The translations under genes and the position numbers were made by a program. Below the pieces are notes generated by a model, which saw only the letters and a program-made list of their open reading frames with translations, had not been told where the DNA came from and did not search any database. A DNA stretch of 64,000 bases from Hoeflea marina. GTDB taxonomy: Bacteria > Pseudomonadota > Alphaproteobacteria > Rhizobiales > Rhizobiaceae. Location: the NCBI RefSeq assembly GCF_003182275.1, contig NZ_QGTR01000004.1, forward strand, positions 425,811 through 489,810. The letters are read 5' to 3'. The number at the start of each line of letters is the position of its first letter. Within the stretch, counting starts at the first letter, position 1. Below, one piece after another: positions 1 through 64,000 of the stretch.

Positions 1-187
1 CAGCGCGCTGGCGGACCGCTATGCCGCCTATACCGCCGTCGGCCTGGTGGCCGCCGCCCGCCAGCGCGGGCTGGCGGCGCTCTGCACGGAACTGCGCGGC
101 ATCGAGGCCGAGGATGCCGATGGCCATCAATTTCCGCGGTTCAAGCAGAGCGACGACGCGACAGCGATCCTGTTTTCGGTGAGCTGA
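1..187 (+). CDS. C-terminal fragment of an unrecognised protein
   Basis: Only the last 61 codons are in the window; the reading frame starts at base 2 and ends at the TGA at 185-187. The fragment is alanine- and arginine-rich (LVAAARQRGLAAL) and ends in ILFSVS. I see no motif that names a family. It converges on the methyltransferase that follows, with repeat copy A between them. Confidence 0.5.
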   Translation, partial: SALADRYAAYTAVGLVAAARQRGLAALCTELRGIEAEDADGHQFPRFKQSDDATAILFSVS

Positions 188-238
188 CGCCGCCCGGCGC
201 GGCAGCGGGTGCCGCCGCACGGATGGTCAGGCGGCCTG

Positions 239-340
239 GGAGCGCTTCCGCTTTTCATTGAATCGCAGACGCGGTCCAAGTTTTTGATTTGTCGCATTGT
301 CCTACGACGAAGTGAAATTCACTTCGTCTGGAAATGCTCT
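239..340 (+). repeat. Dispersed palindromic element, copy A
   Basis: First of three copies of a roughly 102-bp element (others at 44949-45048 and 53514-53615). It starts GGAGCGCTTC, contains CATTGAATCGCAGACGC, and carries a 23-bp palindrome at 306-328 made of arms GACGAAGTGAA and TTCACTTCGTC around one base. It lies between two converging genes, and the stop codon of the minus-strand methyltransferase falls inside it. A role as a bidirectional terminator or REP-like element is inferred. Confidence 0.85.
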
Positions 341-1003
341 GGTGGCCAGCCAGATCATGTGGCGGGCGCCGCCGCGCTTGCCGTTGGCGCGCGTCGGCAC
401 TTCCTCGACCGCAAATCCCGCCTGCCTGAGCCGGCGGCTGAAGGCCGCGTCGGGGGCCGAGGACCAGACCGAGAAGATGCCGCCGGGCGCAAGCGCCCGA
501 TGCGCCGCGCGGAGCCCCGCGGCCGAATACAACGCGTCGTTGCCCTTGCGGGTCAGCCCGTCCGGTCCGTTGTCGACATCGAGCAGGATGGCGTCCCAGG
601 CGCCGTCGCCGCCCCGGATCAGTTCGCCGACATCGCCCAGATGCACATGCACCCGCGGGTCTTCGAGACAGCCGGCGAAAACCTCGCTCATCGGTCCGCG
701 AGCCCAGGCGACCACCGAAGGCACCAGTTCCGCCACGGTGAGCTCCGCCCCGGCCCCGAGGCCGGCAAGCGCCGCGCGCAGCGTGAACCCCATGCCGAGT
801 CCGCCAACCAGCATCCGCGCCCGCGGCCGTGTTCCGAGCCGTCCACAGGAGAGGTCGGCAAGCGCCTCCTCCGAGCCGCTGAGCCGGCTGTTCATCAATT
901 CGTTGGAGCCCAGCATGATGGAGAATTCCGAGCCGCGGCTCATCAGCCGCAGTTCCTGTCCGTCGTCGAGTTGCACGGCGTCGAGCCTGATCCAGGGTAT
1001 CAT
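302..1003 (-). CDS. Spermidine synthase-like methyltransferase
   Basis: 233 residues. The glycine-rich motif LVGGLGMGFTLRAAL (about 65-79), the acidic VAELVPSVVAWA that follows and DAILLDVDNGPDG (about 137-149) match the class I Rossmann fold of spermidine synthase-type proteins. Such stand-alone proteins lack a proven polyamine substrate, so it is best called spermidine synthase-like. The last residues, DEVNFTSS, are encoded by repeat copy A, so the natural C-terminus has probably been extended by that element. Confidence 0.8.
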   Translation of the reverse strand: MIPWIRLDAVQLDDGQELRLMSRGSEFSIMLGSNELMNSRLSGSEEALADLSCGRLGTRPRARMLVGGLGMGFTLRAALAGLGAGAELTVAELVPSVVAWARGPMSEVFAGCLEDPRVHVHLGDVGELIRGGDGAWDAILLDVDNGPDGLTRKGNDALYSAAGLRAAHRALAPGGIFSVWSSAPDAAFSRRLRQAGFAVEEVPTRANGKRGGARHMIWLATRAFPDEVNFTSS

Positions 1004-1037
1004 CGCAATGTCCGTCGCATCGGTTGCATCGGCGCCA

Positions 1038-1367
1038 CTATAGCACGCCTCGCCCGCGCCGCATCAACCGGCGCAGGCCCAGGAGAATGCCTAGATTGAC
1101 CGCCATCCCCAGCACGAGCATGGCGAAGGCCGCCAATTCCGGCACAGCGGCGGGACCGAAATCGATGAGAAGGAACCAGGGCATGGCAAGCAGCATTGCG
1201 AAGATCGACGCAAACGGGTCGGGCTCGAGGCCGAAAAGTCCATTCACCCCGACGACGGCCAGGGCAAGCGATGCCAGCGCTGCCAGTGCATAGCCGGCGG
1301 TGATGACGCTCAGCGCCCTGCCCAGGAACCGCCGCGCCCCGCCGCGGCTCCGGTCACGGATAGGCAT
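1038..1367 (-). CDS. Small membrane protein, function unknown
   Basis: About 109 residues from the ATG at 1367 (MPIRDRSRGG...). An upstream in-frame start at 1409 would put more of it inside the preceding gene. Three hydrophobic stretches (VITAGYALAALASLALAVVG, ASIFAMLLAMPWFLLIDFG and PELAAFAMLVLGMAVNLGIL) predict an integral membrane protein with an arginine-rich C-terminus. It overlaps the end of the secreted-protein gene upstream by about 14 bases, so the two are probably co-transcribed. Family not recognised. Confidence 0.55.
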   Translation of the reverse strand: MPIRDRSRGGARRFLGRALSVITAGYALAALASLALAVVGVNGLFGLEPDPFASIFAMLLAMPWFLLIDFGPAAVPELAAFAMLVLGMAVNLGILLGLRRLMRRGRGVL

Positions 1368-1785
1368 AGGTGTAGGAGGCGCACATGGCGTCGTCGCCGT
1401 CCGGCACATCCTGGGTGTCGAACACCGCCACGATGGTCAGGCTGGCATCCGACGCGTCTCCCCAGGCCGCCACATAGGTGACATCGCCCTGGCCGCAGAG
1501 CCTGTTGCCCTGGTTGAGCTCCGGATCGGACGGTGTCCGGACGCTGTAGACCGAGGCGCCGACCTGCTCGCCGCCGACCATGAAGGTGTCGCCGACCAGT
1601 TCATCGAAAACGAGCGACTCGCCGTTTTCAAACACGATCCCGAAATCATCCAGCTCGATGTCGCCGGTGATCGCCATCGCGGTCGAGGAGACGGCGACAA
1701 GACTGTCGGCGAAGGCCGGCGAGGCGAGTCCGACGGCAGTGCCGGCAAGCAAGAGGGCCAGGCTGGCTCGACAAAGGAGGATCAT
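1354..1785 (-). CDS. Secreted hypothetical protein
   Basis: 143 residues with a clear Sec signal peptide: hydrophobic LALLLAGTAVGLA and a probable cut after SPAFA near residue 26. The mature part is acidic and rich in Asp, Val and Thr, with two cysteines (RLCGQGD and AMCASY) that could form a disulfide in the periplasm. No known domain is recognised. It is the first gene of a two-gene minus-strand unit with the small membrane protein. Confidence 0.6.
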   Translation of the reverse strand: MILLCRASLALLLAGTAVGLASPAFADSLVAVSSTAMAITGDIELDDFGIVFENGESLVFDELVGDTFMVGGEQVGASVYSVRTPSDPELNQGNRLCGQGDVTYVAAWGDASDASLTIVAVFDTQDVPDGDDAMCASYTYAYP

Positions 1786-2003
1786 CTTGCGCGCTTTCAG
1801 TGGAAGGACCCGGTCGGGATGGGCGAGACCGGCAACTTACGGCCCGCGCCGGACGCGCGCAACGCCTGGCGCCGACTTTCCCCATTGACCTGTGCCGCGG
1901 CAGCCGAAGCTGTCGCCGCGAAATCGCTCGCCAAGACCGGATTCGGCGCTATCATCGGCAGCGCCGATGGCGCATGGCCAGGTGGACCAGGGCGGAGGAC
2001 CGG

Positions 2004-2450
2004 ATGGGCTTGCGACTTTTCAAGACGGCGCTCGTCGCCCTGGCGGTGCTCGTCGGCGCCTATGCCGCCGCCCTCGGCATCGGCTTGCTGGTCTTCGACC
2101 TCCTCGACGTCTCCGACCGCGAGGGCGCGAACGCCATGGGGCTGGCCTTCGTCATCTGCCCGGCCGTGGCCCTGGTCGCGGCGCTGGCCGCCTCGATCGG
2201 GTATTTCGTTGCCTCCGGCCGCAGCCCGGCGACGGTCGCCGCGCCTCGCCGGCCGGCCGGCCCCTGGCTGATGGCAGGAACCGCCGCCATTGGCGGCTTC
2301 CTCGGCGGCTGGCTGCTGCAATGGATGCTCTGGGGCCGTTCCTACGAGACCTATCTGGCCGCCTTTGCCGTCTCGATGGCACCATGGATCGGCGCCATCG
2401 GCCTGTCCGGGCTCACCCTGTCGCTGGCCCGCCCGCGCGACAGGGCCTGA
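2004..2450 (+). CDS. Membrane protein, function unknown
   Basis: 148 residues from ATG 2004, which is preceded by the good ribosome site GGCGGAGGA. Four hydrophobic segments are visible: ALVALAVLVGAYAAALGIGLLV, MGLAFVICPAVALVAALAAS, WLMAGTAAIGGFLGGWLLQW and SMAPWIGAIGLSGLTLSL. The protein is small and alanine/glycine-rich, with no catalytic motif. The secreted-protein gene 37 bases downstream may be in the same transcript. Confidence 0.6.
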   Translation: MGLRLFKTALVALAVLVGAYAAALGIGLLVFDLLDVSDREGANAMGLAFVICPAVALVAALAASIGYFVASGRSPATVAAPRRPAGPWLMAGTAAIGGFLGGWLLQWMLWGRSYETYLAAFAVSMAPWIGAIGLSGLTLSLARPRDRA

Positions 2451-2487
2451 CGGCTGCTCCCTCACCTGATCCCGCAAGGAGACTTCG

Positions 2488-3723
2488 ATGCGCCTGATGC
2501 CTGCCCGGGCCGCCCTCTCCGCTCTCGCTGCCCTCGGCGCCTTCCCGGCAATGCCGGCAGCGGCCGACGCGGTCAGCTACAGCGGCCATATCGGCTCCTT
2601 GCCGGTGATCGTCGAACTCACCACCTCTGGCGGTATCACCCCGCAGGTCGGCCGCTATGCCTATCGGTCGAAGGGTGTCGACATTCCCCTGCACCTCTCC
2701 GTCCATGCAGGCGGCCTGCGGATCATGGAGGAGAGCGCCTGCACCGAGGCCCTGTGCCGCACCGCGGGCGGCGACCTTGTCACCGAGGCCCCGATTGGCG
2801 CCGAATGGACGCTGCCCGGCGCCGTCGGCGACAAGCGGCTTCGCGGCACGTGGCGCGCCCTGCCGAACGGCAGGACGCTGCAGATCGACCTCCAGCTGCG
2901 GGCACGCCGTGCGGAAGGCGACGGCAGCCGCGATCCGTTCGAGGCGCTGACGGGATCTGCGCCCGATCCGGCCGCCGATGACACCGCCGATCCGGTTGTG
3001 AGCACTGCCGAACGGCCCTACGACTTCCTCAGGATGGAGATCGCCTTCGACCGCGGACCGGAACTGCCGTTCGGCGATGGGGTCATCCGGATGGACACGG
3101 ACCCTCGCAACGGCCTCGACTATCCGGTGATCGTCAGCCTCGCCGGCGCCGACCCGGCGCCGCTCAATGCCTATCTGGCGCAACAGCGGCTGCAGGCCGA
3201 AGCGCCCGCCTTCGCCTGCGCTGCCACCGCCTATCTCGGCTTCGGCTGGTCCGGATCGCCCAGTGACGGCAGCGACGGCTTCGACGGCAACTGGAGCGTC
3301 CGGCCGGAGCATCTCACCTCCCGGTTGATGGGCTTTGCCGAATCCGGCAGCTATTTCTGCGCCGGCGCCTATCCCGACAACTTCACGCGTGACCATCTGG
3401 TCGATGCCGTGACCGGCAGGCCGATCGACGCGGATCGCTTGCTGGCCGGTTGGAACGGCGACGCTGCCGGGCCGGACCTCTCCGCCTATGTCAATGCCCG
3501 CCGCGACCGCTCGGACAGCCAGCGCGAAGCCGATTGCGGTCTGGACGACCTCGTGCGGACCCATCTCGGCGTCTATTTCCGCCAGCACAGCCTGGTGTTC
3601 ACGCTCAAGGACCTGCCCCACGCCATTTTCGCCTGCACCGACGACCTGCTGGAAATACCGCTGTCGCAGGCGCGGCCCCTGCTGACCGACGCCGGCGCGG
3701 CCTATTTCGCCGCGTTCGATTGA
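2488..3723 (+). CDS. Secreted protein with DUF3298-like C-terminus
   Basis: 411 residues, started by ATG 2488 behind GCAAGGAGAC. It has a signal peptide (AALSALAALGAFPAMPAAADA), so it should be periplasmic or secreted. The C-terminal part, with LVDAVTGRPID, YFRQHSLVFTLKDLPHAIFAC and IPLSQARPLLT, resembles the DUF3298 (RsiV-like) pattern in which a short extracellular domain ends in a calcium-independent binding fold; this is a weak pattern match. Several cysteines suggest disulfides. Function unknown. Confidence 0.6.
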   Translation: MRLMPARAALSALAALGAFPAMPAAADAVSYSGHIGSLPVIVELTTSGGITPQVGRYAYRSKGVDIPLHLSVHAGGLRIMEESACTEALCRTAGGDLVTEAPIGAEWTLPGAVGDKRLRGTWRALPNGRTLQIDLQLRARRAEGDGSRDPFEALTGSAPDPAADDTADPVVSTAERPYDFLRMEIAFDRGPELPFGDGVIRMDTDPRNGLDYPVIVSLAGADPAPLNAYLAQQRLQAEAPAFACAATAYLGFGWSGSPSDGSDGFDGNWSVRPEHLTSRLMGFAESGSYFCAGAYPDNFTRDHLVDAVTGRPIDADRLLAGWNGDAAGPDLSAYVNARRDRSDSQREADCGLDDLVRTHLGVYFRQHSLVFTLKDLPHAIFACTDDLLEIPLSQARPLLTDAGAAYFAAFD

Positions 3724-3947
3724 GGCCGGGCCAGTTGCCGGTCGAGGGGACCCCGACGGGAGCGACACCGACCTCGTGCACCATGTTCCGCCATGTGGCG
3801 TCCCGAACGGCGCCGCCTCCGGCTGAGTAAGTGAGACGACCTCGCAATCGGTGGGCACCGGCGCATCGCCAGCACCCGCCGCTCCACGAACCCTGCCTCG
3901 CTCTGCGCTAGAACCGACGCGATGGAAGGCGACTTCTTGCACCCGGC

Positions 3948-5435
3948 ATGGTCGATCTTCTTAAGGATGATCGTGGCATGCCTTGCTCGGGATGGATGCA
4001 GGCCCGCCTTGAAGTGGCGGCCGTGACTTGTGAGATGAATTTGGCGGAACCCCTATCGGCCCCATCGACGGCATCCCCTGCAGACAGGCAGTCGCTCCGA
4101 CTGATCTTCGCCTATGAAACCGCCGCGATCCTGATCCTGGCAGTCAGCCTGTTCTGGACGGCGTTCTTCGCCTCGAGGCAGCAGTGGCCGATTGCCGCCG
4201 CCGACCTGCTGCTCGCCGGCCTTGCGGCGGCGAGTTGGGCGATGATCAGGGCGGGCAGTTTGAATTCCGCCTTGATCGTCTCGGAAGTCACCCTGATGAT
4301 CTTCACGGTCTGCTACGCCCTGATGTTCGATGAACCGAGCGCGGATATTCCCAGGATCACCCATCTGTATCTGCTGGTGATCGCGATGCTGGGCTACATC
4401 AACCATCTCAGGCGCAGGTCGGCCTTCCAGCTGTTGGTCACGGCGGCGTGTCTTGTCGGATTCATCGTGCTGTCGAGTACCACCTATGCCTTTCCCTTCG
4501 CCCGGACCATCCCGGACGACATCCGCGCCGGCGGCATCTGGGTCAACTCCATCCTGGCGACGGCAATGCTGTGCGGCGGCATCTATGCCATCCAGAAGGA
4601 GTTCACCCGGCCGAAAGGCTTGATGCTGGACCTCAGCAACGCGGTTCGCAACCGCGAACTGCGCCTGCATTTCCAGCCGCAAGTTGACCGCACCGGGCAG
4701 ATCATCGGTGCAGAGGCGCTGATGCGATGGCAGCATCCCGATCGTGGTCTGATCCCACCGAACGATTTCATTCCAGCCGCCGAAGCGGCAGGCCTGATGC
4801 CGCTGCTCGGCGGCTGGGCGCTCGCCGAGGCCTGCCGCACCCTCTCGCAATGGCAGGACGATCCGGCGCTCGCCCGGCTGACCCTAGCCGTCAATGTCAG
4901 CGCCAGCCAGTTTCAACTCGAGGATTTCGAGCGCACCGTTCTCGGCACCGTCAGACGCCATCGCATCGATCCGGCGAGGCTCAAGCTGGAGCTGACCGAA
5001 AGCGTCATTGTCCACGCCCTGGCGCCCACCGTCGCCAAAATGAACGCCTTGCGCGCCATCGGCATCACCTTCGCGCTCGATGATTTCGGCACCGGCTATT
5101 CGTCACTGAGCTATCTCAGGCGCCTGCCGGTCGACCAGCTCAAGATCGACCGCAGCTTCGTGCAGGAATCGCTCGAGAGCGATCGCGGCGGAGCCCTGGT
5201 CAGGAGCATCGTGCATCTCGGCATCGACCTCGGCTTTGTCGTGCTCGCCGAGGGCATCGAGACTTCGGCCCAGCACGCCTTCCTGCTCGAATGCGGCTGT
5301 CATGAATTCCAGGGCTACCATTTCGGTCGGCCGGTTGACGCGGCTGCCTTCGCCGACCACGTCCGGCAGGCGGCAGCAGGCGGATCGCCCGCATTGCTAC
5401 CGGCGGCAAACGACCGCACCCGGCGCTCGGCGTAG
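3948..5435 (+). CDS. EAL-domain c-di-GMP phosphodiesterase with membrane N-terminus
   Basis: Up to 495 residues. Residues about 50-220 contain six hydrophobic helices, followed by a full EAL domain. The catalytic signature EALMRW begins at residue 256, with NVSASQF, ELTES, DDFGTGYSSL, KIDRSFV, LAEGIET and QGYHFGRP in order. All metal- and substrate-binding motifs are intact, so hydrolysis of c-di-GMP to pGpG at the inner membrane is expected. There is no GGDEF domain. The start is uncertain: ATG 3948 and ATG 4035 (MNLAEPLS) both lack a strong ribosome site. Confidence 0.85.
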   Translation: MVDLLKDDRGMPCSGWMQARLEVAAVTCEMNLAEPLSAPSTASPADRQSLRLIFAYETAAILILAVSLFWTAFFASRQQWPIAAADLLLAGLAAASWAMIRAGSLNSALIVSEVTLMIFTVCYALMFDEPSADIPRITHLYLLVIAMLGYINHLRRRSAFQLLVTAACLVGFIVLSSTTYAFPFARTIPDDIRAGGIWVNSILATAMLCGGIYAIQKEFTRPKGLMLDLSNAVRNRELRLHFQPQVDRTGQIIGAEALMRWQHPDRGLIPPNDFIPAAEAAGLMPLLGGWALAEACRTLSQWQDDPALARLTLAVNVSASQFQLEDFERTVLGTVRRHRIDPARLKLELTESVIVHALAPTVAKMNALRAIGITFALDDFGTGYSSLSYLRRLPVDQLKIDRSFVQESLESDRGGALVRSIVHLGIDLGFVVLAEGIETSAQHAFLLECGCHEFQGYHFGRPVDAAAFADHVRQAAAGGSPALLPAANDRTRRSA

Positions 5436-5584
5436 GGCGCGCCCGGCGACGTGACTGCAGCTATCGCAGGCAGGCGACCGGCCATCCGCGCAACGCCCCG
5501 TAATTCCGTGCAACCAAGCGAAGCAGCCACAGCCGGCGACAGCCCATTGCCTGTTGGAAGCCTCCGACCGGATCCGGCGCGGGC

Positions 5585-5953
5585 TTACCCGGCACGCCCG
5601 TCGAAGGCGCGCCGCGCGTCCTCGACGCTCGGCATCTGCTCGACCGTCCAGGCATAGAGCGCCTTGAAAGGCGGCTGCAGCGTGCGGCCGAGCGGGGTGA
5701 TCTCGTACTCGACCCCCACCGGTGACGTCGGCAGCACCCGCCGCTCGACGAGCCCGTTGCGCTCGAGCCGTCTGAGGCATTCGGTGAGCGCCTTCTGTGT
5801 GATGCCCTCGAGATGCCGCTTGATGGCGTTGAACCGCATCGGTCCGGCATCAAGCACCGTCAGCACCATCATCGACCATTTGTCGGCGATCTGGTCGAAC
5901 AGCACCCTGCTCGGACAGCTGGCGAAGAAGCTCTGGCAGGTGGTTTCGCCCAT
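5585..5953 (-). CDS. HxlR-family transcriptional regulator
   Basis: About 122 residues from MGETTCQSFF; the frame extends upstream but the added residues do not look like the family. The winged-helix HxlR pattern is clear: CPSRVLFDQIADKWSMMVL, MRFNAIKRHLEGITQKALTECLRRLERNGLV, then YEITPLGRTL. The conserved N-terminal cysteine (CP at about residues 12-13) is the usual electrophile or redox sensor in this family. It is divergent from the flavin oxidoreductase at 6034, and palindromes lie between them, so it probably controls both genes. Confidence 0.85.
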   Translation of the reverse strand: MGETTCQSFFASCPSRVLFDQIADKWSMMVLTVLDAGPMRFNAIKRHLEGITQKALTECLRRLERNGLVERRVLPTSPVGVEYEITPLGRTLQPPFKALYAWTVEQMPSVEDARRAFDGRAG

Positions 5954-5966
5954 GGTGGTTTCCTTC

Positions 5967-6021
5967 GGTATACCTGGTTGATCCAAAGTGCGTTCTTGAT
6001 CCTTGGTATAAACTATATACC
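5967..6021. promoter_or_regulatory. Candidate HxlR operators (GGTATA dyads)
   Basis: The intergenic region holds the perfect palindrome GGTATACC at 5967-5974 and a second dyad at 6005-6021 with arms GGTATA and TATACC five bases apart. Both are AT-rich islands in GC-rich DNA between the divergent HxlR and oxidoreductase genes. Binding by the adjacent HxlR protein is inferred from position and symmetry only. Confidence 0.5.
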
Positions 6022-6033
6022 TCAAGGCTCCCG

Positions 6034-7176
6034 ATGAAAAGGACGCAAGATTTCATGCCAACCTCCCCGAATGCAGACAGCCTGTTCCGCCCCTTCCAGC
6101 TCAAGTCCCTCACCCTCAGGAACCGCATCGTCATGGCGCCGATGACCCGGACCTTCGCGCCGGGCGGCATCCCCGGACAGAACATCGCCGACTATTACCG
6201 CCGCCGCGCCGAGGCCGATGTCGGCCTGATTCTGTCCGAAGGCACCGTCATCGACCGGCCGTCCTCGCGCAACGAGGCGGGCATTCCGTTCTTTCACGGC
6301 GACGAAGCGCTCGCCGGCTGGAAGAATGTCATCGACACCGTGCACGCCGCCGGCGGCAGGATGGGCCCGCAGATCTGGCACACCGGCGCCACCCGCGGCC
6401 AGAGCGGCTGGACGCCGCCCGTCCCGGTCGAGAGCCCCTCCGGCCTCAACGGCCCGGGCGACCCGAACGGGGTGGCGATGAGCGAGGAAGACATCGCCGA
6501 CACGGTGTCCGCCTTTGCCAGCGCGGCCTCGGACGCGCGCAGATTGGGCTTTGACGTGGTCGAACTGCACGGCGCCCACGGCTACCTGATCGACCAGTTC
6601 TTCTGGGCCGGTTCCAACGCGCGCAGCGACCGCTACGGCGGCGAGACGCTGAAGCAGCGCTCGCGCTTCGCAGCCGAGGTGGTTGCCGCCGTGCGCACCG
6701 CGATCGGTCCCGAAATGCCGCTCATTCTCAGGGTGAGCCAGTGGAAGCAGCAGGACTTCAAGGCCCGCCTTGCCACCACGCCCGACGAGATGACCGACTG
6801 GCTGGTGCCGCTCAAGGAAGCAGGCGTCGACATCTTCCATTGCTCGCAGCGCCGCTTCTGGGAACCGGAATTCCCGGAAATCGACGGCGAGCAAGGCCTC
6901 AACTTCGCCGGCTGGGCCAAGAAGCTCACGGGTGCCGCCACCATTTCGGTCGGCTCCGTCGGCCTGTCGGGCGAATTCCTGGCGGCCTTCGGCGGCGAGA
7001 AATCCTCGCCAGTCGGCCTCGACGGCCTCGTCCGCCGCATGGAGGCCGAGGAGTTCGACCTCATCGCCGTCGGCCGCGCCATCCTCGGCGACCCGCAATG
7101 GGTGACCAAGATCAGGACCGGCGACACCGAGGACCTCAAGAACTTCGACCCCGCGTCGCTGGCCGAACTGGTCTGA
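6034..7176 (+). CDS. NADH:flavin oxidoreductase (old yellow enzyme family)
   Basis: 380 residues; the start may instead be MPTSPN 21 bases in. This is a single-domain OYE TIM barrel: NRIVMAPMTR near the N-terminus, the substrate/FMN segment ELHGAHGYLIDQFFW, NARSDRYGG, and AVGRAILGDPQW near the end. These FMN enzymes reduce electrophilic alkenes, nitro compounds or similar with NAD(P)H. The length is normal for the xenobiotic-reductase type without the extra FAD and FeS domains. The divergent HxlR regulator suggests induction by an electrophile. Confidence 0.9.
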   Translation: MKRTQDFMPTSPNADSLFRPFQLKSLTLRNRIVMAPMTRTFAPGGIPGQNIADYYRRRAEADVGLILSEGTVIDRPSSRNEAGIPFFHGDEALAGWKNVIDTVHAAGGRMGPQIWHTGATRGQSGWTPPVPVESPSGLNGPGDPNGVAMSEEDIADTVSAFASAASDARRLGFDVVELHGAHGYLIDQFFWAGSNARSDRYGGETLKQRSRFAAEVVAAVRTAIGPEMPLILRVSQWKQQDFKARLATTPDEMTDWLVPLKEAGVDIFHCSQRRFWEPEFPEIDGEQGLNFAGWAKKLTGAATISVGSVGLSGEFLAAFGGEKSSPVGLDGLVRRMEAEEFDLIAVGRAILGDPQWVTKIRTGDTEDLKNFDPASLAELV

Positions 7177-7314
7177 GGCCACACGGGCTGAAATCACCAT
7201 GACAATGGACCGCCGCCGGGAGGAGCTTCCGGCGGCGGTTTTGCGTGGGGCGTTCCAATGCCGATGATGTCGGCCTTGCTCGCTCAGGGCAGGCCCAGAA
7301 TGGGCCGAGCGAAC

Positions 7315-7740
7315 CTACCGTGTGTCGAACGCTGCCCGGGCAAGTTTGACATCGGCTGAATTGCCGGCGACCCAGTCGACCAGACCCTGAAGAGCCGGCA
7401 GCAGGCTTTGCCCCATCGGCGTCAGCTCATATTCCACCCGTGGCGGCACTTCGGCGAACACCTCCCGGATGACGAGTCCGTCGCGCTCCAGATTGCGCAG
7501 GGTCAGTGCCAGCATGCGTTGCGATATGGTGGGGATCGACCGGTTCAGCTCCGAGAACCTGGCCCGCTCGCCTGGAAGCATCGAGAGCGCCAGCATTGTG
7601 AAGATGCTCCACTTGTCTCCCACCTTCGTCAACAGTTCACGGAACGCGACCGGATCTTCGTTGCGGCAAAGCAGCCCCGGCTCAAGCTGCGTTTTCCCGG
7701 CGCTCTTTCCCATGCTTACATCCCTGTTGGTTCCCGACAT
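7315..7740 (-). CDS. HxlR-family transcriptional regulator
   Basis: 141 residues, or 132 from MGKSAGKT. The winged-helix HxlR pattern is present: LLCRNEDPVAFRELLTKVGDKWSIFTMLAL, RFSELNRSIPTISQRMLALTLRNLERDGLV and VEYELTPMGQSL. It is divergent from the VOC-family gene at 7894, with 153 bases between, which suggests it controls that gene. It is the second of three HxlR genes in the window. Confidence 0.85.
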   Translation of the reverse strand: MSGTNRDVSMGKSAGKTQLEPGLLCRNEDPVAFRELLTKVGDKWSIFTMLALSMLPGERARFSELNRSIPTISQRMLALTLRNLERDGLVIREVFAEVPPRVEYELTPMGQSLLPALQGLVDWVAGNSADVKLARAAFDTR

Positions 7741-7893
7741 TGACGTGCGTTCTTGTGGCGAATCCGCTGACGACGTAGAAGCAGCTTACGAAACGTTAGC
7801 GCCTTGGGACAGGGAAAAAAGCGCCCGCCGCAGTCGCCGCTTTAGCCGCGATCAGGCGTTTCGCACGCGACCCGTAGAGATAGGAAATGACAA

Positions 7894-8271
7894 ATGCTCG
7901 ACCACATCATCCTGACTGTCAGTGACATCAAGGCCTCGCTTGCCTTCTACGAAGCAGCTCTCAAGCCGCTCGGCATCAAGTTCTTCATGCCTTTCAAAGG
8001 CGAAAACGGCCATCCCGACCTGTGGGGGTTTGGCGATGGGCAAAGCGCGATCTTCTGGCTCAAACAGGGGAAGCCAAATCCAGAGGCCATTCATTGGGGT
8101 TTCAAGGCGGAAAGCAACGCTCTGGTCGACAGCTTTTATGAAGCTGCCATCGCGGCCGGGGCGACAGACAACATCTCGCCGCGTGCGCGGCTCGAATACT
8201 ATCCCGGCTATTATGCCGCCGACGTCATCGACCCGGATGGCTATTCGTTTGAGGTCGTCCACAAGAGCTGA
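7894..8271 (+). CDS. VOC-family (glyoxalase/bleomycin-resistance fold) protein
   Basis: 125 residues. MLDHIILTVSDIKASLAFYEAALKPLG at the start and DVIDPDGYSFEVVHKS at the end are the classic ends of a single VOC module. Candidate metal ligands are His4 and the Glu of FEVV. Members act as lyases, dioxygenases or binding proteins and usually dimerise; the substrate cannot be told from sequence. Divergent from an HxlR regulator. Confidence 0.85.
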   Translation: MLDHIILTVSDIKASLAFYEAALKPLGIKFFMPFKGENGHPDLWGFGDGQSAIFWLKQGKPNPEAIHWGFKAESNALVDSFYEAAIAAGATDNISPRARLEYYPGYYAADVIDPDGYSFEVVHKS

Positions 8272-8529
8272 TGGGGCGCGGTGCGGAGGTCCTGGCAGCA
8301 GAGCGCTACCTCGCCAAAGCGCTCCTTGCGACTGAAGCCGCCCGATCTGCGTCGAAAACTGGTGGCGGCAGCCTGGAACTGGTGGAACCGGATCGCCGCG
8401 GGATGCTTCCGGCGGCGGTTTCGCGCCTGGCCGGTTCAATTGTCTGCCCTCAAGCAGGATCAATCGCCGGAACCGCGATGAACATCTGCCCGTTTCACAA
8501 TTCGGCAACGTTGTATGAGGGAGCATTCA

Positions 8530-8811
8530 ATGGATACGGATTTGGACGACGACCTGGAAAATTTGTCGCAATCGGAGCTCTTGGCCGCTGCGCGAGCAAT
8601 GCGCAAGCAAATACGAATACATAGAGACACTTCCATGCACGAGCTTTGCTGGCATCATCCGGACCTGTGGGCATTGTTGCCTGATTCCCCTGCGGGGGGG
8701 ATGATTGTTCCTGAATGGCCTCAGTTCATGAGGGGATGCACGCGCTATCGACAGTCTCTCGACGAGCAACTGCGCGATGCGCCGCGATCACAAAAGGAAT
8801 TTGGCGAGTAG
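8530..8811 (+). CDS. Conserved small hypothetical protein
   Basis: 93 residues from MDTDLDDDLENLSQSELLAA; an in-frame ATG 15 bases upstream is possible. The protein has an acidic N-terminus, a helical KQIRIHRDTSMHELCWHHP segment, then DLWALLPDSP and PEWPQFMRGCTRYRQSLDEQ. I recall the HRD...LCWHxPxLWxLLP...RYRQSLD pattern from small uncharacterised bacterial proteins, often on accessory DNA. No function is known to me. The 258 bases upstream show no gene. Confidence 0.65.
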   Translation: MDTDLDDDLENLSQSELLAAARAMRKQIRIHRDTSMHELCWHHPDLWALLPDSPAGGMIVPEWPQFMRGCTRYRQSLDEQLRDAPRSQKEFGE

Positions 8812-8930
8812 CACCGGTTGCGAGAACTCCTGCCTTGTTGATGTAAGCTGAAACAGAATCCAATTCGGTTTCACTTGCTAGCAACTCTTCGACCCCATAT
8901 GGTCAACAGGCGTCGCGATGACATTGACTG

Positions 8931-9302
8931 TTACTTTCCAAGAGAAACCACGGGCACGAAGCCGCCAAAAATCATCCGTGCACCGTCGAAAGGCATCGGG
9001 TTTTTCTCTGGGTCCATGCGTGGATCAGAGTTCTTGGGGTCCATGATCTTCGCCATAGCAGCATCCCGGACAGTCTTATCGGGCCACTCGATCCAGCTGA
9101 AAACGACATCCTCGTCATCCTTAGCCTTCACAGCCATGCGAAAATCGGTCTGCTTTCCCACAGGAACGTCATCGGCCCAGCATTCCCAGGCCCGGACTGC
9201 TCCCAGTTCTATGAAGACAGCATTGCCATCGGTCGCATGGTCGATGAATTTTTGCTTATTCGCTTTGGGTACAGCAAGTACAAATCCATCTATATAGCTC
9301 AT
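8931..9302 (-). CDS. DUF1428 family protein (YbaA-like)
   Basis: 123 residues from MSYIDGFVLAVP, with the purine-rich ribosome site AAAGGAGAGGAAA just upstream. The DUF1428 pattern is intact: YIDGFVLAVPKANKQKF, ECWADDVPVGKQTDF, DEDVVFSWIEWPDKTVRD and PFDGARMIFGGFVPVV. Members have a ferredoxin-like dimeric alpha/beta-barrel fold and no established role. It stands alone. Confidence 0.9.
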   Translation of the reverse strand: MSYIDGFVLAVPKANKQKFIDHATDGNAVFIELGAVRAWECWADDVPVGKQTDFRMAVKAKDDEDVVFSWIEWPDKTVRDAAMAKIMDPKNSDPRMDPEKNPMPFDGARMIFGGFVPVVSLGK

Positions 9303-9642
9303 TTTCCTCTCCTTTCGCGACACCACAGAAAACGCATCATGGTCCGATCGGTTCCGTTCCTAGAGGCTAAACCTCGTCCAACAAGAGAAGCTGGATCGTA
9401 GTCTCCTGTTTCAATAAAATGCCGAAGACCTCACTTTGGTTGCCGCAAAAACCAATTGCAAGTCTTTCGGTACGATTGAATTGGGTCACAGACCTGCCAT
9501 TCCAATGCGGATACTGGAAGGTCCGCAATGGGCCGGGAGCGCCAAAATATCCGGTGCGGGTGAATGTCAGCTTAGCCGGCCGGGTTCGGAAGCAGACATT
9601 CTCATCGCGCCCCGTTCCCGTCGCAGCACAAACGCGCCCCCC
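9303..9642. other. 340-bp intergenic region, no supported gene
   Basis: The region is less GC-rich than its neighbours near 9400-9480. It contains open frames, but none with a ribosome site plus a protein-like composition. I see no RNA gene or clear palindrome. Confidence 0.5.
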
Positions 9643-10770
9643 TCACCTGACAATCGTCAGCCGCTCCGCGGCCCGCGTGATCGCCGTGTAGAGCCACCTC
9701 TCGCGGGTCTCGCGAAACGCGTAGCTTTCATCGAACAGCACCACATTGTTCCACTGCGAGCCCTGCGCCTTGTGCACGGTGAGCGCGTAGCCGTAGTCGA
9801 AGTCGTCATAGCGCTTCTTGGTGGTCCAGGGGACGTCGGCGTCGGGGGCGTCGAACACGCTTTTGAGGAGCTTGATCTTGGCCGAGCCGCGCTCGATGTC
9901 GTCCTCCTCGGGGCGGATCAGCAGGTTGATGCCGGGCTTGACCGTTTCCTTGGACGAGGTCATCACCTGCCAAAGCGAGCCGTTGAGCAGGCCCTTGGAG
10001 GGGTCGTTCCTGAGGCAGACCAGCTTGTCGCCGGCCTGCGGATAGTTCTGGTCAAAGCCCTTGAGCTCGCGCAGGCGCTGGTTGTAGCGCCGCCTCGTGC
10101 GGTTGGTGCCGACCAAAACCTGGTCGGCCTCGAGCACCAGCTCCTGGGTGACTTCGGACTTGCCGATCACCTGCGCGGTGCCGTAGTCGCCATGCATGAT
10201 CTCGCGGCCCTCGCGCACATGCATGGCCAGATCGATGATCGGGTTGTCGCGCGCCTGGCGGTGGATCTCGGTGAGCAGGTAATCGGGCTCGTGCTCGGTG
10301 AAATAGCCGCCGCCCGAGATCGGCGGCAGCTGGCCGGGGTCGCCCAGCACCAGGATGGGCGTGCCGAAGCTCATCAGGTCGCGGCCGAGCGCCTCGTCGA
10401 CCATCGAGCATTCGTCGATGACGATCAGCTTGGCCTGGGCCAGCGGGCTTTGCCGGTTGATCGAGAACATCGGCGCCATCGAGGTCTTGCCGGTCTCCTC
10501 GTTGGAGACCTCCTCCTCGCCGCGCGGCCGGTAGATCAGCGAATGGATGGTGCGGGCGTTGCGAGCGCCCTTGGCGCGCAGCACCTGCGCCGCCTTGCCG
10601 GTGAAGGCGGCAAACAGCACCTCGCCTTCGACATTGTCGGCGAAATGCCTGGCCAGCGTCGTCTTGCCGGTGCCGGCATAGCCGAAGAGCCGGAAGACGG
10701 GCTGCCGGCCCTCTTTCAGCCAGCGCGAAACCGCCTTCAGCGCTTCGTCCTGTTGCGGTGCGAATATCAT
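9643..10770 (-). CDS. RecD-like ATP-dependent DNA helicase (AAA_30/UvrD_C_2)
   Basis: 375 residues from MIFAPQQDEALKAV. Superfamily 1 helicase motifs occur in order: Walker A GYAGTGKTTL (about 27-36), Walker B VIDECSMVD, motif III GDPGQLPPI, motif V VHKAQGSQWNNVVLFDES, and motif VI YTAITRAAERL. This is the short RecD2-type core without the N-terminal extension of RecD. It probably acts in DNA repair or phage and plasmid processing in the cytoplasm. The frame stays open upstream through a minisatellite, but that part is not helicase-like, so ATG 10770 is preferred. Confidence 0.9.
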   Translation of the reverse strand: MIFAPQQDEALKAVSRWLKEGRQPVFRLFGYAGTGKTTLARHFADNVEGEVLFAAFTGKAAQVLRAKGARNARTIHSLIYRPRGEEEVSNEETGKTSMAPMFSINRQSPLAQAKLIVIDECSMVDEALGRDLMSFGTPILVLGDPGQLPPISGGGYFTEHEPDYLLTEIHRQARDNPIIDLAMHVREGREIMHGDYGTAQVIGKSEVTQELVLEADQVLVGTNRTRRRYNQRLRELKGFDQNYPQAGDKLVCLRNDPSKGLLNGSLWQVMTSSKETVKPGINLLIRPEEDDIERGSAKIKLLKSVFDAPDADVPWTTKKRYDDFDYGYALTVHKAQGSQWNNVVLFDESYAFRETRERWLYTAITRAAERLTIVR

Positions 10771-10806
10771 CGTACCCAAGTGACAGGATTGCCTGATTCG
10801 CTCAAC

Positions 10807-10920
10807 CCGGTCAGCTTCGAAGAAGGTGACCCGGTTGGCTCCGAAGGAGGCGACCCCGGTTGAACTTGTTCGACCCCGGTCAGCTTCGAAGAAGGTGGCC
10901 CGGTTGGCTCCGAAGACGCC
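10807..10920. repeat. GC-rich minisatellite of about 24-bp units
   Basis: Five head-to-tail units begin CCCGGT or CCCCGGT and mostly contain CGAAG followed by AAGGTG or AGGCG. Units 1-2 recur almost exactly as units 4-5, at a distance of 69 bases. The array sits 37 bases upstream of the helicase start, between it and the Rrf2 gene. It is not a CRISPR: the units are contiguous with no spacers. Confidence 0.75.
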
Positions 10921-10982
10921 CCCGGCTGATGCCGGCCGGCGGCGGTTGCGATGCGGCAGCCGATGCGGCCGCTCCCGCCCGC

Positions 10983-11405
10983 TCAGCCCGGCCGCGGCGG
11001 CGCGAGCCCGGGCGGGGCGGAAATGTCGGCCAGTGACCTGCCGCCGAGCGTCTGCAGAAAGGCGAGTTTTGCCTGCCCAAGCAGGCTTTTGAGCCGGCAG
11101 TCGGGCAGGAAGACGCAATCCGCGCCGCTGAAGCATTCGGCGATGTGAAAATCCGGCTCCATGTGCTCGGCCACCGCGCGCAGGTTGATCTCGTCGGCCG
11201 GCCGCGCCAGCCGCAAACCGCCCCTGCGGCCGCGCACCGCTACCGCAAAGCCGCCGGAGGAGAGGTTCTGCGCCACCTTCATCAGATGGTTCTTCGACAC
11301 GGCGAAATCGCGCGCCAGCTCATCGACGGAGACCGTGCGTTCAGGCGCGCGGGCCAGCGCCATCAGGATGCGGAGGGCATAGTCGGTGTGCAGGGTCAGG
11401 CGCAT
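10983..11405 (-). CDS. nsrR: Rrf2-family regulator, NsrR-like
   Basis: 140 residues from MRLTLHTDYALRILMAL; another ATG lies two codons upstream. An N-terminal winged helix (VSVDELARDFAVSKNHLMKVAQNL...GRRGGLRLARP) is followed by three cysteines spaced C-X5-C-X5-C (CFSGADCVFLPDC), the FeS-cluster arrangement of NsrR. NsrR senses nitric oxide and represses NO-detoxifying genes. The divergent neighbours are a small membrane protein and a truncated haemoglobin, which fits. RirA-type iron regulators share the fold, so the name is a strong inference. Confidence 0.8.
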   Translation of the reverse strand: MRLTLHTDYALRILMALARAPERTVSVDELARDFAVSKNHLMKVAQNLSSGGFAVAVRGRRGGLRLARPADEINLRAVAEHMEPDFHIAECFSGADCVFLPDCRLKSLLGQAKLAFLQTLGGRSLADISAPPGLAPPRPG

Positions 11406-11416
11406 GGGCATCTCGA

Positions 11417-11476
11417 ATACTGGTATTACAGATATTGCATTTCGTGTCGTCGCGGTATACTGGTAATTTCAATACC
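11417..11476. promoter_or_regulatory. Candidate NsrR-type operator region
   Basis: The AT-rich gap between the divergent nsrR-like gene and the 51-aa gene has a direct repeat, ATACTGGTAT at 11417-11426 and ATACTGGTAA at 11457-11466. The second copy is part of a 15-bp dyad, GGTA/TACC, at 11462-11476. Binding by the adjacent regulator is inferred. Confidence 0.4.
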
Positions 11477-11491
11477 ACTTATGAGGTCGTC

Positions 11492-11647
11492 ATGCACACG
11501 CTGCTCTTTGTTTTTCTGTTTCCCGGCGATCTGGTCCGCAGGAAGCTCGGCATCACGGTCGACGAGGATGGCGGCCTGATCCGCTCCTTCGTCAACATGT
11601 GTTTCTGGGGCACCATCGCGCTCTGGACCGCGCTGACCTGGCTGTGA
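11492..11647 (+). CDS. 51-residue membrane protein next to truncated haemoglobin
   Basis: The sequence starts MHTLLFVFLFPGDLVRRKLG, continues with an acidic TVDEDGGLIRSFVN, and ends in a second hydrophobic stretch, MCFWGTIALWTALTWL. It therefore predicts a two-helix inner-membrane protein. It lies four bases before the truncated haemoglobin and is probably co-translated with it. The protein-like composition and tight spacing support a real gene. Function unknown; a role in NO or haem handling is inferred from context. Confidence 0.65.
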   Translation: MHTLLFVFLFPGDLVRRKLGITVDEDGGLIRSFVNMCFWGTIALWTALTWL

Positions 11648-11651
11648 CCGC

Positions 11652-12113
11652 ATGACCGATCCTGCAGCACCGGCGAAGACGACGGTAGAACTCATCGCCC
11701 GCGCGGCACCGCCCCGCCGCGCCGGGCTTGACCTCAGCGACGATGCCATCGCCCGCCTCGTCGACCAATTCTATTCCGACATCAGGGATGACCCGCGGCT
11801 CGGGCCGCTGTTCGAGAGCCGGCTTGCCGGCCAATGGCCCGAGCACCTGCGCCGCATGAACCAGTTCTGGCGCTCGGTGCTGAACCATTCGGGCGAATAT
11901 TACGGCCAGCCCGTCGTCAAGCACAACGGCCTTCCGGGGCTGGAAGAAGACGATTTCCGCATCTGGATCGGCCTGTTCGAGGCGACCTCGGCGCGGCTGT
12001 TCGCGCCCGATGTCGCCGCCGCCATCCTCACCATAGCCCGCCGCATCGCCCGCAGCCTCTGGCTCGCCCGATTCGGCACGCCCTTCAACCGGTCCCCCGC
12101 CTGGCTCGACTGA
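11652..12113 (+). CDS. Group III truncated haemoglobin
   Basis: 153 residues. After a variable N-terminus, the globin core shows IARLVDQFYSDIRDDPRLGPLF, HLRRMNQFWRSVLNHSGEYYGQPVVKHNGLPGL and FRIWIGLFEATSARLF. The conserved Phe/Trp residues, the candidate proximal histidine of VKHNGLPGL and the tryptophan of FRIWI are all present. Group III proteins are thought to handle NO, peroxide or oxygen. Position behind an NsrR-like regulator supports a nitrosative-stress role. Confidence 0.88.
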   Translation: MTDPAAPAKTTVELIARAAPPRRAGLDLSDDAIARLVDQFYSDIRDDPRLGPLFESRLAGQWPEHLRRMNQFWRSVLNHSGEYYGQPVVKHNGLPGLEEDDFRIWIGLFEATSARLFAPDVAAAILTIARRIARSLWLARFGTPFNRSPAWLD

Positions 12114-12129
12114 GCGCCGGGCCGACGTT

Positions 12130-12175
12130 CTCGCCCTTCGAGTGGCGCTACGCGGCCGCCTCAGGATGAAGGTGG
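12130..12175. repeat. REP-like palindromic repeat
   Basis: The segment CTCGCCCTTCGAGTGGCGC...GCGGCCGCCTCAGGATGAAGG is a degenerate palindrome and matches the larger repeat cluster at 13771-13946. It lies between the haemoglobin and arsR genes. Such elements are frequent in rhizobial intergenic DNA. Confidence 0.6.
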
Positions 12176-12246
12176 TCAGCAGCGGACGGCTGGCCAATTC
12201 AGGCTCCCGCTTGACTGTTTGCCCGGATCGCGCAACAGTTAAGTCA

Positions 12247-12597
12247 ATGCCTAACCATTCTGACCCACTCGACGCCATGTTCCAGGCTCTCTCCGACCCG
12301 GCCCGTCGCGGGATGATCGACCGGCTGTGCGCAGGACCGGCCTCGGTCAAGGAGCTTGCCGCGCCGCTCGACATGTCGCTGCCCTCGGTGATGCAGCACC
12401 TTGCCGTGCTCGAAACCTGCGGTCTGGTGGCAAGCACGAAGATCGGACGGGTGCGGACCTGCACCCTGCAGCCCGAAACACTGTCGCTGGCCGAACAATG
12501 GCTCAATGCCCGTCGCATCGGCTGGAACGAAAGCCTGGACCGGCTGGGCAGCTTCCTCGACGCACAAGACGAACCAAGAACGGGAGACGACACTTGA
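12247..12597 (+). CDS. ArsR/SmtB-family transcriptional regulator
   Basis: 116 residues from MPNHSDPLDAMFQALSDPARRGMIDRL. The helix-turn-helix is ASVKELAAPLDMSLPSVMQHLAVLETCGLV, and there are no metal-binding cysteine pairs, as in the subgroup that precedes SRPBCC genes. Its TGA overlaps the TTG start of the next gene, so translation is coupled. It probably represses its own three-gene operon. Confidence 0.88.
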   Translation: MPNHSDPLDAMFQALSDPARRGMIDRLCAGPASVKELAAPLDMSLPSVMQHLAVLETCGLVASTKIGRVRTCTLQPETLSLAEQWLNARRIGWNESLDRLGSFLDAQDEPRTGDDT

Positions 12598-13082
12598 CCC
12601 CACGCACCGCTTCACACGCCACCTTTTCGATCACCCGCCACTATCGGCAGGCGCCGGCCACCGTATTTGACGCCTGGGCCGACGAGAAGAACAAGACCGC
12701 CTGGTTCGCGGCCCCGCCGCCAAGACAGACCGTCAAGCGCAGCTTCGATTTCCGCGTCGGCGGGCGCGAGCAGTTGTCGACCGATTTCGGCGACGGCAAG
12801 CTGCATCATTTCGATGCCGTCTATCGCGACATCGTGCCGGACGCCCGCATCATCTACGCCTACGACATGCACATCAACGAGACCCGCATCTCGGTGTCGC
12901 TCGCCACCGTCGACTTCAAGCCGGACGGCGCCGGCACGAAGCTGGTCTTCACCGAACAGGCGGTCTTCCTCGACGGTTTCGACGACGACGGAAGCCGGCG
13001 GCGCGGCAGCGATTATCTCATCGACAATCTCACCGGCTTCCTCGAACGCAGCGAAGGCCAGAAGAAAGATATGCAGCCATGA
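12594..13082 (+). CDS. SRPBCC/AHSA1-family protein with TTG start
   Basis: 162 residues. The frame needs the TTG at 12594, which overlaps the arsR stop (TTGA) and follows CGGGAGA, because the family sequence SHATFSITRHYRQAPATVFDAW starts just after it. FRVGGREQ, FDAVYRDIVPDARIIYAYDMH and KLVFTEQAVFLDGFDD are typical of AHSA1/START-like ligand-binding proteins. Its ligand is unknown. It sits between arsR and a GST, and the GST start overlaps its stop by four bases. Confidence 0.85.
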   Translation: MTPRTASHATFSITRHYRQAPATVFDAWADEKNKTAWFAAPPPRQTVKRSFDFRVGGREQLSTDFGDGKLHHFDAVYRDIVPDARIIYAYDMHINETRISVSLATVDFKPDGAGTKLVFTEQAVFLDGFDDDGSRRRGSDYLIDNLTGFLERSEGQKKDMQP

Positions 13083-13744
13083 CACTGAAACTCTATTCGC
13101 ATCCTCTCGCCTCCTACTGCTGGAAGCCGCTGATTGCGCTCTACGATAACGATATTGCCTTCGAGACTGTCGAGGTCAATCTCGGTGACGACGCTTCGCG
13201 CAGTGCGTTCTCGGCGGTCTGGCCGCTGCTCAAATTTCCGGTTCTGGTCGATGACGATCGCGGACAGACCGTGATCGGCTCGGCGGCGGTGATCGACTAC
13301 GTCGACCGCTTCGCCGCTCCGCCAGCCCCGATGATCCCGGCCGATCCGGATCTCGGCTGGCAGGCGCGCATGTGGGACCGGCTGTTCGACGACCATTTCC
13401 AGACGCCGATGCAGCAGATGGTCGGCGACGCCCTGCGCTCTCCACGCGATCGCGATGCCTTTGGCCTCGGCAAGGCGCGCGACGAGCTCAGGGCCGCCTA
13501 TCCGGTTTTCGAGGAGCGATTGCCTGCGGATGGCTGGTGCCTGGGCGAGATGTTCACGCTGGCCGACTGCTCGGCGCTGCCGGCGCTGTTCTGGGCCGAC
13601 ACGGTCGAGCCCTTCAGCGCGGACCACCCAAAGCTGACAGCCTATCTCAAAAGGCTGAAGGCGCGGCCTTCGGCGGCGCGGGTGCTCAAGGAGGCCGAGC
13701 CGTTCTTCGCCTGGTTCCCGCGCGACCCCAAGCCGCGGATCTGA
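13079..13744 (+). CDS. Glutathione S-transferase family protein
   Basis: 221 residues. An N-terminal thioredoxin-like domain (MTLKLYSHPLASYCWKPLIAL, KFPVLVDD, GSAAVIDYVDRF) is followed by an all-helical C-terminal domain with GWCLGEMFTLADCSALPALFWAD. It should conjugate or reduce electrophiles with glutathione in the cytoplasm. It is the last gene of the arsR-SRPBCC-GST operon, joined by an ATGA overlap. A REP-like cluster follows and may end the transcript. Confidence 0.9.
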   Translation: MTLKLYSHPLASYCWKPLIALYDNDIAFETVEVNLGDDASRSAFSAVWPLLKFPVLVDDDRGQTVIGSAAVIDYVDRFAAPPAPMIPADPDLGWQARMWDRLFDDHFQTPMQQMVGDALRSPRDRDAFGLGKARDELRAAYPVFEERLPADGWCLGEMFTLADCSALPALFWADTVEPFSADHPKLTAYLKRLKARPSAARVLKEAEPFFAWFPRDPKPRI

Positions 13745-13770
13745 TCAGGCAGGCGCTTATTCCGTTCCCC

Positions 13771-13946
13771 ACAAGGTGAGGTGCTACCCTGAGCCTGTCG
13801 AAGGGGGTAGGCCGCGGGTCTCGAACCACGAGGGGCCGGGTGAAATTCCCGCATCTCGGCCACCCTCGCCCTTCGAGGCCGCTGTCGCGGCCGCCTCGGG
13901 ATGAGGGTGGGGCGGTGCTGTCGCGACCGCCTCAGGACGAGGCGGG
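13771..13946. repeat. Cluster of REP-like palindromes
   Basis: Three adjoining palindromic segments are visible: CCCTGAGCCTGTCGAAGGGG with TCTCGAACCACGAGGGG at 13785-13835, a long near-perfect inverted repeat from CACCCTCGCCCTTCGAGG to GGATGAGGGTGG at 13861-13910, and GACCGCCTCAGGACGAGG at about 13925-13943. The cluster separates two convergent genes and overlaps the very end of the nitrile hydratase activator gene. Confidence 0.7.
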
Positions 13947-14297
13947 TGCGTGTCGCTCGGGATCGTTGCCAAGCTCGATCGGGCTGCCATGCGGGGTGGC
14001 GTGCGCCGCGCGCTGCCAGGCTCCGCTGAGCGCTTCGATGCTGGCCGGGTCGGTCACGCCGCGCGCCGCCAGCAGTCCCTCCAGCGCCGCAAGCCAGTGG
14101 CGATAGTAGTCCGAGCCGTCCGTGGCCGCGCCCGGCCGTTTCAGCTCGGCCGACAGCGCTTCCGCCCACTCGCCCCAGGAAAACAGTCCCGCCCGGTGCA
14201 GCGCCACCGTCATGGCGAAGGCCTGCGCCTGCCAGGGCTCGGCGAAGGCCGGCCCGTCGCCATCCGGCAGGCCGGGCGCCGACTCATGCCGGTTCAA
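13932..14297 (-). CDS. Nitrile hydratase accessory/activator protein
   Basis: About 121 residues. The sequence FAEPWQAQAFAMTVALHRAGLFSWGEWAEALSAEL and DYYRHWLAALEGLLAARG resembles the N-terminal part of nitrile hydratase beta subunits, which is what the small P14K/NhlE-type activators look like; they deliver cobalt to the alpha subunit. No ATG fits this frame. A TTG at 14297, overlapping the end of the beta-subunit gene and preceded by GGGAGAG, is the best start. The gene order alpha-beta-activator is standard. Confidence 0.85.
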   Translation of the reverse strand: MNRHESAPGLPDGDGPAFAEPWQAQAFAMTVALHRAGLFSWGEWAEALSAELKRPGAATDGSDYYRHWLAALEGLLAARGVTDPASIEALSGAWQRAAHATPHGSPIELGNDPERHAPASS

Positions 14298-14943
14298 GAT
14301 AGCTCTCCCAGGCGTCGATCGACACGCGGAGCGTCGGGTCGGCGCCGTCGCCCCAGAGCTCTCCGCCGGAAAACACCACCGTGTAGACCCACTGCGGCGC
14401 CTCGCCGCCGCCATGGGCGTTGCTGTCCGGAAAAACATAGGCCTCGCGCACCGCCTCGACCGTGCCAGCCTTGCCGCGGGCATAACGCGGCAGCCGCGTG
14501 TGGCCCTCGGGGTGAAAATTCTTCGTCCGCACCGCATCGCCCGGCCCGAATCGCGGCTCGGCCGCCACCTGGCGGTCGCAGGGTGCGCCCCGCGCCAGCA
14601 CGGCTGCCACCGTGTCGGCCTGCAGAATACGCTTCGGCTTCGCCGCCGGGGTCTCGGCGTGGCCGCTGGCCAGATCCTCGGCGCTGACAAAGCCGTGGCG
14701 GACCAGCAGCCGCTCCAGCGCCTTGATCCAGATCTCGTAATAGCTCGAGGAATAGTAGTCGGCCGGGCGCAGGCTTTCGCGCGCATGCCGGCTCTCGTCG
14801 ATGGTCCAGGCGCCCATCGCACCGGCGGCAATGGTCACCGCCATGGCGCGCGCCTCCCAGGCGGCGTGATAGAGCGGCTCGTCCGTCTCCGGCGCCACCG
14901 GACCGAATCCCATCTGGCCGCCGAGATCGTGCGGGCCGTTCAT
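14284..14943 (-). CDS. nthB: Nitrile hydratase beta subunit
   Basis: 219 residues. The N-terminal signature [16 protein letters not shown] is diagnostic of the beta subunit; [34 protein letters not shown] and the C-terminal SH3-like part ([29 protein letters not shown]...[13 protein letters not shown]) complete it. It forms the heterotetramer with the alpha subunit that hydrates nitriles to amides. Its ATG overlaps the alpha-subunit stop by three bases. Confidence 0.95.
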
Positions 14944-15581
14944 GTGAGCGCCTCCGGAACGTCGACCACCCCGGTGCCGATCATCGAATCGCGGCTGACC
15001 AGTGCGGAGAGCTTCTGCTCGCTCCAGCCCTTGGTGCCATCCGGGCGCATCGGCACGACCAGATAGCGCAGTTCGGCGGTGGAATCCCAGACCCGGACGG
15101 TGGTGGTCCCGGGCAGCACGAGCCCGAATTCGGCCAGCACGCCGCGCGGGTCGATCACCGCCCGGCTGCGATAGGGTGGCGACTTGTACCAGACCGGCGG
15201 CAGGCCGAGCACCGACCAGGGATAGCAGGAGCAGAGCGTGCAGACGACGAGATTGTGGGTGTCGGCGGTGTTGAACACCGCCTGCATGTGCTCGCCCTGG
15301 CGGCCGGAATAGCCGAGCGACGCGATTGCCGCGGTGGCGTCCTGTCCTAGCCACTCGGCGAACTGTGGATCGGTCCACGCCCTGGCCACCACATGGGCGC
15401 CGTTGCGCGGGCCAACCTTGGTCTCGTAGGTGTCGATGATGGCGTCGAGCGCCGCAGGTTCGATCAGCCCCTTCTCCGTCAGGATCGTCTCCAGCGCCCG
15501 AACGCGCGCCGCCATCGGGTCGAGCTCGTTGTCGTGGTGGTGGTCGGCGTGATGGTGCGGATGGTCGTGATCGTGGCTCAT
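14940..15581 (-). CDS. nthA: Nitrile hydratase alpha subunit, cobalt type
   Basis: 213 residues. The metal-binding motif [10 protein letters not shown] has Cys114, Cys117 and Cys119; threonine rather than serine after the first cysteine marks the cobalt class. The following [16 protein letters not shown] is conserved. It catalyses hydration of nitriles to amides in the cytoplasm. Odd feature: residues 1-19 ([19 protein letters not shown]) are almost all His and Asp, like a metal-storage tail. It is the first gene of nthA-nthB-activator. Confidence 0.95.
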
Positions 15582-15606
15582 GGCAAATCCTACTTCGTCA
15601 AGAAAC

Positions 15607-16215
15607 CTACCGCAACATCGGCCACAGGCTCAGTACCAGCAGAACCGCCATCACGATGTTGAACCATTTGAGCCGCACCGGATCGGCGAGCCAGGACCTG
15701 AGCACCGAACCGAAGCCCGCCCAGGTCGAGACCGAGGGAAAGTTGGTGAGCGCAAAGGCGGTGGCGACCAGCAGCACGCCTCGGGTGTGGGCGCCCGGCG
15801 CAAGTTCGGTGGCGTCGATATAGACCGCCATCGCGGTCACCGCCATCACCCAGGCCTTGGGATTGACCCACTGGAAGGCAGCGGCGGCGATCAGCGTCAT
15901 CGGCCGGGCCCCGGCCCGGCCCTCGGGCATCACCCGGGCGCTGCCGATCTTCCAGGCGATGAAGAGCAGATAGGCGCCACCCAGGAGTTTCAGCGCCAGA
16001 TAGACCTCAGGCACCGTCTCGAGCAAGGCTCCCAGGCCAAAGCCCACGCCGAGCAGCAGCGCGAAGAAGCCGACGCCGATGCCGACCATGTGCGGGATGG
16101 TGCGGCGAAAGCCGAAATTCACGCCCGAGGCAAACAGCATCATGTTGTTGGGGCCCGGCGTCACCGAGGTGACGAAGGCGAAGACGATCAGCGACAGGAA
16201 CGTTTCCGGGCTCAT
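15607..16215 (-). CDS. LysE/RhtB-family exporter
   Basis: 202 residues from [16 protein letters not shown] four codons upstream is an alternative start. The family signature [39 protein letters not shown] is clear, followed by four or five more membrane helices ([50 protein letters not shown]). It should export amino acids or similar small solutes across the inner membrane. It lies 25 bases upstream of nthA on the same strand, so it may be co-transcribed. Confidence 0.9.
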
Positions 16216-16347
16216 GCGAGTTTCCATGGTAGGGGCCTGCCGGGGCGAGACGCCTGTTGATAACGCAGCTGGCCTCCCGGACCAACAAAATCTCGTCATT
16301 CCCGCATTCGAAGATATGATGGAACGCGACACGCAGAGGAGACCGCC

Positions 16348-17193
<846 letters not shown>

Positions 17194-17195
17194 CG

Positions 17196-17300
17196 CGCAC
17201 CGCGTGCATTCAAATTCACGCGATGTGCTTCGGCTCCTAGTCGTGATGCATGGCGTGATCGCGAAAATGCTGCACGCTTTCGGGCGACATGCATCAAGCT
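17196..17300. repeat. Rhizobial intergenic repeat, copy 1
   Basis: The segment opens with a palindrome (GCACCGCGTG ... CACGCGATGTGC) and ends with GCTGCACGCTTTCGGGCGACATGC, closely matched at 59649-59670. Elements with this CGCTGCAC...CGACATGC signature are abundant between rhizobial genes. It lies between the convergent aldo/keto reductase and ilvH genes. Confidence 0.65.
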
Positions 17301-17330
17301 CCGGCCGCGCGTTGTCCGCGGCCGGGCTGG

Positions 17331-17903
17331 TCACATGCCTTGCGGACCGCGGTTCATGGCGGCGATGCCGGTGCGGCAGATCTCCACCAGCCCGAGCGGC
17401 TTCATGATGGCGATGAACTGCTCGATCTTCGACACCCGGCCGGTGATCTCGAAGATGAAATGCTCGGTGTTGGCATCGATGACCTGGGCGCGGAAGGCGT
17501 CGGCGAGCCTGAGCGCCTCGACCCGGTTGTCGCCGGTACCGGTGACCTTGACCAGCGCCAGTTCGCGCTCGATCGGCTTGTCGTGGCCGAGCTCGTGCGA
17601 GCGCACGGTGAGATCCACCACCCGGTGCACCGGAACGATGCGCTCGAGCTGTGCCTTGATCTGCTCGAGCACATGCGGGGTGGCCGTGGTCACGATGGTG
17701 ATGCGCGAGAGATGCGCCTCGTGCTCGGTCTCCGACACCGTGAGGCTGTCGATGTTGTAGCCGCGGCCGGAAAACAGGCCGATGACCCGGGCCAGCGTGC
17801 CAGGCTCGTTGGCCACGAGCACCGACAGCGTGTGGGTCTCCGGCCGCTGGGTCTCCTTGGCGATGAAATAGGCCGAGCCGGTGGGCTGGTGCTGCGCGTT
17901 CAT
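17331..17903 (-). CDS. ilvH: Acetolactate synthase small (regulatory) subunit
   Basis: 190 residues. The ACT domain pattern THTLSVLVANEPGTLARVIGLFSGRGYNIDSLTVSETE is near the start, and a second regulatory domain contains ERELALVKVTG and HFIFEITGRVSKIEQFIAIMKPLGLVEICRTG. It binds valine and activates the large subunit in branched-chain amino acid synthesis. Normally it directly follows the large-subunit gene; here a toxin-antitoxin pair lies between, with only 29 bases before ilvH. Confidence 0.95.
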   Translation of the reverse strand: MNAQHQPTGSAYFIAKETQRPETHTLSVLVANEPGTLARVIGLFSGRGYNIDSLTVSETEHEAHLSRITIVTTATPHVLEQIKAQLERIVPVHRVVDLTVRSHELGHDKPIERELALVKVTGTGDNRVEALRLADAFRAQVIDANTEHFIFEITGRVSKIEQFIAIMKPLGLVEICRTGIAAMNRGPQGM

Positions 17904-17932
17904 GAGTGACTCCGTTCTTGATTGTCTGGGTG

Positions 17933-18334
17933 TCAGGAAGCCAGTTCCACGCTCACCGTCTTGAAGTGTGAACCGGCGCGACGCGCCAGGTCCTTGTCGA
18001 AAGTGGCGAAGCTCTCGCCGGCCCGGACGCCGCTGACATGCACGGCGTCCGCAAAATCCATCCCTGCACGGTAGGCGGCAAGCACCCGTTCAGTGCGCTC
18101 CGGCTCATGCAATTCGACCATTTCCGTGCGCGCCAGCGCATCAAAAAGACTGCTGATCGTTTCCCGCCCGTAGTCGAACCGGCTGCGCAACACCCACTCC
18201 GTCTCCAGGAGCACGCTCAACACCAGCACGACGTGGTTTGCCTCGAACAGCGCCCGCGCGGTGTCCCACTGCGTGCTGTCGTCGCGGACCAACAGCCGCA
18301 CCAGATTATTGGTGTCAACGGCCAGTCTTTTCAT
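17933..18334 (-). CDS. vapC: PIN-domain toxin, VapC-like
   Basis: 133 residues. The PIN fold acidic residues are Asp7 in AVDTNN, Glu44 in LLETEWVL, Asp93/Asp96 in GMDFADAVH, and Asp113 in TFDKDL. VapC toxins are magnesium-dependent RNases that cut tRNA or rRNA. Its start overlaps the antitoxin gene by 20 bases, the usual arrangement. The pair lies on the same strand between ilvB and ilvH. Confidence 0.88.
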   Translation of the reverse strand: MKRLAVDTNNLVRLLVRDDSTQWDTARALFEANHVVLVLSVLLETEWVLRSRFDYGRETISSLFDALARTEMVELHEPERTERVLAAYRAGMDFADAVHVSGVRAGESFATFDKDLARRAGSHFKTVSVELAS

Positions 18335-18602
18335 GCCAACGCCGCCTTGCCTCCTCGGTGATCGCGGCGTCGATCAACTCGTCCGAGACCGGCGATCCGC
18401 TTCGCTTCGGAATCATATCCACGAATTCCTTGAACGCGAGAGTGCCACCGGTGCTGGTTGAAGCAGCCACGGGCCTGAGTTGCACGCCAGTGGCGCCGTC
18501 GACGACCTCGAATTCAGTGCCCGCAGTCCAGCCATGGGCATCGCAAAGCTGCTTGGGCAGGAGCACCTGGCCCCGGCTCGACATTCTCGTACGTTCACCC
18601 AT
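18315..18602 (-). CDS. vapB: AbrB/MazE-type antitoxin, VapB-like
   Basis: 95 residues. The N-terminal swapped-hairpin DNA-binding domain reads RMSSRGQVLLPKQLCDAHGWTAGTEFEVVD, the SpoVT/AbrB signature. The C-terminal part, FVDMIPKRSGSPVSDELIDAAITEEARRRW, should wrap the toxin. It neutralises VapC and represses its own promoter. It starts 48 bases after the ilvB stop, so part of its expression may come from the ilv operon. Confidence 0.88.
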   Translation of the reverse strand: MGERTRMSSRGQVLLPKQLCDAHGWTAGTEFEVVDGATGVQLRPVAASTSTGGTLAFKEFVDMIPKRSGSPVSDELIDAAITEEARRRWHEKTGR

Positions 18603-18650
18603 TTGACCCTCCTCAGCCAGAGACGATGTCAGAATACGCCTCTCCCGTCA

Positions 18651-20426
18651 TCAGACAAGCGCCCTGCCCTTGGCGTCGATGGCGGAGGCGACGGCTTCGT
18701 CAGTGGCCTCGTCCGGCAGCAGCATGTCGTTGTGCGCCTTGCCCGACGGGATCATCGGAAAGCAGTTGGCGAGCGAGGCCACCCGGCAGTCGAAGATCAC
18801 CGGCTGCGGCGTGTCGATCATCGTCCGGATCGCGTCATCGAGATCCCTGGGCTTGTCGCAGCGGATGCCGACGCCGCCATAAGCCTCTGCCAGCTTGACG
18901 AAGTCGGGCATGGATTCGGTGTAGGAATGCGACAGCCGGTTGCCGTGCAGCAGCTGCTGCCATTGCCTGACCATGCCCATATACTGGTTGTTCAGAATGA
19001 AGATCTTCACCGGCAGCTCGTGCTGGACGGCGCAGGACATTTCCTGGATGCACATCTGGATCGAGGCGTCGCCGGCGATATCGATGACCAGGCTGTCGCG
19101 ATGCGCCACCTGCACCCCGATGGCGGCCGGGAAACCGTAGCCCATGGTGCCCAGTCCGCCCGAGGTCATCCAGCGGTTGGGCTGCTCGAAGCCGTAGAAC
19201 TGCGCCGCCCACATCTGGTGCTGGCCCACTTCCGTGGTGATGTAGGTGTCGCGGTCCTTGGTCAGCTCGTAGAGCCGCTGGATGGCGTATTGCGGCATGA
19301 TCACATCGGCATTGGCCGCATAGGCGAAGGAATTGCGGCCGCGCCAGCGTCCGATCTGCGACCACCAGTCGGCGATCTGCTTGCGGTCGGGCGCCTTGGA
19401 GGCGCGCCACAGCCGGACCATGTCCTCGAGCACATGGCCGACATCGCCGATGATCGGCACGTCGACCCGGACGATCTTGTTGATCGAGGAGGCGTCGATG
19501 TCGATGTGGATCTTCTTCGAGTTGGGCGAGAACGCGTCCAGCCGCCCGGTGATGCGGTCGTCGAAACGGGCGCCGATGCAGAGCATGACGTCGCAGTCAT
19601 GCATGGCCATGTTGGCCTCGTAGGCGCCGTGCATGCCGAGCATGCCGAGCCAGTTCTTGCCCGAGGCGGGATAGGCGCCGAGCCCCATCAGCGTCGAGGT
19701 GATCGGAGCGCCGGTGAGTTCGACCAGTTCGCGGAGCAACTGGCTGGCTTCCGGACCGGAATTGATGACGCCGCCGCCCGAATAGATGATCGGACGCCGG
19801 GCGCCGGCCATCAGCTCGACCGCCGCGCGGATCTGGTCGAGATCGCCCGACAGCTTCGGCTGATAGCTGGATTTGACCGAGACGTCGGGCTTCGGCGTGT
19901 AGATGCCGGTGGCGAACTGCACATCCTTCGGAACATCGACGACGACCGGACCGGGACGGCCGCTGGTGGCGATGCGGAAGGCCTCGTGGATGATGCGGGC
20001 GAGATCGTTGACGTCCTTGACCAGCCAGTTGTGCTTGGTGCAGGGCCGGGTGATGCCGACGGTGTCGCATTCCTGGAATGCGTCGGTGCCGATCAGCGAG
20101 GTCGGAACCTGGCCGGTGATGCAGACCATCGGGATCGAATCCATCAGCGCGTCCTGCAGCGCCGTGACCACGTTGGTGGCGCCGGGTCCGGAGGTCACCA
20201 GCACCACTCCCGGCTTGCCGGTGGAGCGGGCATAGCCCTCGGCCATGTGGCCGGCGCCCTGCTCGTGGCGGACGAGAATGTGCTCTATCGTGTCCTGCTG
20301 GTGCAGTTCGTCATAGATCGGCAGCACGGCGCCTCCGGGATAGCCGAAGATATGCTCGACGCCATTGTCGCGCATTGCCTGCAGCACCATTTCGGCGCCG
20401 GTCATTTCCATGTTCTTGCCGGTCAT
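18651..20426 (-). CDS. ilvB: Acetolactate synthase large (catalytic) subunit
   Basis: 591 residues, full length for the thiamin diphosphate enzyme. It carries the catalytic glutamate in RHEQGAGHMAEGYAR, FAD-region motifs (RFDDRITGRLDAF) and the ThDP motif GDASIQMCIQEMSCAVQHELPVKIFILNNQYMGMVRQW. It condenses pyruvate with pyruvate or 2-oxobutyrate as the first shared step to valine, leucine and isoleucine. The start follows GGAAGAGA. An attenuator leader lies directly upstream. Confidence 0.97.
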   Translation of the reverse strand: MTGKNMEMTGAEMVLQAMRDNGVEHIFGYPGGAVLPIYDELHQQDTIEHILVRHEQGAGHMAEGYARSTGKPGVVLVTSGPGATNVVTALQDALMDSIPMVCITGQVPTSLIGTDAFQECDTVGITRPCTKHNWLVKDVNDLARIIHEAFRIATSGRPGPVVVDVPKDVQFATGIYTPKPDVSVKSSYQPKLSGDLDQIRAAVELMAGARRPIIYSGGGVINSGPEASQLLRELVELTGAPITSTLMGLGAYPASGKNWLGMLGMHGAYEANMAMHDCDVMLCIGARFDDRITGRLDAFSPNSKKIHIDIDASSINKIVRVDVPIIGDVGHVLEDMVRLWRASKAPDRKQIADWWSQIGRWRGRNSFAYAANADVIMPQYAIQRLYELTKDRDTYITTEVGQHQMWAAQFYGFEQPNRWMTSGGLGTMGYGFPAAIGVQVAHRDSLVIDIAGDASIQMCIQEMSCAVQHELPVKIFILNNQYMGMVRQWQQLLHGNRLSHSYTESMPDFVKLAEAYGGVGIRCDKPRDLDDAIRTMIDTPQPVIFDCRVASLANCFPMIPSGKAHNDMLLPDEATDEAVASAIDAKGRALV

Positions 20427-20480
20427 TGGTCTCTTCCCGATCCCGTCTGTGTCTGGGCTGCATAGCCCGGTTCAAGCCAT

Positions 20481-20504
20481 AAAAAAAGGCTCCTTCCGGA
20501 GCCT
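20481..20504 (-). terminator. Attenuator terminator of the ilv operon
   Basis: On the minus strand, AGGCTCC-GGAA-GGAGCCT is followed by a run of seven T. It lies between the leader peptide and ilvB, so it is an attenuator rather than an end-of-operon terminator. A competing stem pairs GCGCATGGG (20549-20557) with CCCATGCGC (20511-20519). Confidence 0.85.
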
Positions 20505-20535
20505 GTTGTCGCGCATGGGAGCTTTCGCCGGGCGG

Positions 20536-20592
20536 CTATGCCACCCTGCCCATGCGCGGTCGTACCACAATAAGGTTTGCTGCAGTGATCAT
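20536..20592 (-). CDS. Leader peptide of the ilv attenuator
   Basis: An 18-codon frame reads MITAANLIVVRPRMGRVA then TAG. It has four consecutive branched-chain codons (CTT ATT GTG GTA: Leu-Ile-Val-Val). The first arm of the upstream stem lies in the codons after them (CCGCGCATGGGC). Stalling at Leu/Ile/Val codons should prevent the terminator at 20481-20504 from forming, raising ilvB expression when these amino acids are scarce. The mechanism is known for ilv and leu leaders; its operation here is inferred from sequence. Confidence 0.8.
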   Translation of the reverse strand: MITAANLIVVRPRMGRVA

Positions 20593-20737
20593 GGCGGCGA
20601 TGCTATCGCCTGGCCCTGCGGCGGTCAACGGGTTTTTTCGCCATCGGTCCATCGCACTGTGAGGCACCGCCCGCTGGCACAACGCGCTGTTAACTCCCGC
20701 TTGATAGGGTTCGCGTTCAACAGCCGGGAATGAACGC

Positions 20738-22810
20738 TTGGACCAACCAGTTTCCCAGGAATCCTACGAGGAGAGAAACGAACGCGAACGGCGGGACGGG
20801 ATGACGCCCGGCAACCGCTTTCTCGGTCGCGTCGTCGCCTGCAGCGGCTCCAAGGCCACCATCTCGGCCATCGCCGAAAAGGGCAACACCGCCCTGTCCG
20901 AATTGTGGTCGGTCGGCCGTCTGATTTCCATCAGCGTGGCGTCCAACCGCGTGGTCGCGCTGGTCTGTTCGATGCAGACCAACAAGGAGGAATGGACGGA
21001 AGCCGCCGACAACACAATGCACATCGAGGTGGAACTGGTCGGCGAGATCCACAGCGGCATCGACGGCAAGCCGGAATTCTCCGCCGGCATCAGCCACTAT
21101 CCCTATCTGGGCGCCATTGCCCACCGCATGCGGTCTTCGGATCTCAGCGTCATCTATGACCCGGGCTCGGTGGATACCGCCGTCATCGGCAGGCTCACCC
21201 AGGACACGTCGTTGAGCGCGCTGATTCACATTCCGTCGCTGCTGTCGCGCCACTTCGCCGTCGTCGGCACCACCGGCGTCGGCAAGTCCACGGCGGTCAC
21301 GCTGCTGCTGCACAAGGCGCTCAAGGCCGACCCGGCACTGCGCATCCTCATTCTCGATCCGCACAACGAATTCGCCGCCGCCTTCCCGCAGGAAGCCGTT
21401 GTCATCGACACCGAGACGCTGGACCTGCCCTTCTGGCTGTTCCGGCTCGAGGAACTGACCGAGGTGCTGTTCCGCGGCCGCCCGGCCGTGCCCGAAGAGA
21501 TCGACGCGCTGCGCGACCTCATCCCGGAGGCCAAGCGTTCCTTCAAGGGCAGTGCCGACACGGCGCTCATCCGCAAGGCGCAGGAGAAGTCCTCGCTCAC
21601 CGCCGACACGCCGGTGCCCTACCGCGTCGCCGACCTGCTGGCGCTGATCGACGAGCGCATCGGCAAGCTGGAGGGACGCTCGGAAAAGCCGCATCTGCGC
21701 TCGCTCAAGGTGCGCATCCAGTCCGCGATCAATGATCCGCGCTACGAGTTCATGTTCTCGTCGAACACGATCCAGGACACGATCATGCAGACGATCAGCC
21801 ACATCTTCCGGATCCCGGGCGATGGCAAGCCGGTCACCACGTTCCAGCTAGCCGGGATTCCCTCGGAGGTGGTCAATTCGGTCGCCTCGATTCTGTGCCG
21901 CATGGCCTTCGAGATTGCGCTGTGGAGCGGCGGGTCGGTGCGCATCCTGGTGGTCTGCGAAGAGGCGCACCGCTACGTGCCGGCCGATCAGTCGCTCGGC
22001 TTCTTCCCCACCCGCCAGGCGATCTCGCGCATTGCCAAGGAAGGCCGCAAATACGGCGTCAGCCTCGGCGTCATCACCCAGCGTCCCGGCGAACTCGACC
22101 CGACCATCCTGTCGCAGTGCTCCACCGTCTTTGCCATGCGGCTGTCCAACGACCACGACCAGGAGATCATCCGCTCGGCGATCCCGGATTCCTCGGCCTC
22201 GACCATCAGCTTCCTCTCCTCGATCGGCAACGGCGAGGCCATCGCCTTCGGCGAGGCGGTGGCGGTGCCGATGCGCATGATCTTCGAGCGCGTGCCCGAG
22301 AGCATCCTGCCGCGCGCCAATTCCGGTCTCGCGCCGGTGATCACCGGCGACGCCACCTCCATCGACCTGCGCAAGATCGTCCAGCGCATGCGCCACATAT
22401 CGGCCGCAGACGGCGACCAGGCGCAGGACGACCGCTTCCAGCATCAGCCCTCCGCACAGCTGCCAGCCGTCGACCGGCTCGACAACTATGACCGGCGCGA
22501 CGGCGGCGACCGACGCCAGCCGCTTCCCCAGCGCGGCGACGACCAGTTCCCGGAGCCCATGCGTCAACCGGCACCGATGGCCGCCGAGGCCCTGCCGTCG
22601 ATGCGCGCCGAGTATCCGCAGGCCTGGCCCGAAGGCCCTGCCAGGACGGCTGAAACGGCCGCGTATCGGAGCGACCCGGCGCCTGCCGGCCCGCCCGCGA
22701 CCGACCAGGGCATCACCCGCGGCTTCGGCCAGCAGGGCGAACGCCGCGAACTCAGTCCGTTGCGCACCAGCCTGCTGAAGAAGCCGCTGAGTTCGCTCAT
22801 CAAGAACTGA
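20738..22810 (+). CDS. HerA-like ATPase (DUF87)
   Basis: 690 residues from a TTG; ATG 20801 (MTPGNRFLGRVVACSGSKATI) is an alternative start. An N-terminal barrel-like HAS domain precedes Walker A GTTGVGKST at about residue 177. LILDPHNEFAAAFP, VVCEEAHRYVPAD (Walker B), QRPGELDPTILSQCSTVFAMRLSN and GNGEAIAFGEAV follow, as in HerA/FtsK-superfamily translocases. The last 130 residues are Pro/Gln/Asp-rich and probably disordered. No NurA partner is adjacent. A DNA-processing role is inferred. Confidence 0.85.
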   Translation: MDQPVSQESYEERNERERRDGMTPGNRFLGRVVACSGSKATISAIAEKGNTALSELWSVGRLISISVASNRVVALVCSMQTNKEEWTEAADNTMHIEVELVGEIHSGIDGKPEFSAGISHYPYLGAIAHRMRSSDLSVIYDPGSVDTAVIGRLTQDTSLSALIHIPSLLSRHFAVVGTTGVGKSTAVTLLLHKALKADPALRILILDPHNEFAAAFPQEAVVIDTETLDLPFWLFRLEELTEVLFRGRPAVPEEIDALRDLIPEAKRSFKGSADTALIRKAQEKSSLTADTPVPYRVADLLALIDERIGKLEGRSEKPHLRSLKVRIQSAINDPRYEFMFSSNTIQDTIMQTISHIFRIPGDGKPVTTFQLAGIPSEVVNSVASILCRMAFEIALWSGGSVRILVVCEEAHRYVPADQSLGFFPTRQAISRIAKEGRKYGVSLGVITQRPGELDPTILSQCSTVFAMRLSNDHDQEIIRSAIPDSSASTISFLSSIGNGEAIAFGEAVAVPMRMIFERVPESILPRANSGLAPVITGDATSIDLRKIVQRMRHISAADGDQAQDDRFQHQPSAQLPAVDRLDNYDRRDGGDRRQPLPQRGDDQFPEPMRQPAPMAAEALPSMRAEYPQAWPEGPARTAETAAYRSDPAPAGPPATDQGITRGFGQQGERRELSPLRTSLLKKPLSSLIKN

Positions 22811-22946
22811 CCACTGAGCGGCTGTCGCGATGGACCGACGGCGGCATGTGTGAGCGCCTGTCCGCGCACCGGCCACTCGGGACGGTTCGGGCGTTCAGTC
22901 GTCAAGTCACGCATGATCGGATAAGGCCGCGGCGCCGCGGCCGGGC

Positions 22947-23750
22947 TCAGGCGGCGCAGACGCGGTTGCGGCCCTTGCGCTTGGCCTCGTAGAGCTGCTT
23001 GTCGGCGCGGCGATAGAGATCCTCGCCGCTTTCCGATCCGTCCCAGATCGCCAGGCCCACGCTGATGGTCACCCGCAGCGTCACGTTGCCGGCTTCGAGA
23101 TTCAGCTGCGAGACCGCCTGGCGGACCCGGTCGGAGAGATCGAACAGCTGTCTCTCGTTGATGTTCGGCGACAGGATCGCGAATTCCTCGCCGCCCAGCC
23201 GCGCCACCACGTCGTGATAGCGGGTGAAATCCTGAAAGCAGCCCGCCACGCGTCGAAGCACCTCGTCGCCGACATCGTGGCCGTAGGTGTCATTGACCGA
23301 TTTGAAGTGGTCGAGGTCGAACACCGCCATGCCGATGGGCTTCCTGATGCGCTTGAATGCGGCCAGGTATTCCACCAGGGCTTCGTCGAAATAGCGGCGG
23401 TTGTACATGCCGGTCATCGCGTCGGTGACGGCGGCATGCTCGAGCGTCTGCGAGCGCATCGAGAGGGTTTCGGTCATGCGCTGTAGCTTGCCCTGCTCGC
23501 GCAGCCCCCGCGACAATGTCGGCAGGATCAGCAGCAGGCTGCAAGTGAAGGCAAGGCCGGACAAAACCATGGCGAGGAACGTGAACTGGCCAACCGTATG
23601 CGCGCCGCCGGTGACATCACCACCGCCGATGGCCATCGACCATGCAGCCCATGAAGACGCTCCCGCCAGCCCGATGAGCAACATCAGGAAGAACAGAAAT
23701 ATCTCGGCCTTATGGAAACCCTTCTTCCGCAACGCAGACCCCCAATTCAT
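22947..23750 (-). CDS. Membrane-anchored diguanylate cyclase (GGDEF)
   Basis: 267 residues. Two N-terminal membrane helices (IFLFFLMLLIGLAGASSWAAW and FTFLAMVLSGLAFTCSLLLILP) and a short coiled segment precede a complete GGDEF domain: DAMTGMYNRRYFDEAL, FDLDHFKSVNDTYGHDVGDEVL, and the catalytic loop GGEEF in ARLGGEEFAIL. No RxxD inhibitory site is obvious upstream of GGEEF. It makes c-di-GMP from GTP and is a functional opposite of the EAL protein at 3948. Confidence 0.92.
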   Translation of the reverse strand: MNWGSALRKKGFHKAEIFLFFLMLLIGLAGASSWAAWSMAIGGGDVTGGAHTVGQFTFLAMVLSGLAFTCSLLLILPTLSRGLREQGKLQRMTETLSMRSQTLEHAAVTDAMTGMYNRRYFDEALVEYLAAFKRIRKPIGMAVFDLDHFKSVNDTYGHDVGDEVLRRVAGCFQDFTRYHDVVARLGGEEFAILSPNINERQLFDLSDRVRQAVSQLNLEAGNVTLRVTISVGLAIWDGSESGEDLYRRADKQLYEAKRKGRNRVCAA

Positions 23751-23833
23751 ACCCGGCGAAGTCTAGCCTCCGCCGGTTATGTTTGAATTAACGCGGACTG
23801 CCCCGGACTGCCAATTGCAGCCCTGCCTGTCCG

Positions 23834-24739
23834 TCAGACGGAACCGGCCTCTCGGATCCAGCCGTCGTCGAGCTGGTTGCGGAACCAGGTCATCTGCCGC
23901 TTGGCATATTGCCTCGTGGCGATCGTGGCCTTTTCGATTGCCTGCGCCTGCGTCCACCTGCCCTCGATCACCTCGCGCAACTGACTGACGCCGATCGCCT
24001 TCATGGCCGGGCTCGAAGCGGTGAGCCCGAGCGCCATCAGGCGCCGCACCTCCTCCAGTGCGCCGCCGGCAACCATGCGGGAGAACCGCTCGCCGATGCG
24101 CGCGTTGAGCACCGCCCGATCGGGAAGGATGACGATGCGCTCGGCGCGCTCCGGCACGATCACCGCCGGCGCGCCCCTGCCCTGGAATGCCAGGATCGAC
24201 TTCCCGGTGGCGTCGATCACCTCGAGCGCGCGAAGAATCCGCTGCCGGTCGGCCACCTTCAGCCGCGCGCCCATTGCCGGATCGCGGCGACTGAGCTCCG
24301 CGTGCAGCGCTTCGACTCCGTCGTCTTCGAGCCGCGCCCTCCACGCGGCACGCACACCGGGCGGAATCGTCGGCATGTCCGACAGGCCGCCGGTGATGGC
24401 CCGGAAATAAAGTCCCGTCCCGCCCACCAGGATGGGCAACCGGCCCCGCGCCCGCACATCCGCCACTGACCGTTCGGCCTGCGCCAGCCACGCACCTGTG
24501 GAATACTCCGCCCCCGGCGGCACATGGCCGTAGAGATGGTGCGCAACTCCGCCCATCTCGGCCTCCGACGGACGCGCCGTCAGCACCTGGAGCACGTCAT
24601 AGACCTGCATCGAATCGGCGTTGATGATCTCGCCGTTGCGGCTTGCCGCCAGTTCGAGGGCCAGCTTCGACTTGCCGCTGGCCGTCGGCCCGGCTATCAG
24701 GATGGCCTCGCAGCCGTCGATCCGGAGTTTTGTGTTCAT
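23834..24739 (-). CDS. miaA: tRNA dimethylallyltransferase
   Basis: 301 residues from ATG 24739 (MNTKLRIDGCEAILIAGPTASGKSKLAL); a TTG nine codons upstream is also in frame. The P-loop GPTASGKS, NADSMQVYDVLQVLTARP, the substrate loop LVGGTGLYFRAITGGL and RQYAKRQMTWFRNQ are diagnostic. It adds a dimethylallyl group to A37 of tRNAs that read UNN codons. It is head-to-head with serB; the two ATG codons overlap in CATG. Confidence 0.96.
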   Translation of the reverse strand: MNTKLRIDGCEAILIAGPTASGKSKLALELAASRNGEIINADSMQVYDVLQVLTARPSEAEMGGVAHHLYGHVPPGAEYSTGAWLAQAERSVADVRARGRLPILVGGTGLYFRAITGGLSDMPTIPPGVRAAWRARLEDDGVEALHAELSRRDPAMGARLKVADRQRILRALEVIDATGKSILAFQGRGAPAVIVPERAERIVILPDRAVLNARIGERFSRMVAGGALEEVRRLMALGLTASSPAMKAIGVSQLREVIEGRWTQAQAIEKATIATRQYAKRQMTWFRNQLDDGWIREAGSV

Positions 24740-25628
24740 GGCCCTCGTTGCCACGCTTGTCGCCAATCCGTCAAATCCGCAATTGAGCGCCGGTCTGGGC
24801 GAAGCCGCCTGCGCCGCCGTCGACGGCGCCGGGCTCTATTGGCTTGCCGACGGCATTGCCTGCGACATCGCGCTGCGCGACGGCACGGATGCCACTGCCG
24901 CCATGGCGGCCCTGCGCGCGGTTCTCGGCGCCGCGCCCGTCGATGCAGCCATTCAGGACGCCGACGCGCGACGCAAGAAGATGCTGATCGCCGACATGGA
25001 TTCGACCATGATCGGACAGGAATGCATTGATGAACTGGCCGCCGAAGTCGGCCTCAAGGAAATGGTCTCTGCCATCACCGCGCGCGCCATGAACGGCGAG
25101 ATCGAATTCGAGCCCGCCCTGCGCGAGCGCGTCGCCCTGCTCAAGGGCCTGCCCGTCTCGGTGATCGACGAGGTGATCGCGCGCCGCATTACGCTGACAC
25201 CGGGCGGCCGGGAACTTGTCGCCACCATGCGCGCCCGGGGAGCCTACACGGCCCTGGTCTCGGGCGGCTTCACGCTGTTCACCAACCGGGTGGCCGACAT
25301 GATCGGCTTTGACGAGAACCGGGCCAATGTGCTCGAGCACGATGGCAAGACCCTGTCGGGCACCGTCACCGAGCCGATTCTCGGCCGCCAGGCAAAGATC
25401 GACGCGCTCGACGCCATCGCCGCCCGGCTCGGCATCTCGCCGGACGAGGTCATCGCGGTCGGCGATGGCGCCAATGATCTCGGCATGCTCGGCCGCGCCG
25501 GCTCCGGCGTCGCCCTGCACGCCAAGCCCGCCGTCGCCGCCGCCGCCGGTATCCGCATCGACCATGGCGACCTCACCGCACTGCTCTACCTGCAGGGCTA
25601 CCGCCGGACGGACTTTGTCCTGCCATGA
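24738..25628 (+). CDS. serB: Phosphoserine phosphatase
   Basis: 296 residues. HAD motifs are intact: DMDSTMIGQECIDELA (nucleophile Asp), VSGGFTLFTNRVADMIGFDENRAN, and GDGANDLGMLGRAGSGVALHAKP. An N-terminal ACT-like extension covers about 75 residues. It performs the last step of serine synthesis. The next gene overlaps its stop by four bases. Its upstream region lies entirely within miaA. Confidence 0.96.
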   Translation: MALVATLVANPSNPQLSAGLGEAACAAVDGAGLYWLADGIACDIALRDGTDATAAMAALRAVLGAAPVDAAIQDADARRKKMLIADMDSTMIGQECIDELAAEVGLKEMVSAITARAMNGEIEFEPALRERVALLKGLPVSVIDEVIARRITLTPGGRELVATMRARGAYTALVSGGFTLFTNRVADMIGFDENRANVLEHDGKTLSGTVTEPILGRQAKIDALDAIAARLGISPDEVIAVGDGANDLGMLGRAGSGVALHAKPAVAAAAGIRIDHGDLTALLYLQGYRRTDFVLP

Positions 25629-26236
25629 GGCTCGGCGTCACGCTCGAGACCGGGCGCCAGCGCATCCGGCATTTCCGCGACGACGAGGCAGACCGCCGCT
25701 TCTTCCATCGCATGAGCAGCGACGATGCAATCTTGCGCTTCTTCGCGCAGCGCTGGACCCGCGCCGAAGCAGACAGCAAGCTCGACGAAATGAACGCCCG
25801 TACCCGCAGCAACGGCTTTGGCTGGGCGATTGCCGAACTCAGGGATACGGGCGAACCCGTGGGGCTGGTCGGCCTCGGCAAGCTGCGCATCGAAGAGATC
25901 ACCGGCCCCGGCGTCGAGATCGGCTGGCGCTACGTGCCTGAAGCCTGGGGCCGGGGACTGGCCACCGAGGCAGCACTGGCGCTTCGCGACCACGGATTTC
26001 GCCCGAGCGGAACAGGGCCGGAGTCCGGCTTGGGTCTCGAGCGCCTCCTGGCCATGGCCGTGCCCGACAACCACGCCTCGCTCGGCGTGATGCGCCGCAT
26101 CGGCATGCTGCCTGTCCAGGGAGTGGAATTCGATCATCCGCTGGTGCCCGACACCCACCCGCAGTTGAAGCGCCACGTGCTGTGGGCGATGGAAGCGAAC
26201 GCGAAGGAGAGCCTGGCAAGCGCCGGTCCGGCCTGA
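25625..26236 (+). CDS. GNAT-family N-acetyltransferase
   Basis: 203 residues, coupled to serB by an ATGA overlap. It is a RimJ-like GNAT: LETGRQRIRHFRDDEADRRFF, GEPVGLVGLGKL, VEIGWRYVPEAWGRGLATEAALALRDHGF (acetyl-CoA loop) and VPDNHASLGVMRRIGM. It should acetylate a small amine or a protein N-terminus. The substrate is unknown, and the link with serB is only positional. Confidence 0.88.
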   Translation: MRLGVTLETGRQRIRHFRDDEADRRFFHRMSSDDAILRFFAQRWTRAEADSKLDEMNARTRSNGFGWAIAELRDTGEPVGLVGLGKLRIEEITGPGVEIGWRYVPEAWGRGLATEAALALRDHGFRPSGTGPESGLGLERLLAMAVPDNHASLGVMRRIGMLPVQGVEFDHPLVPDTHPQLKRHVLWAMEANAKESLASAGPA

Positions 26237-26371
26237 TCGATCGCCGCAGCTCCCCGGCGGCAGAGCCCGGCCAACGGCACGGCGACCCGCCGCTTGAGAA
26301 TCGCCGCCGTCGCTGCCACTGTCGCCACGGGCGCCGGCCCCCGGCCACGCCCGCCAGAAACAGGACAGCTG

Positions 26372-27202
26372 ATGAAGTCTATCCGCCACTATCCGATCAT
26401 CGGCGCCATCATCGCCCAGTTGCTCGCGGCATTGCTCGTGATCGCGGCAGCAGTCGCGGTGGCGGGAGCTGCCGAGCCGTCGACGCTGCTCTGGGCCGGC
26501 CTCGGTGTGCAGGGTGTCCTCGCCGCGGCTCTGACCAGGGCATTCGGGCTGCCCTCATGGTGGATCTGGATCGGTCTCGGCTTCCCGCTGGCCGTCTACA
26601 TGGCACTGCGGGCCGGTGACCTGCCGGCCTGGCCCTTTGGCATCGGGTTCGTCTTGCTCTATCTGGTCTTCTCCAACACCGCCCGTGAGCGGGTGCCGCT
26701 CTATCTCAGCAACAGAAAAACGGCTGCTGCCCTGCTCTCGCTGATGCAGCAGCGCGGCGCGCTCCGTTTCACCGATCTCGGCTCCGGCATGGGCGGCGTG
26801 GTCCGGGCGCTCGACGGCGAAGGCCGCAGCGCGCTCGGGGTCGAAACCGCGCCGATGGTCTGGCTGCTTTCGGCCCTCATGTCGAAGGCCACCGGCCGCG
26901 GTCGCATCCTGCGCCAGGACATCTGGCCCACGGACCTGTCCGGCGAGGACCTCGTCTATGCCTTTCTCTCGCCCGAGCCCATGCCGCGGCTCTACGCCAA
27001 GGCACAGGCCGAGATGAGGCCGGGCAGCCTGCTTGTCTCCAACAGCTTCGCGGTACCCGGCGTCGCAGCTGACGAAATCTGGGAAGTGGCCGACCGGCGC
27101 AGGACGCGGCTGTTCCTCTACGAGATGGGCAAGCCGCCGGAAGGGCCCCGGCATGAGAATGATCCCGACCCCACCGCGCAAGACGCCGGCGCGGCTGACT
27201 GA
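26372..27202 (+). CDS. Membrane-anchored SAM-dependent methyltransferase-like protein
   Basis: 276 residues from ATG 26372. Four hydrophobic segments fill residues about 8-102. A Rossmann-type domain with DLGSGMGGVVRALDGEGRSALGVETAPMVWL (motif I from residue 135) follows, then DLVYAFLSPEPMPRL and MRPGSLLVSNSFAVPG. This resembles class I methyltransferases attached to a membrane domain. No substrate is evident. It converges on the radical SAM gene and is probably unrelated to it. Confidence 0.7.
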   Translation: MKSIRHYPIIGAIIAQLLAALLVIAAAVAVAGAAEPSTLLWAGLGVQGVLAAALTRAFGLPSWWIWIGLGFPLAVYMALRAGDLPAWPFGIGFVLLYLVFSNTARERVPLYLSNRKTAAALLSLMQQRGALRFTDLGSGMGGVVRALDGEGRSALGVETAPMVWLLSALMSKATGRGRILRQDIWPTDLSGEDLVYAFLSPEPMPRLYAKAQAEMRPGSLLVSNSFAVPGVAADEIWEVADRRRTRLFLYEMGKPPEGPRHENDPDPTAQDAGAAD

Positions 27203-27270
27203 TCTGCGCTGGACCTGCCGTCGCGGGCGCGGTCCCGCCATGCAGCGACCGAAATCCGGGCGCTCGCTGC

Positions 27271-28743
27271 TCAGGCCGGCTCGGCAGCCCGGATTTCGGC
27301 GACCCGGTCTTCGATGATGCGCGCCTCCGGCCCGAGCAGCTTGCGGGCCTGGTGCTCGACATAGCGGTCGAACCAGTACATCCGTGACTCGCAGAAGAGA
27401 TCCTTGGCATTCATGTGGCCGTATTCGGCATGGGTATGGCCCGGCGATCCCCCTTCGCAGACATCGTGCCAACGGCAGGCACGGCATTCCTCAATATGGC
27501 GTGTCCGCTCCCGCATCATGTCGAGCTGGGCGTGGAATTTCGACTGCCGGAACGCCTGCTCCAGCGTCATCCCGTCCTTGAGATTGCCGAGAAACCAGCT
27601 GGGCGAGACCCAAAGCTGGTCGGCGAGAATGTTGCCCTGCGGGGTGATGCGCGGAAAGGCGTTGAAGAAGAAGATGTGCTTGGGAAAGAGGGGTGAGTCG
27701 AGGTCGAGGCGTCCCTCCGACGTGTTGCGGATGTCGCCGTGGAAATTGCCGTAGACCCGAAGATTCGGATTGTTGTAAGCCAGGATCCGTTCGCCGGCGG
27801 CGACCCAGTCCGGGGTCGAGGGGGCTATGCTGGCCCAGGGCGTGTTCTCCGCATGTCCCTGGCGCTGCCATTGCGAGAACACCAGCTGCCCGACGCCGTG
27901 CTCCTCGGCGATGCGGATCAGGTTGTCCACCTCATGAATGTTGCTGGTGGTCACGCAGGCAAACAGGACCACGTCTTTTTGCAGTCCTAGCTCCTTGAAC
28001 ATCTCGAGTGACTTCATCGATTCCGAGAACGTGCCGACGCCGCGCACCATGTCATTGGTCTGGCCGCCCGCCCCCTCCAGGCTCATCTGGATGCGAACAT
28101 GGCCGATGGCGCTCTCGTTGATGTGCTTGATCGCCTCCGCGAACTTGCGCGGAAACTTCCAGGCATTCGTGTAGAGATCGACACGATGACCGCAGTCCAT
28201 CGCCGCGTAACGCACGAAATCCATGCAGTTCTTGCGAACGATGGGCTCGCCCCCGGAAATCGCCAGCTGCATGCCCGAAAAGGGCGGCAGCAGGTCGATG
28301 GCCCGGTAGATGTCCTCGTCGGTCATCTCGTTGGGCAGCGCTGTCCCCGAGGCGACATAGCAATGCTTGCAGGAAAGGTTGCAGGCATTGGTGATCTCCA
28401 GGTGCATGCCGACCGGGTCGCCATGGGTATAGACGGGTGTCGAGGCCTGCCGCTGCTCCCGCATGCTCTGCCAACTCAACCCGGCCGCGCGCATGTCCGC
28501 GTCCAGCATCAGCACGTCGTCCATGCACATCTCTGCGCTGACCGCGGTGACGATGTCGGCCAGCCGCGTCTTTCCGTTGGCGTGCCGAGCATAGGCCCGG
28601 GCCCGCGTATCGAGAATGGCCCAGTGCTGGGTGCCCGGATCGATGGTGAAATCGAACTCCAGCCCGCCGTGCCCGACCCTGCGGCGGATCAGGTTTGGCG
28701 CCACATAGGGCCGGCTGAAGAATGCCTGATACGGAAGTCCCAT
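27271..28743 (-). CDS. Radical SAM/SPASM peptide maturase
   Basis: 490 residues. The N-terminal 95 residues (TIDPGTQHWAILD, YARHANGKTRLADIVTAVS, MRAAGLSW) look like a PqqD-type RiPP recognition element. The radical SAM cluster motif is C121-X3-C125-X2-C128 (CNLSCKHC), with the SAM-binding AISGGEP. A C-terminal SPASM region has Cys420, 423, 429 and 451 for auxiliary FeS clusters. The start overlaps ribosome site AGGTGA, which lies at the end of the repeat-peptide gene four bases upstream. It should modify that peptide; the chemistry is not predictable here. Confidence 0.9.
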   Translation of the reverse strand: MGLPYQAFFSRPYVAPNLIRRRVGHGGLEFDFTIDPGTQHWAILDTRARAYARHANGKTRLADIVTAVSAEMCMDDVLMLDADMRAAGLSWQSMREQRQASTPVYTHGDPVGMHLEITNACNLSCKHCYVASGTALPNEMTDEDIYRAIDLLPPFSGMQLAISGGEPIVRKNCMDFVRYAAMDCGHRVDLYTNAWKFPRKFAEAIKHINESAIGHVRIQMSLEGAGGQTNDMVRGVGTFSESMKSLEMFKELGLQKDVVLFACVTTSNIHEVDNLIRIAEEHGVGQLVFSQWQRQGHAENTPWASIAPSTPDWVAAGERILAYNNPNLRVYGNFHGDIRNTSEGRLDLDSPLFPKHIFFFNAFPRITPQGNILADQLWVSPSWFLGNLKDGMTLEQAFRQSKFHAQLDMMRERTRHIEECRACRWHDVCEGGSPGHTHAEYGHMNAKDLFCESRMYWFDRYVEHQARKLLGPEARIIEDRVAEIRAAEPA

Positions 28744-28747
28744 CGCA

Positions 28748-29371
28748 TCACCTGTAGATCACCCAATGACCCATAACGGCCCCCGGCGCTGCCCGCACCA
28801 TGCCCGAGGGGGCCGCACGCACCATTGCGCCCGGCGCGGCGCGAACCATGCCCGAGGGCGCGGCACGCACCATCGCCCCCGGCGCGGCGCGAACCATGCC
28901 CGAGGGCACAGCACGCACCATCGCCCCCGGCGCGGCGCGAACCATGCCCGAGGGCGCAGCACGCACCATCGCCCCCGGCGCGGCGCGAACCATGCCCGAG
29001 GGAACCGCACGCACCATCGCCCCCGGCGCGGCACGAACCATGCCCGAGGGAACCGCACGCACCATCGCGCCAGGCGCGGCGCGAACCATGCCCGAGGGAA
29101 CCGCACGCACCATCGCCCCCGGCGCGGCGCGAACCATGCCCGAGGGCACCGCACGTACCATCGCGCCAGGCGCGGCGCGAACCATAGCACCGGGCATGCC
29201 GACCGGGCTGCCCGTGCCGCCGCTCATGCCGCGCCTCGCGAGTTCGCTTTCGACTTCTTCCGAACTCATTTCAAATTCGCCAAGGCGATCGATAGGCACT
29301 TTGTAGAATTTGCCGTCGACCATCTGCATGATCACCGGCTCCTGGTCTGGGGAATTCGCTTCGGTTGCCAC
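28748..29371 (-). CDS. Repeat-core RiPP precursor (putative)
   Basis: 207 residues from GTG 29371, seven bases after GGAGGA. Residues 1-58 form an acidic leader (MQMVDGKFYKVPIDRLGEFE, SSEEVESELARRG). Residues 59-194 are 17 tandem 8-mers alternating APGAMVRA with VPSGMVRA or APSGMVRA. Residues 195-207 are a distinct tail, APGAVMGHWVIYR. There are no Cys, Asn or Asp residues in the core and no signal peptide. Tight coupling to the radical SAM/SPASM gene argues for a ribosomally made, modified peptide. I know of no described family with this core. Confidence 0.85.
   Translation of the reverse strand: MATEANSPDQEPVIMQMVDGKFYKVPIDRLGEFEMSSEEVESELARRGMSGGTGSPVGMPGAMVRAAPGAMVRAVPSGMVRAAPGAMVRAVPSGMVRAAPGAMVRAVPSGMVRAAPGAMVRAVPSGMVRAAPGAMVRAAPSGMVRAAPGAMVRAVPSGMVRAAPGAMVRAAPSGMVRAAPGAMVRAAPSGMVRAAPGAVMGHWVIYR
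28790..29197 (-). repeat. 48-bp tandem coding repeat
   Basis: Eight and a half near-identical 48-bp units (each two 8-codon half-units) encode the core of the peptide precursor. Units differ at few bases, mostly GGGC/GGGA and A/V codon changes, so the array has been recently expanded or homogenised. Because the period is a multiple of three, all frames on both strands stay open through it. Confidence 0.95.
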
Positions 29372-29834
29372 GTTTCATCCTCCGAATATACGAGATTTCG
29401 CAAATACGCACCACGTCATCCCATTCCGCGAACTATAATTCATATTCGGATCAATTTGAAGTATTTATCAGATTAAAGTGTCAATATGAACTATATATAT
29501 GTTTTTATTCGGATACTTATACTTATATCCGGCCACCTGCACTGACCCTGCAACGCCTGATACAGCCATTGGCTTGTCGCCGTATCGCCGGCAGGGCCAG
29601 CCTCTTGCTGGGAATACCCGATTGCGGCGTTCGACCGGCGCGTCCCGGGCGGGCGAACTCCACCTGCCCTTGGGCCAGGCGATGCGACCGCCCGGCGATC
29701 GGGCGGTCCTCTCCGCTTTCACGGCAGGCAGACGGAGTGAGGCATCGGACGCCGGCGCGAGAACGGGGCCCCGAGCCGCGCTGCCGCTTCACGATCCCCG
29801 GATTGAGCGAATCAACGGATCGCTGCGACGCGTC
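29372..29834. other. 463-bp intergenic region upstream of the repeat-peptide gene
   Basis: Bases 29372-29540 are strikingly AT-rich compared with the rest of the window and hold the candidate promoter. The remainder to degP is GC-rich without a supported gene or RNA. The base-composition break is consistent with acquired DNA. Confidence 0.6.
29432..29460 (-). promoter_or_regulatory. Candidate promoter of the RiPP operon
   Basis: On the minus strand a -35-like TTCAAA (29455-29460) and a -10-like TATAGT (29432-29437) are 17 bases apart, within AT-rich DNA. Transcription would start near 29425, about 55 bases before the GTG. A perfect TTGACA also occurs at 29479-29484 but has no good -10 at the right distance. 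Confidence 0.45.
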
Positions 29835-31322
29835 TCAATCCATCCTGAGCGTGATGAAGCGCAGCTCGCCGGACTTGTTGGAGATCATCACCAGCGCATT
29901 GCGGCGGCCGTCGGCTTTCAGCGCCTCGATGCGCTCGATGACGTCGGCAGGGCTCATCACCGCCTCCTGGGCGACCTCGACGATGACGTCGCCGGCGGTG
30001 ATCTTCTTGTCGTCGGCGGCCGAACCCGCATCGACCTCGCTGATGACGACGCCCTCGACGTCTTCGGCGATGCCGAATTCGGCACGCGCCTCGTCTGTCA
30101 GTTCGGAGAGCGTCATGCCCAGCGCGGTGACCGGGGCAGCCGCATCGGGCGCATCGCCGGTGTCGCCTGCCGCCGGATCATCCGCGGAAGCCTGCTGCTC
30201 GCTGTCCTCGAGCCGGCCCAGCGTCACCTTGACATCCATCTGTTCGCCCTTGCGGATGACGACGACGTCGACGGCCTTGCCGACCGGACTTTCCGCCACC
30301 ACCCGCGGCAGGTCACGCATCGCCTCGACATCGCGGCCGTCGAAGCGGATGATCACGTCTCCGGCCAGGATCGAGCCGTCATCCACCGGGCCGCCGCGGA
30401 TGATGCCCGCCACCAGAGCGCCCTTGGCCCTATCCATGCCGAGACTCTCGGCGATCTCGTCGGTCACCGGCTGGATCCGCACGCCGAGCCAGCCGCGGCG
30501 GGTCTCGCCGAACTCGCGCAACTGACCGATCACATTGGCGGCGAGTTCGGCGGGAACAGCAAAGCCGATGCCGATGGAGCCGCCCGAGGGCGAGATGATG
30601 GCGGTGTTGATGCCGATCACCTGCCCGTACATGTTGAACAGAGGACCGCCGGAATTGCCGCGGTTGATGGCGGCGTCGGTCTGGATGAAGTTGTCATAGG
30701 GCCCGGAATTGATGTCGCGGCCGCGCGCCGAAATGATGCCGAGCGTGACCGTGCCGCCGAGACCGAACGGATTGCCGATGGCCATCACCCAGTCGCCGAT
30801 GCGCATCGTGTTGGAATCACCGAACGCCACCGCCGTCAATTGCTTGACCGGATTGACCTTGAGGACGGCCAGATCGGTCTTGGGATCGACGCCGAGCACT
30901 TCGGCCTTCAACTTGGAGCCATCGGTGAAGATCACCTCGATCTCGTCGGCGCCCTCGATGACGTGATTGTTGGTCACGACGATCCCCTCGGGGTCGATGA
31001 CGAAGCCGGAGCCGAGCGAGGACACCCGGCGATTGCCGCCGCCGTTGCTGCCGCCACGGTCCTTGAAGAACTCGTCGAAGAAATCCTGGAAGGGCGAGCC
31101 CTCCGGCGCCCTGAGCTGCGGCCCCTTGACTGCGTCGTCGCCGACATTCTGCGTGGTGGAGATGTTGACCACTGCGTCGAGCAGGCCTTCGGCGAGATCG
31201 GCCACCGATGCGGGCCCCTGATCCACGGCCTGTGCCGGCGCCGCCGACAGCAGCGGCGCAGCCCCGAACATTGCTGCGAGGGCTAGGGACAACAGGGCGG
31301 AACGAATGGGTCTGGGCGGCAC
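29835..31322 (-). CDS. degP: DegP/Do-family periplasmic serine protease
   Basis: 495 residues from the GTG at 31322, five bases after GAGGAGA; earlier in-frame starts precede the signal peptide needlessly. The signal peptide is SALLSLALAAMFGAAPLLSAAPAQA. The catalytic triad is His in VVTNNHVIEG, Asp in KTDLAVLKV and Ser in GNSGGPLF, followed by two PDZ domains (WLGVRIQPVTDEIAESLGM and MTLSELTDEARAEFG). It degrades or refolds misfolded envelope proteins. It is the last gene of the hflK-hflC-DUF2065-degP unit. Confidence 0.95.
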   Translation of the reverse strand: MPPRPIRSALLSLALAAMFGAAPLLSAAPAQAVDQGPASVADLAEGLLDAVVNISTTQNVGDDAVKGPQLRAPEGSPFQDFFDEFFKDRGGSNGGGNRRVSSLGSGFVIDPEGIVVTNNHVIEGADEIEVIFTDGSKLKAEVLGVDPKTDLAVLKVNPVKQLTAVAFGDSNTMRIGDWVMAIGNPFGLGGTVTLGIISARGRDINSGPYDNFIQTDAAINRGNSGGPLFNMYGQVIGINTAIISPSGGSIGIGFAVPAELAANVIGQLREFGETRRGWLGVRIQPVTDEIAESLGMDRAKGALVAGIIRGGPVDDGSILAGDVIIRFDGRDVEAMRDLPRVVAESPVGKAVDVVVIRKGEQMDVKVTLGRLEDSEQQASADDPAAGDTGDAPDAAAPVTALGMTLSELTDEARAEFGIAEDVEGVVISEVDAGSAADDKKITAGDVIVEVAQEAVMSPADVIERIEALKADGRRNALVMISNKSGELRFITLRMD

Positions 31323-31436
31323 GGATGCTCTCCTCGGGACGGATCTGGTCAGCCCTAGAGATAGGGCCAATTGCGCGATGGTCCAATCATCTTTTTGCGA
31401 GGCGGCGCCATTCGGCGTCGGCGGCACGGGCCGCCG

Positions 31437-31628
31437 TCAGCCCCAGTGGCGGGCCAGGAACACCAGCCCGGTGCCCGCGGCGAGGGCCGCCACGCCGACA
31501 AGCCGCAGCGTCTGCTCATCGAGCCGCGGCAGTTGCTCGGCCATGCGCTGCAAAAGCGAAGGGGCCAGCGCATAGGCCAGCCCCTCCACGACAAGAACAA
31601 GTCCGATGGCCTGCAACAGCGTCGTCAC
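31437..31628 (-). CDS. DUF2065 small membrane protein
   Basis: 63 residues from a GTG: VTTLLQAIGLVLVVEGLAYALAPSLLQRMAEQL, then VGVAALAAGTGLVFLARHWG. Two membrane helices joined by a short loop with PSLLQRM are the DUF2065 pattern. These proteins nearly always follow hflC in proteobacteria; the role is unknown but probably tied to the HflKC-FtsH complex. The gap to hflC is 16 bases. Confidence 0.88.
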   Translation of the reverse strand: MTTLLQAIGLVLVVEGLAYALAPSLLQRMAEQLPRLDEQTLRLVGVAALAAGTGLVFLARHWG

Positions 31629-31644
31629 AGGCCCGGACCCGGCA

Positions 31645-32610
31645 TCAGTTTGCAGGCGCCGCGGCAGGTGCCGCCGGGGCGGCAGGAGCCGAAGCCGGTG
31701 CCGCATCTGCGGCGGGCTGGCCGTTCTGTCCGGTCGCCGGCACCTCGCCTCCCGCATCCGTGAAGAAGCGGAAGAACTCCGACGTCGGCGACAGCACCAT
31801 GGTGGTGCCGCTGCTTGCCAGCGATTCCACATAGGCGTTCATCGAGCGGTAGAACTCGAAGAAGCCGGGATCCTGGGTGAACGCTTCCGCGAAGATGCGG
31901 TTGCGCTCGCCGTCGCCCTCACCCCGGGTGATTTCCGCATCCCGCTGGGCGCCGGACACGATTTCGACCACCTGACGGTCGGCGATGGCGCGAATGCGCT
32001 GGCCGGCCTCGTTGCCGCGGGCGCGGATCAGTTCGGCTTCGGCCAGTCGCTCGGCCTTCATCCGCTCATAGGTCTGCTGCGAGACCTCCTGGGTGAGATC
32101 CGTGCGGCGGATGCGGACGTCGTCGATCTGCACGCCGAGCGTTTCGGCTTCCGGGCGCAGCTGGTCGCGGACTTCCCGCATCATCGAGGTGCGTTCGTCC
32201 GACAACGCCGCCTCGAAGCCGCGCAGACCGTAGACGGTACGCAGCGCGGAGTTGAGACGGGTCCGAATCCGGGATTCGGCCGTCACCAGATCGGCCGAGA
32301 CGGTCTGGCGGAAGCGTGTGGGATCGGTGACCTTGTAGAGCACAAAGGCATCGACCTCGTAGAACTTGCCGCCCGACACCTGGACGCGGATGTCGTTGAG
32401 GTCGAAGCGCAGAACGCGCTTGTCGATCAGCTGCACTGTGTCGACGATCGGCAGCTTGAAATACAGGCCCGGCTGCTTGCGGACGTCCTGGATCTCGCCG
32501 AAGCGCACGACGATGGCCTGTTCGCGGGCGTTGACCACATAGGCCGACTGATAAGCGACAAACAGGATGATGGCGAGAATGACGCCGATGATGGGGAGAC
32601 GATTGCCCAT
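31645..32610 (-). CDS. hflC: FtsH protease modulator HflC
   Basis: 321 residues. A single N-terminal membrane helix (LPIIGVILAIILFVAYQSAYVV) precedes the SPFH/band 7 domain (EQAIVVRFGEIQDVRKQPGLYFKLPIVDTV, DAFVLYKVTDPTRFRQTV) and coiled coil. The C-terminus is an Ala/Pro-rich tail not seen in E. coli HflC. It forms the large membrane cage around FtsH with HflK. Its ATG shares one base with the hflK stop (TAATG), so translation is coupled. Confidence 0.96.
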   Translation of the reverse strand: MGNRLPIIGVILAIILFVAYQSAYVVNAREQAIVVRFGEIQDVRKQPGLYFKLPIVDTVQLIDKRVLRFDLNDIRVQVSGGKFYEVDAFVLYKVTDPTRFRQTVSADLVTAESRIRTRLNSALRTVYGLRGFEAALSDERTSMMREVRDQLRPEAETLGVQIDDVRIRRTDLTQEVSQQTYERMKAERLAEAELIRARGNEAGQRIRAIADRQVVEIVSGAQRDAEITRGEGDGERNRIFAEAFTQDPGFFEFYRSMNAYVESLASSGTTMVLSPTSEFFRFFTDAGGEVPATGQNGQPAADAAPASAPAAPAAPAAAPAN

Positions 32611-33713
32611 TAGTTCTGTCCTCCGGCGTTCTTCTGGATTTCGGGCAGCGGCAGGTAGGGTACGACGCCATTGCCGCCTTCCTGGCCGATGATCACCTTG
32701 TCCGACCCCTTGAGCACCTTCTCCATGGTCTCGAGATAAAGCCGCTTGCGCGTCACTTCGGGCGCCTTGGCGTATTCGCCGTAGACCGACAGGAAGCGCT
32801 GCGCTTCACCGGTGGCCTCGTTGACGACGCGATCCTTGTAGGCGGATGCCTCTTCCTTGACCTGGGCGCCCTGGCCGCGGGCCTGACCGAGCTTCTGGTT
32901 GGCGTACTGGTTGGCTTCCTCGACGAAGCGGTCTTCGTCCTGCTCGGCGCGCTGCACTTCATCGAAAGCGTCGGCCACTTCGCGCGGCGGCGCCGCGTCT
33001 TCGATCGACACAGCGTTGATGACGATGCCGGAAGGGAACGAATCCATCACCCTCTGGATTGTCTGCTGCACTTCCACGGCGATCGCCTCGCGGTTGTCGC
33101 GGAAAATGTCCTGCGCCGGACGGCGCCCGACGATTTCGCGCATCGCGCTCTCGGCCACCTGGCGCAGAGTGTCTTCCGGCCGTGTGACATTGAACAGGAA
33201 CGGCATCGGATCGTTGACGGAATAGAGGATCTTGAACTCGACATCGACGATGTTCTGGTCGCCGGTGAGCATCAGCCCGTCGGTGGTGCCATTGCGCGAA
33301 TTGCCGCCGGAGGTCATTTCACGCTCGACGATGGTGGCAACTTCGACGGTCTCGAACGGCCACAGCACCAGATGCAGTCCCGGCTGGGAAATCTCGTCCT
33401 TCGGTTTTCCGAACACCAGTTCGACGCCGCGCTCATCGGGCTGCACCGTGTAGATGGCCTGGGTGAGCCAGAACACCACCAGCGCGATGCCGACGATGAT
33501 GGCAATCAGCTTGGAGTTGCCGGCTCCCGCCGCGCCTCCGCCACCGCTGCCGCCGCCACCGCCGCCGCCGAACAGCGACTGCAGCTTGTCCTGACCGCGC
33601 CGGATCAGTTCTTCGAGATCAGGCGGATTTCCGCCCCCCCTGGGCCCCTGGTTGTTACCTCCGCCGCCGCCCCATGGGCCGCCGCCTCCTCCGTTTTGAT
33701 TGCTCCAGGGCAT
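32610..33713 (-). CDS. hflK: FtsH protease modulator HflK
   Basis: 367 residues from MPWSNQNGGGGGPWGGGGG. The Gly/Asn-rich cytoplasmic N-terminus, a second glycine-rich stretch (about 50-62), one membrane helix (LIAIIVGIALVVFWLTQAIY) and an SPFH domain (VQPDERGVELVFGKP, QPGLHLVLWPFETVE) match HflK. The poly-Gly segments are longer than in E. coli. It forms the HflKC assembly that restrains FtsH at the inner membrane. Confidence 0.96.
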   Translation of the reverse strand: MPWSNQNGGGGGPWGGGGGNNQGPRGGGNPPDLEELIRRGQDKLQSLFGGGGGGGSGGGGAAGAGNSKLIAIIVGIALVVFWLTQAIYTVQPDERGVELVFGKPKDEISQPGLHLVLWPFETVEVATIVEREMTSGGNSRNGTTDGLMLTGDQNIVDVEFKILYSVNDPMPFLFNVTRPEDTLRQVAESAMREIVGRRPAQDIFRDNREAIAVEVQQTIQRVMDSFPSGIVINAVSIEDAAPPREVADAFDEVQRAEQDEDRFVEEANQYANQKLGQARGQGAQVKEEASAYKDRVVNEATGEAQRFLSVYGEYAKAPEVTRKRLYLETMEKVLKGSDKVIIGQEGGNGVVPYLPLPEIQKNAGGQN

Positions 33714-33858
33714 CCATACCTCTTTCAATTCGGTTGTCAGGCAGCAAAGGGTTCCCCCGCGCCATCCTGCAGTCCTCGCTGTTATAGGGATGGCGAGCGT
33801 CGCTTTCAACGCGCCTGACCGCGCTTTGCCCTGAATCGGCGCGAATTCGCACCATCCG

Positions 33859-34377
33859 TCACCTGTGGCGGCGATAATTGGCGAAAACCATCGCATGGCT
33901 GTCGCGTTCGCCGGGATGGATCGGGATTTCCGAGATCCGGCGCCAGATCTCGGGATCGATCTCGGGAAACTCCGTGTCGCCGTCGAGCTCGGCGGACACA
34001 TGGGTGACCACCAGCTCATCGGCGAGGTCCATTGCCTGCCGATAGATCTCGCCGCCGCCGATGATGCAGATCTGCCCGGCGCCCGCAGCCGCCGCGTGCG
34101 CGCGGGCGAGCACCAGCGCATCGTTGAGCGATGCCGCCACCTCCGCCCCCTCGAGGGCGCTCGCCGATCGCGACACGACGATGTTGGCGCGGCCGGGCAA
34201 TGGCCTGCCGATCGATTCCCACGTCTTCCGGCCCATGATCACCGGCTTGCCCAGCGTCACCGCCTTGAACCGCTTGAGGTCGGTGGGCAGCCGCCAGGGC
34301 ATGCCGCCGTCGGCACCGATGATGCGGTTGTCCGCCATGGCCACTACCAGCACGACGTCGATTGCGCCCTCCGCCAT
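33859..34377 (-). CDS. folA: Dihydrofolate reductase
   Basis: 172 residues. The motifs VVLVVAMADNRIIGADGGMPWRLPTDLKRFK (with the active-site Asp33), VIMGRKTWESIGRPLPGRANIVVSR and ICIIGGGEIYRQAMDLAD are complete. It reduces dihydrofolate to tetrahydrofolate with NADPH, recycling the dihydrofolate made by ThyA, whose stop codon is one base away. Cytoplasmic. Confidence 0.97.
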   Translation of the reverse strand: MAEGAIDVVLVVAMADNRIIGADGGMPWRLPTDLKRFKAVTLGKPVIMGRKTWESIGRPLPGRANIVVSRSASALEGAEVAASLNDALVLARAHAAAAGAGQICIIGGGEIYRQAMDLADELVVTHVSAELDGDTEFPEIDPEIWRRISEIPIHPGERDSHAMVFANYRRHR

Positions 34378-34378
34378 C

Positions 34379-35173
34379 TCAGACCGCGATCGGGGCTGAG
34401 ATATGCGGATGCGGCGCGTAGTCCGCCAGAGTGAAATCCTCGTAGCTGAAGGCGAACAGATCGGTGACCTCGCTGTTGATCTTCATGGTCGGCAACGGCT
34501 TCGGCTGCCGCGTCAATTGCAACCGCGCCTGCTCGAAATGATTGGCGTAGAGATGCGCGTCGCCGAGCGTGTGGACGAAGTCGCCGGCCCTGAGCCCGGT
34601 CACCTGCGCCACCATCATGGTGAGCAGCGCATAGGAGGCGATGTTGAAGGGCACGCCCAGGAAGATGTCGGCCGAGCGCTGGTAGAGCTGGCAGGACAGC
34701 CTGCCGTCGGCCACATAGAACTGGAACAGGCAGTGGCACGGCGGCAGCGCCATCTCGTCGACCTCGGCCGGGTTCCAGGCGCTGACGATGTGGCGACGCG
34801 AGGACGGATTGGAGCGGATCTGCTCCACCACATGGGCGATCTGGTCGATCCGGCGGCCGTCCGGCGCCGGCCAGGAGCGCCACTGCGCGCCGTAGACCGG
34901 ACCGAGATCGCCGTTCTCGTCGGCCCATTCGTCCCAGATCTTCACGCCATGCTCATGCAGATAGGCGACGTTGGTATCGCCCCTGAGGAACCACAGCAGT
35001 TCGTGGATGATCGACTTGAGATGCAGCTTCTTGGTGGTCAGCACCGGAAAACCGTCCGCCAGATCGAAGCGCATCTGGTGGCCGAAGACGCTGCGCGTGC
35101 CCGTCCCCGTGCGGTCGCCGCGGTCACTGCCCTTGGCGAGCACATGACTCAAAAGATCCTGATATTGCCGCAT
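34379..35173 (-). CDS. thyA: Thymidylate synthase
   Basis: 264 residues, the same length as the E. coli enzyme. The nucleophile is Cys146 in [61 protein letters not shown] and GDAHLYANH are all present. It methylates dUMP to dTMP with methylene-tetrahydrofolate. It is upstream of folA in the same operon, the common pairing. Confidence 0.98.
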
Positions 35174-35245
35174 GAAAACCGCTTTGTGATTCGAGTTGGC
35201 AGCATGGTAGCGGAGTTGGCGCGCCGTCGAAACGCCGATGGCGCA

Positions 35246-36418
35246 TTATCCCGCCGCCTGTCCGCGATCAAGCGTCTCCACGCACAGCACGGTCGGCAGA
35301 TGCCGCGCGATCTCCTCCCAGCGCTCGCCCTCGTCGAGGCTGGCGAAGATCGAGCCGCTGTTGGTGCCGAAATAGACGCCCGCCGGTTCGCGCGCATCGC
35401 CGGCCATGGCTTGGCGCAGCACGGTGAAATAGCAGCTCTGCTGCGGCAGGCCTTCGCGGAGGTCCTGCCAGCTTTCGCCGCCGTCGCGCGACCGCCAGAC
35501 CGCCGCCTTCGCATCGGGCGGAAACCGTCCCTGGCTGTCGCCGTTGAGCGGCAGCGTCCACAGCGTGGCCGGATCGCGCGGATGAACCCGGATCGGAAAG
35601 CCGAAGGTCGAGGGCAGCCCGGCGGTGATGTCGTCCCAGTTGCGACCGCCATCGTTGGATCGCCAGACACCGTGGTGGTTCTGCTGGTACAGCAGGTCGG
35701 TGTCGCCCGGAGCCCGCATCATGTTGTGCACGCAATGGCCGATCTCGCCGTCGCGGGGCCCCGCCGGATAATCGTGGCCGGCGCAGGCCTCGGCGTTGGA
35801 AAGCCGGTTGCGGCGCTCCCAGGTCCTGCCGCCGTCCTCGGTTGCGAAGACGCCCGCCGCCGAGATGCCGACCCAGAGTTTTCGCGCGTCGGCCGGATCG
35901 GAGATGATGGTGTGCAGCACCAGCCCCGCCGCTCCGGGGTCCCAGCTGCCGGCGGACGGATGGTCGGTCAGGCCGTCGACCCTGTCCCAGCTCCTGCCGC
36001 CGTCGCGGCTGGCCAGCAGGCTGGCCGGTTTCGTGCCCGCATAGAGCGTGCCGTGGGCAAGGCCAAGCGACCAGATCTGCGAGAAGTCGCTGCCGAAGGG
36101 CAGCTCTTCCTCCGTCCAGCCGATCATCGCGGCAAAGCCGGGATCCCTGGCCGCCCAGTCGTCGATCGTGCCGCGGGTGAGCCGCGTCACCGCCCAGGTC
36201 CTGCCGCCGTCGGGCGAGCGCCACACGCCTGCGCCGTTCCAGTCGCTTCCGCCTGCGGCCCAGAGCGTGCCCGTTTCGGGGTCCCCGATCATGTGGTTGA
36301 TCGGCCAGCCGCCGCAGAACGGGCCCTCGACGCTCCAGCCGCCGCGGTTCCGGTCCCCCGACAGCACAAAGGCGCCCTTGGTGGTGCCGACAAGGATTGA
36401 AATGCCGCGTTCAGACAT
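35246..36418 (-). CDS. BNR-repeat (sialidase-like) beta-propeller protein
   Basis: 390 residues without a signal peptide. It has repeated Asp-box motifs of the S-x-D-G-G-x-x-W type (RSPDGGRTW, SRDGGRSW, TEDGGRTW, SNDGGRNW, SRDGGESW, SLDEGERW), one per blade of a WD40/YVTN/BNR propeller. Catalytic residues of true sialidases are not evident, so the usual annotation exo-alpha-sialidase is probably wrong. A binding or lyase role is possible. The thyA gene lies 72 bases downstream. Confidence 0.8.
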   Translation of the reverse strand: MSERGISILVGTTKGAFVLSGDRNRGGWSVEGPFCGGWPINHMIGDPETGTLWAAGGSDWNGAGVWRSPDGGRTWAVTRLTRGTIDDWAARDPGFAAMIGWTEEELPFGSDFSQIWSLGLAHGTLYAGTKPASLLASRDGGRSWDRVDGLTDHPSAGSWDPGAAGLVLHTIISDPADARKLWVGISAAGVFATEDGGRTWERRNRLSNAEACAGHDYPAGPRDGEIGHCVHNMMRAPGDTDLLYQQNHHGVWRSNDGGRNWDDITAGLPSTFGFPIRVHPRDPATLWTLPLNGDSQGRFPPDAKAAVWRSRDGGESWQDLREGLPQQSCYFTVLRQAMAGDAREPAGVYFGTNSGSIFASLDEGERWEEIARHLPTVLCVETLDRGQAAG

Positions 36419-36746
36419 CGCATCGCGCTCCGACAGACTGGCGGAAGATTAGCACCGGAGCCGCGGGCTGCCTAGACTTGCCGTGGCCCATCGCCCCGGG
36501 CGAGCCGCGGCCTCGCACATCTGAGGGGCCATCCGTTTTGATGGCGCGGACCTGTATGAATGTGCGCAGCACGAAGGTTAGGCGCGCGGCCACACCCCCT
36601 CACCTGCAATTTCTGGCGCTGGACTGCGGGCCAGGTGAACACCCCGCGGCGATTTAAATCAGCCCCCTCCGCCGGCACCTCCCCCGAGCGCGGGGGAGGA
36701 AAACCATCGCATCCGCGTCGGCCTTCGCTTTACGGACTGCCGCTGG
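36419..36746. other. 328-bp intergenic region with a strong hairpin
   Basis: No supported gene. The only clear structure is a stem-loop at 36678-36699 with arms CCTCCCCC and GGGGGAGG around a 6-base loop. It has no long U run, so it may be a REP-type element or processing stem rather than a terminator. Confidence 0.5.
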
Positions 36747-37055
36747 TCACAGGGCGTCGAGCTTGCCCAGTTCCTTGGCCACCAGATAGTAGAACGTGAC
36801 GCGCGCCTTCGAGCGGTCGGCCTTCATCGTCTCGCAGACCTTGGCCACCGCCGCATCGGCTGCGTCACCGGTCACACCGAGCTTCTTGCCGCACCATTTT
36901 TCCGCCACGCGGGCAAGCTCCGTCGGATCCGAGCAGGACACCATCGACGCGTCGCGGCTGCGTAGCGCGATCCCCAGATGTCTGACGATCTTGCCGATCG
37001 CCTCGTCGGAAGCATTGGCATCGTAGATTTTCACGTCGGCGGTGTAATCGGTCAT
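36747..37055 (-). CDS. DUF2853 family protein
   Basis: 102 residues from MTDYTADVKIYDANASDEAIG, with GGGAGAAG five bases upstream. The pattern IVRHLGIALRSRDASMVSCSDPTELARV, WCGKKLGVTG and MKADRSKARVTFYYLVAKELGKLD is the DUF2853 family, all-helical small cytoplasmic proteins of unknown role. It is transcribed away from the tmRNA gene. Confidence 0.9.
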   Translation of the reverse strand: MTDYTADVKIYDANASDEAIGKIVRHLGIALRSRDASMVSCSDPTELARVAEKWCGKKLGVTGDAADAAVAKVCETMKADRSKARVTFYYLVAKELGKLDAL

Positions 37056-37182
37056 GAAGACTTCTCCCATGGTTCAGGATCCGAAAGGACCCTGGAAAAC
37101 CCTCCACTGATCCCACCCTCATGTTTGTGAATGCTCATGGAGCTGTCAATAGCCGGATTTTGCCGGAGGGCCAGATGCCCCC

Positions 37183-37211
37183 TTTTCACTGGCGACCGGG
37201 CATCCTATATA
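37183..37211 (+). promoter_or_regulatory. Promoter of ssrA
   Basis: A -35-like TTTTCA (37183-37188) and a -10 TATATA (37206-37211) are 17 bases apart immediately before the tmRNA acceptor half. The match and location make it the likely start, near 37218. Confidence 0.65.
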
Positions 37212-37217
37212 GGGAGT

Positions 37218-37530
37218 GCCGCGCAAGCGGATATGGCGATAAATGAGCGGTGAAATAAACCATTCGGACCCGGGGGCGGTACCCGGCGCCTCCACCACAA
37301 TCCGGCGAAACCGTCGGATCTCAACGGCCACGGATGCGGCCGGATTGTGCTGGGGGCGAAACAGGATCGACGAGGGTGTAAAGATCGTCTTTTTGCTCGG
37401 CATTGTACCACCGTTATCGGACTAAACTTGTAGTTGCAAATGACAACTATGCGGAAGCTCGTCTCGCTGCTTAATTGCGGTGTGACACTTCAAACTAAGT
37501 CCTAAGGGGTCGCACTCTTGGGCGGGGTTC
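37218..37530 (+). ncRNA. ssrA: tmRNA, circularly permuted two-piece gene
   Basis: The first half ends in CGCCTCCACCA (CCA end at 37297) and carries the T-arm. An excised spacer follows; the second half starts GGGGGCGAAACAGGATCGAC at 37352, whose first seven bases pair with CGCCTCC with one G-U. The tag frame at 37436-37474 reads ANDNYAEARLAA then TAA, a typical alphaproteobacterial tag. tmRNA rescues stalled ribosomes and marks products for ClpXP. The ends of the mature pieces are approximate. Confidence 0.95.
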
Positions 37531-37564
37531 GGAGGTACCTGGCAACAGAAACCTCCACCTTTTC
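37531..37564 (+). terminator. Intrinsic terminator of ssrA
   Basis: A stem GGAGGT (37531-37536) with ACCTCC (37551-37556) is followed by ACC and TTTT. It ends the ssrA transcript before sspB. Confidence 0.65.
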
Positions 37565-37731
37565 CAGTTGACGACATCAGACAGCGCCAAGCGATGGCTT
37601 TCGGCAGCCGTCGTTTCCGTCTATAGGAAAAGCAGATTACCGGTGCCGCAGCGCTCGACGCATGGCCGCGCCAGTTGGAAGCAGAAGCCCCGGCCCGGCC
37701 GGCGGACACAGAGCCAGGAAAGAGCGAACGC

Positions 37732-38268
37732 ATGCCGCAGGACCATATCCGATACGACATCCTTGCCCAGGACGCCCTGCGCGGCGTCATCCGCAAGGTG
37801 TTGAGCGAAGTGGCTGTGACCGGCTATCTTCCCGGCGAGCACCATTTCTTCATCACCTTCATGACCGAAGCGCCCGGCGTGCGCATTTCCACGGCGCTGA
37901 AGGAACGCTATCCGGAACAGATGACCATCGTGGTGCAGCATCAGTTCTGGGAACTGAAGGTGACCGAGAGCCTGTTCGAGATCGGTCTTTCGTTCTCCGA
38001 CAAGCCCGAGAAGCTGGTCATTCCCTTCTCGGCCATTCGCGGCTTCTATGATCCGTCGGTCAATTTCGAACTCGAATTCGACACCGCTGTCGAGGAAGCG
38101 GCCAATGACGGCGGCGACGAGGACATGGCGTCGGCCATCGACCGCCTGATCGAGCCGGCTGTCACCGGGGACAAGTCCGCCGACGGCGATGCCGGCCAGG
38201 CGGGCGACGGCGAGGCCAAGCCCGGCGCCGACGTGGTCTCGCTCGACGCGTTCCGCAAGAAGCCCTGA
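37732..38268 (+). CDS. sspB: ClpXP adaptor SspB (alphaproteobacterial type)
   Basis: 178 residues from MPQDHIRYDILAQDALRGVIRKVLSEV. The folded domain contains FFITFMTEAPGVRISTALKERYPEQMTIVVQHQFWELKV, FEIGLSFSDKPEKLVIPFSAIRGFYDPSVNF. An acidic linker and the ClpX-docking tail VVSLDAFRKKP end the protein. It tethers ssrA-tagged substrates to ClpX. The gene for the tag itself, ssrA, is immediately upstream, so producer and reader of the tag are neighbours. Confidence 0.93.
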   Translation: MPQDHIRYDILAQDALRGVIRKVLSEVAVTGYLPGEHHFFITFMTEAPGVRISTALKERYPEQMTIVVQHQFWELKVTESLFEIGLSFSDKPEKLVIPFSAIRGFYDPSVNFELEFDTAVEEAANDGGDEDMASAIDRLIEPAVTGDKSADGDAGQAGDGEAKPGADVVSLDAFRKKP

Positions 38269-38277
38269 GCCGAAGCC

Positions 38278-38481
38278 ATGGCCGGCGAGGTGATCAATCT
38301 CCGACAGGCCCGCAAGCGCCGCGACCGCTCCGAGAAGGAGGCCGCGGCCGAACGCAACCGCTTCGAGCACGGCCGCACCAAGGCGGAGCGCGACCTGGCC
38401 CGCGCCCGTAACGACCAGGCCAAACGTCGCCTCGACGGCGGCCGGCGCGACCCGGCGGTCGACGAACCCGATCCGAAGTGA
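38278..38481 (+). CDS. DUF4169 family protein
   Basis: 67 residues, MAGEVINLRQARKRRDRSEKEAAAERNRFEHGRTKAER..., one long highly charged helix, which is the DUF4169 pattern. It starts nine bases after sspB and overlaps the next gene by four bases, so the three are an operon. Function unknown. Confidence 0.88.
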   Translation: MAGEVINLRQARKRRDRSEKEAAAERNRFEHGRTKAERDLARARNDQAKRRLDGGRRDPAVDEPDPK

Positions 38482-38705
38482 GCGACCAGCAAAACCGCAA
38501 GCGTTCCGTCTCGATCGCCGGACACCGGACCAGTTTCTCGCTCGAAGACCGCTTCTGGACCTGCCTCAGGCGCATGGCGGCCGAGCGCGGCATGCCGGTG
38601 GCCGCGCTGGTCGCCGAGATCGATGCAGGACGCACCGGAGACGGCAACCTCTCCTCGATGATACGGCTCAGAGTACTCGACTGGGCGCTGAGCCACCGCG
38701 AATAA
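38478..38705 (+). CDS. Ribbon-helix-helix domain protein
   Basis: 75 residues from a GTG in a GTGA overlap with the previous gene. KRSVSIAGHRTSFSLEDRFWTCLRRMAAERGMPVAALVAEI fits the RHH_4 (ribbon-helix-helix) family; the strand SVSIAGHRTSFSLE would contact DNA. The usual partner in this order is the DUF4169 gene. It may be a small regulator. Confidence 0.85.
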   Translation: MSDQQNRKRSVSIAGHRTSFSLEDRFWTCLRRMAAERGMPVAALVAEIDAGRTGDGNLSSMIRLRVLDWALSHRE

Positions 38706-38746
38706 GGCCTTCCCGGCCGAGGCCTCTGATTCACAACACGAAGAGC

Positions 38747-41700
38747 TCAGTTCGGCGCGATGAGGTTCCGGATCGGGTCTTCGACACCGGGAAGATTCCG
38801 GAAATCCAGCTGGTTCGGGTCGGTGGGCACCATCGGCTCCGCTCCAGGCCCTGGCGCGGGCGCCGGTTGCCGGCTGACGTCGCCGGGCGTGCCAGCGTCT
38901 AAAGCCCTGGCTGCCTCTGCCTTGCGGGCTTCCTCGGCCTCGCGGGCGGCCGCGGCTTCCGCCGCCGCCTGAGCGGCCTTCTTCTCGTCCGCCTGACGCT
39001 CGATCTCGGCCTGTGCCGCCGCCTTCGCGGCAGCCTCCTCGGCAGCCAGCCTGGCGGCACGCTCTTCCTCGGCCTTGCGCGCGGCTTCCGCTTCGGCCGC
39101 AGCCGCGGCCTCGGCTTCCGCCGCCTTGCGCGCCGCCTCCGCCTCAGCCTTGCGCCTGGCCTCGGCGGCGCGATCGTCCGCGCGCTCGGCCAGCAGGCTC
39201 AGTTCGCGCCGCATCCGCTGCTTTTCGAGAACGCCGGCCTGCAGCAACTCGACCTTGCGCCGTTCGCGCTCGAAGGCCCGCACAGAGAGGTAATTGGTCA
39301 GCGCCGTGGCGTCGAGGCTCACACCCGGATCCGAGACCAGGCCTTCGACGCGGAAGGTCACCGACGGATCGGAACCCGCCACGGCCTCGACGCCCGGTTC
39401 GAAGGTCAGTTGCAGTCCCGCGTCGATCCTGAGCGAGGCGAGGTCGATGCGGCCGTCCGCCGACATGGTGGCGTGTTCGTCGCTGATGGAGACCGGCGCG
39501 AACCGCTGCACGCCGCCGGTTATGGAGAACGGCATCACCACATGCCGCGCGCCCACTTCGCCGCCGCCCATCGCCTCGGTCACGATCGCCGACACCGCCG
39601 CCGTCTCCGGCCTCGCCTCCTGCTGGTCGACCGCGCCGAGGATCCGGCTCAGCGCGCCGGTGTGGATGCCCTCCAGCGTCAGCGAGTCGAGCACCATCTG
39701 GCCGCCGCCAGAGAGCGAGCCGACCAGTTGCTGCATCGAGCCGCCGCTGCCTTCGATGTTGGCCTGCAGCCCGGCCGCGGCTCGCGCCGGCACCTTGGTC
39801 CCGATGGCGCCAAGCGCCCTGGCGAAGTCGGCGCCGTCCACCGCGAGCCTGCCGGACAGATAGGCAGTGCCGTCGGGATTGTTGAGACTCATCTCACCGC
39901 TCAGCCGTCCGCCGAGCCAGCCGGCCTTGACGTCGGCCAGCGTCAGGGCGCCGGGAGCGAGCGTCATCGTCGTCGTCAGTCCGTCCGCGCTGCCAGCGCG
40001 CCCCATGTCGAAGCGGCCGACCTCGAGGGTCAGCGCCGCGCGCGGCCCGCCCGGCACCGGCGCCAGGAACGGCGAAGCGCTCCAGTTGCCCTCGCCGGCC
40101 GCGCCGCTCTCCGGCCCCAGGACCAGCTCCGAAAGCCAGGCCAGGTCGGCCTCATCGAGCTTCAGCTCGCCGCTGGCCGACAGCTCCGCCGCCTGGCGGT
40201 CAAAGGACAGGGCACCCGAAAACGCGTTGCCGCCGGCCACCCCCTCCATCTCCGACAGCACCAGGCTCGTCCCGGTCATCTCGAGGGCGGCATTGGTTTC
40301 CAGCACGAGGCCGGCCTCGGTCCGCGGCGGCGCCTGGCCGAACAGCGTCAGCATCGGCTCTGCGTCACCCGCCGAGATGCCGAGGCTGAACCTGCCGGTC
40401 ATCGGGCCGTTGGCCGGGATTGATCCGTTGCCGTTGGCGGACATGACGAAATCGGGCGCCGTCAGGGTCGCGACGATGGCCATGTCGTTGTCCTTGACGC
40501 CGCTGGACTGCGCCCCGGCCGTCAGGCTCATCTCCAGCTCGGCCGGGCCGTAGCCGTCCAGCGGCAGCACGGCAAAGCCCGCCTGCTCGAGCAACCGCCA
40601 GGCGGCCGGATTGCTGGCCTTGACGCTGATCTGGCGGGCGCCGCCGCGATCGGGCATCAGCCCCGCGCCGGAGGCCTGCACCGAAATCTGCCCGCCACCG
40701 GCCGTGCCGCTGAGGCTGAGGTCGGGGCCCGAATCGCTGTTGAAGCCGAGTTTCAGGTCGAGGGTGAGGTCGTCATAGCCCATCGAGTTGGCGGCAAGCC
40801 GCTCGATGACGCCGTGACCGCCGCTTAGCTTGCGCGCCAGCGCGAACAGTCCGTCCGCGGTCGCCGCGGTGAGACGGCCGGCGAGTTCGCCCACGGGCGC
40901 GACCAGGCTGCCCCCGACCTGGCCCCGGAAAGAGCCTGCGGCTCCGGCCAGATCCTCGAATGCCAGCCGCTCGAGCGCGAGGTCGCCATCCTTCCACACG
41001 AAGACGGAATCGAAGCCGCCGACCGTGACATCGTCGATGGCGAGCCTGCCCGCCCGGATGCGGCCGGAGATGTTGTGGCTGGCAAACAGCTCCGACTCGG
41101 CGCCCTGCGCCTTGCCGCCCGCCAGCAGCACCAGTGCGCGGATGGCGTCGACGTCGAACGTGTCGCCGGCAAGTTCCACAGAGAGCGAGGGCGGACCCGA
41201 TTCGGGGGACTGTCGCTCTAGCCGCCCTTTCAGGATTGCGGGCCCGACGGCCACTTCCAGGCCCTCGAAGCGCTGCAGCCGCGAGGTCAGGTTGACATTG
41301 GCCGAGAAACCGGCCGCCGGCAGCCTGCGGATCACCAGATCGACATCCCCGGACAGCCAGTTGGACAGGCCCGACGGCTGGCTCGACGCAACAACGAGGC
41401 TGCCGGCAAACCCTGTGTCCTGGCCGAGGTCGAGCCGGCCGCTCGCTTCCACCGTGGTGCGGCCGGGCAGGTTGACCGTCAGCTTGTCGATCTGCCAGCC
41501 GTCGCCGTCGGGTCTCGCATCGATCGCCACGTCACGCACAGTGGTGTCGCCCGCCACCACCGCGGGCAGCGCGATCGAAACCCGTCCGGGCAGTGGCGGC
41601 GGCGGCAGTTGCGAAATCAGGTCGCGCAGGAGCGCGATGCGATCGGCGAGCGGCACGGCGGCTGCCACAGGCGGCGCGTCCGCCTCGCCGGCGTCGGCCG

Positions 41701-42637
41701 CCAGCCGGTCCATGTCCACCTGCTGGCCGTCGGCCAGGATCAGGAATTCCGGCTTCGGGCCGGTGTCGATGGTCGCCTCGCCGGTGACCACATAGGGATC
41801 GGCGCTGGTGCCGATCTCCATCCGGTAGTCGGGGATCCTCAGCCGTTCGTTGTCGGCCTCGAACGACCCCTTGGCCACCACCAGCGGCTTGACCTCGGTC
41901 GCGGCGGACTGGGCCGCCTGCAGCACCTGTAGCGTGAAGCCGCCGTCATAGCGCGGCTTGCTGTCGGCAATGCGCGCGTCGCCTTCCGCCTCCAGCAGCA
42001 TCGGGCGACCGTCCGGCGACAACCTGAGCCGCATGCGCACCGAGCCGTCCTCGGCGACCGTTCCGGTCGAGATCGAAAACGCGCCCGACTGTCCGAGAAT
42101 GCTCGCCGTGCCGTCGATCAGCCATGGGCCGCTCAGCGACCGCGCCGACATCACCGCATTGAGCGCCTCGAGGCTCTGGGTCCGGCCGTTCTGATCATCG
42201 ACGAGCCGGATTCTGGCATCCGACACCGTGACCTTTTCAAGCACCACGGTCTCCCCGGGCGTCGCGGGCCGGTGCTTGAGCGCCCAGTCGATGGTTCCGT
42301 CGGGAAGAATCCGCACGGTGGCCGTCGGATTGTCGACGCGCATGTCGAAGATCAGCACCTCGCCGCGCAGGAACGGCGCCAGTTCCGCGTCCATCGAGAA
42401 GCGGTCGATCGTCATCATCGGCTGGCCGTCGGCGCCCTCGCCGACGGCGACGTCGGAGAAGGTGAGCGACGGAAAAGGCAGCAGCCGCGCGTCGGCGCTG
42501 CCGCGCACCTTCACCGGCTGGCCCAGGATTCGGCTGGCCTCGGTCTCGAAGGCGGTGCGGTAGCTGCCCCAATCCACGAAATACGGTCCGATCAGCGCCG
42601 AAAACAGCGCCAGCACCAGCAGACCTCCGATGAACAC
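38747..42637 (-). CDS. AsmA-family envelope protein
   Basis: 1296 residues from the GTG at 42637; a CTG at 42652 lies seven bases after GAGGAGG and may be the true start. A single N-terminal membrane helix (GGLLVLALFSALIGPYFVDW) leads into the AsmA domain (YRTAFETEASRILGQPVKVRG, LPFPSLTFSDVAVG) and long beta-rich repeats. AsmA proteins bridge the periplasm and are implicated in lipid transport to the outer membrane. Residues about 1150-1250 are an unusual Ala/Glu/Arg coiled coil, followed by a Pro-rich tail. Confidence 0.88.
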   Translation of the reverse strand: MFIGGLLVLALFSALIGPYFVDWGSYRTAFETEASRILGQPVKVRGSADARLLPFPSLTFSDVAVGEGADGQPMMTIDRFSMDAELAPFLRGEVLIFDMRVDNPTATVRILPDGTIDWALKHRPATPGETVVLEKVTVSDARIRLVDDQNGRTQSLEALNAVMSARSLSGPWLIDGTASILGQSGAFSISTGTVAEDGSVRMRLRLSPDGRPMLLEAEGDARIADSKPRYDGGFTLQVLQAAQSAATEVKPLVVAKGSFEADNERLRIPDYRMEIGTSADPYVVTGEATIDTGPKPEFLILADGQQVDMDRLAADAGEADAPPVAAAVPLADRIALLRDLISQLPPPPLPGRVSIALPAVVAGDTTVRDVAIDARPDGDGWQIDKLTVNLPGRTTVEASGRLDLGQDTGFAGSLVVASSQPSGLSNWLSGDVDLVIRRLPAAGFSANVNLTSRLQRFEGLEVAVGPAILKGRLERQSPESGPPSLSVELAGDTFDVDAIRALVLLAGGKAQGAESELFASHNISGRIRAGRLAIDDVTVGGFDSVFVWKDGDLALERLAFEDLAGAAGSFRGQVGGSLVAPVGELAGRLTAATADGLFALARKLSGGHGVIERLAANSMGYDDLTLDLKLGFNSDSGPDLSLSGTAGGGQISVQASGAGLMPDRGGARQISVKASNPAAWRLLEQAGFAVLPLDGYGPAELEMSLTAGAQSSGVKDNDMAIVATLTAPDFVMSANGNGSIPANGPMTGRFSLGISAGDAEPMLTLFGQAPPRTEAGLVLETNAALEMTGTSLVLSEMEGVAGGNAFSGALSFDRQAAELSASGELKLDEADLAWLSELVLGPESGAAGEGNWSASPFLAPVPGGPRAALTLEVGRFDMGRAGSADGLTTTMTLAPGALTLADVKAGWLGGRLSGEMSLNNPDGTAYLSGRLAVDGADFARALGAIGTKVPARAAAGLQANIEGSGGSMQQLVGSLSGGGQMVLDSLTLEGIHTGALSRILGAVDQQEARPETAAVSAIVTEAMGGGEVGARHVVMPFSITGGVQRFAPVSISDEHATMSADGRIDLASLRIDAGLQLTFEPGVEAVAGSDPSVTFRVEGLVSDPGVSLDATALTNYLSVRAFERERRKVELLQAGVLEKQRMRRELSLLAERADDRAAEARRKAEAEAARKAAEAEAAAAAEAEAARKAEEERAARLAAEEAAAKAAAQAEIERQADEKKAAQAAAEAAAAREAEEARKAEAARALDAGTPGDVSRQPAPAPGPGAEPMVPTDPNQLDFRNLPGVEDPIRNLIAPN

Positions 42638-42845
42638 AAACAGCCGGGCCAGTTCTAGTCCTCCTCATTGTGCGGCAGCGCTGCGCAGCGTGCGCCGCTG
42701 TCCGCGTGCGGGCCGAGAGCGCCAGGCGGTCGACAAGCGACGGTGGCCCGCAATCTAGACCATGTCGCGGCATCGGCGCGAGTCCGGCATGGCCGGCGAT
42801 GGCCGGCGCGACTTTCCGGAATCGACCTGGCCCCGGCCCTGCCCA

Positions 42846-44261
42846 TCATGCGTCGAACGCGAAGATCTTGCCCGGATTCATGATGTTGTGCGGATCGAGC
42901 GCCTGCTTGATCTGCCGCATCACCGCGATTCCGGCCCCCATCTCCTCGATGAGATAGGGCCGCTTGCCCTGGCCGATGCCATGCTCGCCGGTGCAGGTGC
43001 CGTCCATTGCCAGCGCCCGGGCATTGAGCCGGCTGATGAAGGTCTTGGCGCCGGCAACCTCGGCCGGGTTGTCGCCGTCGATCAGCACCGAGACGTGGAA
43101 ATTGCCGTCGCCGGCGTGCCCGACGATCGGCGCGATCAGTCCGGCGCTGGCGATGTCGTCCTGGGTGGCGACCACGCATTCGGCGAGCCGCGAGATCGGC
43201 ACGCAGACATCCGTGGCGATCGCCCTCGAGCCCGGCCGCAGATGCAGGGCCGCCCAGTAGGCGTCGTGGCGGGCCTTCCACAATTGTGTCCGCCGTTCGG
43301 GCTCCTTGGTCCACAGGAACGGCCCGCCGCCGCAGTCCCGCGCGATGGCGTCGAAAGTCTCGGCCTGCTCGGCCACGCCGGCGTCCGAGCCGTGGAACTC
43401 GAGAAACAGCGCCGGTCCTTCCGGATAGTCAAGCTTCGAATAGGCATTGCACGCCTTCATCTGCAGCCCGTCGAGCAGTTCGATCCGCGCCACAGGAATG
43501 CCCATCTGGATGGTCATGACCACCGCATTGCAGGCCGCCTCCACCGTCGGAAACGGACAGACCCCGCCGGAAATGGCCTGCGGGATGCCCTGCAGCCTGA
43601 GCGTGACCGAAGTGATCACGCCGAGCGTGCCCTCGGAGCCGACCATCAGCCGGGTCAGGTCATAGCCGGCCGAGGACTTGCGTGCCCGGTGGGCGGTGCG
43701 GATCTCCTCGCCCGAGGCCATCACCGCGGTCACCGCGATGACGTTCTCGCGCATCGTGCCGTAGCGCACCGCATTGGTTCCCGAGGCCCGCGTCGCCGCC
43801 ATGCCGCCGATCGAGGCGTTGGCACCGGGATCGATCGGGAAGAACAGGCCGGTGTCGCGCAGATGGGTGTTGAGGTCGACGCGGGTGACGCCGGGCTCGA
43901 CGGTGCAGTCGAGATCCTCGCTGTTGACCGAAAGAATTCGCGCCATGCCGGACATGTCGATGGAAATGCCGCCCTGCGGCGCGTTGATCTGGCCTTCGAG
44001 CGATGTGCCGGTGCCGAACGGGATGATCGGCACGCGGTGATCGGCGCAGGCACGCACCACGGTCCGCACCTCCTCCGCCGACTGCACGAAGGCGACCGCG
44101 TCGGGCAGTTGCGGCGGTATGAAGGTGGTGGTGTGGGCGTGCTGGCCGCGCAGCGCCTCGCCGGTCTGCAGCCGATCGCCCAGTCGCTGCCGCAGCACGC
44201 CGATGACCGCGGCAATGCCGGCTTCGTTTCGCGTGCCGATGTCCGGATCACCCAGTCCCAT
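42846..44261 (-). CDS. FAD-linked oxidase (D-lactate/glycolate dehydrogenase type)
   Basis: 471 residues from ATG 44261 behind GGAGG. The FAD_binding_4 domain shows VPIIPFGTGTSLEGQINAPQGGISIDMSGM, GANASIGGMAATRASGTNAVRYGTMRENV and LMVGSEGTLGVIT. The C-terminal cap domain has GHAGDGNFHVSVL and GTCTGEHGIGQGKR. This is the GlcD/DLD type that oxidises 2-hydroxy acids and passes electrons to quinone or cytochrome. No GlcE/F partner is adjacent, so D-lactate is the likelier substrate. Confidence 0.9.
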   Translation of the reverse strand: MGLGDPDIGTRNEAGIAAVIGVLRQRLGDRLQTGEALRGQHAHTTTFIPPQLPDAVAFVQSAEEVRTVVRACADHRVPIIPFGTGTSLEGQINAPQGGISIDMSGMARILSVNSEDLDCTVEPGVTRVDLNTHLRDTGLFFPIDPGANASIGGMAATRASGTNAVRYGTMRENVIAVTAVMASGEEIRTAHRARKSSAGYDLTRLMVGSEGTLGVITSVTLRLQGIPQAISGGVCPFPTVEAACNAVVMTIQMGIPVARIELLDGLQMKACNAYSKLDYPEGPALFLEFHGSDAGVAEQAETFDAIARDCGGGPFLWTKEPERRTQLWKARHDAYWAALHLRPGSRAIATDVCVPISRLAECVVATQDDIASAGLIAPIVGHAGDGNFHVSVLIDGDNPAEVAGAKTFISRLNARALAMDGTCTGEHGIGQGKRPYLIEEMGAGIAVMRQIKQALDPHNIMNPGKIFAFDA

Positions 44262-44430
44262 GCCTACCTCCGGGGCGCAAAGCCCAATTCGGTCCGGCGC
44301 TTGCCGCACGAACCTGTTGGCGTAATGTGCAAACCCCGGCCCGCTTGTCCAGCCCGTTTGGCCGATCGGGACCGGCTTTGGCGTTTTGGCCGGCCCCGAA
44401 GCGCCATATCCGCCACCGAAGGAGCACCGC

Positions 44431-44913
44431 ATGCCATTCGACGCCCCCTTTCGCACGCCCCCCCGCGGCCTCGATCCTGACTGGTTCGACTACAACGGCC
44501 ATCTCAACATGGCCTGGTACAATGTGCTCTTCGACCAGGCGCTGGACCTGCTGTTCGAAAGGTTCGGCTGCGGGCCGGACTACCGCGAGAGCCGCAATCT
44601 CAGCTTCTTCGCCGCCGAAGCCCATGTCTGCTACGTCCGCGAGCTCAAGCCCGGATCGATGGTCTGGGCGACGGCGCAGTGGATCGACCACGACGCAAAG
44701 CGCATCCACCTCTTCCAGGAGCTCCGCCACGCCGATGGCTGGCTCGCCGCCACCTCCGAATCGCTGCATCTGCACATCGACATGACGGGGCCGAAGGTGG
44801 CGCCGATGCCCGACGACGTGATGGCGCAGCTCGTGGCCATGGCGGACAGCCATGCCACCCTGCCCCGGCCCGAGCGGGCCGGCCGCGCAATCGCCATTGT
44901 GCGCAAGCCGTGA
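44431..44913 (+). CDS. Hotdog-fold thioesterase
   Basis: 160 residues from ATG 44431, preceded by AAGGAG. The 4HBT-like sequence DPDWFDYNGHLNMAWYNVLFDQALDLLFERFG contains the catalytic Asp in the N-terminal segment, and SFFAAEAHVCYVRELKPG and HLHIDMTGPKVAPMPDDV follow. It matches the thioesterase type often linked with carnitine or betainyl-CoA metabolism, but no such genes are near. It converges on the ClC gene, with repeat copy B between. Confidence 0.85.
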   Translation: MPFDAPFRTPPRGLDPDWFDYNGHLNMAWYNVLFDQALDLLFERFGCGPDYRESRNLSFFAAEAHVCYVRELKPGSMVWATAQWIDHDAKRIHLFQELRHADGWLAATSESLHLHIDMTGPKVAPMPDDVMAQLVAMADSHATLPRPERAGRAIAIVRKP

Positions 44914-44948
44914 CGAGGACCGCCGGCTGCCCCACGAGCCGCCGGCTG

Positions 44949-45048
44949 GAGCAAGTCCAGACGAAGTGAATTTCACTTCGTCGCAGGACAATGCGTCGAA
45001 TCAAAAACCTGGAGCGCTTCTGCGATTGAGTGAAAAGCAGGAGCGCTT
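44949..45048 (-). repeat. Dispersed palindromic element, copy B
   Basis: Reverse-oriented copy of the element at 239-340, with the same 23-bp palindrome at 44960-44982 and the same flanks (CTGGAGCGCTTCTGCGATTGA on the plus strand at 45010-45030). It lies between the convergent thioesterase and ClC genes and ends seven bases before the ClC stop codon. Confidence 0.85.
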
Positions 45049-45054
45049 GAGGAA

Positions 45055-46869
45055 TCAGGAATAATGGTTTCGCACCACCGCCTGCGCCAGCTCCTCGCGG
45101 TCGATGACGCCGACGACGTCCTCGGCCCGCGGCACGCCGGCCGGCGTGTCGACGACGATGGCGAAACTGCGCTCGCGCCGGCTCATGCGGGTGACCACCG
45201 AATTGAGGTTGGAGGCCGGCGTGGCGATGACGAAGTCGGTCTTCATGATCTCGCCCAGGGTCTGGCCGCTGAAGCGGTCGGCCTGGTAGGGAATGGTGGC
45301 GAAACGCACATAGCCGACGATGCGCTGGCCGTCGGTGACGATGACGCGGTTGGTCTCGACATCGACGCGGGTGAGCGCGTCGGCGACGCTCATGCCGGTT
45401 TCGAGGACGTTGAAATTGCGCGACATCACCTCGCGCGCCGGCTGCACCAGGAACATGTTGGTGGTCCGGTCCGTGGGGATGGCGCGGCCACGCTTGCGCA
45501 GCTTGATGGTGTAGATGTCATTGGCCACAAGCGCCCTGCGGACGCCGAGCGCGATCGCCACGGCGAGCACCAGCGGCAGGATGATGTTGTAGTCGCGCGT
45601 CATCTCGAAGATCATCACGATCGCCGTCATCGCCGCCGAGGTGCCGGCGCCGACCATGGCGCCCATGCCGATCATGGCGAACATCGGCACCGACAGCCCG
45701 GCGCCCGGCATCAGCCACTGGCCCGCCGTGCCGATGGCCGCCCCCAGCGTCGCCCCCATGAACAGGCTGGGCGAAAAGATCCCGCCCGACGCGCCCGACC
45801 CCAGCGAGATGGTGGTCGCCAGCATCTTGGCGATGAACAGCGCCACCAGCAGCACCACGCCCATCTGGTTGCCGGAGAGGATGTCCTGGATGGTGGCATA
45901 GCCGACCGAGAGCACGTGGTAGTGGCCGGAGGTCAGCATGAAGAGATAGCCGAGGATCCCGACGGTGGCCATGCCGAGCACGTTGCGCAGATACTCGCTG
46001 AACCGCATCTCCTCGAACTTGTCCTCCATGAATTCGAGCACGCGCACGAACAGGAAGGCGGCGACGCCGAGCGCCACCCCGGTGAAGGCGGCAAGGCCGA
46101 TCTCGGCGAAGTTGACCGCGCTCGAGACCGGCATCTGCGTCCACAGCGGAATCTCGAATGCGGCGTCGGCGCCGATCACCTGGCGATAGGCATAGGTCGA
46201 GGTGGCGGTGGCGGCAACCACCGGCAGGAAGCTGCGCGGCGAGATTTCAGGCAGCAGCACCTCGACGGCGAACAGCACGCCGCCGAGCGGCGTGTTGAAG
46301 GTGGCGGCAATGCCGGCGCCGGCGCCGGCCGACAGCAGGATGATCTTCTGCGAACGGATCAGGCCGAGACGGCGCGCCAGCGTCGAGCCGAAGGAGGAGC
46401 CGATCTGGATGATCGGACCCTCGCGGCCGACAGAGGCGCCTGTGCCGATCGACAGCGCCGAGGCAAAGGATTTGACCACCGCGACGATGCCGCGGATGTT
46501 GCCGGAATTGTGGTAGATCGCATACATCACCTCCGGCACGCCGTGCCCCTTGGCCTCGGGCGCGAAGCTCTTCACCAGCCAGACCACGATCAGCCCGCCG
46601 ATGATGGGCACCAGGATGATGAAAGGCCCCCAGGGGCTCGGCTCGCCATAGACATTCGGGTCGAGATGGAAGGAGAACAGGCCGTAGAAAGAGATGTTGT
46701 AGATGATCGCGATCAGGTACTTGAAGGCGATGGCGCCGGCGGCGGCGACCAGCCCGACCAGGAAGGCCAGCCCGACCAGCGTCGCCAGCGTCACCTCGCG
46801 CTCGCCCGGCGGCGGACCGTCGTCGCGGGTGCTGACGGTGGGCGGAACCAATTGGGTCTGACGGGTCAT
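45055..46869 (-). CDS. ClC-family chloride channel/transporter with CBS domains
   Basis: 604 residues with 10 or more membrane helices. The anion-path motifs are GHGVPEV at 108-114 (for GSGIP), GREGPIIQIG with the gating Glu150, and GASGGIFSPSLFMGA. Two CBS domains fill about residues 475-600 (VMSRNFNVLETGMSVADAL, GQTLGEIMKTDFVIATPASNLNSV), which usually bind adenine nucleotides. It moves chloride across the inner membrane, as channel or H+ antiporter. It stands alone. Confidence 0.93.
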   Translation of the reverse strand: MTRQTQLVPPTVSTRDDGPPPGEREVTLATLVGLAFLVGLVAAAGAIAFKYLIAIIYNISFYGLFSFHLDPNVYGEPSPWGPFIILVPIIGGLIVVWLVKSFAPEAKGHGVPEVMYAIYHNSGNIRGIVAVVKSFASALSIGTGASVGREGPIIQIGSSFGSTLARRLGLIRSQKIILLSAGAGAGIAATFNTPLGGVLFAVEVLLPEISPRSFLPVVAATATSTYAYRQVIGADAAFEIPLWTQMPVSSAVNFAEIGLAAFTGVALGVAAFLFVRVLEFMEDKFEEMRFSEYLRNVLGMATVGILGYLFMLTSGHYHVLSVGYATIQDILSGNQMGVVLLVALFIAKMLATTISLGSGASGGIFSPSLFMGATLGAAIGTAGQWLMPGAGLSVPMFAMIGMGAMVGAGTSAAMTAIVMIFEMTRDYNIILPLVLAVAIALGVRRALVANDIYTIKLRKRGRAIPTDRTTNMFLVQPAREVMSRNFNVLETGMSVADALTRVDVETNRVIVTDGQRIVGYVRFATIPYQADRFSGQTLGEIMKTDFVIATPASNLNSVVTRMSRRERSFAIVVDTPAGVPRAEDVVGVIDREELAQAVVRNHYS

Positions 46870-47050
46870 GGGACTCTGATCTGCTGGCGCGGGAAGGCGG
46901 GAGGATGCCCCCGGTCTAGCCCACGCCTTTCACTCCTGACAACCCAAAACCGTCCAACCGCGCGGCTTTGTCCCGGAATCGCCATGGTTTGATGACTTTT
47001 CCGCGATTTTCGCCCCCCGCGCCGCCAGGAGGGCGCGCGGGTCGCTTTCG

Positions 47051-47953
47051 TCAGCCGAGCTTCGCCTTGAGGAACTCCACCGTCCGGCTCCAGGCGAGGT
47101 CGGCAGCCGGCTTGTTGTAGCGGGCGGCCGAGGTGTCGTTGTTGAAGGCGTGGTTGACGCCGTCATAGACATGGATGGTGACGTCCTTGCCGGCCGCTTC
47201 GAGCGCGCTCCGGTAGGCCTCGATGCCGGCATTGATGCGCTCGTCGAGCCCGGCATAGTGCAGCAGCAGCGCTGCCTGGATCTTCGCCGCGTCGTCCGCC
47301 TCGGCCTGCCGGCCGTAATAGGCGACGCCCGCGTCAAGATCCGGATCGTGCACCGCCAGTTGGTTGACCAGCCCACCGCCCCAGCAGAAGCCGACGGCGC
47401 CGACCGCGCCCGAGGCGTCCGGACGGTCGGCCATCCAGCGCGCCGCGGCCACCGCATTGGCCGTGGTCCGGGCGCCGTCGAGCTGGCCGATCATCTCGCG
47501 CGCCTTGTCCTCGTCGGCGGGCGTGCCGCCGACCGGTGAGAGGAAATCCACCGCCAGCGTCATGAAACCTTCCAGCGCCAGCCGCCGGGCGATGTCGCGG
47601 GTGTGCTCGTTGAGCCCCCGGTTCTCGTGGATGACCAGCACCGCCGGCAGCGGTCCGGAGGCGTCGGCCGGCCGCACCAGATAGGCCTGCATCTCGCCGC
47701 CGGGAGCGGGAAAGCTCGCCTCGGAGGCGGAGATGCGCGGATCGCCGTCCTCGACAAGCGCCGCCTGCGCCTGGCTTGCCGCCAGCATCGGCGCGATGGC
47801 CGCGGCCGCGGCGCCCGACCCGGCCAGCCGCGTCAGTTCCTCCATGAAGCGGCGGCGGTCGAGCGTGAGATGGGTGTAGTCGTCATAGGCCTTGATCATC
47901 TGCTGGGTGATCTCGGGCATTGCCGGATGGTCTGAGCTGGATCTGTCGGTCAT
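47051..47953 (-). CDS. Dienelactone hydrolase-family protein with twin-arginine-like signal
   Basis: 300 residues from ATG 47953. Residues about 33-65 carry RRRFMEELTRLAGSGAAAAAIAPMLAASQAQA, a plausible Tat signal although preceded by a longer N-terminus than usual. The alpha/beta-hydrolase part has VLVIHENRGLNEHTRDIARRLALEGF, the nucleophile elbow GFCWGGG (Cys, as in dienelactone hydrolase), DERINAG (Asp) and GVNHAFNND (His). It should cleave a lactone or ester in the periplasm. Confidence 0.88.
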   Translation of the reverse strand: MTDRSSSDHPAMPEITQQMIKAYDDYTHLTLDRRRFMEELTRLAGSGAAAAAIAPMLAASQAQAALVEDGDPRISASEASFPAPGGEMQAYLVRPADASGPLPAVLVIHENRGLNEHTRDIARRLALEGFMTLAVDFLSPVGGTPADEDKAREMIGQLDGARTTANAVAAARWMADRPDASGAVGAVGFCWGGGLVNQLAVHDPDLDAGVAYYGRQAEADDAAKIQAALLLHYAGLDERINAGIEAYRSALEAAGKDVTIHVYDGVNHAFNNDTSAARYNKPAADLAWSRTVEFLKAKLG

Positions 47954-48154
47954 GATGCGATGGCTCCCTCGTTGAATGGCTCGGACGGGCGCACGCGACG
48001 CCGCCCTCCGGTCAGATAGGACGGCAGCGGAAAAAGCCAACACCCCCGGTGCGCGGCTGTCCGTCACGGACTTTGCCACGCTCCGGTTTTGCCATGGCCA
48101 ACCGCCGGCGCCATGCTAGATACACAGCGACAAATCCAGCACGGGAATGCGACC

Positions 48155-48568
48155 ATGACCACTCACCTGCCCGCCGCCGACCCTGAGACCGACCCGCGCG
48201 TCCGCGCCGTCTTCGAGGACATCCGGCGGAGCCGCAACACCGATTTCATCAACAACATCTGGCGCTGGCTGGCCGTCGATCCGGCGCTGCTCGAGCGCAC
48301 CTGGGCCGAGGTCAAGGCGGTGATGGGCACGCCGTCGTCGATCGATCCGCTGACCAAGGAGATGATCTACATCGCCGTCTCCGTCGCCAACGGCTGCGGC
48401 TACTGCGTCCACTCCCACACCGCCGCCGCCCGCGCCAAGGGCATGAGCGGCGAGCAGTACGGCGAACTGCTCGCCATCATCGGGCTTGCCGGCAAGACCA
48501 ACCAGTTGGCCACGGCGCTGCAGATCCCGGTCGATGCGGCCTTCGACGCCGCGGCACCCCGGCCATGA
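48155..48568 (+). CDS. Carboxymuconolactone decarboxylase/AhpD-like protein
   Basis: 137 residues from ATG 48155. The AhpD-like core is DPLTKEMIYIAVSVANGCGYCVHSHTAAARAKGMSGEQYGELL, with the redox C-G-Y-C pair and the following histidine. Such proteins are small peroxidase or disulfide-type enzymes. Its TGA overlaps the ATG of the short frame that follows. Confidence 0.88.
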   Translation: MTTHLPAADPETDPRVRAVFEDIRRSRNTDFINNIWRWLAVDPALLERTWAEVKAVMGTPSSIDPLTKEMIYIAVSVANGCGYCVHSHTAAARAKGMSGEQYGELLAIIGLAGKTNQLATALQIPVDAAFDAAAPRP

Positions 48569-48690
48569 CCCGCAAGACCGCCGTGATCGCCTCCGCCGTT
48601 ACGGTCGGTCCCGCCGTTCCGCTTGCCCCTGTCCGGGCGGCGTCCGGTCTGCCCGTCGCCGGAACCAGTCCGGAAGGAAGCGCCCGATGA
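48565..48690 (+). CDS. Putative 41-residue protein linking two genes by start-stop overlaps
   Basis: The frame MTRKTAVIASAVTVGPAVPL... opens at an ATG overlapping the AhpD-like stop (ATGA) and closes in a TGA overlapping the corA ATG (GATGA). Four-base overlaps at both ends suggest translational coupling. The N-terminus is basic then hydrophobic, somewhat like a signal peptide. No ribosome site of its own is visible, and it could be fortuitous. Confidence 0.4.
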   Translation: MTRKTAVIASAVTVGPAVPLAPVRAASGLPVAGTSPEGSAR

Positions 48691-49661
48691 TCCGCATGTT
48701 CGACCGCGACGGCAGCGAGATCCTGCCCGGCGAGGACGGCACCCCGCCCCCTGGCCGGGTTGTCGCCTGGTACGATCTCGAAAATCCCAGCCACGACGAG
48801 GAGCTCCGCGTCGAGGCGGCGCTCGGCCTCGAGATCCCGAGCCGCGACGAGCTGCGCGACATCGAGCCGTCGAGTCGGCTCTACACCGAGAACGGCGCGC
48901 TCTACCTCACCCTCGGCGTCGCCTACCGCACCGACACGGATTTTCCCGATGTCACCGATGTCGGCTTCGTGCTCTCCGCCGACACGCTGGTCTCGGTGCG
49001 CTACGCCGACCCGCGCGCCTTCAGGCTTTTCACCGCAAGCCTGTGCCGCAGCCGGGACGGCAACGGCCCGGGCGACATCCTCACCCGGCTCATCGAGACC
49101 ATCGTCGACCGCACCGCCGAGATTCTCGAACAGGCAAGCCGCACCGCCGACGGCGTGTCGGCGCGGGTGTTCTCGACCGGAGCCGACAGCCACCCCGATC
49201 GCGCCACGCGCGACCTCGAGGCGAGGCTCGTCGAGATCGCGTTGCTGCAGCGGCTGGTGGCCAAGGCGCGCGAGAGCCTGATGTCGCTCTCTCGCGTCGC
49301 GAGCTTCCTGCAAGCCCAGCCGGAGTTCCGCGCCGACAAGACGCTCAAGGAGCGCTGCCGCTCGATCAGCCGCGACGCCCAGTCGCTGTCCGAGCACGCC
49401 GCCTTCGTCTCGGGCAACATCATCTTCCTGCTCGACGCCTCGCTGGGGCTGATCTCGGTGCAGCAGAACACCATCATCAAGATCTTCTCCATCGCCGCCG
49501 TCGTGCTGCTGCCGCCGACCTTCATCGCCACCATCTACGGCATGAATTTCCGCAACATGCCTGAACTCGAATGGGCCTGGGGCTACCCGGCGGCGATCGG
49601 CGCCATGGTGGTGGCAGCCGTGGTGCCGTATCTGTGGTTCCGGCGGAAGGGCTGGATGTAG
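48687..49661 (+). CDS. corA: CorA-family divalent metal transporter
   Basis: 324 residues. A large cytoplasmic domain with long helices (ARLVEIALLQRLVAKARESLMSLSRV) precedes two C-terminal membrane helices separated by the signature YGMNF: IIKIFSIAAVVLLPPTFIATIYGMNFRNMPELEWAWGYPAAIGAMVVAAVVPYLWF. It should take up magnesium or another divalent cation as a homopentamer. The ribosome site AAGGAAG lies inside the 41-codon frame upstream. Confidence 0.92.
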   Translation: MIRMFDRDGSEILPGEDGTPPPGRVVAWYDLENPSHDEELRVEAALGLEIPSRDELRDIEPSSRLYTENGALYLTLGVAYRTDTDFPDVTDVGFVLSADTLVSVRYADPRAFRLFTASLCRSRDGNGPGDILTRLIETIVDRTAEILEQASRTADGVSARVFSTGADSHPDRATRDLEARLVEIALLQRLVAKARESLMSLSRVASFLQAQPEFRADKTLKERCRSISRDAQSLSEHAAFVSGNIIFLLDASLGLISVQQNTIIKIFSIAAVVLLPPTFIATIYGMNFRNMPELEWAWGYPAAIGAMVVAAVVPYLWFRRKGWM

Positions 49662-49665
49662 GGGG

Positions 49666-50181
49666 TCACCGGTGCACCGGGCCATGCGCTGACGGCCTGC
49701 GCCGGGCCATCGCAGCTTCGTAGGCGGATTGCAATGCGGCGGAGACCGACCGCTTCGGGGCCGGAGCACCGAGATGCAGGTGCCTGAGTTCCTGCATGAA
49801 CTCGTCCCACAATTGCGGACCTCCGTCCTCGAGGATCCTGGCGCGGACGGAGAGCTCTTCCGATGCGGACGTGTGCCGCAAGCCCCAGCCACCCATGACA
49901 GCCATCATCGGCACAAGCTCGATCGCTTTCTCGGTCAGCGTGTGATGGAATTTCTGCTTGTGTCCCGGATCAGCGCTGCGCGAGAGCAGTCCGTTGGCGG
50001 TCAGGCGCTTGAGCCGGTCGGCAAGAATGTTCGAGGCGATCCCCTCGATGTTTTCGCCAAGCAAACCACGGAATGTGCGGTTGTGGCCGAACATCAGGTC
50101 GCGAAGGATGATCAGGCTCCAGCGGTCGCCGAAGGTCTCCAGCGTGAGGTTGATCGGACATCCTGAACGTCGCCTGTGCAT
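49666..50181 (-). CDS. HxlR-family transcriptional regulator
   Basis: 171 residues; longer than usual because of a C-terminal extension. CPINLTLETFGDRWSLIILRDLMFGHNRTFRGLLGENIEGIASNILADRLKRLTANGLL and KFHHTLTEKAIELVPMM fit the HxlR winged helix, with the conserved N-terminal cysteine. It is divergent from the RibD-C-like reductase at 50302, which it probably controls. Confidence 0.85.
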   Translation of the reverse strand: MHRRRSGCPINLTLETFGDRWSLIILRDLMFGHNRTFRGLLGENIEGIASNILADRLKRLTANGLLSRSADPGHKQKFHHTLTEKAIELVPMMAVMGGWGLRHTSASEELSVRARILEDGGPQLWDEFMQELRHLHLGAPAPKRSVSAALQSAYEAAMARRRPSAHGPVHR

Positions 50182-50301
50182 TCAATCGCCTCCCCGGACC
50201 GGTTGCAAAATCGAAGTGGTTTCCGGTGCCGTCGATTGATATCAAGCTGCAGGGCGCGAATGAAGGTGTTTTTCACATCGCCCGTCAGTGGGAGGTTCGA
50301 C

Positions 50302-50847
50302 ATGGCAAGGCTGGTGTTCGGAATGATGCAGTCACTCGACGGCTATATCGCTGGTCCCGAAAGCGGGCCCGGTCTGCCGGTGCCTGACGACGTGCTGCAT
50401 CGCCACTTCAACGATCACGTCAGGAGCGTCGCCGGTTGCCTCTATGGCCGGCGCATCTATGAAATCATGCGCTACTGGGAGGAGGACCAACCCGGCCAGG
50501 ACGAGACAGGGCTGGACTTTGGGGCAGCCTGGCGGGCACAGCCGAAATGGGTCGCCTCCCGGACCCTGAAGGCAGTCGGGCCGAATGCAACATTGATCGA
50601 CGGCGATCTCGAAGCCTTCGTGCGAAAGCTGAAAGGCGAGCATCAGGGCGAGATTGATGTCGCCGGGCCGGATCTGGCGGGGCAACTGACCGAACTCGGC
50701 CTGATCGATGAGTACCGGCTCTATTTGATGCCCAGGGTCCTGGGTGGCGGCAAGCCGTTCTTTTCCGGCCCCCGGCCGCCGCTGCGGCTTGTGGCCCACG
50801 CCCGGATCGGTGAATCCGCGATCAGGCTGACCTACGTTCCGGCCTAG
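50302..50847 (+). CDS. Dihydrofolate reductase-fold protein (RibD C-terminal family)
   Basis: 181 residues from ATG 50302, after GGGAGGT. ARLVFGMMQSLDGYIAG, GCLYGRRIYEIMRYWEED, GEIDVAGPDLAGQLTELGLIDEYRLYLMPRVLGGGKPFF is the RibD_C/YwjB pattern. Such proteins are NADPH-dependent reductases of unknown substrate, not true FolA. Divergent from an HxlR regulator. Confidence 0.88.
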   Translation: MARLVFGMMQSLDGYIAGPESGPGLPVPDDVLHRHFNDHVRSVAGCLYGRRIYEIMRYWEEDQPGQDETGLDFGAAWRAQPKWVASRTLKAVGPNATLIDGDLEAFVRKLKGEHQGEIDVAGPDLAGQLTELGLIDEYRLYLMPRVLGGGKPFFSGPRPPLRLVAHARIGESAIRLTYVPA

Positions 50848-51040
50848 CAGCGTCCTCCGCCCCAGGTGCCGACCTCCGACATCGCCGCGTCGAGACAGGC
50901 AGATACCGATGCACCCGCCTTCCTTGCCCGCCACCCCGGCACGCGCGCGCCGACAGCCCTTTGCAGTTCCCGGCAGGCTATGGCCTTGCCGGGAGCGATG
51001 CGGGTCGTGCCGACCCGCGGCGATGAGCGAACCGCCCGGA

Positions 51041-51514
51041 TCAGAGCCTGCCTTCGGCGAGCAGCTCGCGGGTGCGCCTGAGCGTGGACAGGAGCGCGGC
51101 CCTGTAGCCCTTGTCGCTGTCGAAGAGCGCCTGCTCGGCCCGTTCCTCGGGGCCGTCCGGTTGCCTGCCGCGCAGCCCGAGATAGCAGTAGAACCTGAGC
51201 TGAAGTGCGCCGGTTTCATCCTCGAACAGCTCGTTGACGATCGCGCCCTCGCGCGGCCCGGTGGCCTGGAAGAAGGTGACCTTCTGCAGCGGCTCGAGCG
51301 TGATGATCTCGCGCAGCTCGGCGCCGGCGATGGTGGCCTCGCGGACGAAGTGCGTCGCGCTCTCCTCGGTGACGTCGCAGCGGCTGCACAGGCCGGCCGG
51401 AAGGAACAGCCGCGCGTCACGGGCCTTGAGTTCGAGGCCCTGCCAGACCTGTTCGCGGGTAAGTTCGGTTTCGCCTTCGGGGTTCACCCGGACGGTGGCG
51501 GTTGAATAGATCAT
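51041..51514 (-). CDS. DUF1857 (SRPBCC-fold) protein
   Basis: 157 residues: MIYSTATVRVNPEGETELTREQVWQGLELKARDARLFLPAGLCSRCDVTEES, then ATIAGAELREIITLEPLQKVTFFQATGP. The LTREQVWxGLxLKARxA pattern identifies the DUF1857/AtaL-like ligand-binding family. Function unknown. It lies 51 bases from the NmrA-like gene on the same strand, so the two are probably an operon. Confidence 0.85.
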   Translation of the reverse strand: MIYSTATVRVNPEGETELTREQVWQGLELKARDARLFLPAGLCSRCDVTEESATHFVREATIAGAELREIITLEPLQKVTFFQATGPREGAIVNELFEDETGALQLRFYCYLGLRGRQPDGPEERAEQALFDSDKGYRAALLSTLRRTRELLAEGRL

Positions 51515-51565
51515 GTCGATGGTCCTTGGTGGATGGGACTGGAGGGATGGATCGGGATTGGTGGC

Positions 51566-52429
51566 TCAGCCGGCGATCTGCGCGACATGGTCGCGATAGG
51601 AGCGCAGCGGACGGCCGAGCAGCGTGGTCAGCCGTTCGCGATCGCCGGCCTCGGGCAGCATGCCGTCGGACAGGAAGCGTTCGGCCATCAGCCGCATGTC
51701 GAAGGCCATCCAGCCCGGCATGACCTGCCGCAAGCTCTGCTCGAACGCGGCGGTATCTTCGCCAGGATAGGCAATCGGGCGCCCCAGCACATCCGACCAG
51801 ATGGCTGCCGCATCGGCGCCCGTCAGCGTGTCCGGGCCGACCAGGTTGATGCGGCTGATCGGCAGCGGCGCCGGCGACCGGTCCCGGCGGATGAGCTCGA
51901 TCGCCGCGACCTCGCCGACGTCGCGCGCGTCGATCATGGCGAGACCCTTGTCGCCGATCGGCATGGGGTAGATGCCGTAGCTGGCGATAACGTCCCTGAT
52001 CGTGATCTCGTTGTCCATGTAGTAGGCCGGGCGCAGGATGGTGGCGCCCATCCCCATCTCGGCGATCATCCGCTCGACGCCGAACTTGCCGGCGAAGTGC
52101 GGCACGTTGACATAGATGTCGCTGTGGATCACCGACAGATAGACGATCCGCTCGATCCCGGCCTCGCGGGCGACGTTGAGCGCGATCAGCGCCTGGGTGT
52201 ATTCATCCGCCACCACCCCGTTCAGCAGGAACAGCGTGGTGACGCCAGAGAATGCGTGGCGCAGCGAATCGACGTCGAGCAGGTCGCCCTCGGCGAGCTC
52301 GACTCCTGCCGCAAAGCGGGCCTTCGAGGGGTTGCGGACGAGCGCGCGCACATCGGCTCCGCGCGTGACGAGTTGTTCGACGACGTTGCTTCCGACATTG
52401 CCGGTCGCGCCGGTTACGAGAATGGTCAT
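51566..52429 (-). CDS. NmrA-like NAD(P)-binding protein
   Basis: 287 residues. The atypical short-chain dehydrogenase signature MTILVTGATGNVGSNVVEQLVTRGADVRALVRNPSKA binds NAD(P); GDLLDVDSLRHAFSGVTTLFLLN and RIVYLSVIHSD follow, without the full YxxxK catalytic pair. Members act as redox sensors or quinone reductases. It is divergent from the LysR gene, which is likely its regulator. Confidence 0.9.
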   Translation of the reverse strand: MTILVTGATGNVGSNVVEQLVTRGADVRALVRNPSKARFAAGVELAEGDLLDVDSLRHAFSGVTTLFLLNGVVADEYTQALIALNVAREAGIERIVYLSVIHSDIYVNVPHFAGKFGVERMIAEMGMGATILRPAYYMDNEITIRDVIASYGIYPMPIGDKGLAMIDARDVGEVAAIELIRRDRSPAPLPISRINLVGPDTLTGADAAAIWSDVLGRPIAYPGEDTAAFEQSLRQVMPGWMAFDMRLMAERFLSDGMLPEAGDRERLTTLLGRPLRSYRDHVAQIAG

Positions 52430-52482
52430 GGTGGTCTCCTGAGTTGGGATTGCCTTGGTTGAGATCTGCTTGCCCCCTGAAA

Positions 52483-52515
52483 ATAGCGATCCACATTCAT
52501 GCCGATAGCCGCTAT
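52483..52515. promoter_or_regulatory. Candidate LysR-type operator
   Basis: A dyad of ATAGCG (52483-52488) and CGCTAT (52510-52515) lies in the gap between the divergent NmrA-like and LysR genes, close to the LysR start. The spacing is longer than the classic T-N11-A box, so this is tentative. Confidence 0.3.
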
Positions 52516-52546
52516 AACTGGACGAACCGTCTCACTGGTGGAACAC

Positions 52547-53440
52547 ATGGATCTTCTTGCGCTTGCCGATTTCAACCTGGTCGCCCGTCACGGCGGGTTC
52601 GGCAAAGCCGCGCGCGCCGCAGGCAGGCCAAAGGCGACGCTCTCCCGCCGCGTCGCCGATCTGGAAGCAGGCCTTGAGCTTCGCCTGTTCGAGCGTGGCG
52701 CCCGCGCGCTGAAGCTGACCGAGGAAGGGCGCGCGCTGTTCGCGCGCACCAGCCGCCTGCTGACCGAGCTTGACGAGACGGCCACGGCAATCGCCTCCGG
52801 TGGGCAAAGCCCGCGCGGCCGGTTGCGCATCAGCGCGCCTCTGCTGTTCTCCCAGACCGCGATGGGCAGGCTCGCCGCAGGGTTTGCGCTCAGATATCCC
52901 GATGTCCGGCTCGAGGTCACGACCGAGGACCGCGCCGTCGACATGATCGAGGAAGCCTATGACCTGGTGATAAGGGTCAATCCCGAGCCGGATGAAAACC
53001 TCGTCGGACGAATCTTCCTGCGCGACCGGCTGGTGGTGGTGGCAAGCCCGGCCTTGACGCTGCCGGCAGACGGTTCGGCTGTTCCCGCCGTTGTTCGCGG
53101 AGCGGCGGGACGAGGCGACGCCTGGACCGTGATGACGCCCGCGGGCCGATCGACGATCCCGGTCAATCCGGTGCTCGGCCTGTCATCGCTCATCATGGTT
53201 CGCGACTCCGTGCGCATGGGCGTGGGTGCGGGACGCCTGCCCATATCCCTCGTCAGCCAGGATGTCGCAGACGGCAGGCTGGTGCTGTGGGGCGACGTGG
53301 AGGGGTCGGAGATTGCCCTCTGGACGCTCTATCCGACGCGCCGGCTGCTCAGCGCCCGCGTTTCGGCGTTCCTCGACCATTTGAGGCAGGCGTTTCCGCA
53401 CGGAACGCCAGACGAACTCGCTGCCTATCTCGAGAGATGA
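52547..53440 (+). CDS. LysR-family transcriptional regulator
   Basis: 297 residues from MDLLALADFNLVARHGGFGKAARAAGRPKATLSRRVADLEAGLELRLFERGARALKLTEEG, a typical LysR helix-turn-helix; an in-frame ATG lies 48 bases upstream. The effector domain (GRLRISAPLLFSQTAMGRLAAGFALRYPDVRLEV) follows. It is divergent from the NmrA-like gene and probably regulates the NmrA-like/DUF1857 pair. Confidence 0.9.
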   Translation: MDLLALADFNLVARHGGFGKAARAAGRPKATLSRRVADLEAGLELRLFERGARALKLTEEGRALFARTSRLLTELDETATAIASGGQSPRGRLRISAPLLFSQTAMGRLAAGFALRYPDVRLEVTTEDRAVDMIEEAYDLVIRVNPEPDENLVGRIFLRDRLVVVASPALTLPADGSAVPAVVRGAAGRGDAWTVMTPAGRSTIPVNPVLGLSSLIMVRDSVRMGVGAGRLPISLVSQDVADGRLVLWGDVEGSEIALWTLYPTRRLLSARVSAFLDHLRQAFPHGTPDELAAYLER

Positions 53441-53513
53441 GCCTTTCGATCCGGCTGCGCAGAGGGCCCCCTGCGAGGGCACCGGCTGGCAGGCGGCCGG
53501 GCAGCTGACCGCT

Positions 53514-53615
53514 GGAGCGCTTCTGCTGCTCATTGAATCGCAGACGCGCTCCAAGCTCTTGATGAGCCGCCTTGTCCTGCGACGAAGTGAACTTCACTTC
53601 GTCTGGAACCGCTCT
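53514..53615 (+). repeat. Dispersed palindromic element, copy C
   Basis: Third copy of the element at 239-340, in the same orientation as copy A and the same length. The palindrome at 53581-53603 differs at its centre (GAACTTC). It lies between the convergent LysR and SMP-30 genes, and the SMP-30 stop codon is inside the palindrome. Confidence 0.85.
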
Positions 53616-54505
53616 ATGCGGCCGCGCGGCGAAGTCCGGCTCCACCTTGCCTGGTGCGTGCCGCGAACAAAGTCCTTCTCGAAGGAAAGAAAGGCAAGCC
53701 GCCCGCCATGCGCGGTGTCGCGTTTGGATGTGACGACCAGTTGGTCCAGGCGCTCGCCGTGGAATGCCGGTTTCGTCGGGCAGTTTACGGGAAGCGGGAC
53801 TTCGAAGAGATGGTCGCCGTCGGGTGAGAAAACCTCCAGCGCAGCGCCGTCGACAGCGGCAATCCAGTAGCGGCCGGCCGCATCCAGCGCCGCGCCGTCC
53901 GGCCTCCCCGCCATTGCCTTCATGTCCGCGAACACGGCCGGTTCGCCGACCTCGCCATCCTCACAGAGGCCGGCCGTCCAGATGGTCCGGACATCGCGGT
54001 GGGAGTCGGAGAAGTAGAGCCGTCGCCTTCCGCAATCCACAGCCATGCCGTTGGGAATGGTCAACCCCTCGACGACAGGGACAAGCACAAGATCGGCGGC
54101 AATGCGAAAGATGCTGCCCGCACCTTCGTCTGCGGAAAGCGACATCGTCGAGACCCAGAGAATTCCGCCGGCATCGACCGTGGCATCGTTGAACCGGTGA
54201 CCCGCGCGCGGCTGCTCCAGCAGTTTCTGCAGCGATCCGCTCAGTGGCTCAAAGGCGAAGAGGCCGGTTTCCATGCCGAGCACAGGCCAGCCCGCCGCAT
54301 CGAGGACAACGAATCCCGGCTCTTCCGGCATGGTCCAGGATCTCGCGCCACCCGTCTCGATTTCCGTCCGGTGGAGCCGTCGTCCGGTGATGTCCACCCA
54401 CCAGACCTGCCCCCTGGCATGGTCGACGGCCGGGCTTTCACCGAGTTCCGCCGCGCAGTCCAGGGTTGAACTCAATCGGATGGAGGGTGTGATGATGGTG
54501 AGCAT
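53594..54505 (-). CDS. SMP-30/gluconolactonase-family protein
   Basis: 303 residues. The six-bladed propeller motifs with metal ligands are AELGESPAVDHARGQVWWVDI (Glu), HRFNDATVDAGGILWVSTM (Asn), IPNGMAVD (Asn) and RPDGAALDAAGRYW (Asp). It hydrolyses sugar lactones to aldonic acids. It is divergent from a TRAP transporter. The last residues, RIERFQTK, are encoded by repeat copy C. Confidence 0.92.
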   Translation of the reverse strand: MLTIITPSIRLSSTLDCAAELGESPAVDHARGQVWWVDITGRRLHRTEIETGGARSWTMPEEPGFVVLDAAGWPVLGMETGLFAFEPLSGSLQKLLEQPRAGHRFNDATVDAGGILWVSTMSLSADEGAGSIFRIAADLVLVPVVEGLTIPNGMAVDCGRRRLYFSDSHRDVRTIWTAGLCEDGEVGEPAVFADMKAMAGRPDGAALDAAGRYWIAAVDGAALEVFSPDGDHLFEVPLPVNCPTKPAFHGERLDQLVVTSKRDTAHGGRLAFLSFEKDFVRGTHQARWSRTSPRGRIERFQTK

Positions 54506-54644
54506 CCGGGACCTTGCAGGGGAAATCGACTTCGGCCTCGGCCAGCCTAGAACGTTCTTGACACGGACGAAATTATCAAATTAATACCCTAGCGCAACTA
54601 ATATTTCAGTTCAGCACAATCAAATGATTTCGGGAGGATATCAA

Positions 54645-55625
54645 ATGAAGATCATCGCTGGGGCGCTCAGCCTCTGTCTCGCCGCAACTCTTTCGCTGGG
54701 ACTTGCCATCCCGGCGCATGCCGCCGTGACCCTGAAGATCGGAACCGTTCTGGCGCCCGAGGATCCGATGGGTCAGGGACTCGAGAAGTTCAAGACCGAT
54801 GTCGAGACCGCGACTGCCGGTGAAGTCAGGATCGAGATCTTCCACAGTTCGCAGCTCGGCGACACCACCGAGATGATCGACCAGGCCCGCGCCGGCGCCA
54901 GCGTCGGCACGATCACCGACGTCGCACGGCTTTCGAGTTTCGTTCCGTCGCTCGCCATCATGTCGGCGCCGTTCCTGTTCGACACCTACGAGCAGGCCGA
55001 CAGGTTCTCCCTGTCCCCGGAATATCTCGGATGGGGCGACGAACTGAAGGAGAAATCCGGCCTCGTGATGCTCGCGTCCAACTGGTACCAGGGCCCGCGC
55101 CATCTCCTCACGCAAGTGCCTGTCACCACACCCGCGGATCTCAAGGGCATCCGCATGCGCACCATCGGCGCTCCGGTCTGGATCGAAACGATCAAGGCCA
55201 TGGGAGCCGAACCGACACCGATGGCCTGGGGTGAGGTCTATTCGGCGCTGCAGCTTGGAGCGATTGACGCAGCCGAGGCTCAGCCGACGGCGATCACCGG
55301 CGCGAAACTGTTCGAGGTCGTCAAGGTCGTCACCAGGACCGGACACATCCAGCTGGTGACCGCGCTCGTGGTATCTGCCGCCGGGTGGGATGAGATCTCG
55401 CCGGAAAACCAGAAGATCGTCCGCGATCTCGCGGTCGAATCCGGTCGATATGCGTCCGACCTGACCATAAAGCTTGGGGCCGAGTCGCTCGAGAAGGTCG
55501 CGGCCGCCGGCCTGGCCGTCGATGATATCGACCTGGCGCCCTTCAAGGACGCGGTCAAAGGTGTCTACGCGACCCTCAACCTCGAGAACGAAGCCAAGAT
55601 CGTCGACCGGGTGCTCGGGCGCTGA
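54645..55625 (+). CDS. dctP: TRAP transporter solute-binding protein DctP
   Basis: 326 residues from ATG 54645 behind GGGAGGA. The signal peptide is ALSLCLAATLSLGLAIPAHA. The DctP pattern is KIGTVLAPEDPMGQGLEKFKTDVE, VRIEIFHSSQLGDTTEMIDQARAG, KGIRMRTIGAPVWIETIKAMGAEPTPMAWGEVYSALQLGAIDAAE. The conserved Arg of IRMR binds carboxylates, so the substrate is an organic acid, perhaps an aldonate given the SMP-30 neighbour. Confidence 0.95.
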   Translation: MKIIAGALSLCLAATLSLGLAIPAHAAVTLKIGTVLAPEDPMGQGLEKFKTDVETATAGEVRIEIFHSSQLGDTTEMIDQARAGASVGTITDVARLSSFVPSLAIMSAPFLFDTYEQADRFSLSPEYLGWGDELKEKSGLVMLASNWYQGPRHLLTQVPVTTPADLKGIRMRTIGAPVWIETIKAMGAEPTPMAWGEVYSALQLGAIDAAEAQPTAITGAKLFEVVKVVTRTGHIQLVTALVVSAAGWDEISPENQKIVRDLAVESGRYASDLTIKLGAESLEKVAAAGLAVDDIDLAPFKDAVKGVYATLNLENEAKIVDRVLGR

Positions 55626-55674
55626 GCCTGCCTGCCGACAACTCCCAGTTCACTGGACAATACGGAAAATCCAC

Positions 55675-56112
55675 ATGTTGAGACGGATCGAATTCGCATC
55701 CGCTTCGCTCCTGCTGACGAGCATAGTCCTGCTCGTCGGCGGCGGGTCGATAGCCCGGGCCCTCGGCTGGCCGATCATCTGGTCGGTGGAAGTCGCCCAG
55801 CTGATGTTTCTCTGGCTCTGCGTACTGGCCATCGACCTGGCCATGCAGGACGAGAGGCACTTCGGCCTCGAGATCATCCTCGACAATGTGCCGCCGCGGG
55901 CGCGCCGGCTGATCGAGGGCGCCAACATCGTCATCATGATCGGTCTCCTGGTCTTCCTGCTTCGCTATGCCTGGAAGAACATGATCCTGATGCATCCGCG
56001 CCTCGACGGCGCCCTGCAGATCCCCGGCTCGATCTTTCACGCCTCGATGGTGCTCGGCTTCGCACTTCTCGTGCGGACACTTGTCGCCCGGCTCATTCAA
56101 CTCAGTCGATAA
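55675..56112 (+). CDS. dctQ: TRAP transporter small permease DctQ
   Basis: 145 residues with four membrane helices: ASASLLLTSIVLLVGGGSIARA, WSVEVAQLMFLWLCVLAIDLAM, LIEGANIVIMIGLLVFLLRYAW and FHASMVLGFALLVRTLVARL. The MQDERHFGLEIILDNVP loop matches DctQ. It is the small membrane subunit, pairing with DctM 14 bases downstream. Confidence 0.93.
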   Translation: MLRRIEFASASLLLTSIVLLVGGGSIARALGWPIIWSVEVAQLMFLWLCVLAIDLAMQDERHFGLEIILDNVPPRARRLIEGANIVIMIGLLVFLLRYAWKNMILMHPRLDGALQIPGSIFHASMVLGFALLVRTLVARLIQLSR

Positions 56113-56126
56113 CGGCGGATTCACAC

Positions 56127-57410
56127 ATGTTGCTACTGATTGGCGGGCTGTTCGCCTTTTTCCTGGTCGTGGGAATGCCGGTTGCCTTTGCGCTGGCGCT
56201 GGCGTCCATTCCGGTCTTCGTGCTCACCGGAACCATGCCGCCGACCGTCGCGGTGCAGAAGATGGTGACGGCGACGCAGAGTTTCCCGCTGCTGGCTGTC
56301 CCGTTCTTCATCCTCTCGGGCAACCTCATGAATGCGACGGGCATCACCAGTCGCCTCGTCAATTTTGCCCGGCTGCTCACCGGCTGGATGGCTGGCGGAC
56401 TCGGCCAGGTCTCCATCGTGCTGAGCATGCTGATGGGCGGCATCTCGGGATCGGCGGTCGCCGACGCCGGCATGGAAGCGCGCCTGCTCGGGCCGGGGAT
56501 GATCAATCAGGGCGGCTACTCCAAGGCCGCCGCCGCCGCCGTCATCGCCTTCGGCTCGGTGATCACCGCAACCATACCGCCCAGCATCGGCCTCATCCTT
56601 TTCGGATTCATCAACGAAGTCTCCATCGGACGGCTGTTCCTGGCAGGCGTCATTCCCGGCATCCTGCTGACCGTGATCCTGATGATCACCGCATGGCTTG
56701 TGGCCAAGAGAAACAACTACGCGCCCGATCTCGAGACCCTGCCGACATTCAGGGAACTGTCGGCCAGCTTTCTGGACAGCATCTGGGCGATCGCCTTTCC
56801 GGTGATCCTCATCGTCGGCTTCCGCTTCGGCTTCTTCACGGCCACGGAAGCAGGCGCGTTCCTGGCCTTCTATGCCCTGATCGTCGGTTTCTTCATCCAT
56901 CGTGAACTCACCCTTGAGGCACTCTACGATGCGATGAAGGACACTGTCGCCGATCTTGGCATGGTGATGCTGCTCATCATGATGGCGGCAGTGCTCGGCT
57001 ATGCCGTCACCATCGAACGCGGACCGCAACAGATCACCGAATTCGTCACCTCGCTGACAAGCCAGCCGGTGATGATCCTCATCCTGATCGTCGTACTGCT
57101 GATCGTCAGCGGCATGTTCCTTGAAGGAGCCGCCAACATCCTGTTGATAACGCCGATTGTCCTTCCGGTGCTCGTCCATGCCGGATACGACCCGGTTCAC
57201 ATGGGGATCCTGATCGTCACCCTGATCAATCTGGGCGGACTGACGCCGCCCGTGGGGATCATCATGTTCACGGTTTGCGGTATTCTCGATGTCAAGACCG
57301 GCAGTTTTGCACGCGCCTCCATTCCGTATTTCGCGGCCATCCTTGTCTTCCTTGTACTTCTGGTGATGTTCCCACAGCTGTCGCTACTCATGCCCGGGAG
57401 GCTCATGTAA
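56127..57410 (+). CDS. dctM: TRAP transporter large permease DctM
   Basis: 427 residues with 12 or so helices. FFLVVGMPVAFALALASIPVF, QSFPLLAVPFFILSGNLMNATGIT, GGISGSAVADAGMEARLLGPGMI and INLGGLTPPVGIIMFTVCGI are the conserved DctM segments. It carries out sodium-driven import of the solute delivered by DctP. It completes the dctPQM operon. Confidence 0.96.
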   Translation: MLLLIGGLFAFFLVVGMPVAFALALASIPVFVLTGTMPPTVAVQKMVTATQSFPLLAVPFFILSGNLMNATGITSRLVNFARLLTGWMAGGLGQVSIVLSMLMGGISGSAVADAGMEARLLGPGMINQGGYSKAAAAAVIAFGSVITATIPPSIGLILFGFINEVSIGRLFLAGVIPGILLTVILMITAWLVAKRNNYAPDLETLPTFRELSASFLDSIWAIAFPVILIVGFRFGFFTATEAGAFLAFYALIVGFFIHRELTLEALYDAMKDTVADLGMVMLLIMMAAVLGYAVTIERGPQQITEFVTSLTSQPVMILILIVVLLIVSGMFLEGAANILLITPIVLPVLVHAGYDPVHMGILIVTLINLGGLTPPVGIIMFTVCGILDVKTGSFARASIPYFAAILVFLVLLVMFPQLSLLMPGRLM

Positions 57411-57453
57411 TGGAGACCGGAAGCCGGGTTCACGAAAAACGGATGAGCGCACC

Positions 57454-58170
57454 ATGACACCAAAACCGCTATCGGCTGCATTGACCAGCACCCAGGAGGA
57501 GCCATTCCGGCCCGGCGCTCAGGGATCGGCCGCGGCCCGGGTCTATTCCGGCATCCGCTCGCAGATCATCTCGCTTGACCTGGAACCGCATTCCAACCTC
57601 GTGCGGACGGAGATCGCCGAGAGCTACGGCGTCAGCCAGTCGCCGATCCGCGAGGCGATGCACAGGCTCGAGCAGGAGGGGCTCGTCGTGTCCTATCCGC
57701 AATCGCGCACGGTGGTCGCGAAAATCGACGTCGACCACGCCCGCGAGACGCAGTTCCTGAGAATGGCGATCGAACTCGAGGTCGCCCGCAACCTGGCCAA
57801 GACCGGACAGCCGGAGTTGCTGCGTCCCGCCAGGCGGATTCTCGCCATGCAGAAGCTGGCGGGGGAAGACCGGGACATCGAGGAATTCACCGCGCTTGAC
57901 CGGCTGTTTCATCTCTCGCTCGTCGAACCAGCGGGTGTCGTTTCACTCTACCATCTGGTTTCGAGCCGGTCCGGCCATATCGATCGCCTGCGACGCCTCA
58001 ACCTGCCGGATCCGGGCAAGATGATCTCGGTCCTCCAGCACCACAACGACATCCTCGATGCCATCGAAGCCGGCGATCTGGCCGCGACGGAGAATGCGGT
58101 GCGGACGCATCTGAGCGGCACCCTGGCCGCGGTTCCGCAAATCATGGAGCAGTATCCCCATTATTTCTGA
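57454..58170 (+). CDS. GntR-family regulator (FCD/FadR subfamily)
   Basis: 238 residues. The winged helix is SAAARVYSGIRSQIISLDLEPHSNLVRTEIAESYGVSQSPIREAMHRLEQEGLVVSYPQSRTVVAKID; the all-helical FCD ligand domain follows, with the metal-binding His residues in FHLSLVEPAG, HHNDILDAIEAGD and RTHLSG. It follows dctM by 43 bases and probably represses the TRAP/SMP-30 locus until the sugar acid is present. Confidence 0.92.
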   Translation: MTPKPLSAALTSTQEEPFRPGAQGSAAARVYSGIRSQIISLDLEPHSNLVRTEIAESYGVSQSPIREAMHRLEQEGLVVSYPQSRTVVAKIDVDHARETQFLRMAIELEVARNLAKTGQPELLRPARRILAMQKLAGEDRDIEEFTALDRLFHLSLVEPAGVVSLYHLVSSRSGHIDRLRRLNLPDPGKMISVLQHHNDILDAIEAGDLAATENAVRTHLSGTLAAVPQIMEQYPHYF

Positions 58171-58286
58171 GGCCCGCCCCCGGGCGGCGCGGAGACGCAG
58201 AACGATTGACCGCGACGCCATGCCCAGGACGATCGCGTCTCAGCAGCGCCGGGAGCCGGTTGGCGCCGGCGCCCGCCGCAGCGGTG

Positions 58287-58820
58287 TCACGGCCGCTTCA
58301 GCTTGTGGGCGTCCCTGGCGCGGGCGAAATTCACCACCACGCGGCCGACCGGAAAGATGCTCTTGAACACGGTCGCGGTGTTGTGCACCGTGCCGTCGTC
58401 CCTGAGCACCATCTTGTCGCGGAAATGCACCAGGTTCTTGCGGTTCTCCGCATCGAGATAGAGCGTGTAGCCGTAGCGGGCCGTGTCTCCTTCGATCGAG
58501 ACATTGGCCACGCCCTCGACGTCGGAGCGGCGGCCAACATATTCGCCGGGGCCGGTCTTCGTGAAATACCAGATCTTGGTGTCCCGCTCGCCGTCGTCAT
58601 ACTTGAATTTCTCCACCAGCTTGAGGGTCTTGCCGTCCCAGGTGCCGCGAAGGTCGACACGGAAGGTGCGCTTGACGCCGTTGATGGCGGAGAACTTTCC
58701 GTAAGCCACGGTCGGCCCCCGGAAATAGGTCTCGAAGGCAAATTTTTCCGCCGCCATCGCCGGAAGCAGACCGCTTCCGAGCGCGATGAAGGCGACTGCA
58801 AGTGTCAGGAAGCGGAGCAT
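58287..58820 (-). CDS. DUF3833 family secreted protein
   Basis: 177 residues from ATG 58820. The signal peptide is LTLAVAFIALGSGLLPAMAA. The mature part has FAFETYFRGPTVAYGKFSAINGVKRTFRVDLRGTWDGKTLKLVEKFKYDDGERDTKIWYFTK and NKVHFRDK-like segments typical of DUF3833. It is probably a periplasmic beta-rich, lipocalin-like protein. No lipobox cysteine is present, unlike many family members. Confidence 0.82.
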   Translation of the reverse strand: MLRFLTLAVAFIALGSGLLPAMAAEKFAFETYFRGPTVAYGKFSAINGVKRTFRVDLRGTWDGKTLKLVEKFKYDDGERDTKIWYFTKTGPGEYVGRRSDVEGVANVSIEGDTARYGYTLYLDAENRKNLVHFRDKMVLRDDGTVHNTATVFKSIFPVGRVVVNFARARDAHKLKRP

Positions 58821-59104
58821 TGGGCAAACCCCTCGCTTGGCGCGCGGCGGCGCGAAACGCGATCCGCGGCGCCGGGATGGAAGACGGGACCGGCCGGAAC
58901 CGAAACATTCGGGGCAGCCGGCCGAAGCACGACTTCGGATACGGTTGCGCAGGCACATTGGTTTCAGCAATCCGTGGATTCCGTGCGCGGAAGCAACCCG
59001 CCCCTGCTCCTTCCCCCCCCCCCGCCGTTAGCCCCCGGTGCTGCACTTGTCGTCTGAAATCCTCCACGCTATGTCCCTCTTCGCCTCCGAAATAGGACCC
59101 GCCC

Positions 59105-59575
59105 ATGCCCTGCCCCTGCGGCCTCCCCCGAGACCTGTCCGCCTGTTGCGGCCGCTACCTCGCCGGCGCGGCGGCCCCGACGGCGGAAGCGCTGATGCGC
59201 TCGCGCTACACGGCCTATGCCACGGGCGATCTCGACCATATCGAGAGGACCTGTGCGGGACCGGCGGCCGCCGGGTTCGACCGGGCCGAGCTCGCGGCCA
59301 GCCAGCTGGGCACCGAGTGGCTCGGCCTCGAGATCAGGGCAATTCGCCGGGGCAGCGATGCCGACAGCGAGGGCACGGTCAGCTTCGTCGCGCGCTACCG
59401 TCACGCCGGCCGCGACGGCGCGGTCGAGGAGACCTCGCGCTTCGTCCGTATCGATGGAAGCTGGTGCTATGCCGAGGCGGAATTTCCCGTCGCCGCATCC
59501 GCCGCCCGCCCCGGTCGCAATGACCCCTGCCCCTGCGGTTCGGGCAGCAAGTACAAGAAATGCTGCGGTGCCTGA
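59105..59575 (+). CDS. YchJ-family protein with two SEC-C zinc motifs
   Basis: 156 residues. An N-terminal zinc motif ([16 protein letters not shown]) and a C-terminal SEC-C motif ([17 protein letters not shown]) flank the YchJ core with [20 protein letters not shown] and [14 protein letters not shown]. The fold is NTF2-like. Function unknown; SEC-C domains mediate binding to SecB or ribosomal partners. A run of 11 C lies about 80 bases upstream. Confidence 0.9.
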
Positions 59576-60064
59576 CAACCGCTCACGCACATCGCGTGAA
59601 TTCAGCATTAGGTCATCTAATTATCCACGTCGTGATCCCTAAGCCGCTGCACACTTTCGGGCGACATGCCTTAGCTGCCGGAGAGCAAACGGTTGCTGCC
59701 GCGGCCCGCCTCCCGTTTCGGGACTGAACCCACCGCTCGGCAACCGGCTTGCGGAAAGCAGCCGATGGCGGCGCACCAATTGTCGCCCCGCCTCCGCAGG
59801 CTCGATGCCCGGACATGGCGACGCGTTTGCTTGAACGGCGCGGCCCCTTGCCCGATCAAGCCGCGCGTTTCTGCGCCAGACCGTGCCGATACTGCCAAAC
59901 GGGCACCCGACAGCCGCGCAATTCGTGCATTTCCCGCAATGAAACGAACGGCTCGCCGCCCTAACAGAATTTTATCCATATCCCTTAGGTCGATCTTATC
60001 CTGCCTGTGGTTTGCTCCTCTGCACTCAGACGACCACTGCAAACCGTGTGACGAAGGAATGACG
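59576..60064. other. 489-bp intergenic region with a rhizobial repeat
   Basis: The only recognised element is the repeat at 59587-59674. The rest has no frame with protein-like composition plus a ribosome site. The promoter of the carrier-protein operon should lie in its last 100 bases, which are locally AT-rich (around 59960-60000). Confidence 0.5.
59587..59674. repeat. Rhizobial intergenic repeat, copy 2
   Basis: GCACATCGCGTGAATT at the left end matches the reverse complement of the palindrome in copy 1 (17197-17228), and GCTGCACACTTTCGGGCGACATGC at the right end matches the end of copy 1. This shares the signature of widespread rhizobial intergenic repeats. Confidence 0.65.
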
Positions 60065-60316
60065 ATGAAACAGGACATTCGCGAAATCCTCGCAAAGCTC
60101 GGCGGCCTCCCGGTCAGCGTTGACACGATCAGCGACAGTGCGGATCTCTACACCGCCGGCCTCTCCTCCTTCGCATCGGTGCAGCTGATGCTCGGCCTCG
60201 AGGACAAGTTCGACATCGAGATCCCCGATCACCTGCTCAACCGCAGGTCCTTTGCCTCCATCGACGCGATCGCCGAAACGGTCAGCGCAGTGCGGGCAGG
60301 CCAGGAGGCCGCCTGA
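60065..60316 (+). CDS. Carrier protein for amino acid:[carrier protein] ligase
   Basis: 83 residues from ATG 60065, with AAGGA upstream. It is an acyl-carrier-like four-helix protein: DLYTAGLSSFASVQLMLGLEDKFDIEIPDHLLNR. Ser35 in GLSSF should carry phosphopantetheine (the usual D before the serine is replaced by S). It overlaps the acyl-CoA dehydrogenase start by one base. It lies two genes upstream of an amino acid:[carrier protein] ligase, whose partner it should be. Confidence 0.9.
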   Translation: MKQDIREILAKLGGLPVSVDTISDSADLYTAGLSSFASVQLMLGLEDKFDIEIPDHLLNRRSFASIDAIAETVSAVRAGQEAA

Positions 60317-61497
60317 TGAACGTCATCTCCGGGATCAGCGGTTTCGATCTCGTCCAGCGCGCCCGCAAGGTCGCCGCGGTGGCGGGCAAGTTCGCCGACG
60401 ACGTTGACCGGCACGGCCGCTTTCCCGCCGAGGCCGTCGCCGCGATGAAGGCCGAGGGCCTGCTCGGCATCCAGGTGCCGGTGGAACTCGGCGGCATCGG
60501 CGCCTCCATCGCCGAAGTGGCCGAGACCTGCTCGCTGATCTCTCAGGAATGCGCCTCCTCGTCGATGATTCTCGCCATGCACCACATCAAGCTCTCGAGC
60601 CTGATCGCCCATGGCCGCGGCGATGCCTGGCACGAGGGCTTCATGCGCCGGGTCGCCGACGAACAGCTCCTTCTGGCCTCGGCGACGACGGAAGCGGGCA
60701 TCGGCGGCAATCTCCGCAACTCGATCTGCTCCATCGAGGTCGACGGTGACACCTGCCGGCTGACCAAGGAAGCTTCGGTCATTTCCTACGGCGCCCATGC
60801 CGACGCCATCCTGATCACCTCGCGCGCCAACAAGGACGCCGCCCCCAGCGACCAGGTGATGACGGTCTTTCTCAACGGCCAGTACACGCTTGAGAAGACC
60901 CATGACTGGGACACACTGGGAATGCGCGGCACCTGCTCGGAGGGCTTCCTGTTCAAGGGCGAGGCGCCGAGCCGTCAGATCATCCCGCAGCCCTTCGCCG
61001 AAATCGCCGCCGAATCCATGCTGGCCGTCTGCCACCTTCTGTGGTCGGGCGTCTGGTACGGCATCGCCGTCAACGCGGTCAGCCGCGCCCAGGCTTTTGT
61101 CCGCGGCGCCGCGCGCGCCAATCCCGGCAGCGTGCCGCCCGGGGCGCTTCGTGTCGCCGAAGTGGCAGCCAAGCTGCATCTTGTCAAAGCCAGCATCACC
61201 GCCAGCATCCAGGACTACGAGCGAGTCAAGGCCGATCCCGCCCATGCGATATCGATCGCCTTCCTGGTCGACATGAACTCTCTGAAGGTCACCAGCTCGG
61301 AAATGGTCATCGAGATCGTCGACCAGGCCATGATCGTCTGCGGCATTGCCGGTTACAAGAACGGCACGCCCTTCAGCCTCGGCCGACATCTGCGCGACGC
61401 CCATTCCTCGCGCGTCATGATCTCCAACGACCGGATTCTCGCCAACAGCGCCAACATGCTGCTGGTGCACAAACTCGACACCAGCCTCCTGGGGTAA
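60316..61497 (+). CDS. Acyl-CoA dehydrogenase-family flavoprotein
   Basis: 393 residues, start in a TGATG overlap. Segments FDLVQRARKVAAVAGKFADDVDRHGRFPAEAVAAMKAEGLLGIQVPVELGG, LLLASATTEAGIGGNLRNS, and the C-terminal helical bundle (AMIVCGIAGYKNGTPFSLGRHLRDAHSSRVMISNDRI) are typical. Fusion with the carrier-protein operon suggests it oxidises an aminoacyl thioester on the carrier rather than a fatty acyl-CoA. The substrate is not known. Confidence 0.88.
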   Translation: MNVISGISGFDLVQRARKVAAVAGKFADDVDRHGRFPAEAVAAMKAEGLLGIQVPVELGGIGASIAEVAETCSLISQECASSSMILAMHHIKLSSLIAHGRGDAWHEGFMRRVADEQLLLASATTEAGIGGNLRNSICSIEVDGDTCRLTKEASVISYGAHADAILITSRANKDAAPSDQVMTVFLNGQYTLEKTHDWDTLGMRGTCSEGFLFKGEAPSRQIIPQPFAEIAAESMLAVCHLLWSGVWYGIAVNAVSRAQAFVRGAARANPGSVPPGALRVAEVAAKLHLVKASITASIQDYERVKADPAHAISIAFLVDMNSLKVTSSEMVIEIVDQAMIVCGIAGYKNGTPFSLGRHLRDAHSSRVMISNDRILANSANMLLVHKLDTSLLG

Positions 61498-61500
61498 GAC

Positions 61501-62409
61501 ATGGATATGCAGATCTCGCTTCTCGACCGCCTGTTCGACAGCGGTCTCCTGATCGACACCGGCGTCGAGGGCGTCTACGCGCGCAGCGGCACCTTCGAGG
61601 ACGTCATCACCGCCTTCGAGGGCCTGATCGACCGCTTCGCCGGCAACACCGGCGCGGAAGTCATCCGCTTCCCGCCCGGCATGAACCGCGCCCACTTCGA
61701 GGGTTCGGGCTACATGAAGAATTTCCCCCAGCTCGCGGGCACCGTGCATTCCTTCTGCGGCTGCGAGCTGGATCACCAGAACCTGATCAAGTGCATGGCC
61801 GAAGGCTCTGACTGGACCGAGGGCCAGAAGGCCTCCGACATCGTCCTGACGCCGGCCGCCTGCTATCCGCTCTATCCCATCGTCGCCCGCCGCGGCCCGC
61901 TGGCCAGCGGCGGCGCGTTGTTCAACATCCAGTCCTACTGCTTCCGCCACGAGCCTTCCAACGACCCCGCCCGCATGCAATTGTTCCGGATGCGCGAATT
62001 CGTCCGCCTCGGCAGGCCCGAGGACGTCATGGCGTTCCGCGGCGAATGGATGGAAAAGGGCAAGGAGCTGATGGGAAGCCTCGAAATGCCCGTCGAGGTC
62101 GATGTCGCCAACGACCCGTTCTTCGGCCGCGCCGGCCGCCTGCTCAAGAACAACCAGCGCGACCAGAACCTCAAGTTCGAGCTGCTGATCCCGATCAACT
62201 CCGTGGCCAACCCGACGGCCTGCATGAGCTTCAACTACCACCAGGACCATTTCGGTTCCACCTGGGGACTGAAGACCGCCGATGGCGAAACCGCCCACAC
62301 CGCCTGCGTCGGCTTCGGGCTGGAGCGCATCGCGCTGGCGCTGTTCCACCACCATGGTCTGGATCCCAAGCTCTGGCCGGCGAGCGTCCGCAAGGCGCTC
62401 GGCCACTAG
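61501..62409 (+). CDS. Amino acid:[carrier protein] ligase (class II aaRS-like)
   Basis: 302 residues, a catalytic core homologous to atypical seryl-tRNA synthetases without a tRNA-binding arm. Motif 2 is [26 protein letters not shown] and motif 3 [14 protein letters not shown]. Putative zinc ligands Cys121, Glu166 and Cys269 have the same spacing (45 and 103) that I recall for the Bradyrhizobium enzyme. It loads glycine or alanine onto a carrier protein instead of tRNA. Three bases separate it from the dehydrogenase. Confidence 0.93.
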
Positions 62410-62412
62410 GGC

Positions 62413-63372
62413 ATGCAGCCGATCCTGACCATAACGCCGTCGGCTTACCGTCCGCATGCGCTCCACAATGGCGAGCGCATGTGGCCGGAAACCAACTGCT
62501 ACACCGATCTCTGGATCGAGCTGCTGGCGGCCCAGGGCCTTCCGCCCGAGCCCATGCTCGGCTTCACCCTCACCCAGGATTTCGAGGGCGACCAGATGAC
62601 CTTTTTCAAGGTGCCGCTGGAAGATCTCGAGAGCCTCTTCGGCATCAAGGTGACAGAGCTTGCCATCTATGACCGGCTGGAAGCCCATGTCGCCGAACAG
62701 GCGGCCCGCGGGCGCGTCTGCCTGGTGGAGATGGACAGCTACTACATGCCCGACACCCAGGGCGTCGCCTACCGGATCGAGCATGGCAAGACCACGGTTG
62801 CGATCAACAGGCTGGATCTCGAGAGCCGCGAACTCGACTATTTCCACAATGGCGGCTTCTTCCATCTTTCCGGCGACGACTTCGACAATTTGTTCCAGCT
62901 GAATGCAGCGGAAGATGCGCTGCCCTTCCTGCCCTACACCGAGTTCGCCAAGTTTCCAGCCACGTATCCGGACGAAGCCCGACTGCGCGCCGGGGCGCTG
63001 TCGCTCGGCCGGCGCCACCTGAACCGCCGTCCCGCGGCCAATCCGCTGCGCGCCTTCTCCGCTGCCTTCGCGTCAGAGGCTGCCCGCGTGGCCGACAAGC
63101 CGTTCGGCTTCTTCCACAAATATGCCTTCAACACGCTGCGCCAGGCGGGCGCCAATTTCGAGCTCTGCGGCAGCTATTTCGACTGGCTGGGCGAAGACTT
63201 CACCGAGCCGGCGGGGCATGCCCTCAAGATATCCGAGGGGATGAAATCGGCGCAGTTCCAGCTCGCCCGCGCCGTCACCCGCCGCAAGTTCGATGCGCTC
63301 GGCAGCGTGCTTGAGCCCGCGGCCGATGCCTGGGACCAGTTGATGGAAAGCGCCGGCAAGGCGCTTGCCTGA
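62413..63372 (+). CDS. DUF1839 family protein
   Basis: 319 residues: PETNCYTDLWIELLAAQGLPPEPMLGFTLTQDFEGDQMTFFKVPLEDLESLFGI, VEMDSYYMPDTQGVAYRIEHGKTTVAINRLD, FHNGGFFHLSGDDFDNLF. This is the DUF1839 family that accompanies amino acid:[carrier protein] ligases. No catalytic motif is known; the N-terminal part is reminiscent of a papain-like or BtrH-type acyltransferase, so it may pass the aminoacyl group on. Three bases follow the ligase stop. Confidence 0.88.
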   Translation: MQPILTITPSAYRPHALHNGERMWPETNCYTDLWIELLAAQGLPPEPMLGFTLTQDFEGDQMTFFKVPLEDLESLFGIKVTELAIYDRLEAHVAEQAARGRVCLVEMDSYYMPDTQGVAYRIEHGKTTVAINRLDLESRELDYFHNGGFFHLSGDDFDNLFQLNAAEDALPFLPYTEFAKFPATYPDEARLRAGALSLGRRHLNRRPAANPLRAFSAAFASEAARVADKPFGFFHKYAFNTLRQAGANFELCGSYFDWLGEDFTEPAGHALKISEGMKSAQFQLARAVTRRKFDALGSVLEPAADAWDQLMESAGKALA

Positions 63373-63379
63373 GGCGGAC

Positions 63380-64000
63380 ATGGATATCAGCCCCTCCCCC
63401 CATGCCAACATTTCCGGAGAGACAATCCGCCGGCTCGACAGCGGCTGGACGATGCATCTCTGCGAGCCCGGCGCCTGGTCCGTCCCCGGCGACCTGCCCG
63501 AGGACCTCGACCTCATTCCGGCCATCGTTCCCGGTACCGTCGCCGCGGCGCTCGAGCAGGCAGGCCGGTTCGACCGCGACGCGCCCGTGGCCCTCGACGG
63601 CATTGATGCATGGTACCGGCTGCGCCTGCGCGACGGACTTGCGGGCGAGGCGCTGCTGCGGCTCGAAGGCCTCGCCACCCTGAGCGATGTCTTCGTCAAC
63701 GCGGAACTGGTGCTGCGCTCCGAGAGCATGTTCACCAGCCATGACGTGCCGGTTCGGCTGACCGGCGAGGACACCATCACGATCCGCTTCCGCGCTCTGG
63801 CGCCGGAACTGGCACGCAAAGGCCCCCGTGCCCGCTGGCGACCGCGGATGATCACGCCTGCGGGCCTCAGGCTTTTCCGGACCACCGTGCTCGGCCGCAT
63901 GCCGGGCTGGTGCCCCGAGATCCATGCCGCCGGTCCCTGGCGTCCGGTCAGCCTGATCAGGCGCGGCGGTGATGCCGTCACCGACCTCACCATCTCCGCA
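63380..64000 (+). CDS. Glycoside hydrolase family 2-like protein (partial)
   Basis: The first 207 codons of a larger gene running off the window. RRLDSGWTMHLCEPGAW, VPGTVAAALEQAG, AWYRLRLRDGLAGEALLRLEGLATLSDVFVNAELVLRSESMFTSHDVPVRL is the N-terminal sugar-binding domain of beta-mannosidase-type GH2 enzymes. The catalytic domain is outside. It starts seven bases after the DUF1839 stop, so it is part of the same operon, linking aminoacyl carrier chemistry to a sugar. Confidence 0.85.
   Translation, partial: MDISPSPHANISGETIRRLDSGWTMHLCEPGAWSVPGDLPEDLDLIPAIVPGTVAAALEQAGRFDRDAPVALDGIDAWYRLRLRDGLAGEALLRLEGLATLSDVFVNAELVLRSESMFTSHDVPVRLTGEDTITIRFRALAPELARKGPRARWRPRMITPAGLRLFRTTVLGRMPGWCPEIHAAGPWRPVSLIRRGGDAVTDLTISA

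Follow-up and report, generated by a model that had tools for sequence, protein, structure and literature searches.

A candidate two-gene RiPP-type system with a repetitive octapeptide core and a radical SAM maturase in Hoeflea marina

The window, by which we mean the whole 64,000-nucleotide stretch of Hoeflea marina DNA that was analysed, carries on its minus strand two adjacent genes that probably form a RiPP-type system, in which the leader of a repetitive precursor would dock on a radical SAM enzyme and every 8-residue unit of the core would be modified. An earlier note on the same DNA had read the two genes as a RiPP precursor and its maturase, and this reading gains support from four homologous pairs, from the profile of a PqqD-like domain in the enzyme, and from variation among the window units that is synonymous only at their conserved positions. 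What appears to set the pair apart among radical SAM RiPP-type pairs is an unusual core together with a reduced SPASM domain, and the chemistry involved could be new.

Precursor and maturase

The precursor gene (28748..29371; all features of the pair lie on the minus strand) starts with GTG, has a GGAGGA just 5′ of this start, and on translation of its open reading frame gives 207 aa that comprise a leader, 17 tandem 8-mers and a tail; homologous precursors are found at L039, L041, L042 and L043. The leader (residues 1–58; 29198..29371) contains a stretch around DGKFYKxP...L..F.MSSEEVE that is conserved in the alignments and in the leader profile. The core (residues 59–194; 28790..29197), as defined by TRF, by the unit count and by the purifying selection described below, holds 17 consecutive in-register units of the pattern [AVM]P[GS][AG]MVRA, nine with PGAMVRA and eight with PSGMVRA. 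Because the PGA-type and PSG-type units alternate, TRF reports the DNA array with a period of 48 bases (8.5 copies, score 667). The tail, APGAVMGHWVIYR, comprises the last 13 residues (195–207; 28751..28789), and a spacer of 4 bases (28744–28747) separates the precursor from the ATG of the maturase. The coordinates, codon count, leader length, number of 8-mers, short tail and four-base spacing are all as the earlier note had given them.

The maturase (27271..28743) is a radical SAM enzyme of 490 aa (PF04055, E 1.1e-17; family members 48–78% identical to it over residues 1–395). It bears the CX3CX2C radical SAM cluster motif (C121/C125/C128; 28360..28383) and, towards its C-terminus, four SPASM-type cysteines in a single auxiliary-cluster motif, CX2CX5CX21C (C420/C423/C429/C451; 27391..27486); the CX3CX2C motif and the four cysteines had already been picked out in the earlier note. 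At the N-terminus, about residues 19–90 (28474..28689) appear to form a PqqD-like (RRE-type) domain, as judged from a comparison of the family profile with a PqqD profile and from low-confidence models. In the former comparison, made by hhalign between the N-terminal parts of the five members and PqqD domains taken from relatives, the two profiles align over 62 columns, nearly the full length, at a probability of 93–95%, as against 4% for the reversed profile and at most 1.8% for 30 column shuffles. A plain PqqD HMM, which like the first PqqD alignment contained one row in the wrong frame (L094, left out of the later comparison), matches the N-terminus of the Nocardia homologue at E 1.8e-5 and that of the window enzyme at E 0.092, near the E 0.16 of its own reverse. 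Pfam PF05402 matches one of the five N-termini only, that of Nocardia (E 0.0013, under the curated cut-off); the window N-terminus has no PqqD match in Pfam, and a search of the sequences of solved structures with the N-terminal part reaches a PqqD entry at E 0.59 at best. The predicted N-terminal fold is strand-strand-strand-helix-helix-helix in models that are poor (mean pLDDT 50 and 47), and when the weak domain model was submitted to Foldseek, the chains at ranks 1–5 (E 0.22–0.72, none significant) were RRE-bearing. On the profile-profile test of the five members, we infer that the N-terminal PqqD-like part is the leader-binding domain.

Alignment with the sulfatase-maturating enzyme (anSME) places D375 and S433 of the window enzyme at two further SPASM Cys positions; we take C420/C423/C429/C451 to be AuxII ligands and the positions of D375 and S433 to be of AuxI type. 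Residues 264–419 contain no Cys in the window and Peteryoungia enzymes, and the corresponding region holds one in Nocardia (C408) and one in Marinimicrobium (C400), the Nocardia C408 aligning opposite window A397, outside the AuxI positions. CX2CX5CX21C itself is present in all four uninterrupted enzymes (that of Roseibium is frameshifted), each of which has four SPASM-type cysteines, as against the seven or eight of a full SPASM domain given in PMC10452713. The SPASM domain is reduced, with only one auxiliary-cluster motif retained. The motif is common to NirJ / AhbC, and in NirJ, as described in PMC12505453, CX2CX5CX20-21C binds one four-Cys [4Fe-4S] auxiliary cluster that is a proposed electron donor. 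By analogy with NirJ, the four-Cys auxiliary cluster of the maturase would more likely serve electron transfer than peptide binding. The substrate of NirJ / AhbC, however, is a tetrapyrrole, and the window enzyme reaches 93 bits with the NirJ model TIGR04051 against a cut-off of 515.

Homologous pairs and the conserved unit

Scanning the contigs of 84,980 species with two strict peptide patterns, by which variants will have been missed, found homologous pairs in Peteryoungia ipomoeae (L041), Roseibium hamelinense (L042) and Marinimicrobium agarilyticum (L043), and a fourth lies on a plasmid of Nocardia sp. NBC_01377 (L039), the enzyme of which is 51% identical to that of the window. A leader-related repeat precursor stands directly upstream of the enzyme in all five members including the window, so that the co-occurrence counts five cases, and the leader profile has exactly one match in each of five genomes or records (those of the four homologues and the window genome). 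A leader profile had been proposed in the earlier note as the way to precursors with differing repeat counts, and the number of units per precursor ranges from 4 to 17 among the five members; maturase homologues that lack an adjacent repeat gene, named there as evidence against the RiPP reading, are absent among enzymes of at least about 47% identity. The precursor-enzyme spacer is again 4 bases in Peteryoungia and Roseibium and 11 in Marinimicrobium, and in Nocardia the genes overlap by one base (TGATG), given starts chosen at 7558 and 7980 (RefSeq: 7630 and 8298, the match extending upstream of 8298). Over residues 1–395 of the enzyme, the three alphaproteobacterial members are 73–78% identical among themselves, Nocardia and Marinimicrobium are 54% identical, and identities between the two groups are 47–50%; these values stop at residue 395, as the Roseibium row is out of frame over its last ~40 residues in the alignments and derived searches, and the Marinimicrobium row begins one codon past its ATG. 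The frameshift concerned is near the 3′ end of the Roseibium hamelinense maturase gene (L042 6001–7438) in the assembly, next to an uninterrupted precursor of 104 residues. Because the enzyme gene is frameshifted there, the pair may be dispensable in Roseibium.

The five precursors give 51 8-mers in register, save one 6-residue stretch (Marinimicrobium residues 104–109), with the consensus x-P-x-x-[M/F]-[V/A]-R-[A/P]. Pro2 is found in 51/51 units, Ala or Pro8 in 50/51, Arg7 in 46/51, Met or Phe5 in 44/51 and Val6 in 41/51. The units are of a Met-type in the window, Peteryoungia and Roseibium (the first Roseibium unit has Phe) and of a Phe-type in Nocardia (Phe at position 5 in 6/7) and Marinimicrobium (7/9), with Ala in place of Met at position 5 in 4 of the 14 Peteryoungia units. 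Arg7 is missing in 4/9 Marinimicrobium and 1/7 Nocardia in-register units. As the earlier note had remarked of the window core, Cys is absent, and this extends to all five precursors at full length; nor is there an aromatic residue in any of the 17 window repeats. Because Cys and aromatic residues are both lacking there, thioether and cyclophane chemistry are argued against in the window; the former was rejected for the precursors in general and the latter for the window.

An aromatic-to-Arg crosslink, i.e. a three-residue cyclophane of the type F-x-R, may nevertheless be considered for the Phe-type members, with F-V-R or F-A-R triads present in Nocardia, Marinimicrobium and one Roseibium unit. 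We regard this as improbable, since Met occupies the corresponding position in 17/17 window units, rendering an aryl crosslink in the window repeats impossible. Valine cyclopropanation in every unit (Val to cyclopropylglycine) would be the chemistry of TvgA/TvgB, the poly-cyclopropylglycine RiPP of Halomonas anticariensis, where, according to PMC9062424, the TvgA core is also repeating (TVGG), TvgB modifies Val repeatedly, and the repeating motif is called peculiar and previously unreported by its authors. As a peptide-modifying radical SAM enzyme that acts on a precursor of short repeating motif, TvgB provides the closest precedent for unit-by-unit modification, and in agreement with such a chemistry V6 is found in 17/17 window, 14/14 Peteryoungia, 4/4 Roseibium and 6/7 Nocardia units. 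It is, however, found in 0/9 Marinimicrobium units, where position 6 is Ala, Ser, Tyr or Trp, and Val is thus not universal in the 8-mer xPxx[M/F][V/A]R[A/P] that here takes the place of TVGG. Moreover, the dioxygenase and two transporter genes of the five-gene tvg set (PMC9062424) have no counterpart in the window's two-gene pair, in the two scanned neighbours or among the annotated Nocardia neighbours, and a TvgB-like reaction appears an unlikely assignment.

In pairwise Nei-Gojobori counts among the 17 window units, positions P2, M5, V6, R7 and A8 exhibit 332 synonymous and 0 nonsynonymous differences (summed over pairs that are not independent; with one codon for Met, M5 contributes no synonymous sites), and replacements are confined to positions 1, 3 and 4. 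At the same five positions, the 14 Peteryoungia units exhibit 249 synonymous and 97 nonsynonymous differences; of the latter, 90 fall at position 5 (Met versus Ala), and the other 7 arise on counting paths that link Arg codons. The units are thus old enough to differ at the DNA level but have kept their protein sequence, as expected under purifying selection on the window units. Several frames are open in this repetitive GC-rich DNA, as they might be for a repeat artefact or a dead gene in the window; however, the conserved unit positions vary only synonymously in the precursor frame, and the maturase is uninterrupted with dN (0.22) well below dS (1.26) against its Peteryoungia homologue, so that we attach next to no weight to either explanation. 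A promoter scan gave one site versus 0.5 expected, which does not count as evidence.

The same selection bears on the possibility that the enzyme modifies the C-terminal tail only, with the repeats as a spacer or in another function. In all five precursors a mostly hydrophobic tail closes with Arg, and MftC (TIGR03962), which modifies the end of the mycofactocin precursor, is the top NCBIfam match of the four enzymes scanned (4/4), for which no model reaches its cut-off among the best 25 matches listed. The MftC score, however, is 112–141 bits against a cut-off of 265, and the present enzymes differ from MftC in a fused PqqD-like domain and in a repetitive precursor. The tails are otherwise divergent among the members, whereas the consensus of the unit is retained in different phyla, with the window array under purifying selection, and we thus consider modification of the tail only to be rather unlikely and favour modification within the repeats.

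The top solved relatives, by sequence or fold, are the peptide-modifying radical SAM enzymes SkfB, CteB (PDB 5WGG) and SuiB. The products of SkfB and CteB are thioethers to Cys, whereas no Cys is available in any of the five precursors here. The earlier note had named SCIFF, GRRM and His-Xaa-Ser systems as examples; the enzymes of these systems are not the nearest relatives. For the radical SAM enzyme TigE, too, the core is repetitive, with a motif unlike that of the window; its entry (PDB 8VPO) is at Foldseek rank 9 for the low-confidence full-length model but is not one of the 19 distinct PDB sequences retrieved with the family profile at E up to 10.

Rarity and genomic setting

The family is very rare. 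Family-profile searches of genome samples at E 1e-40 (several samples drawn from larger groups, and some with only 4 or 5 candidates scored per genome) matched the window's own genome alone out of 299 from the phylum, and elsewhere returned the known members: 1/87 genomes in the family of Roseibium, 1/144 in that of Marinimicrobium, 1/346 in that of Peteryoungia, 1/271 in the class of Marinimicrobium and 1/295 in the order of Roseibium. When the single enzyme served as query, matches were obtained in 59/61 relatives at E 0.001 and, within the class, in 18/385 genomes at E 1e-14, all of them besides the window's own being distant (at most 35% identical, mostly over the radical SAM core); in the genus, 2/18 match at E 1e-14, the window's own and one that is 29% identical over residues 104–301. 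Around distant radical SAM enzymes (about 25–33% identical), which are other families, no such repeat precursor was found in 40 loci (best E with the leader profile 0.97). Scans of viral contigs gave no close relative and three distant loci (28–32% identical in the best segment), and in phage records 14 distant matches to radical SAM proteins came up, all those listed at less than 29% identity. A plasmid search with the precursor returned 27 records at E up to 1, with a query coverage of at least 80% in Nocardia only; in Kineococcus, the next plasmid match, none of the 12 annotated neighbours is a radical SAM gene. Among the titles and abstract openings listed from an open-licence library, none names this precursor-enzyme family, which is apparently unnamed, and searches directed at the family itself or at its hosts yielded no paper.

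The gene order hflC, degP, GNAT, serB, miaA is conserved in 17 congeners as far as the compared stretches extend, and degP, a conserved chromosomal protease gene, is next upstream of the pair. The degP-GNAT interval is 54–114 bases in 12 of these congeners and 1.2–2.4 kb in the other five (L075, L078, L079, L080 and L091). Four of the five longer intervals carry long frames with a common motif, LIKPSHYDDDGYVIRWWRSMIPSN. In the window, the interval spans 3.6 kb (26237–29834) and holds the two-gene pair and a putative membrane-anchored methyltransferase (26294–27202, plus strand) that is convergent to the maturase; neither the stretches from the 17 congeners nor the surroundings of the other four pairs contain a match to it at E 1e-3. 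The interval is variable and near-empty in 12/17 congeners, and the pair is therefore cargo in it, explained most simply by a gain in the lineage of the window. A second PqqD-like frame is found elsewhere in the genome (G000:C3:102692-102886, a 107 aa open frame, 46 bits).

No exporter or peptidase is encoded within the two-gene pair, and its units resemble PG-turn repeats, as might be seen if an unmodified elastin-like or structural repeat protein were beside a radical SAM gene by chance. Against this, five lineages carry the same pair with a common leader, and the enzymes share the PqqD-like domain, so that a chance neighbour of this kind is very improbable. A known structural or phage family was rejected on NCBIfam, Pfam and PHROG scans of the precursors: NCBIfam gave no match for the five precursors, a structural or collagen-like leader being what the earlier note had named as evidence against its reading; Pfam gave one sub-cut-off match inside the repeats (searched with the window precursor only); and PHROG gave weak matches in two of the five precursors, mostly within the repeats.

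Proposed function and site of modification

In the RiPP-type system that we favour, the precursor would be made by the ribosome and its leader bound by the PqqD-like domain at the N-terminus of the enzyme. The radical SAM enzyme would then work along the Pro-punctuated core with one H abstraction per unit, and the same small C–H modification in each unit would yield a polymer-like peptide with many altered residues; any export or leader removal would have to rely on genes outside the pair. The proposed single modification per unit is supported by the purifying selection on every one of the window's units.

With respect to the site, the earlier note had named Met, Val, Arg or Pro. Met and Val do not occur in all members, such that Arg7 or Pro2 would be likelier than Met or Val if the chemistry is common to the members. 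Phe is not universal either, which leaves Arg7 as the reactive side chain retained most widely and makes it our tentative first guess. Met/Phe5 comes second as a less likely site, followed by Pro2, Val/Ala6 and the C-terminal tail (rather than the repeats), each of which we hold to be doubtful and to an equal degree. Pro2, more conserved than Arg7, may serve recognition or shape. At its fullest, the proposal is of a new RiPP class with a fused leader-binding domain, one auxiliary cluster and a new C–H change, probably at Arg, made once per unit and up to 17 times per chain to give a polymer-like product, the system having moved between Alphaproteobacteria, Gammaproteobacteria and Actinomycetota; taken as a whole, this is conceivable, at somewhat short of an even chance.

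In radical SAM RiPPs, the chemistry is generally deduced from Cys or aromatic residues of the core. With neither in the window repeats, any modification would have to fall on aliphatic, Met, Pro or Arg positions or on the backbone, and the natural Met/Phe and Val/Ala swaps, together with cores of 4 to 17 units, make both the site and the processivity of this family directly testable.
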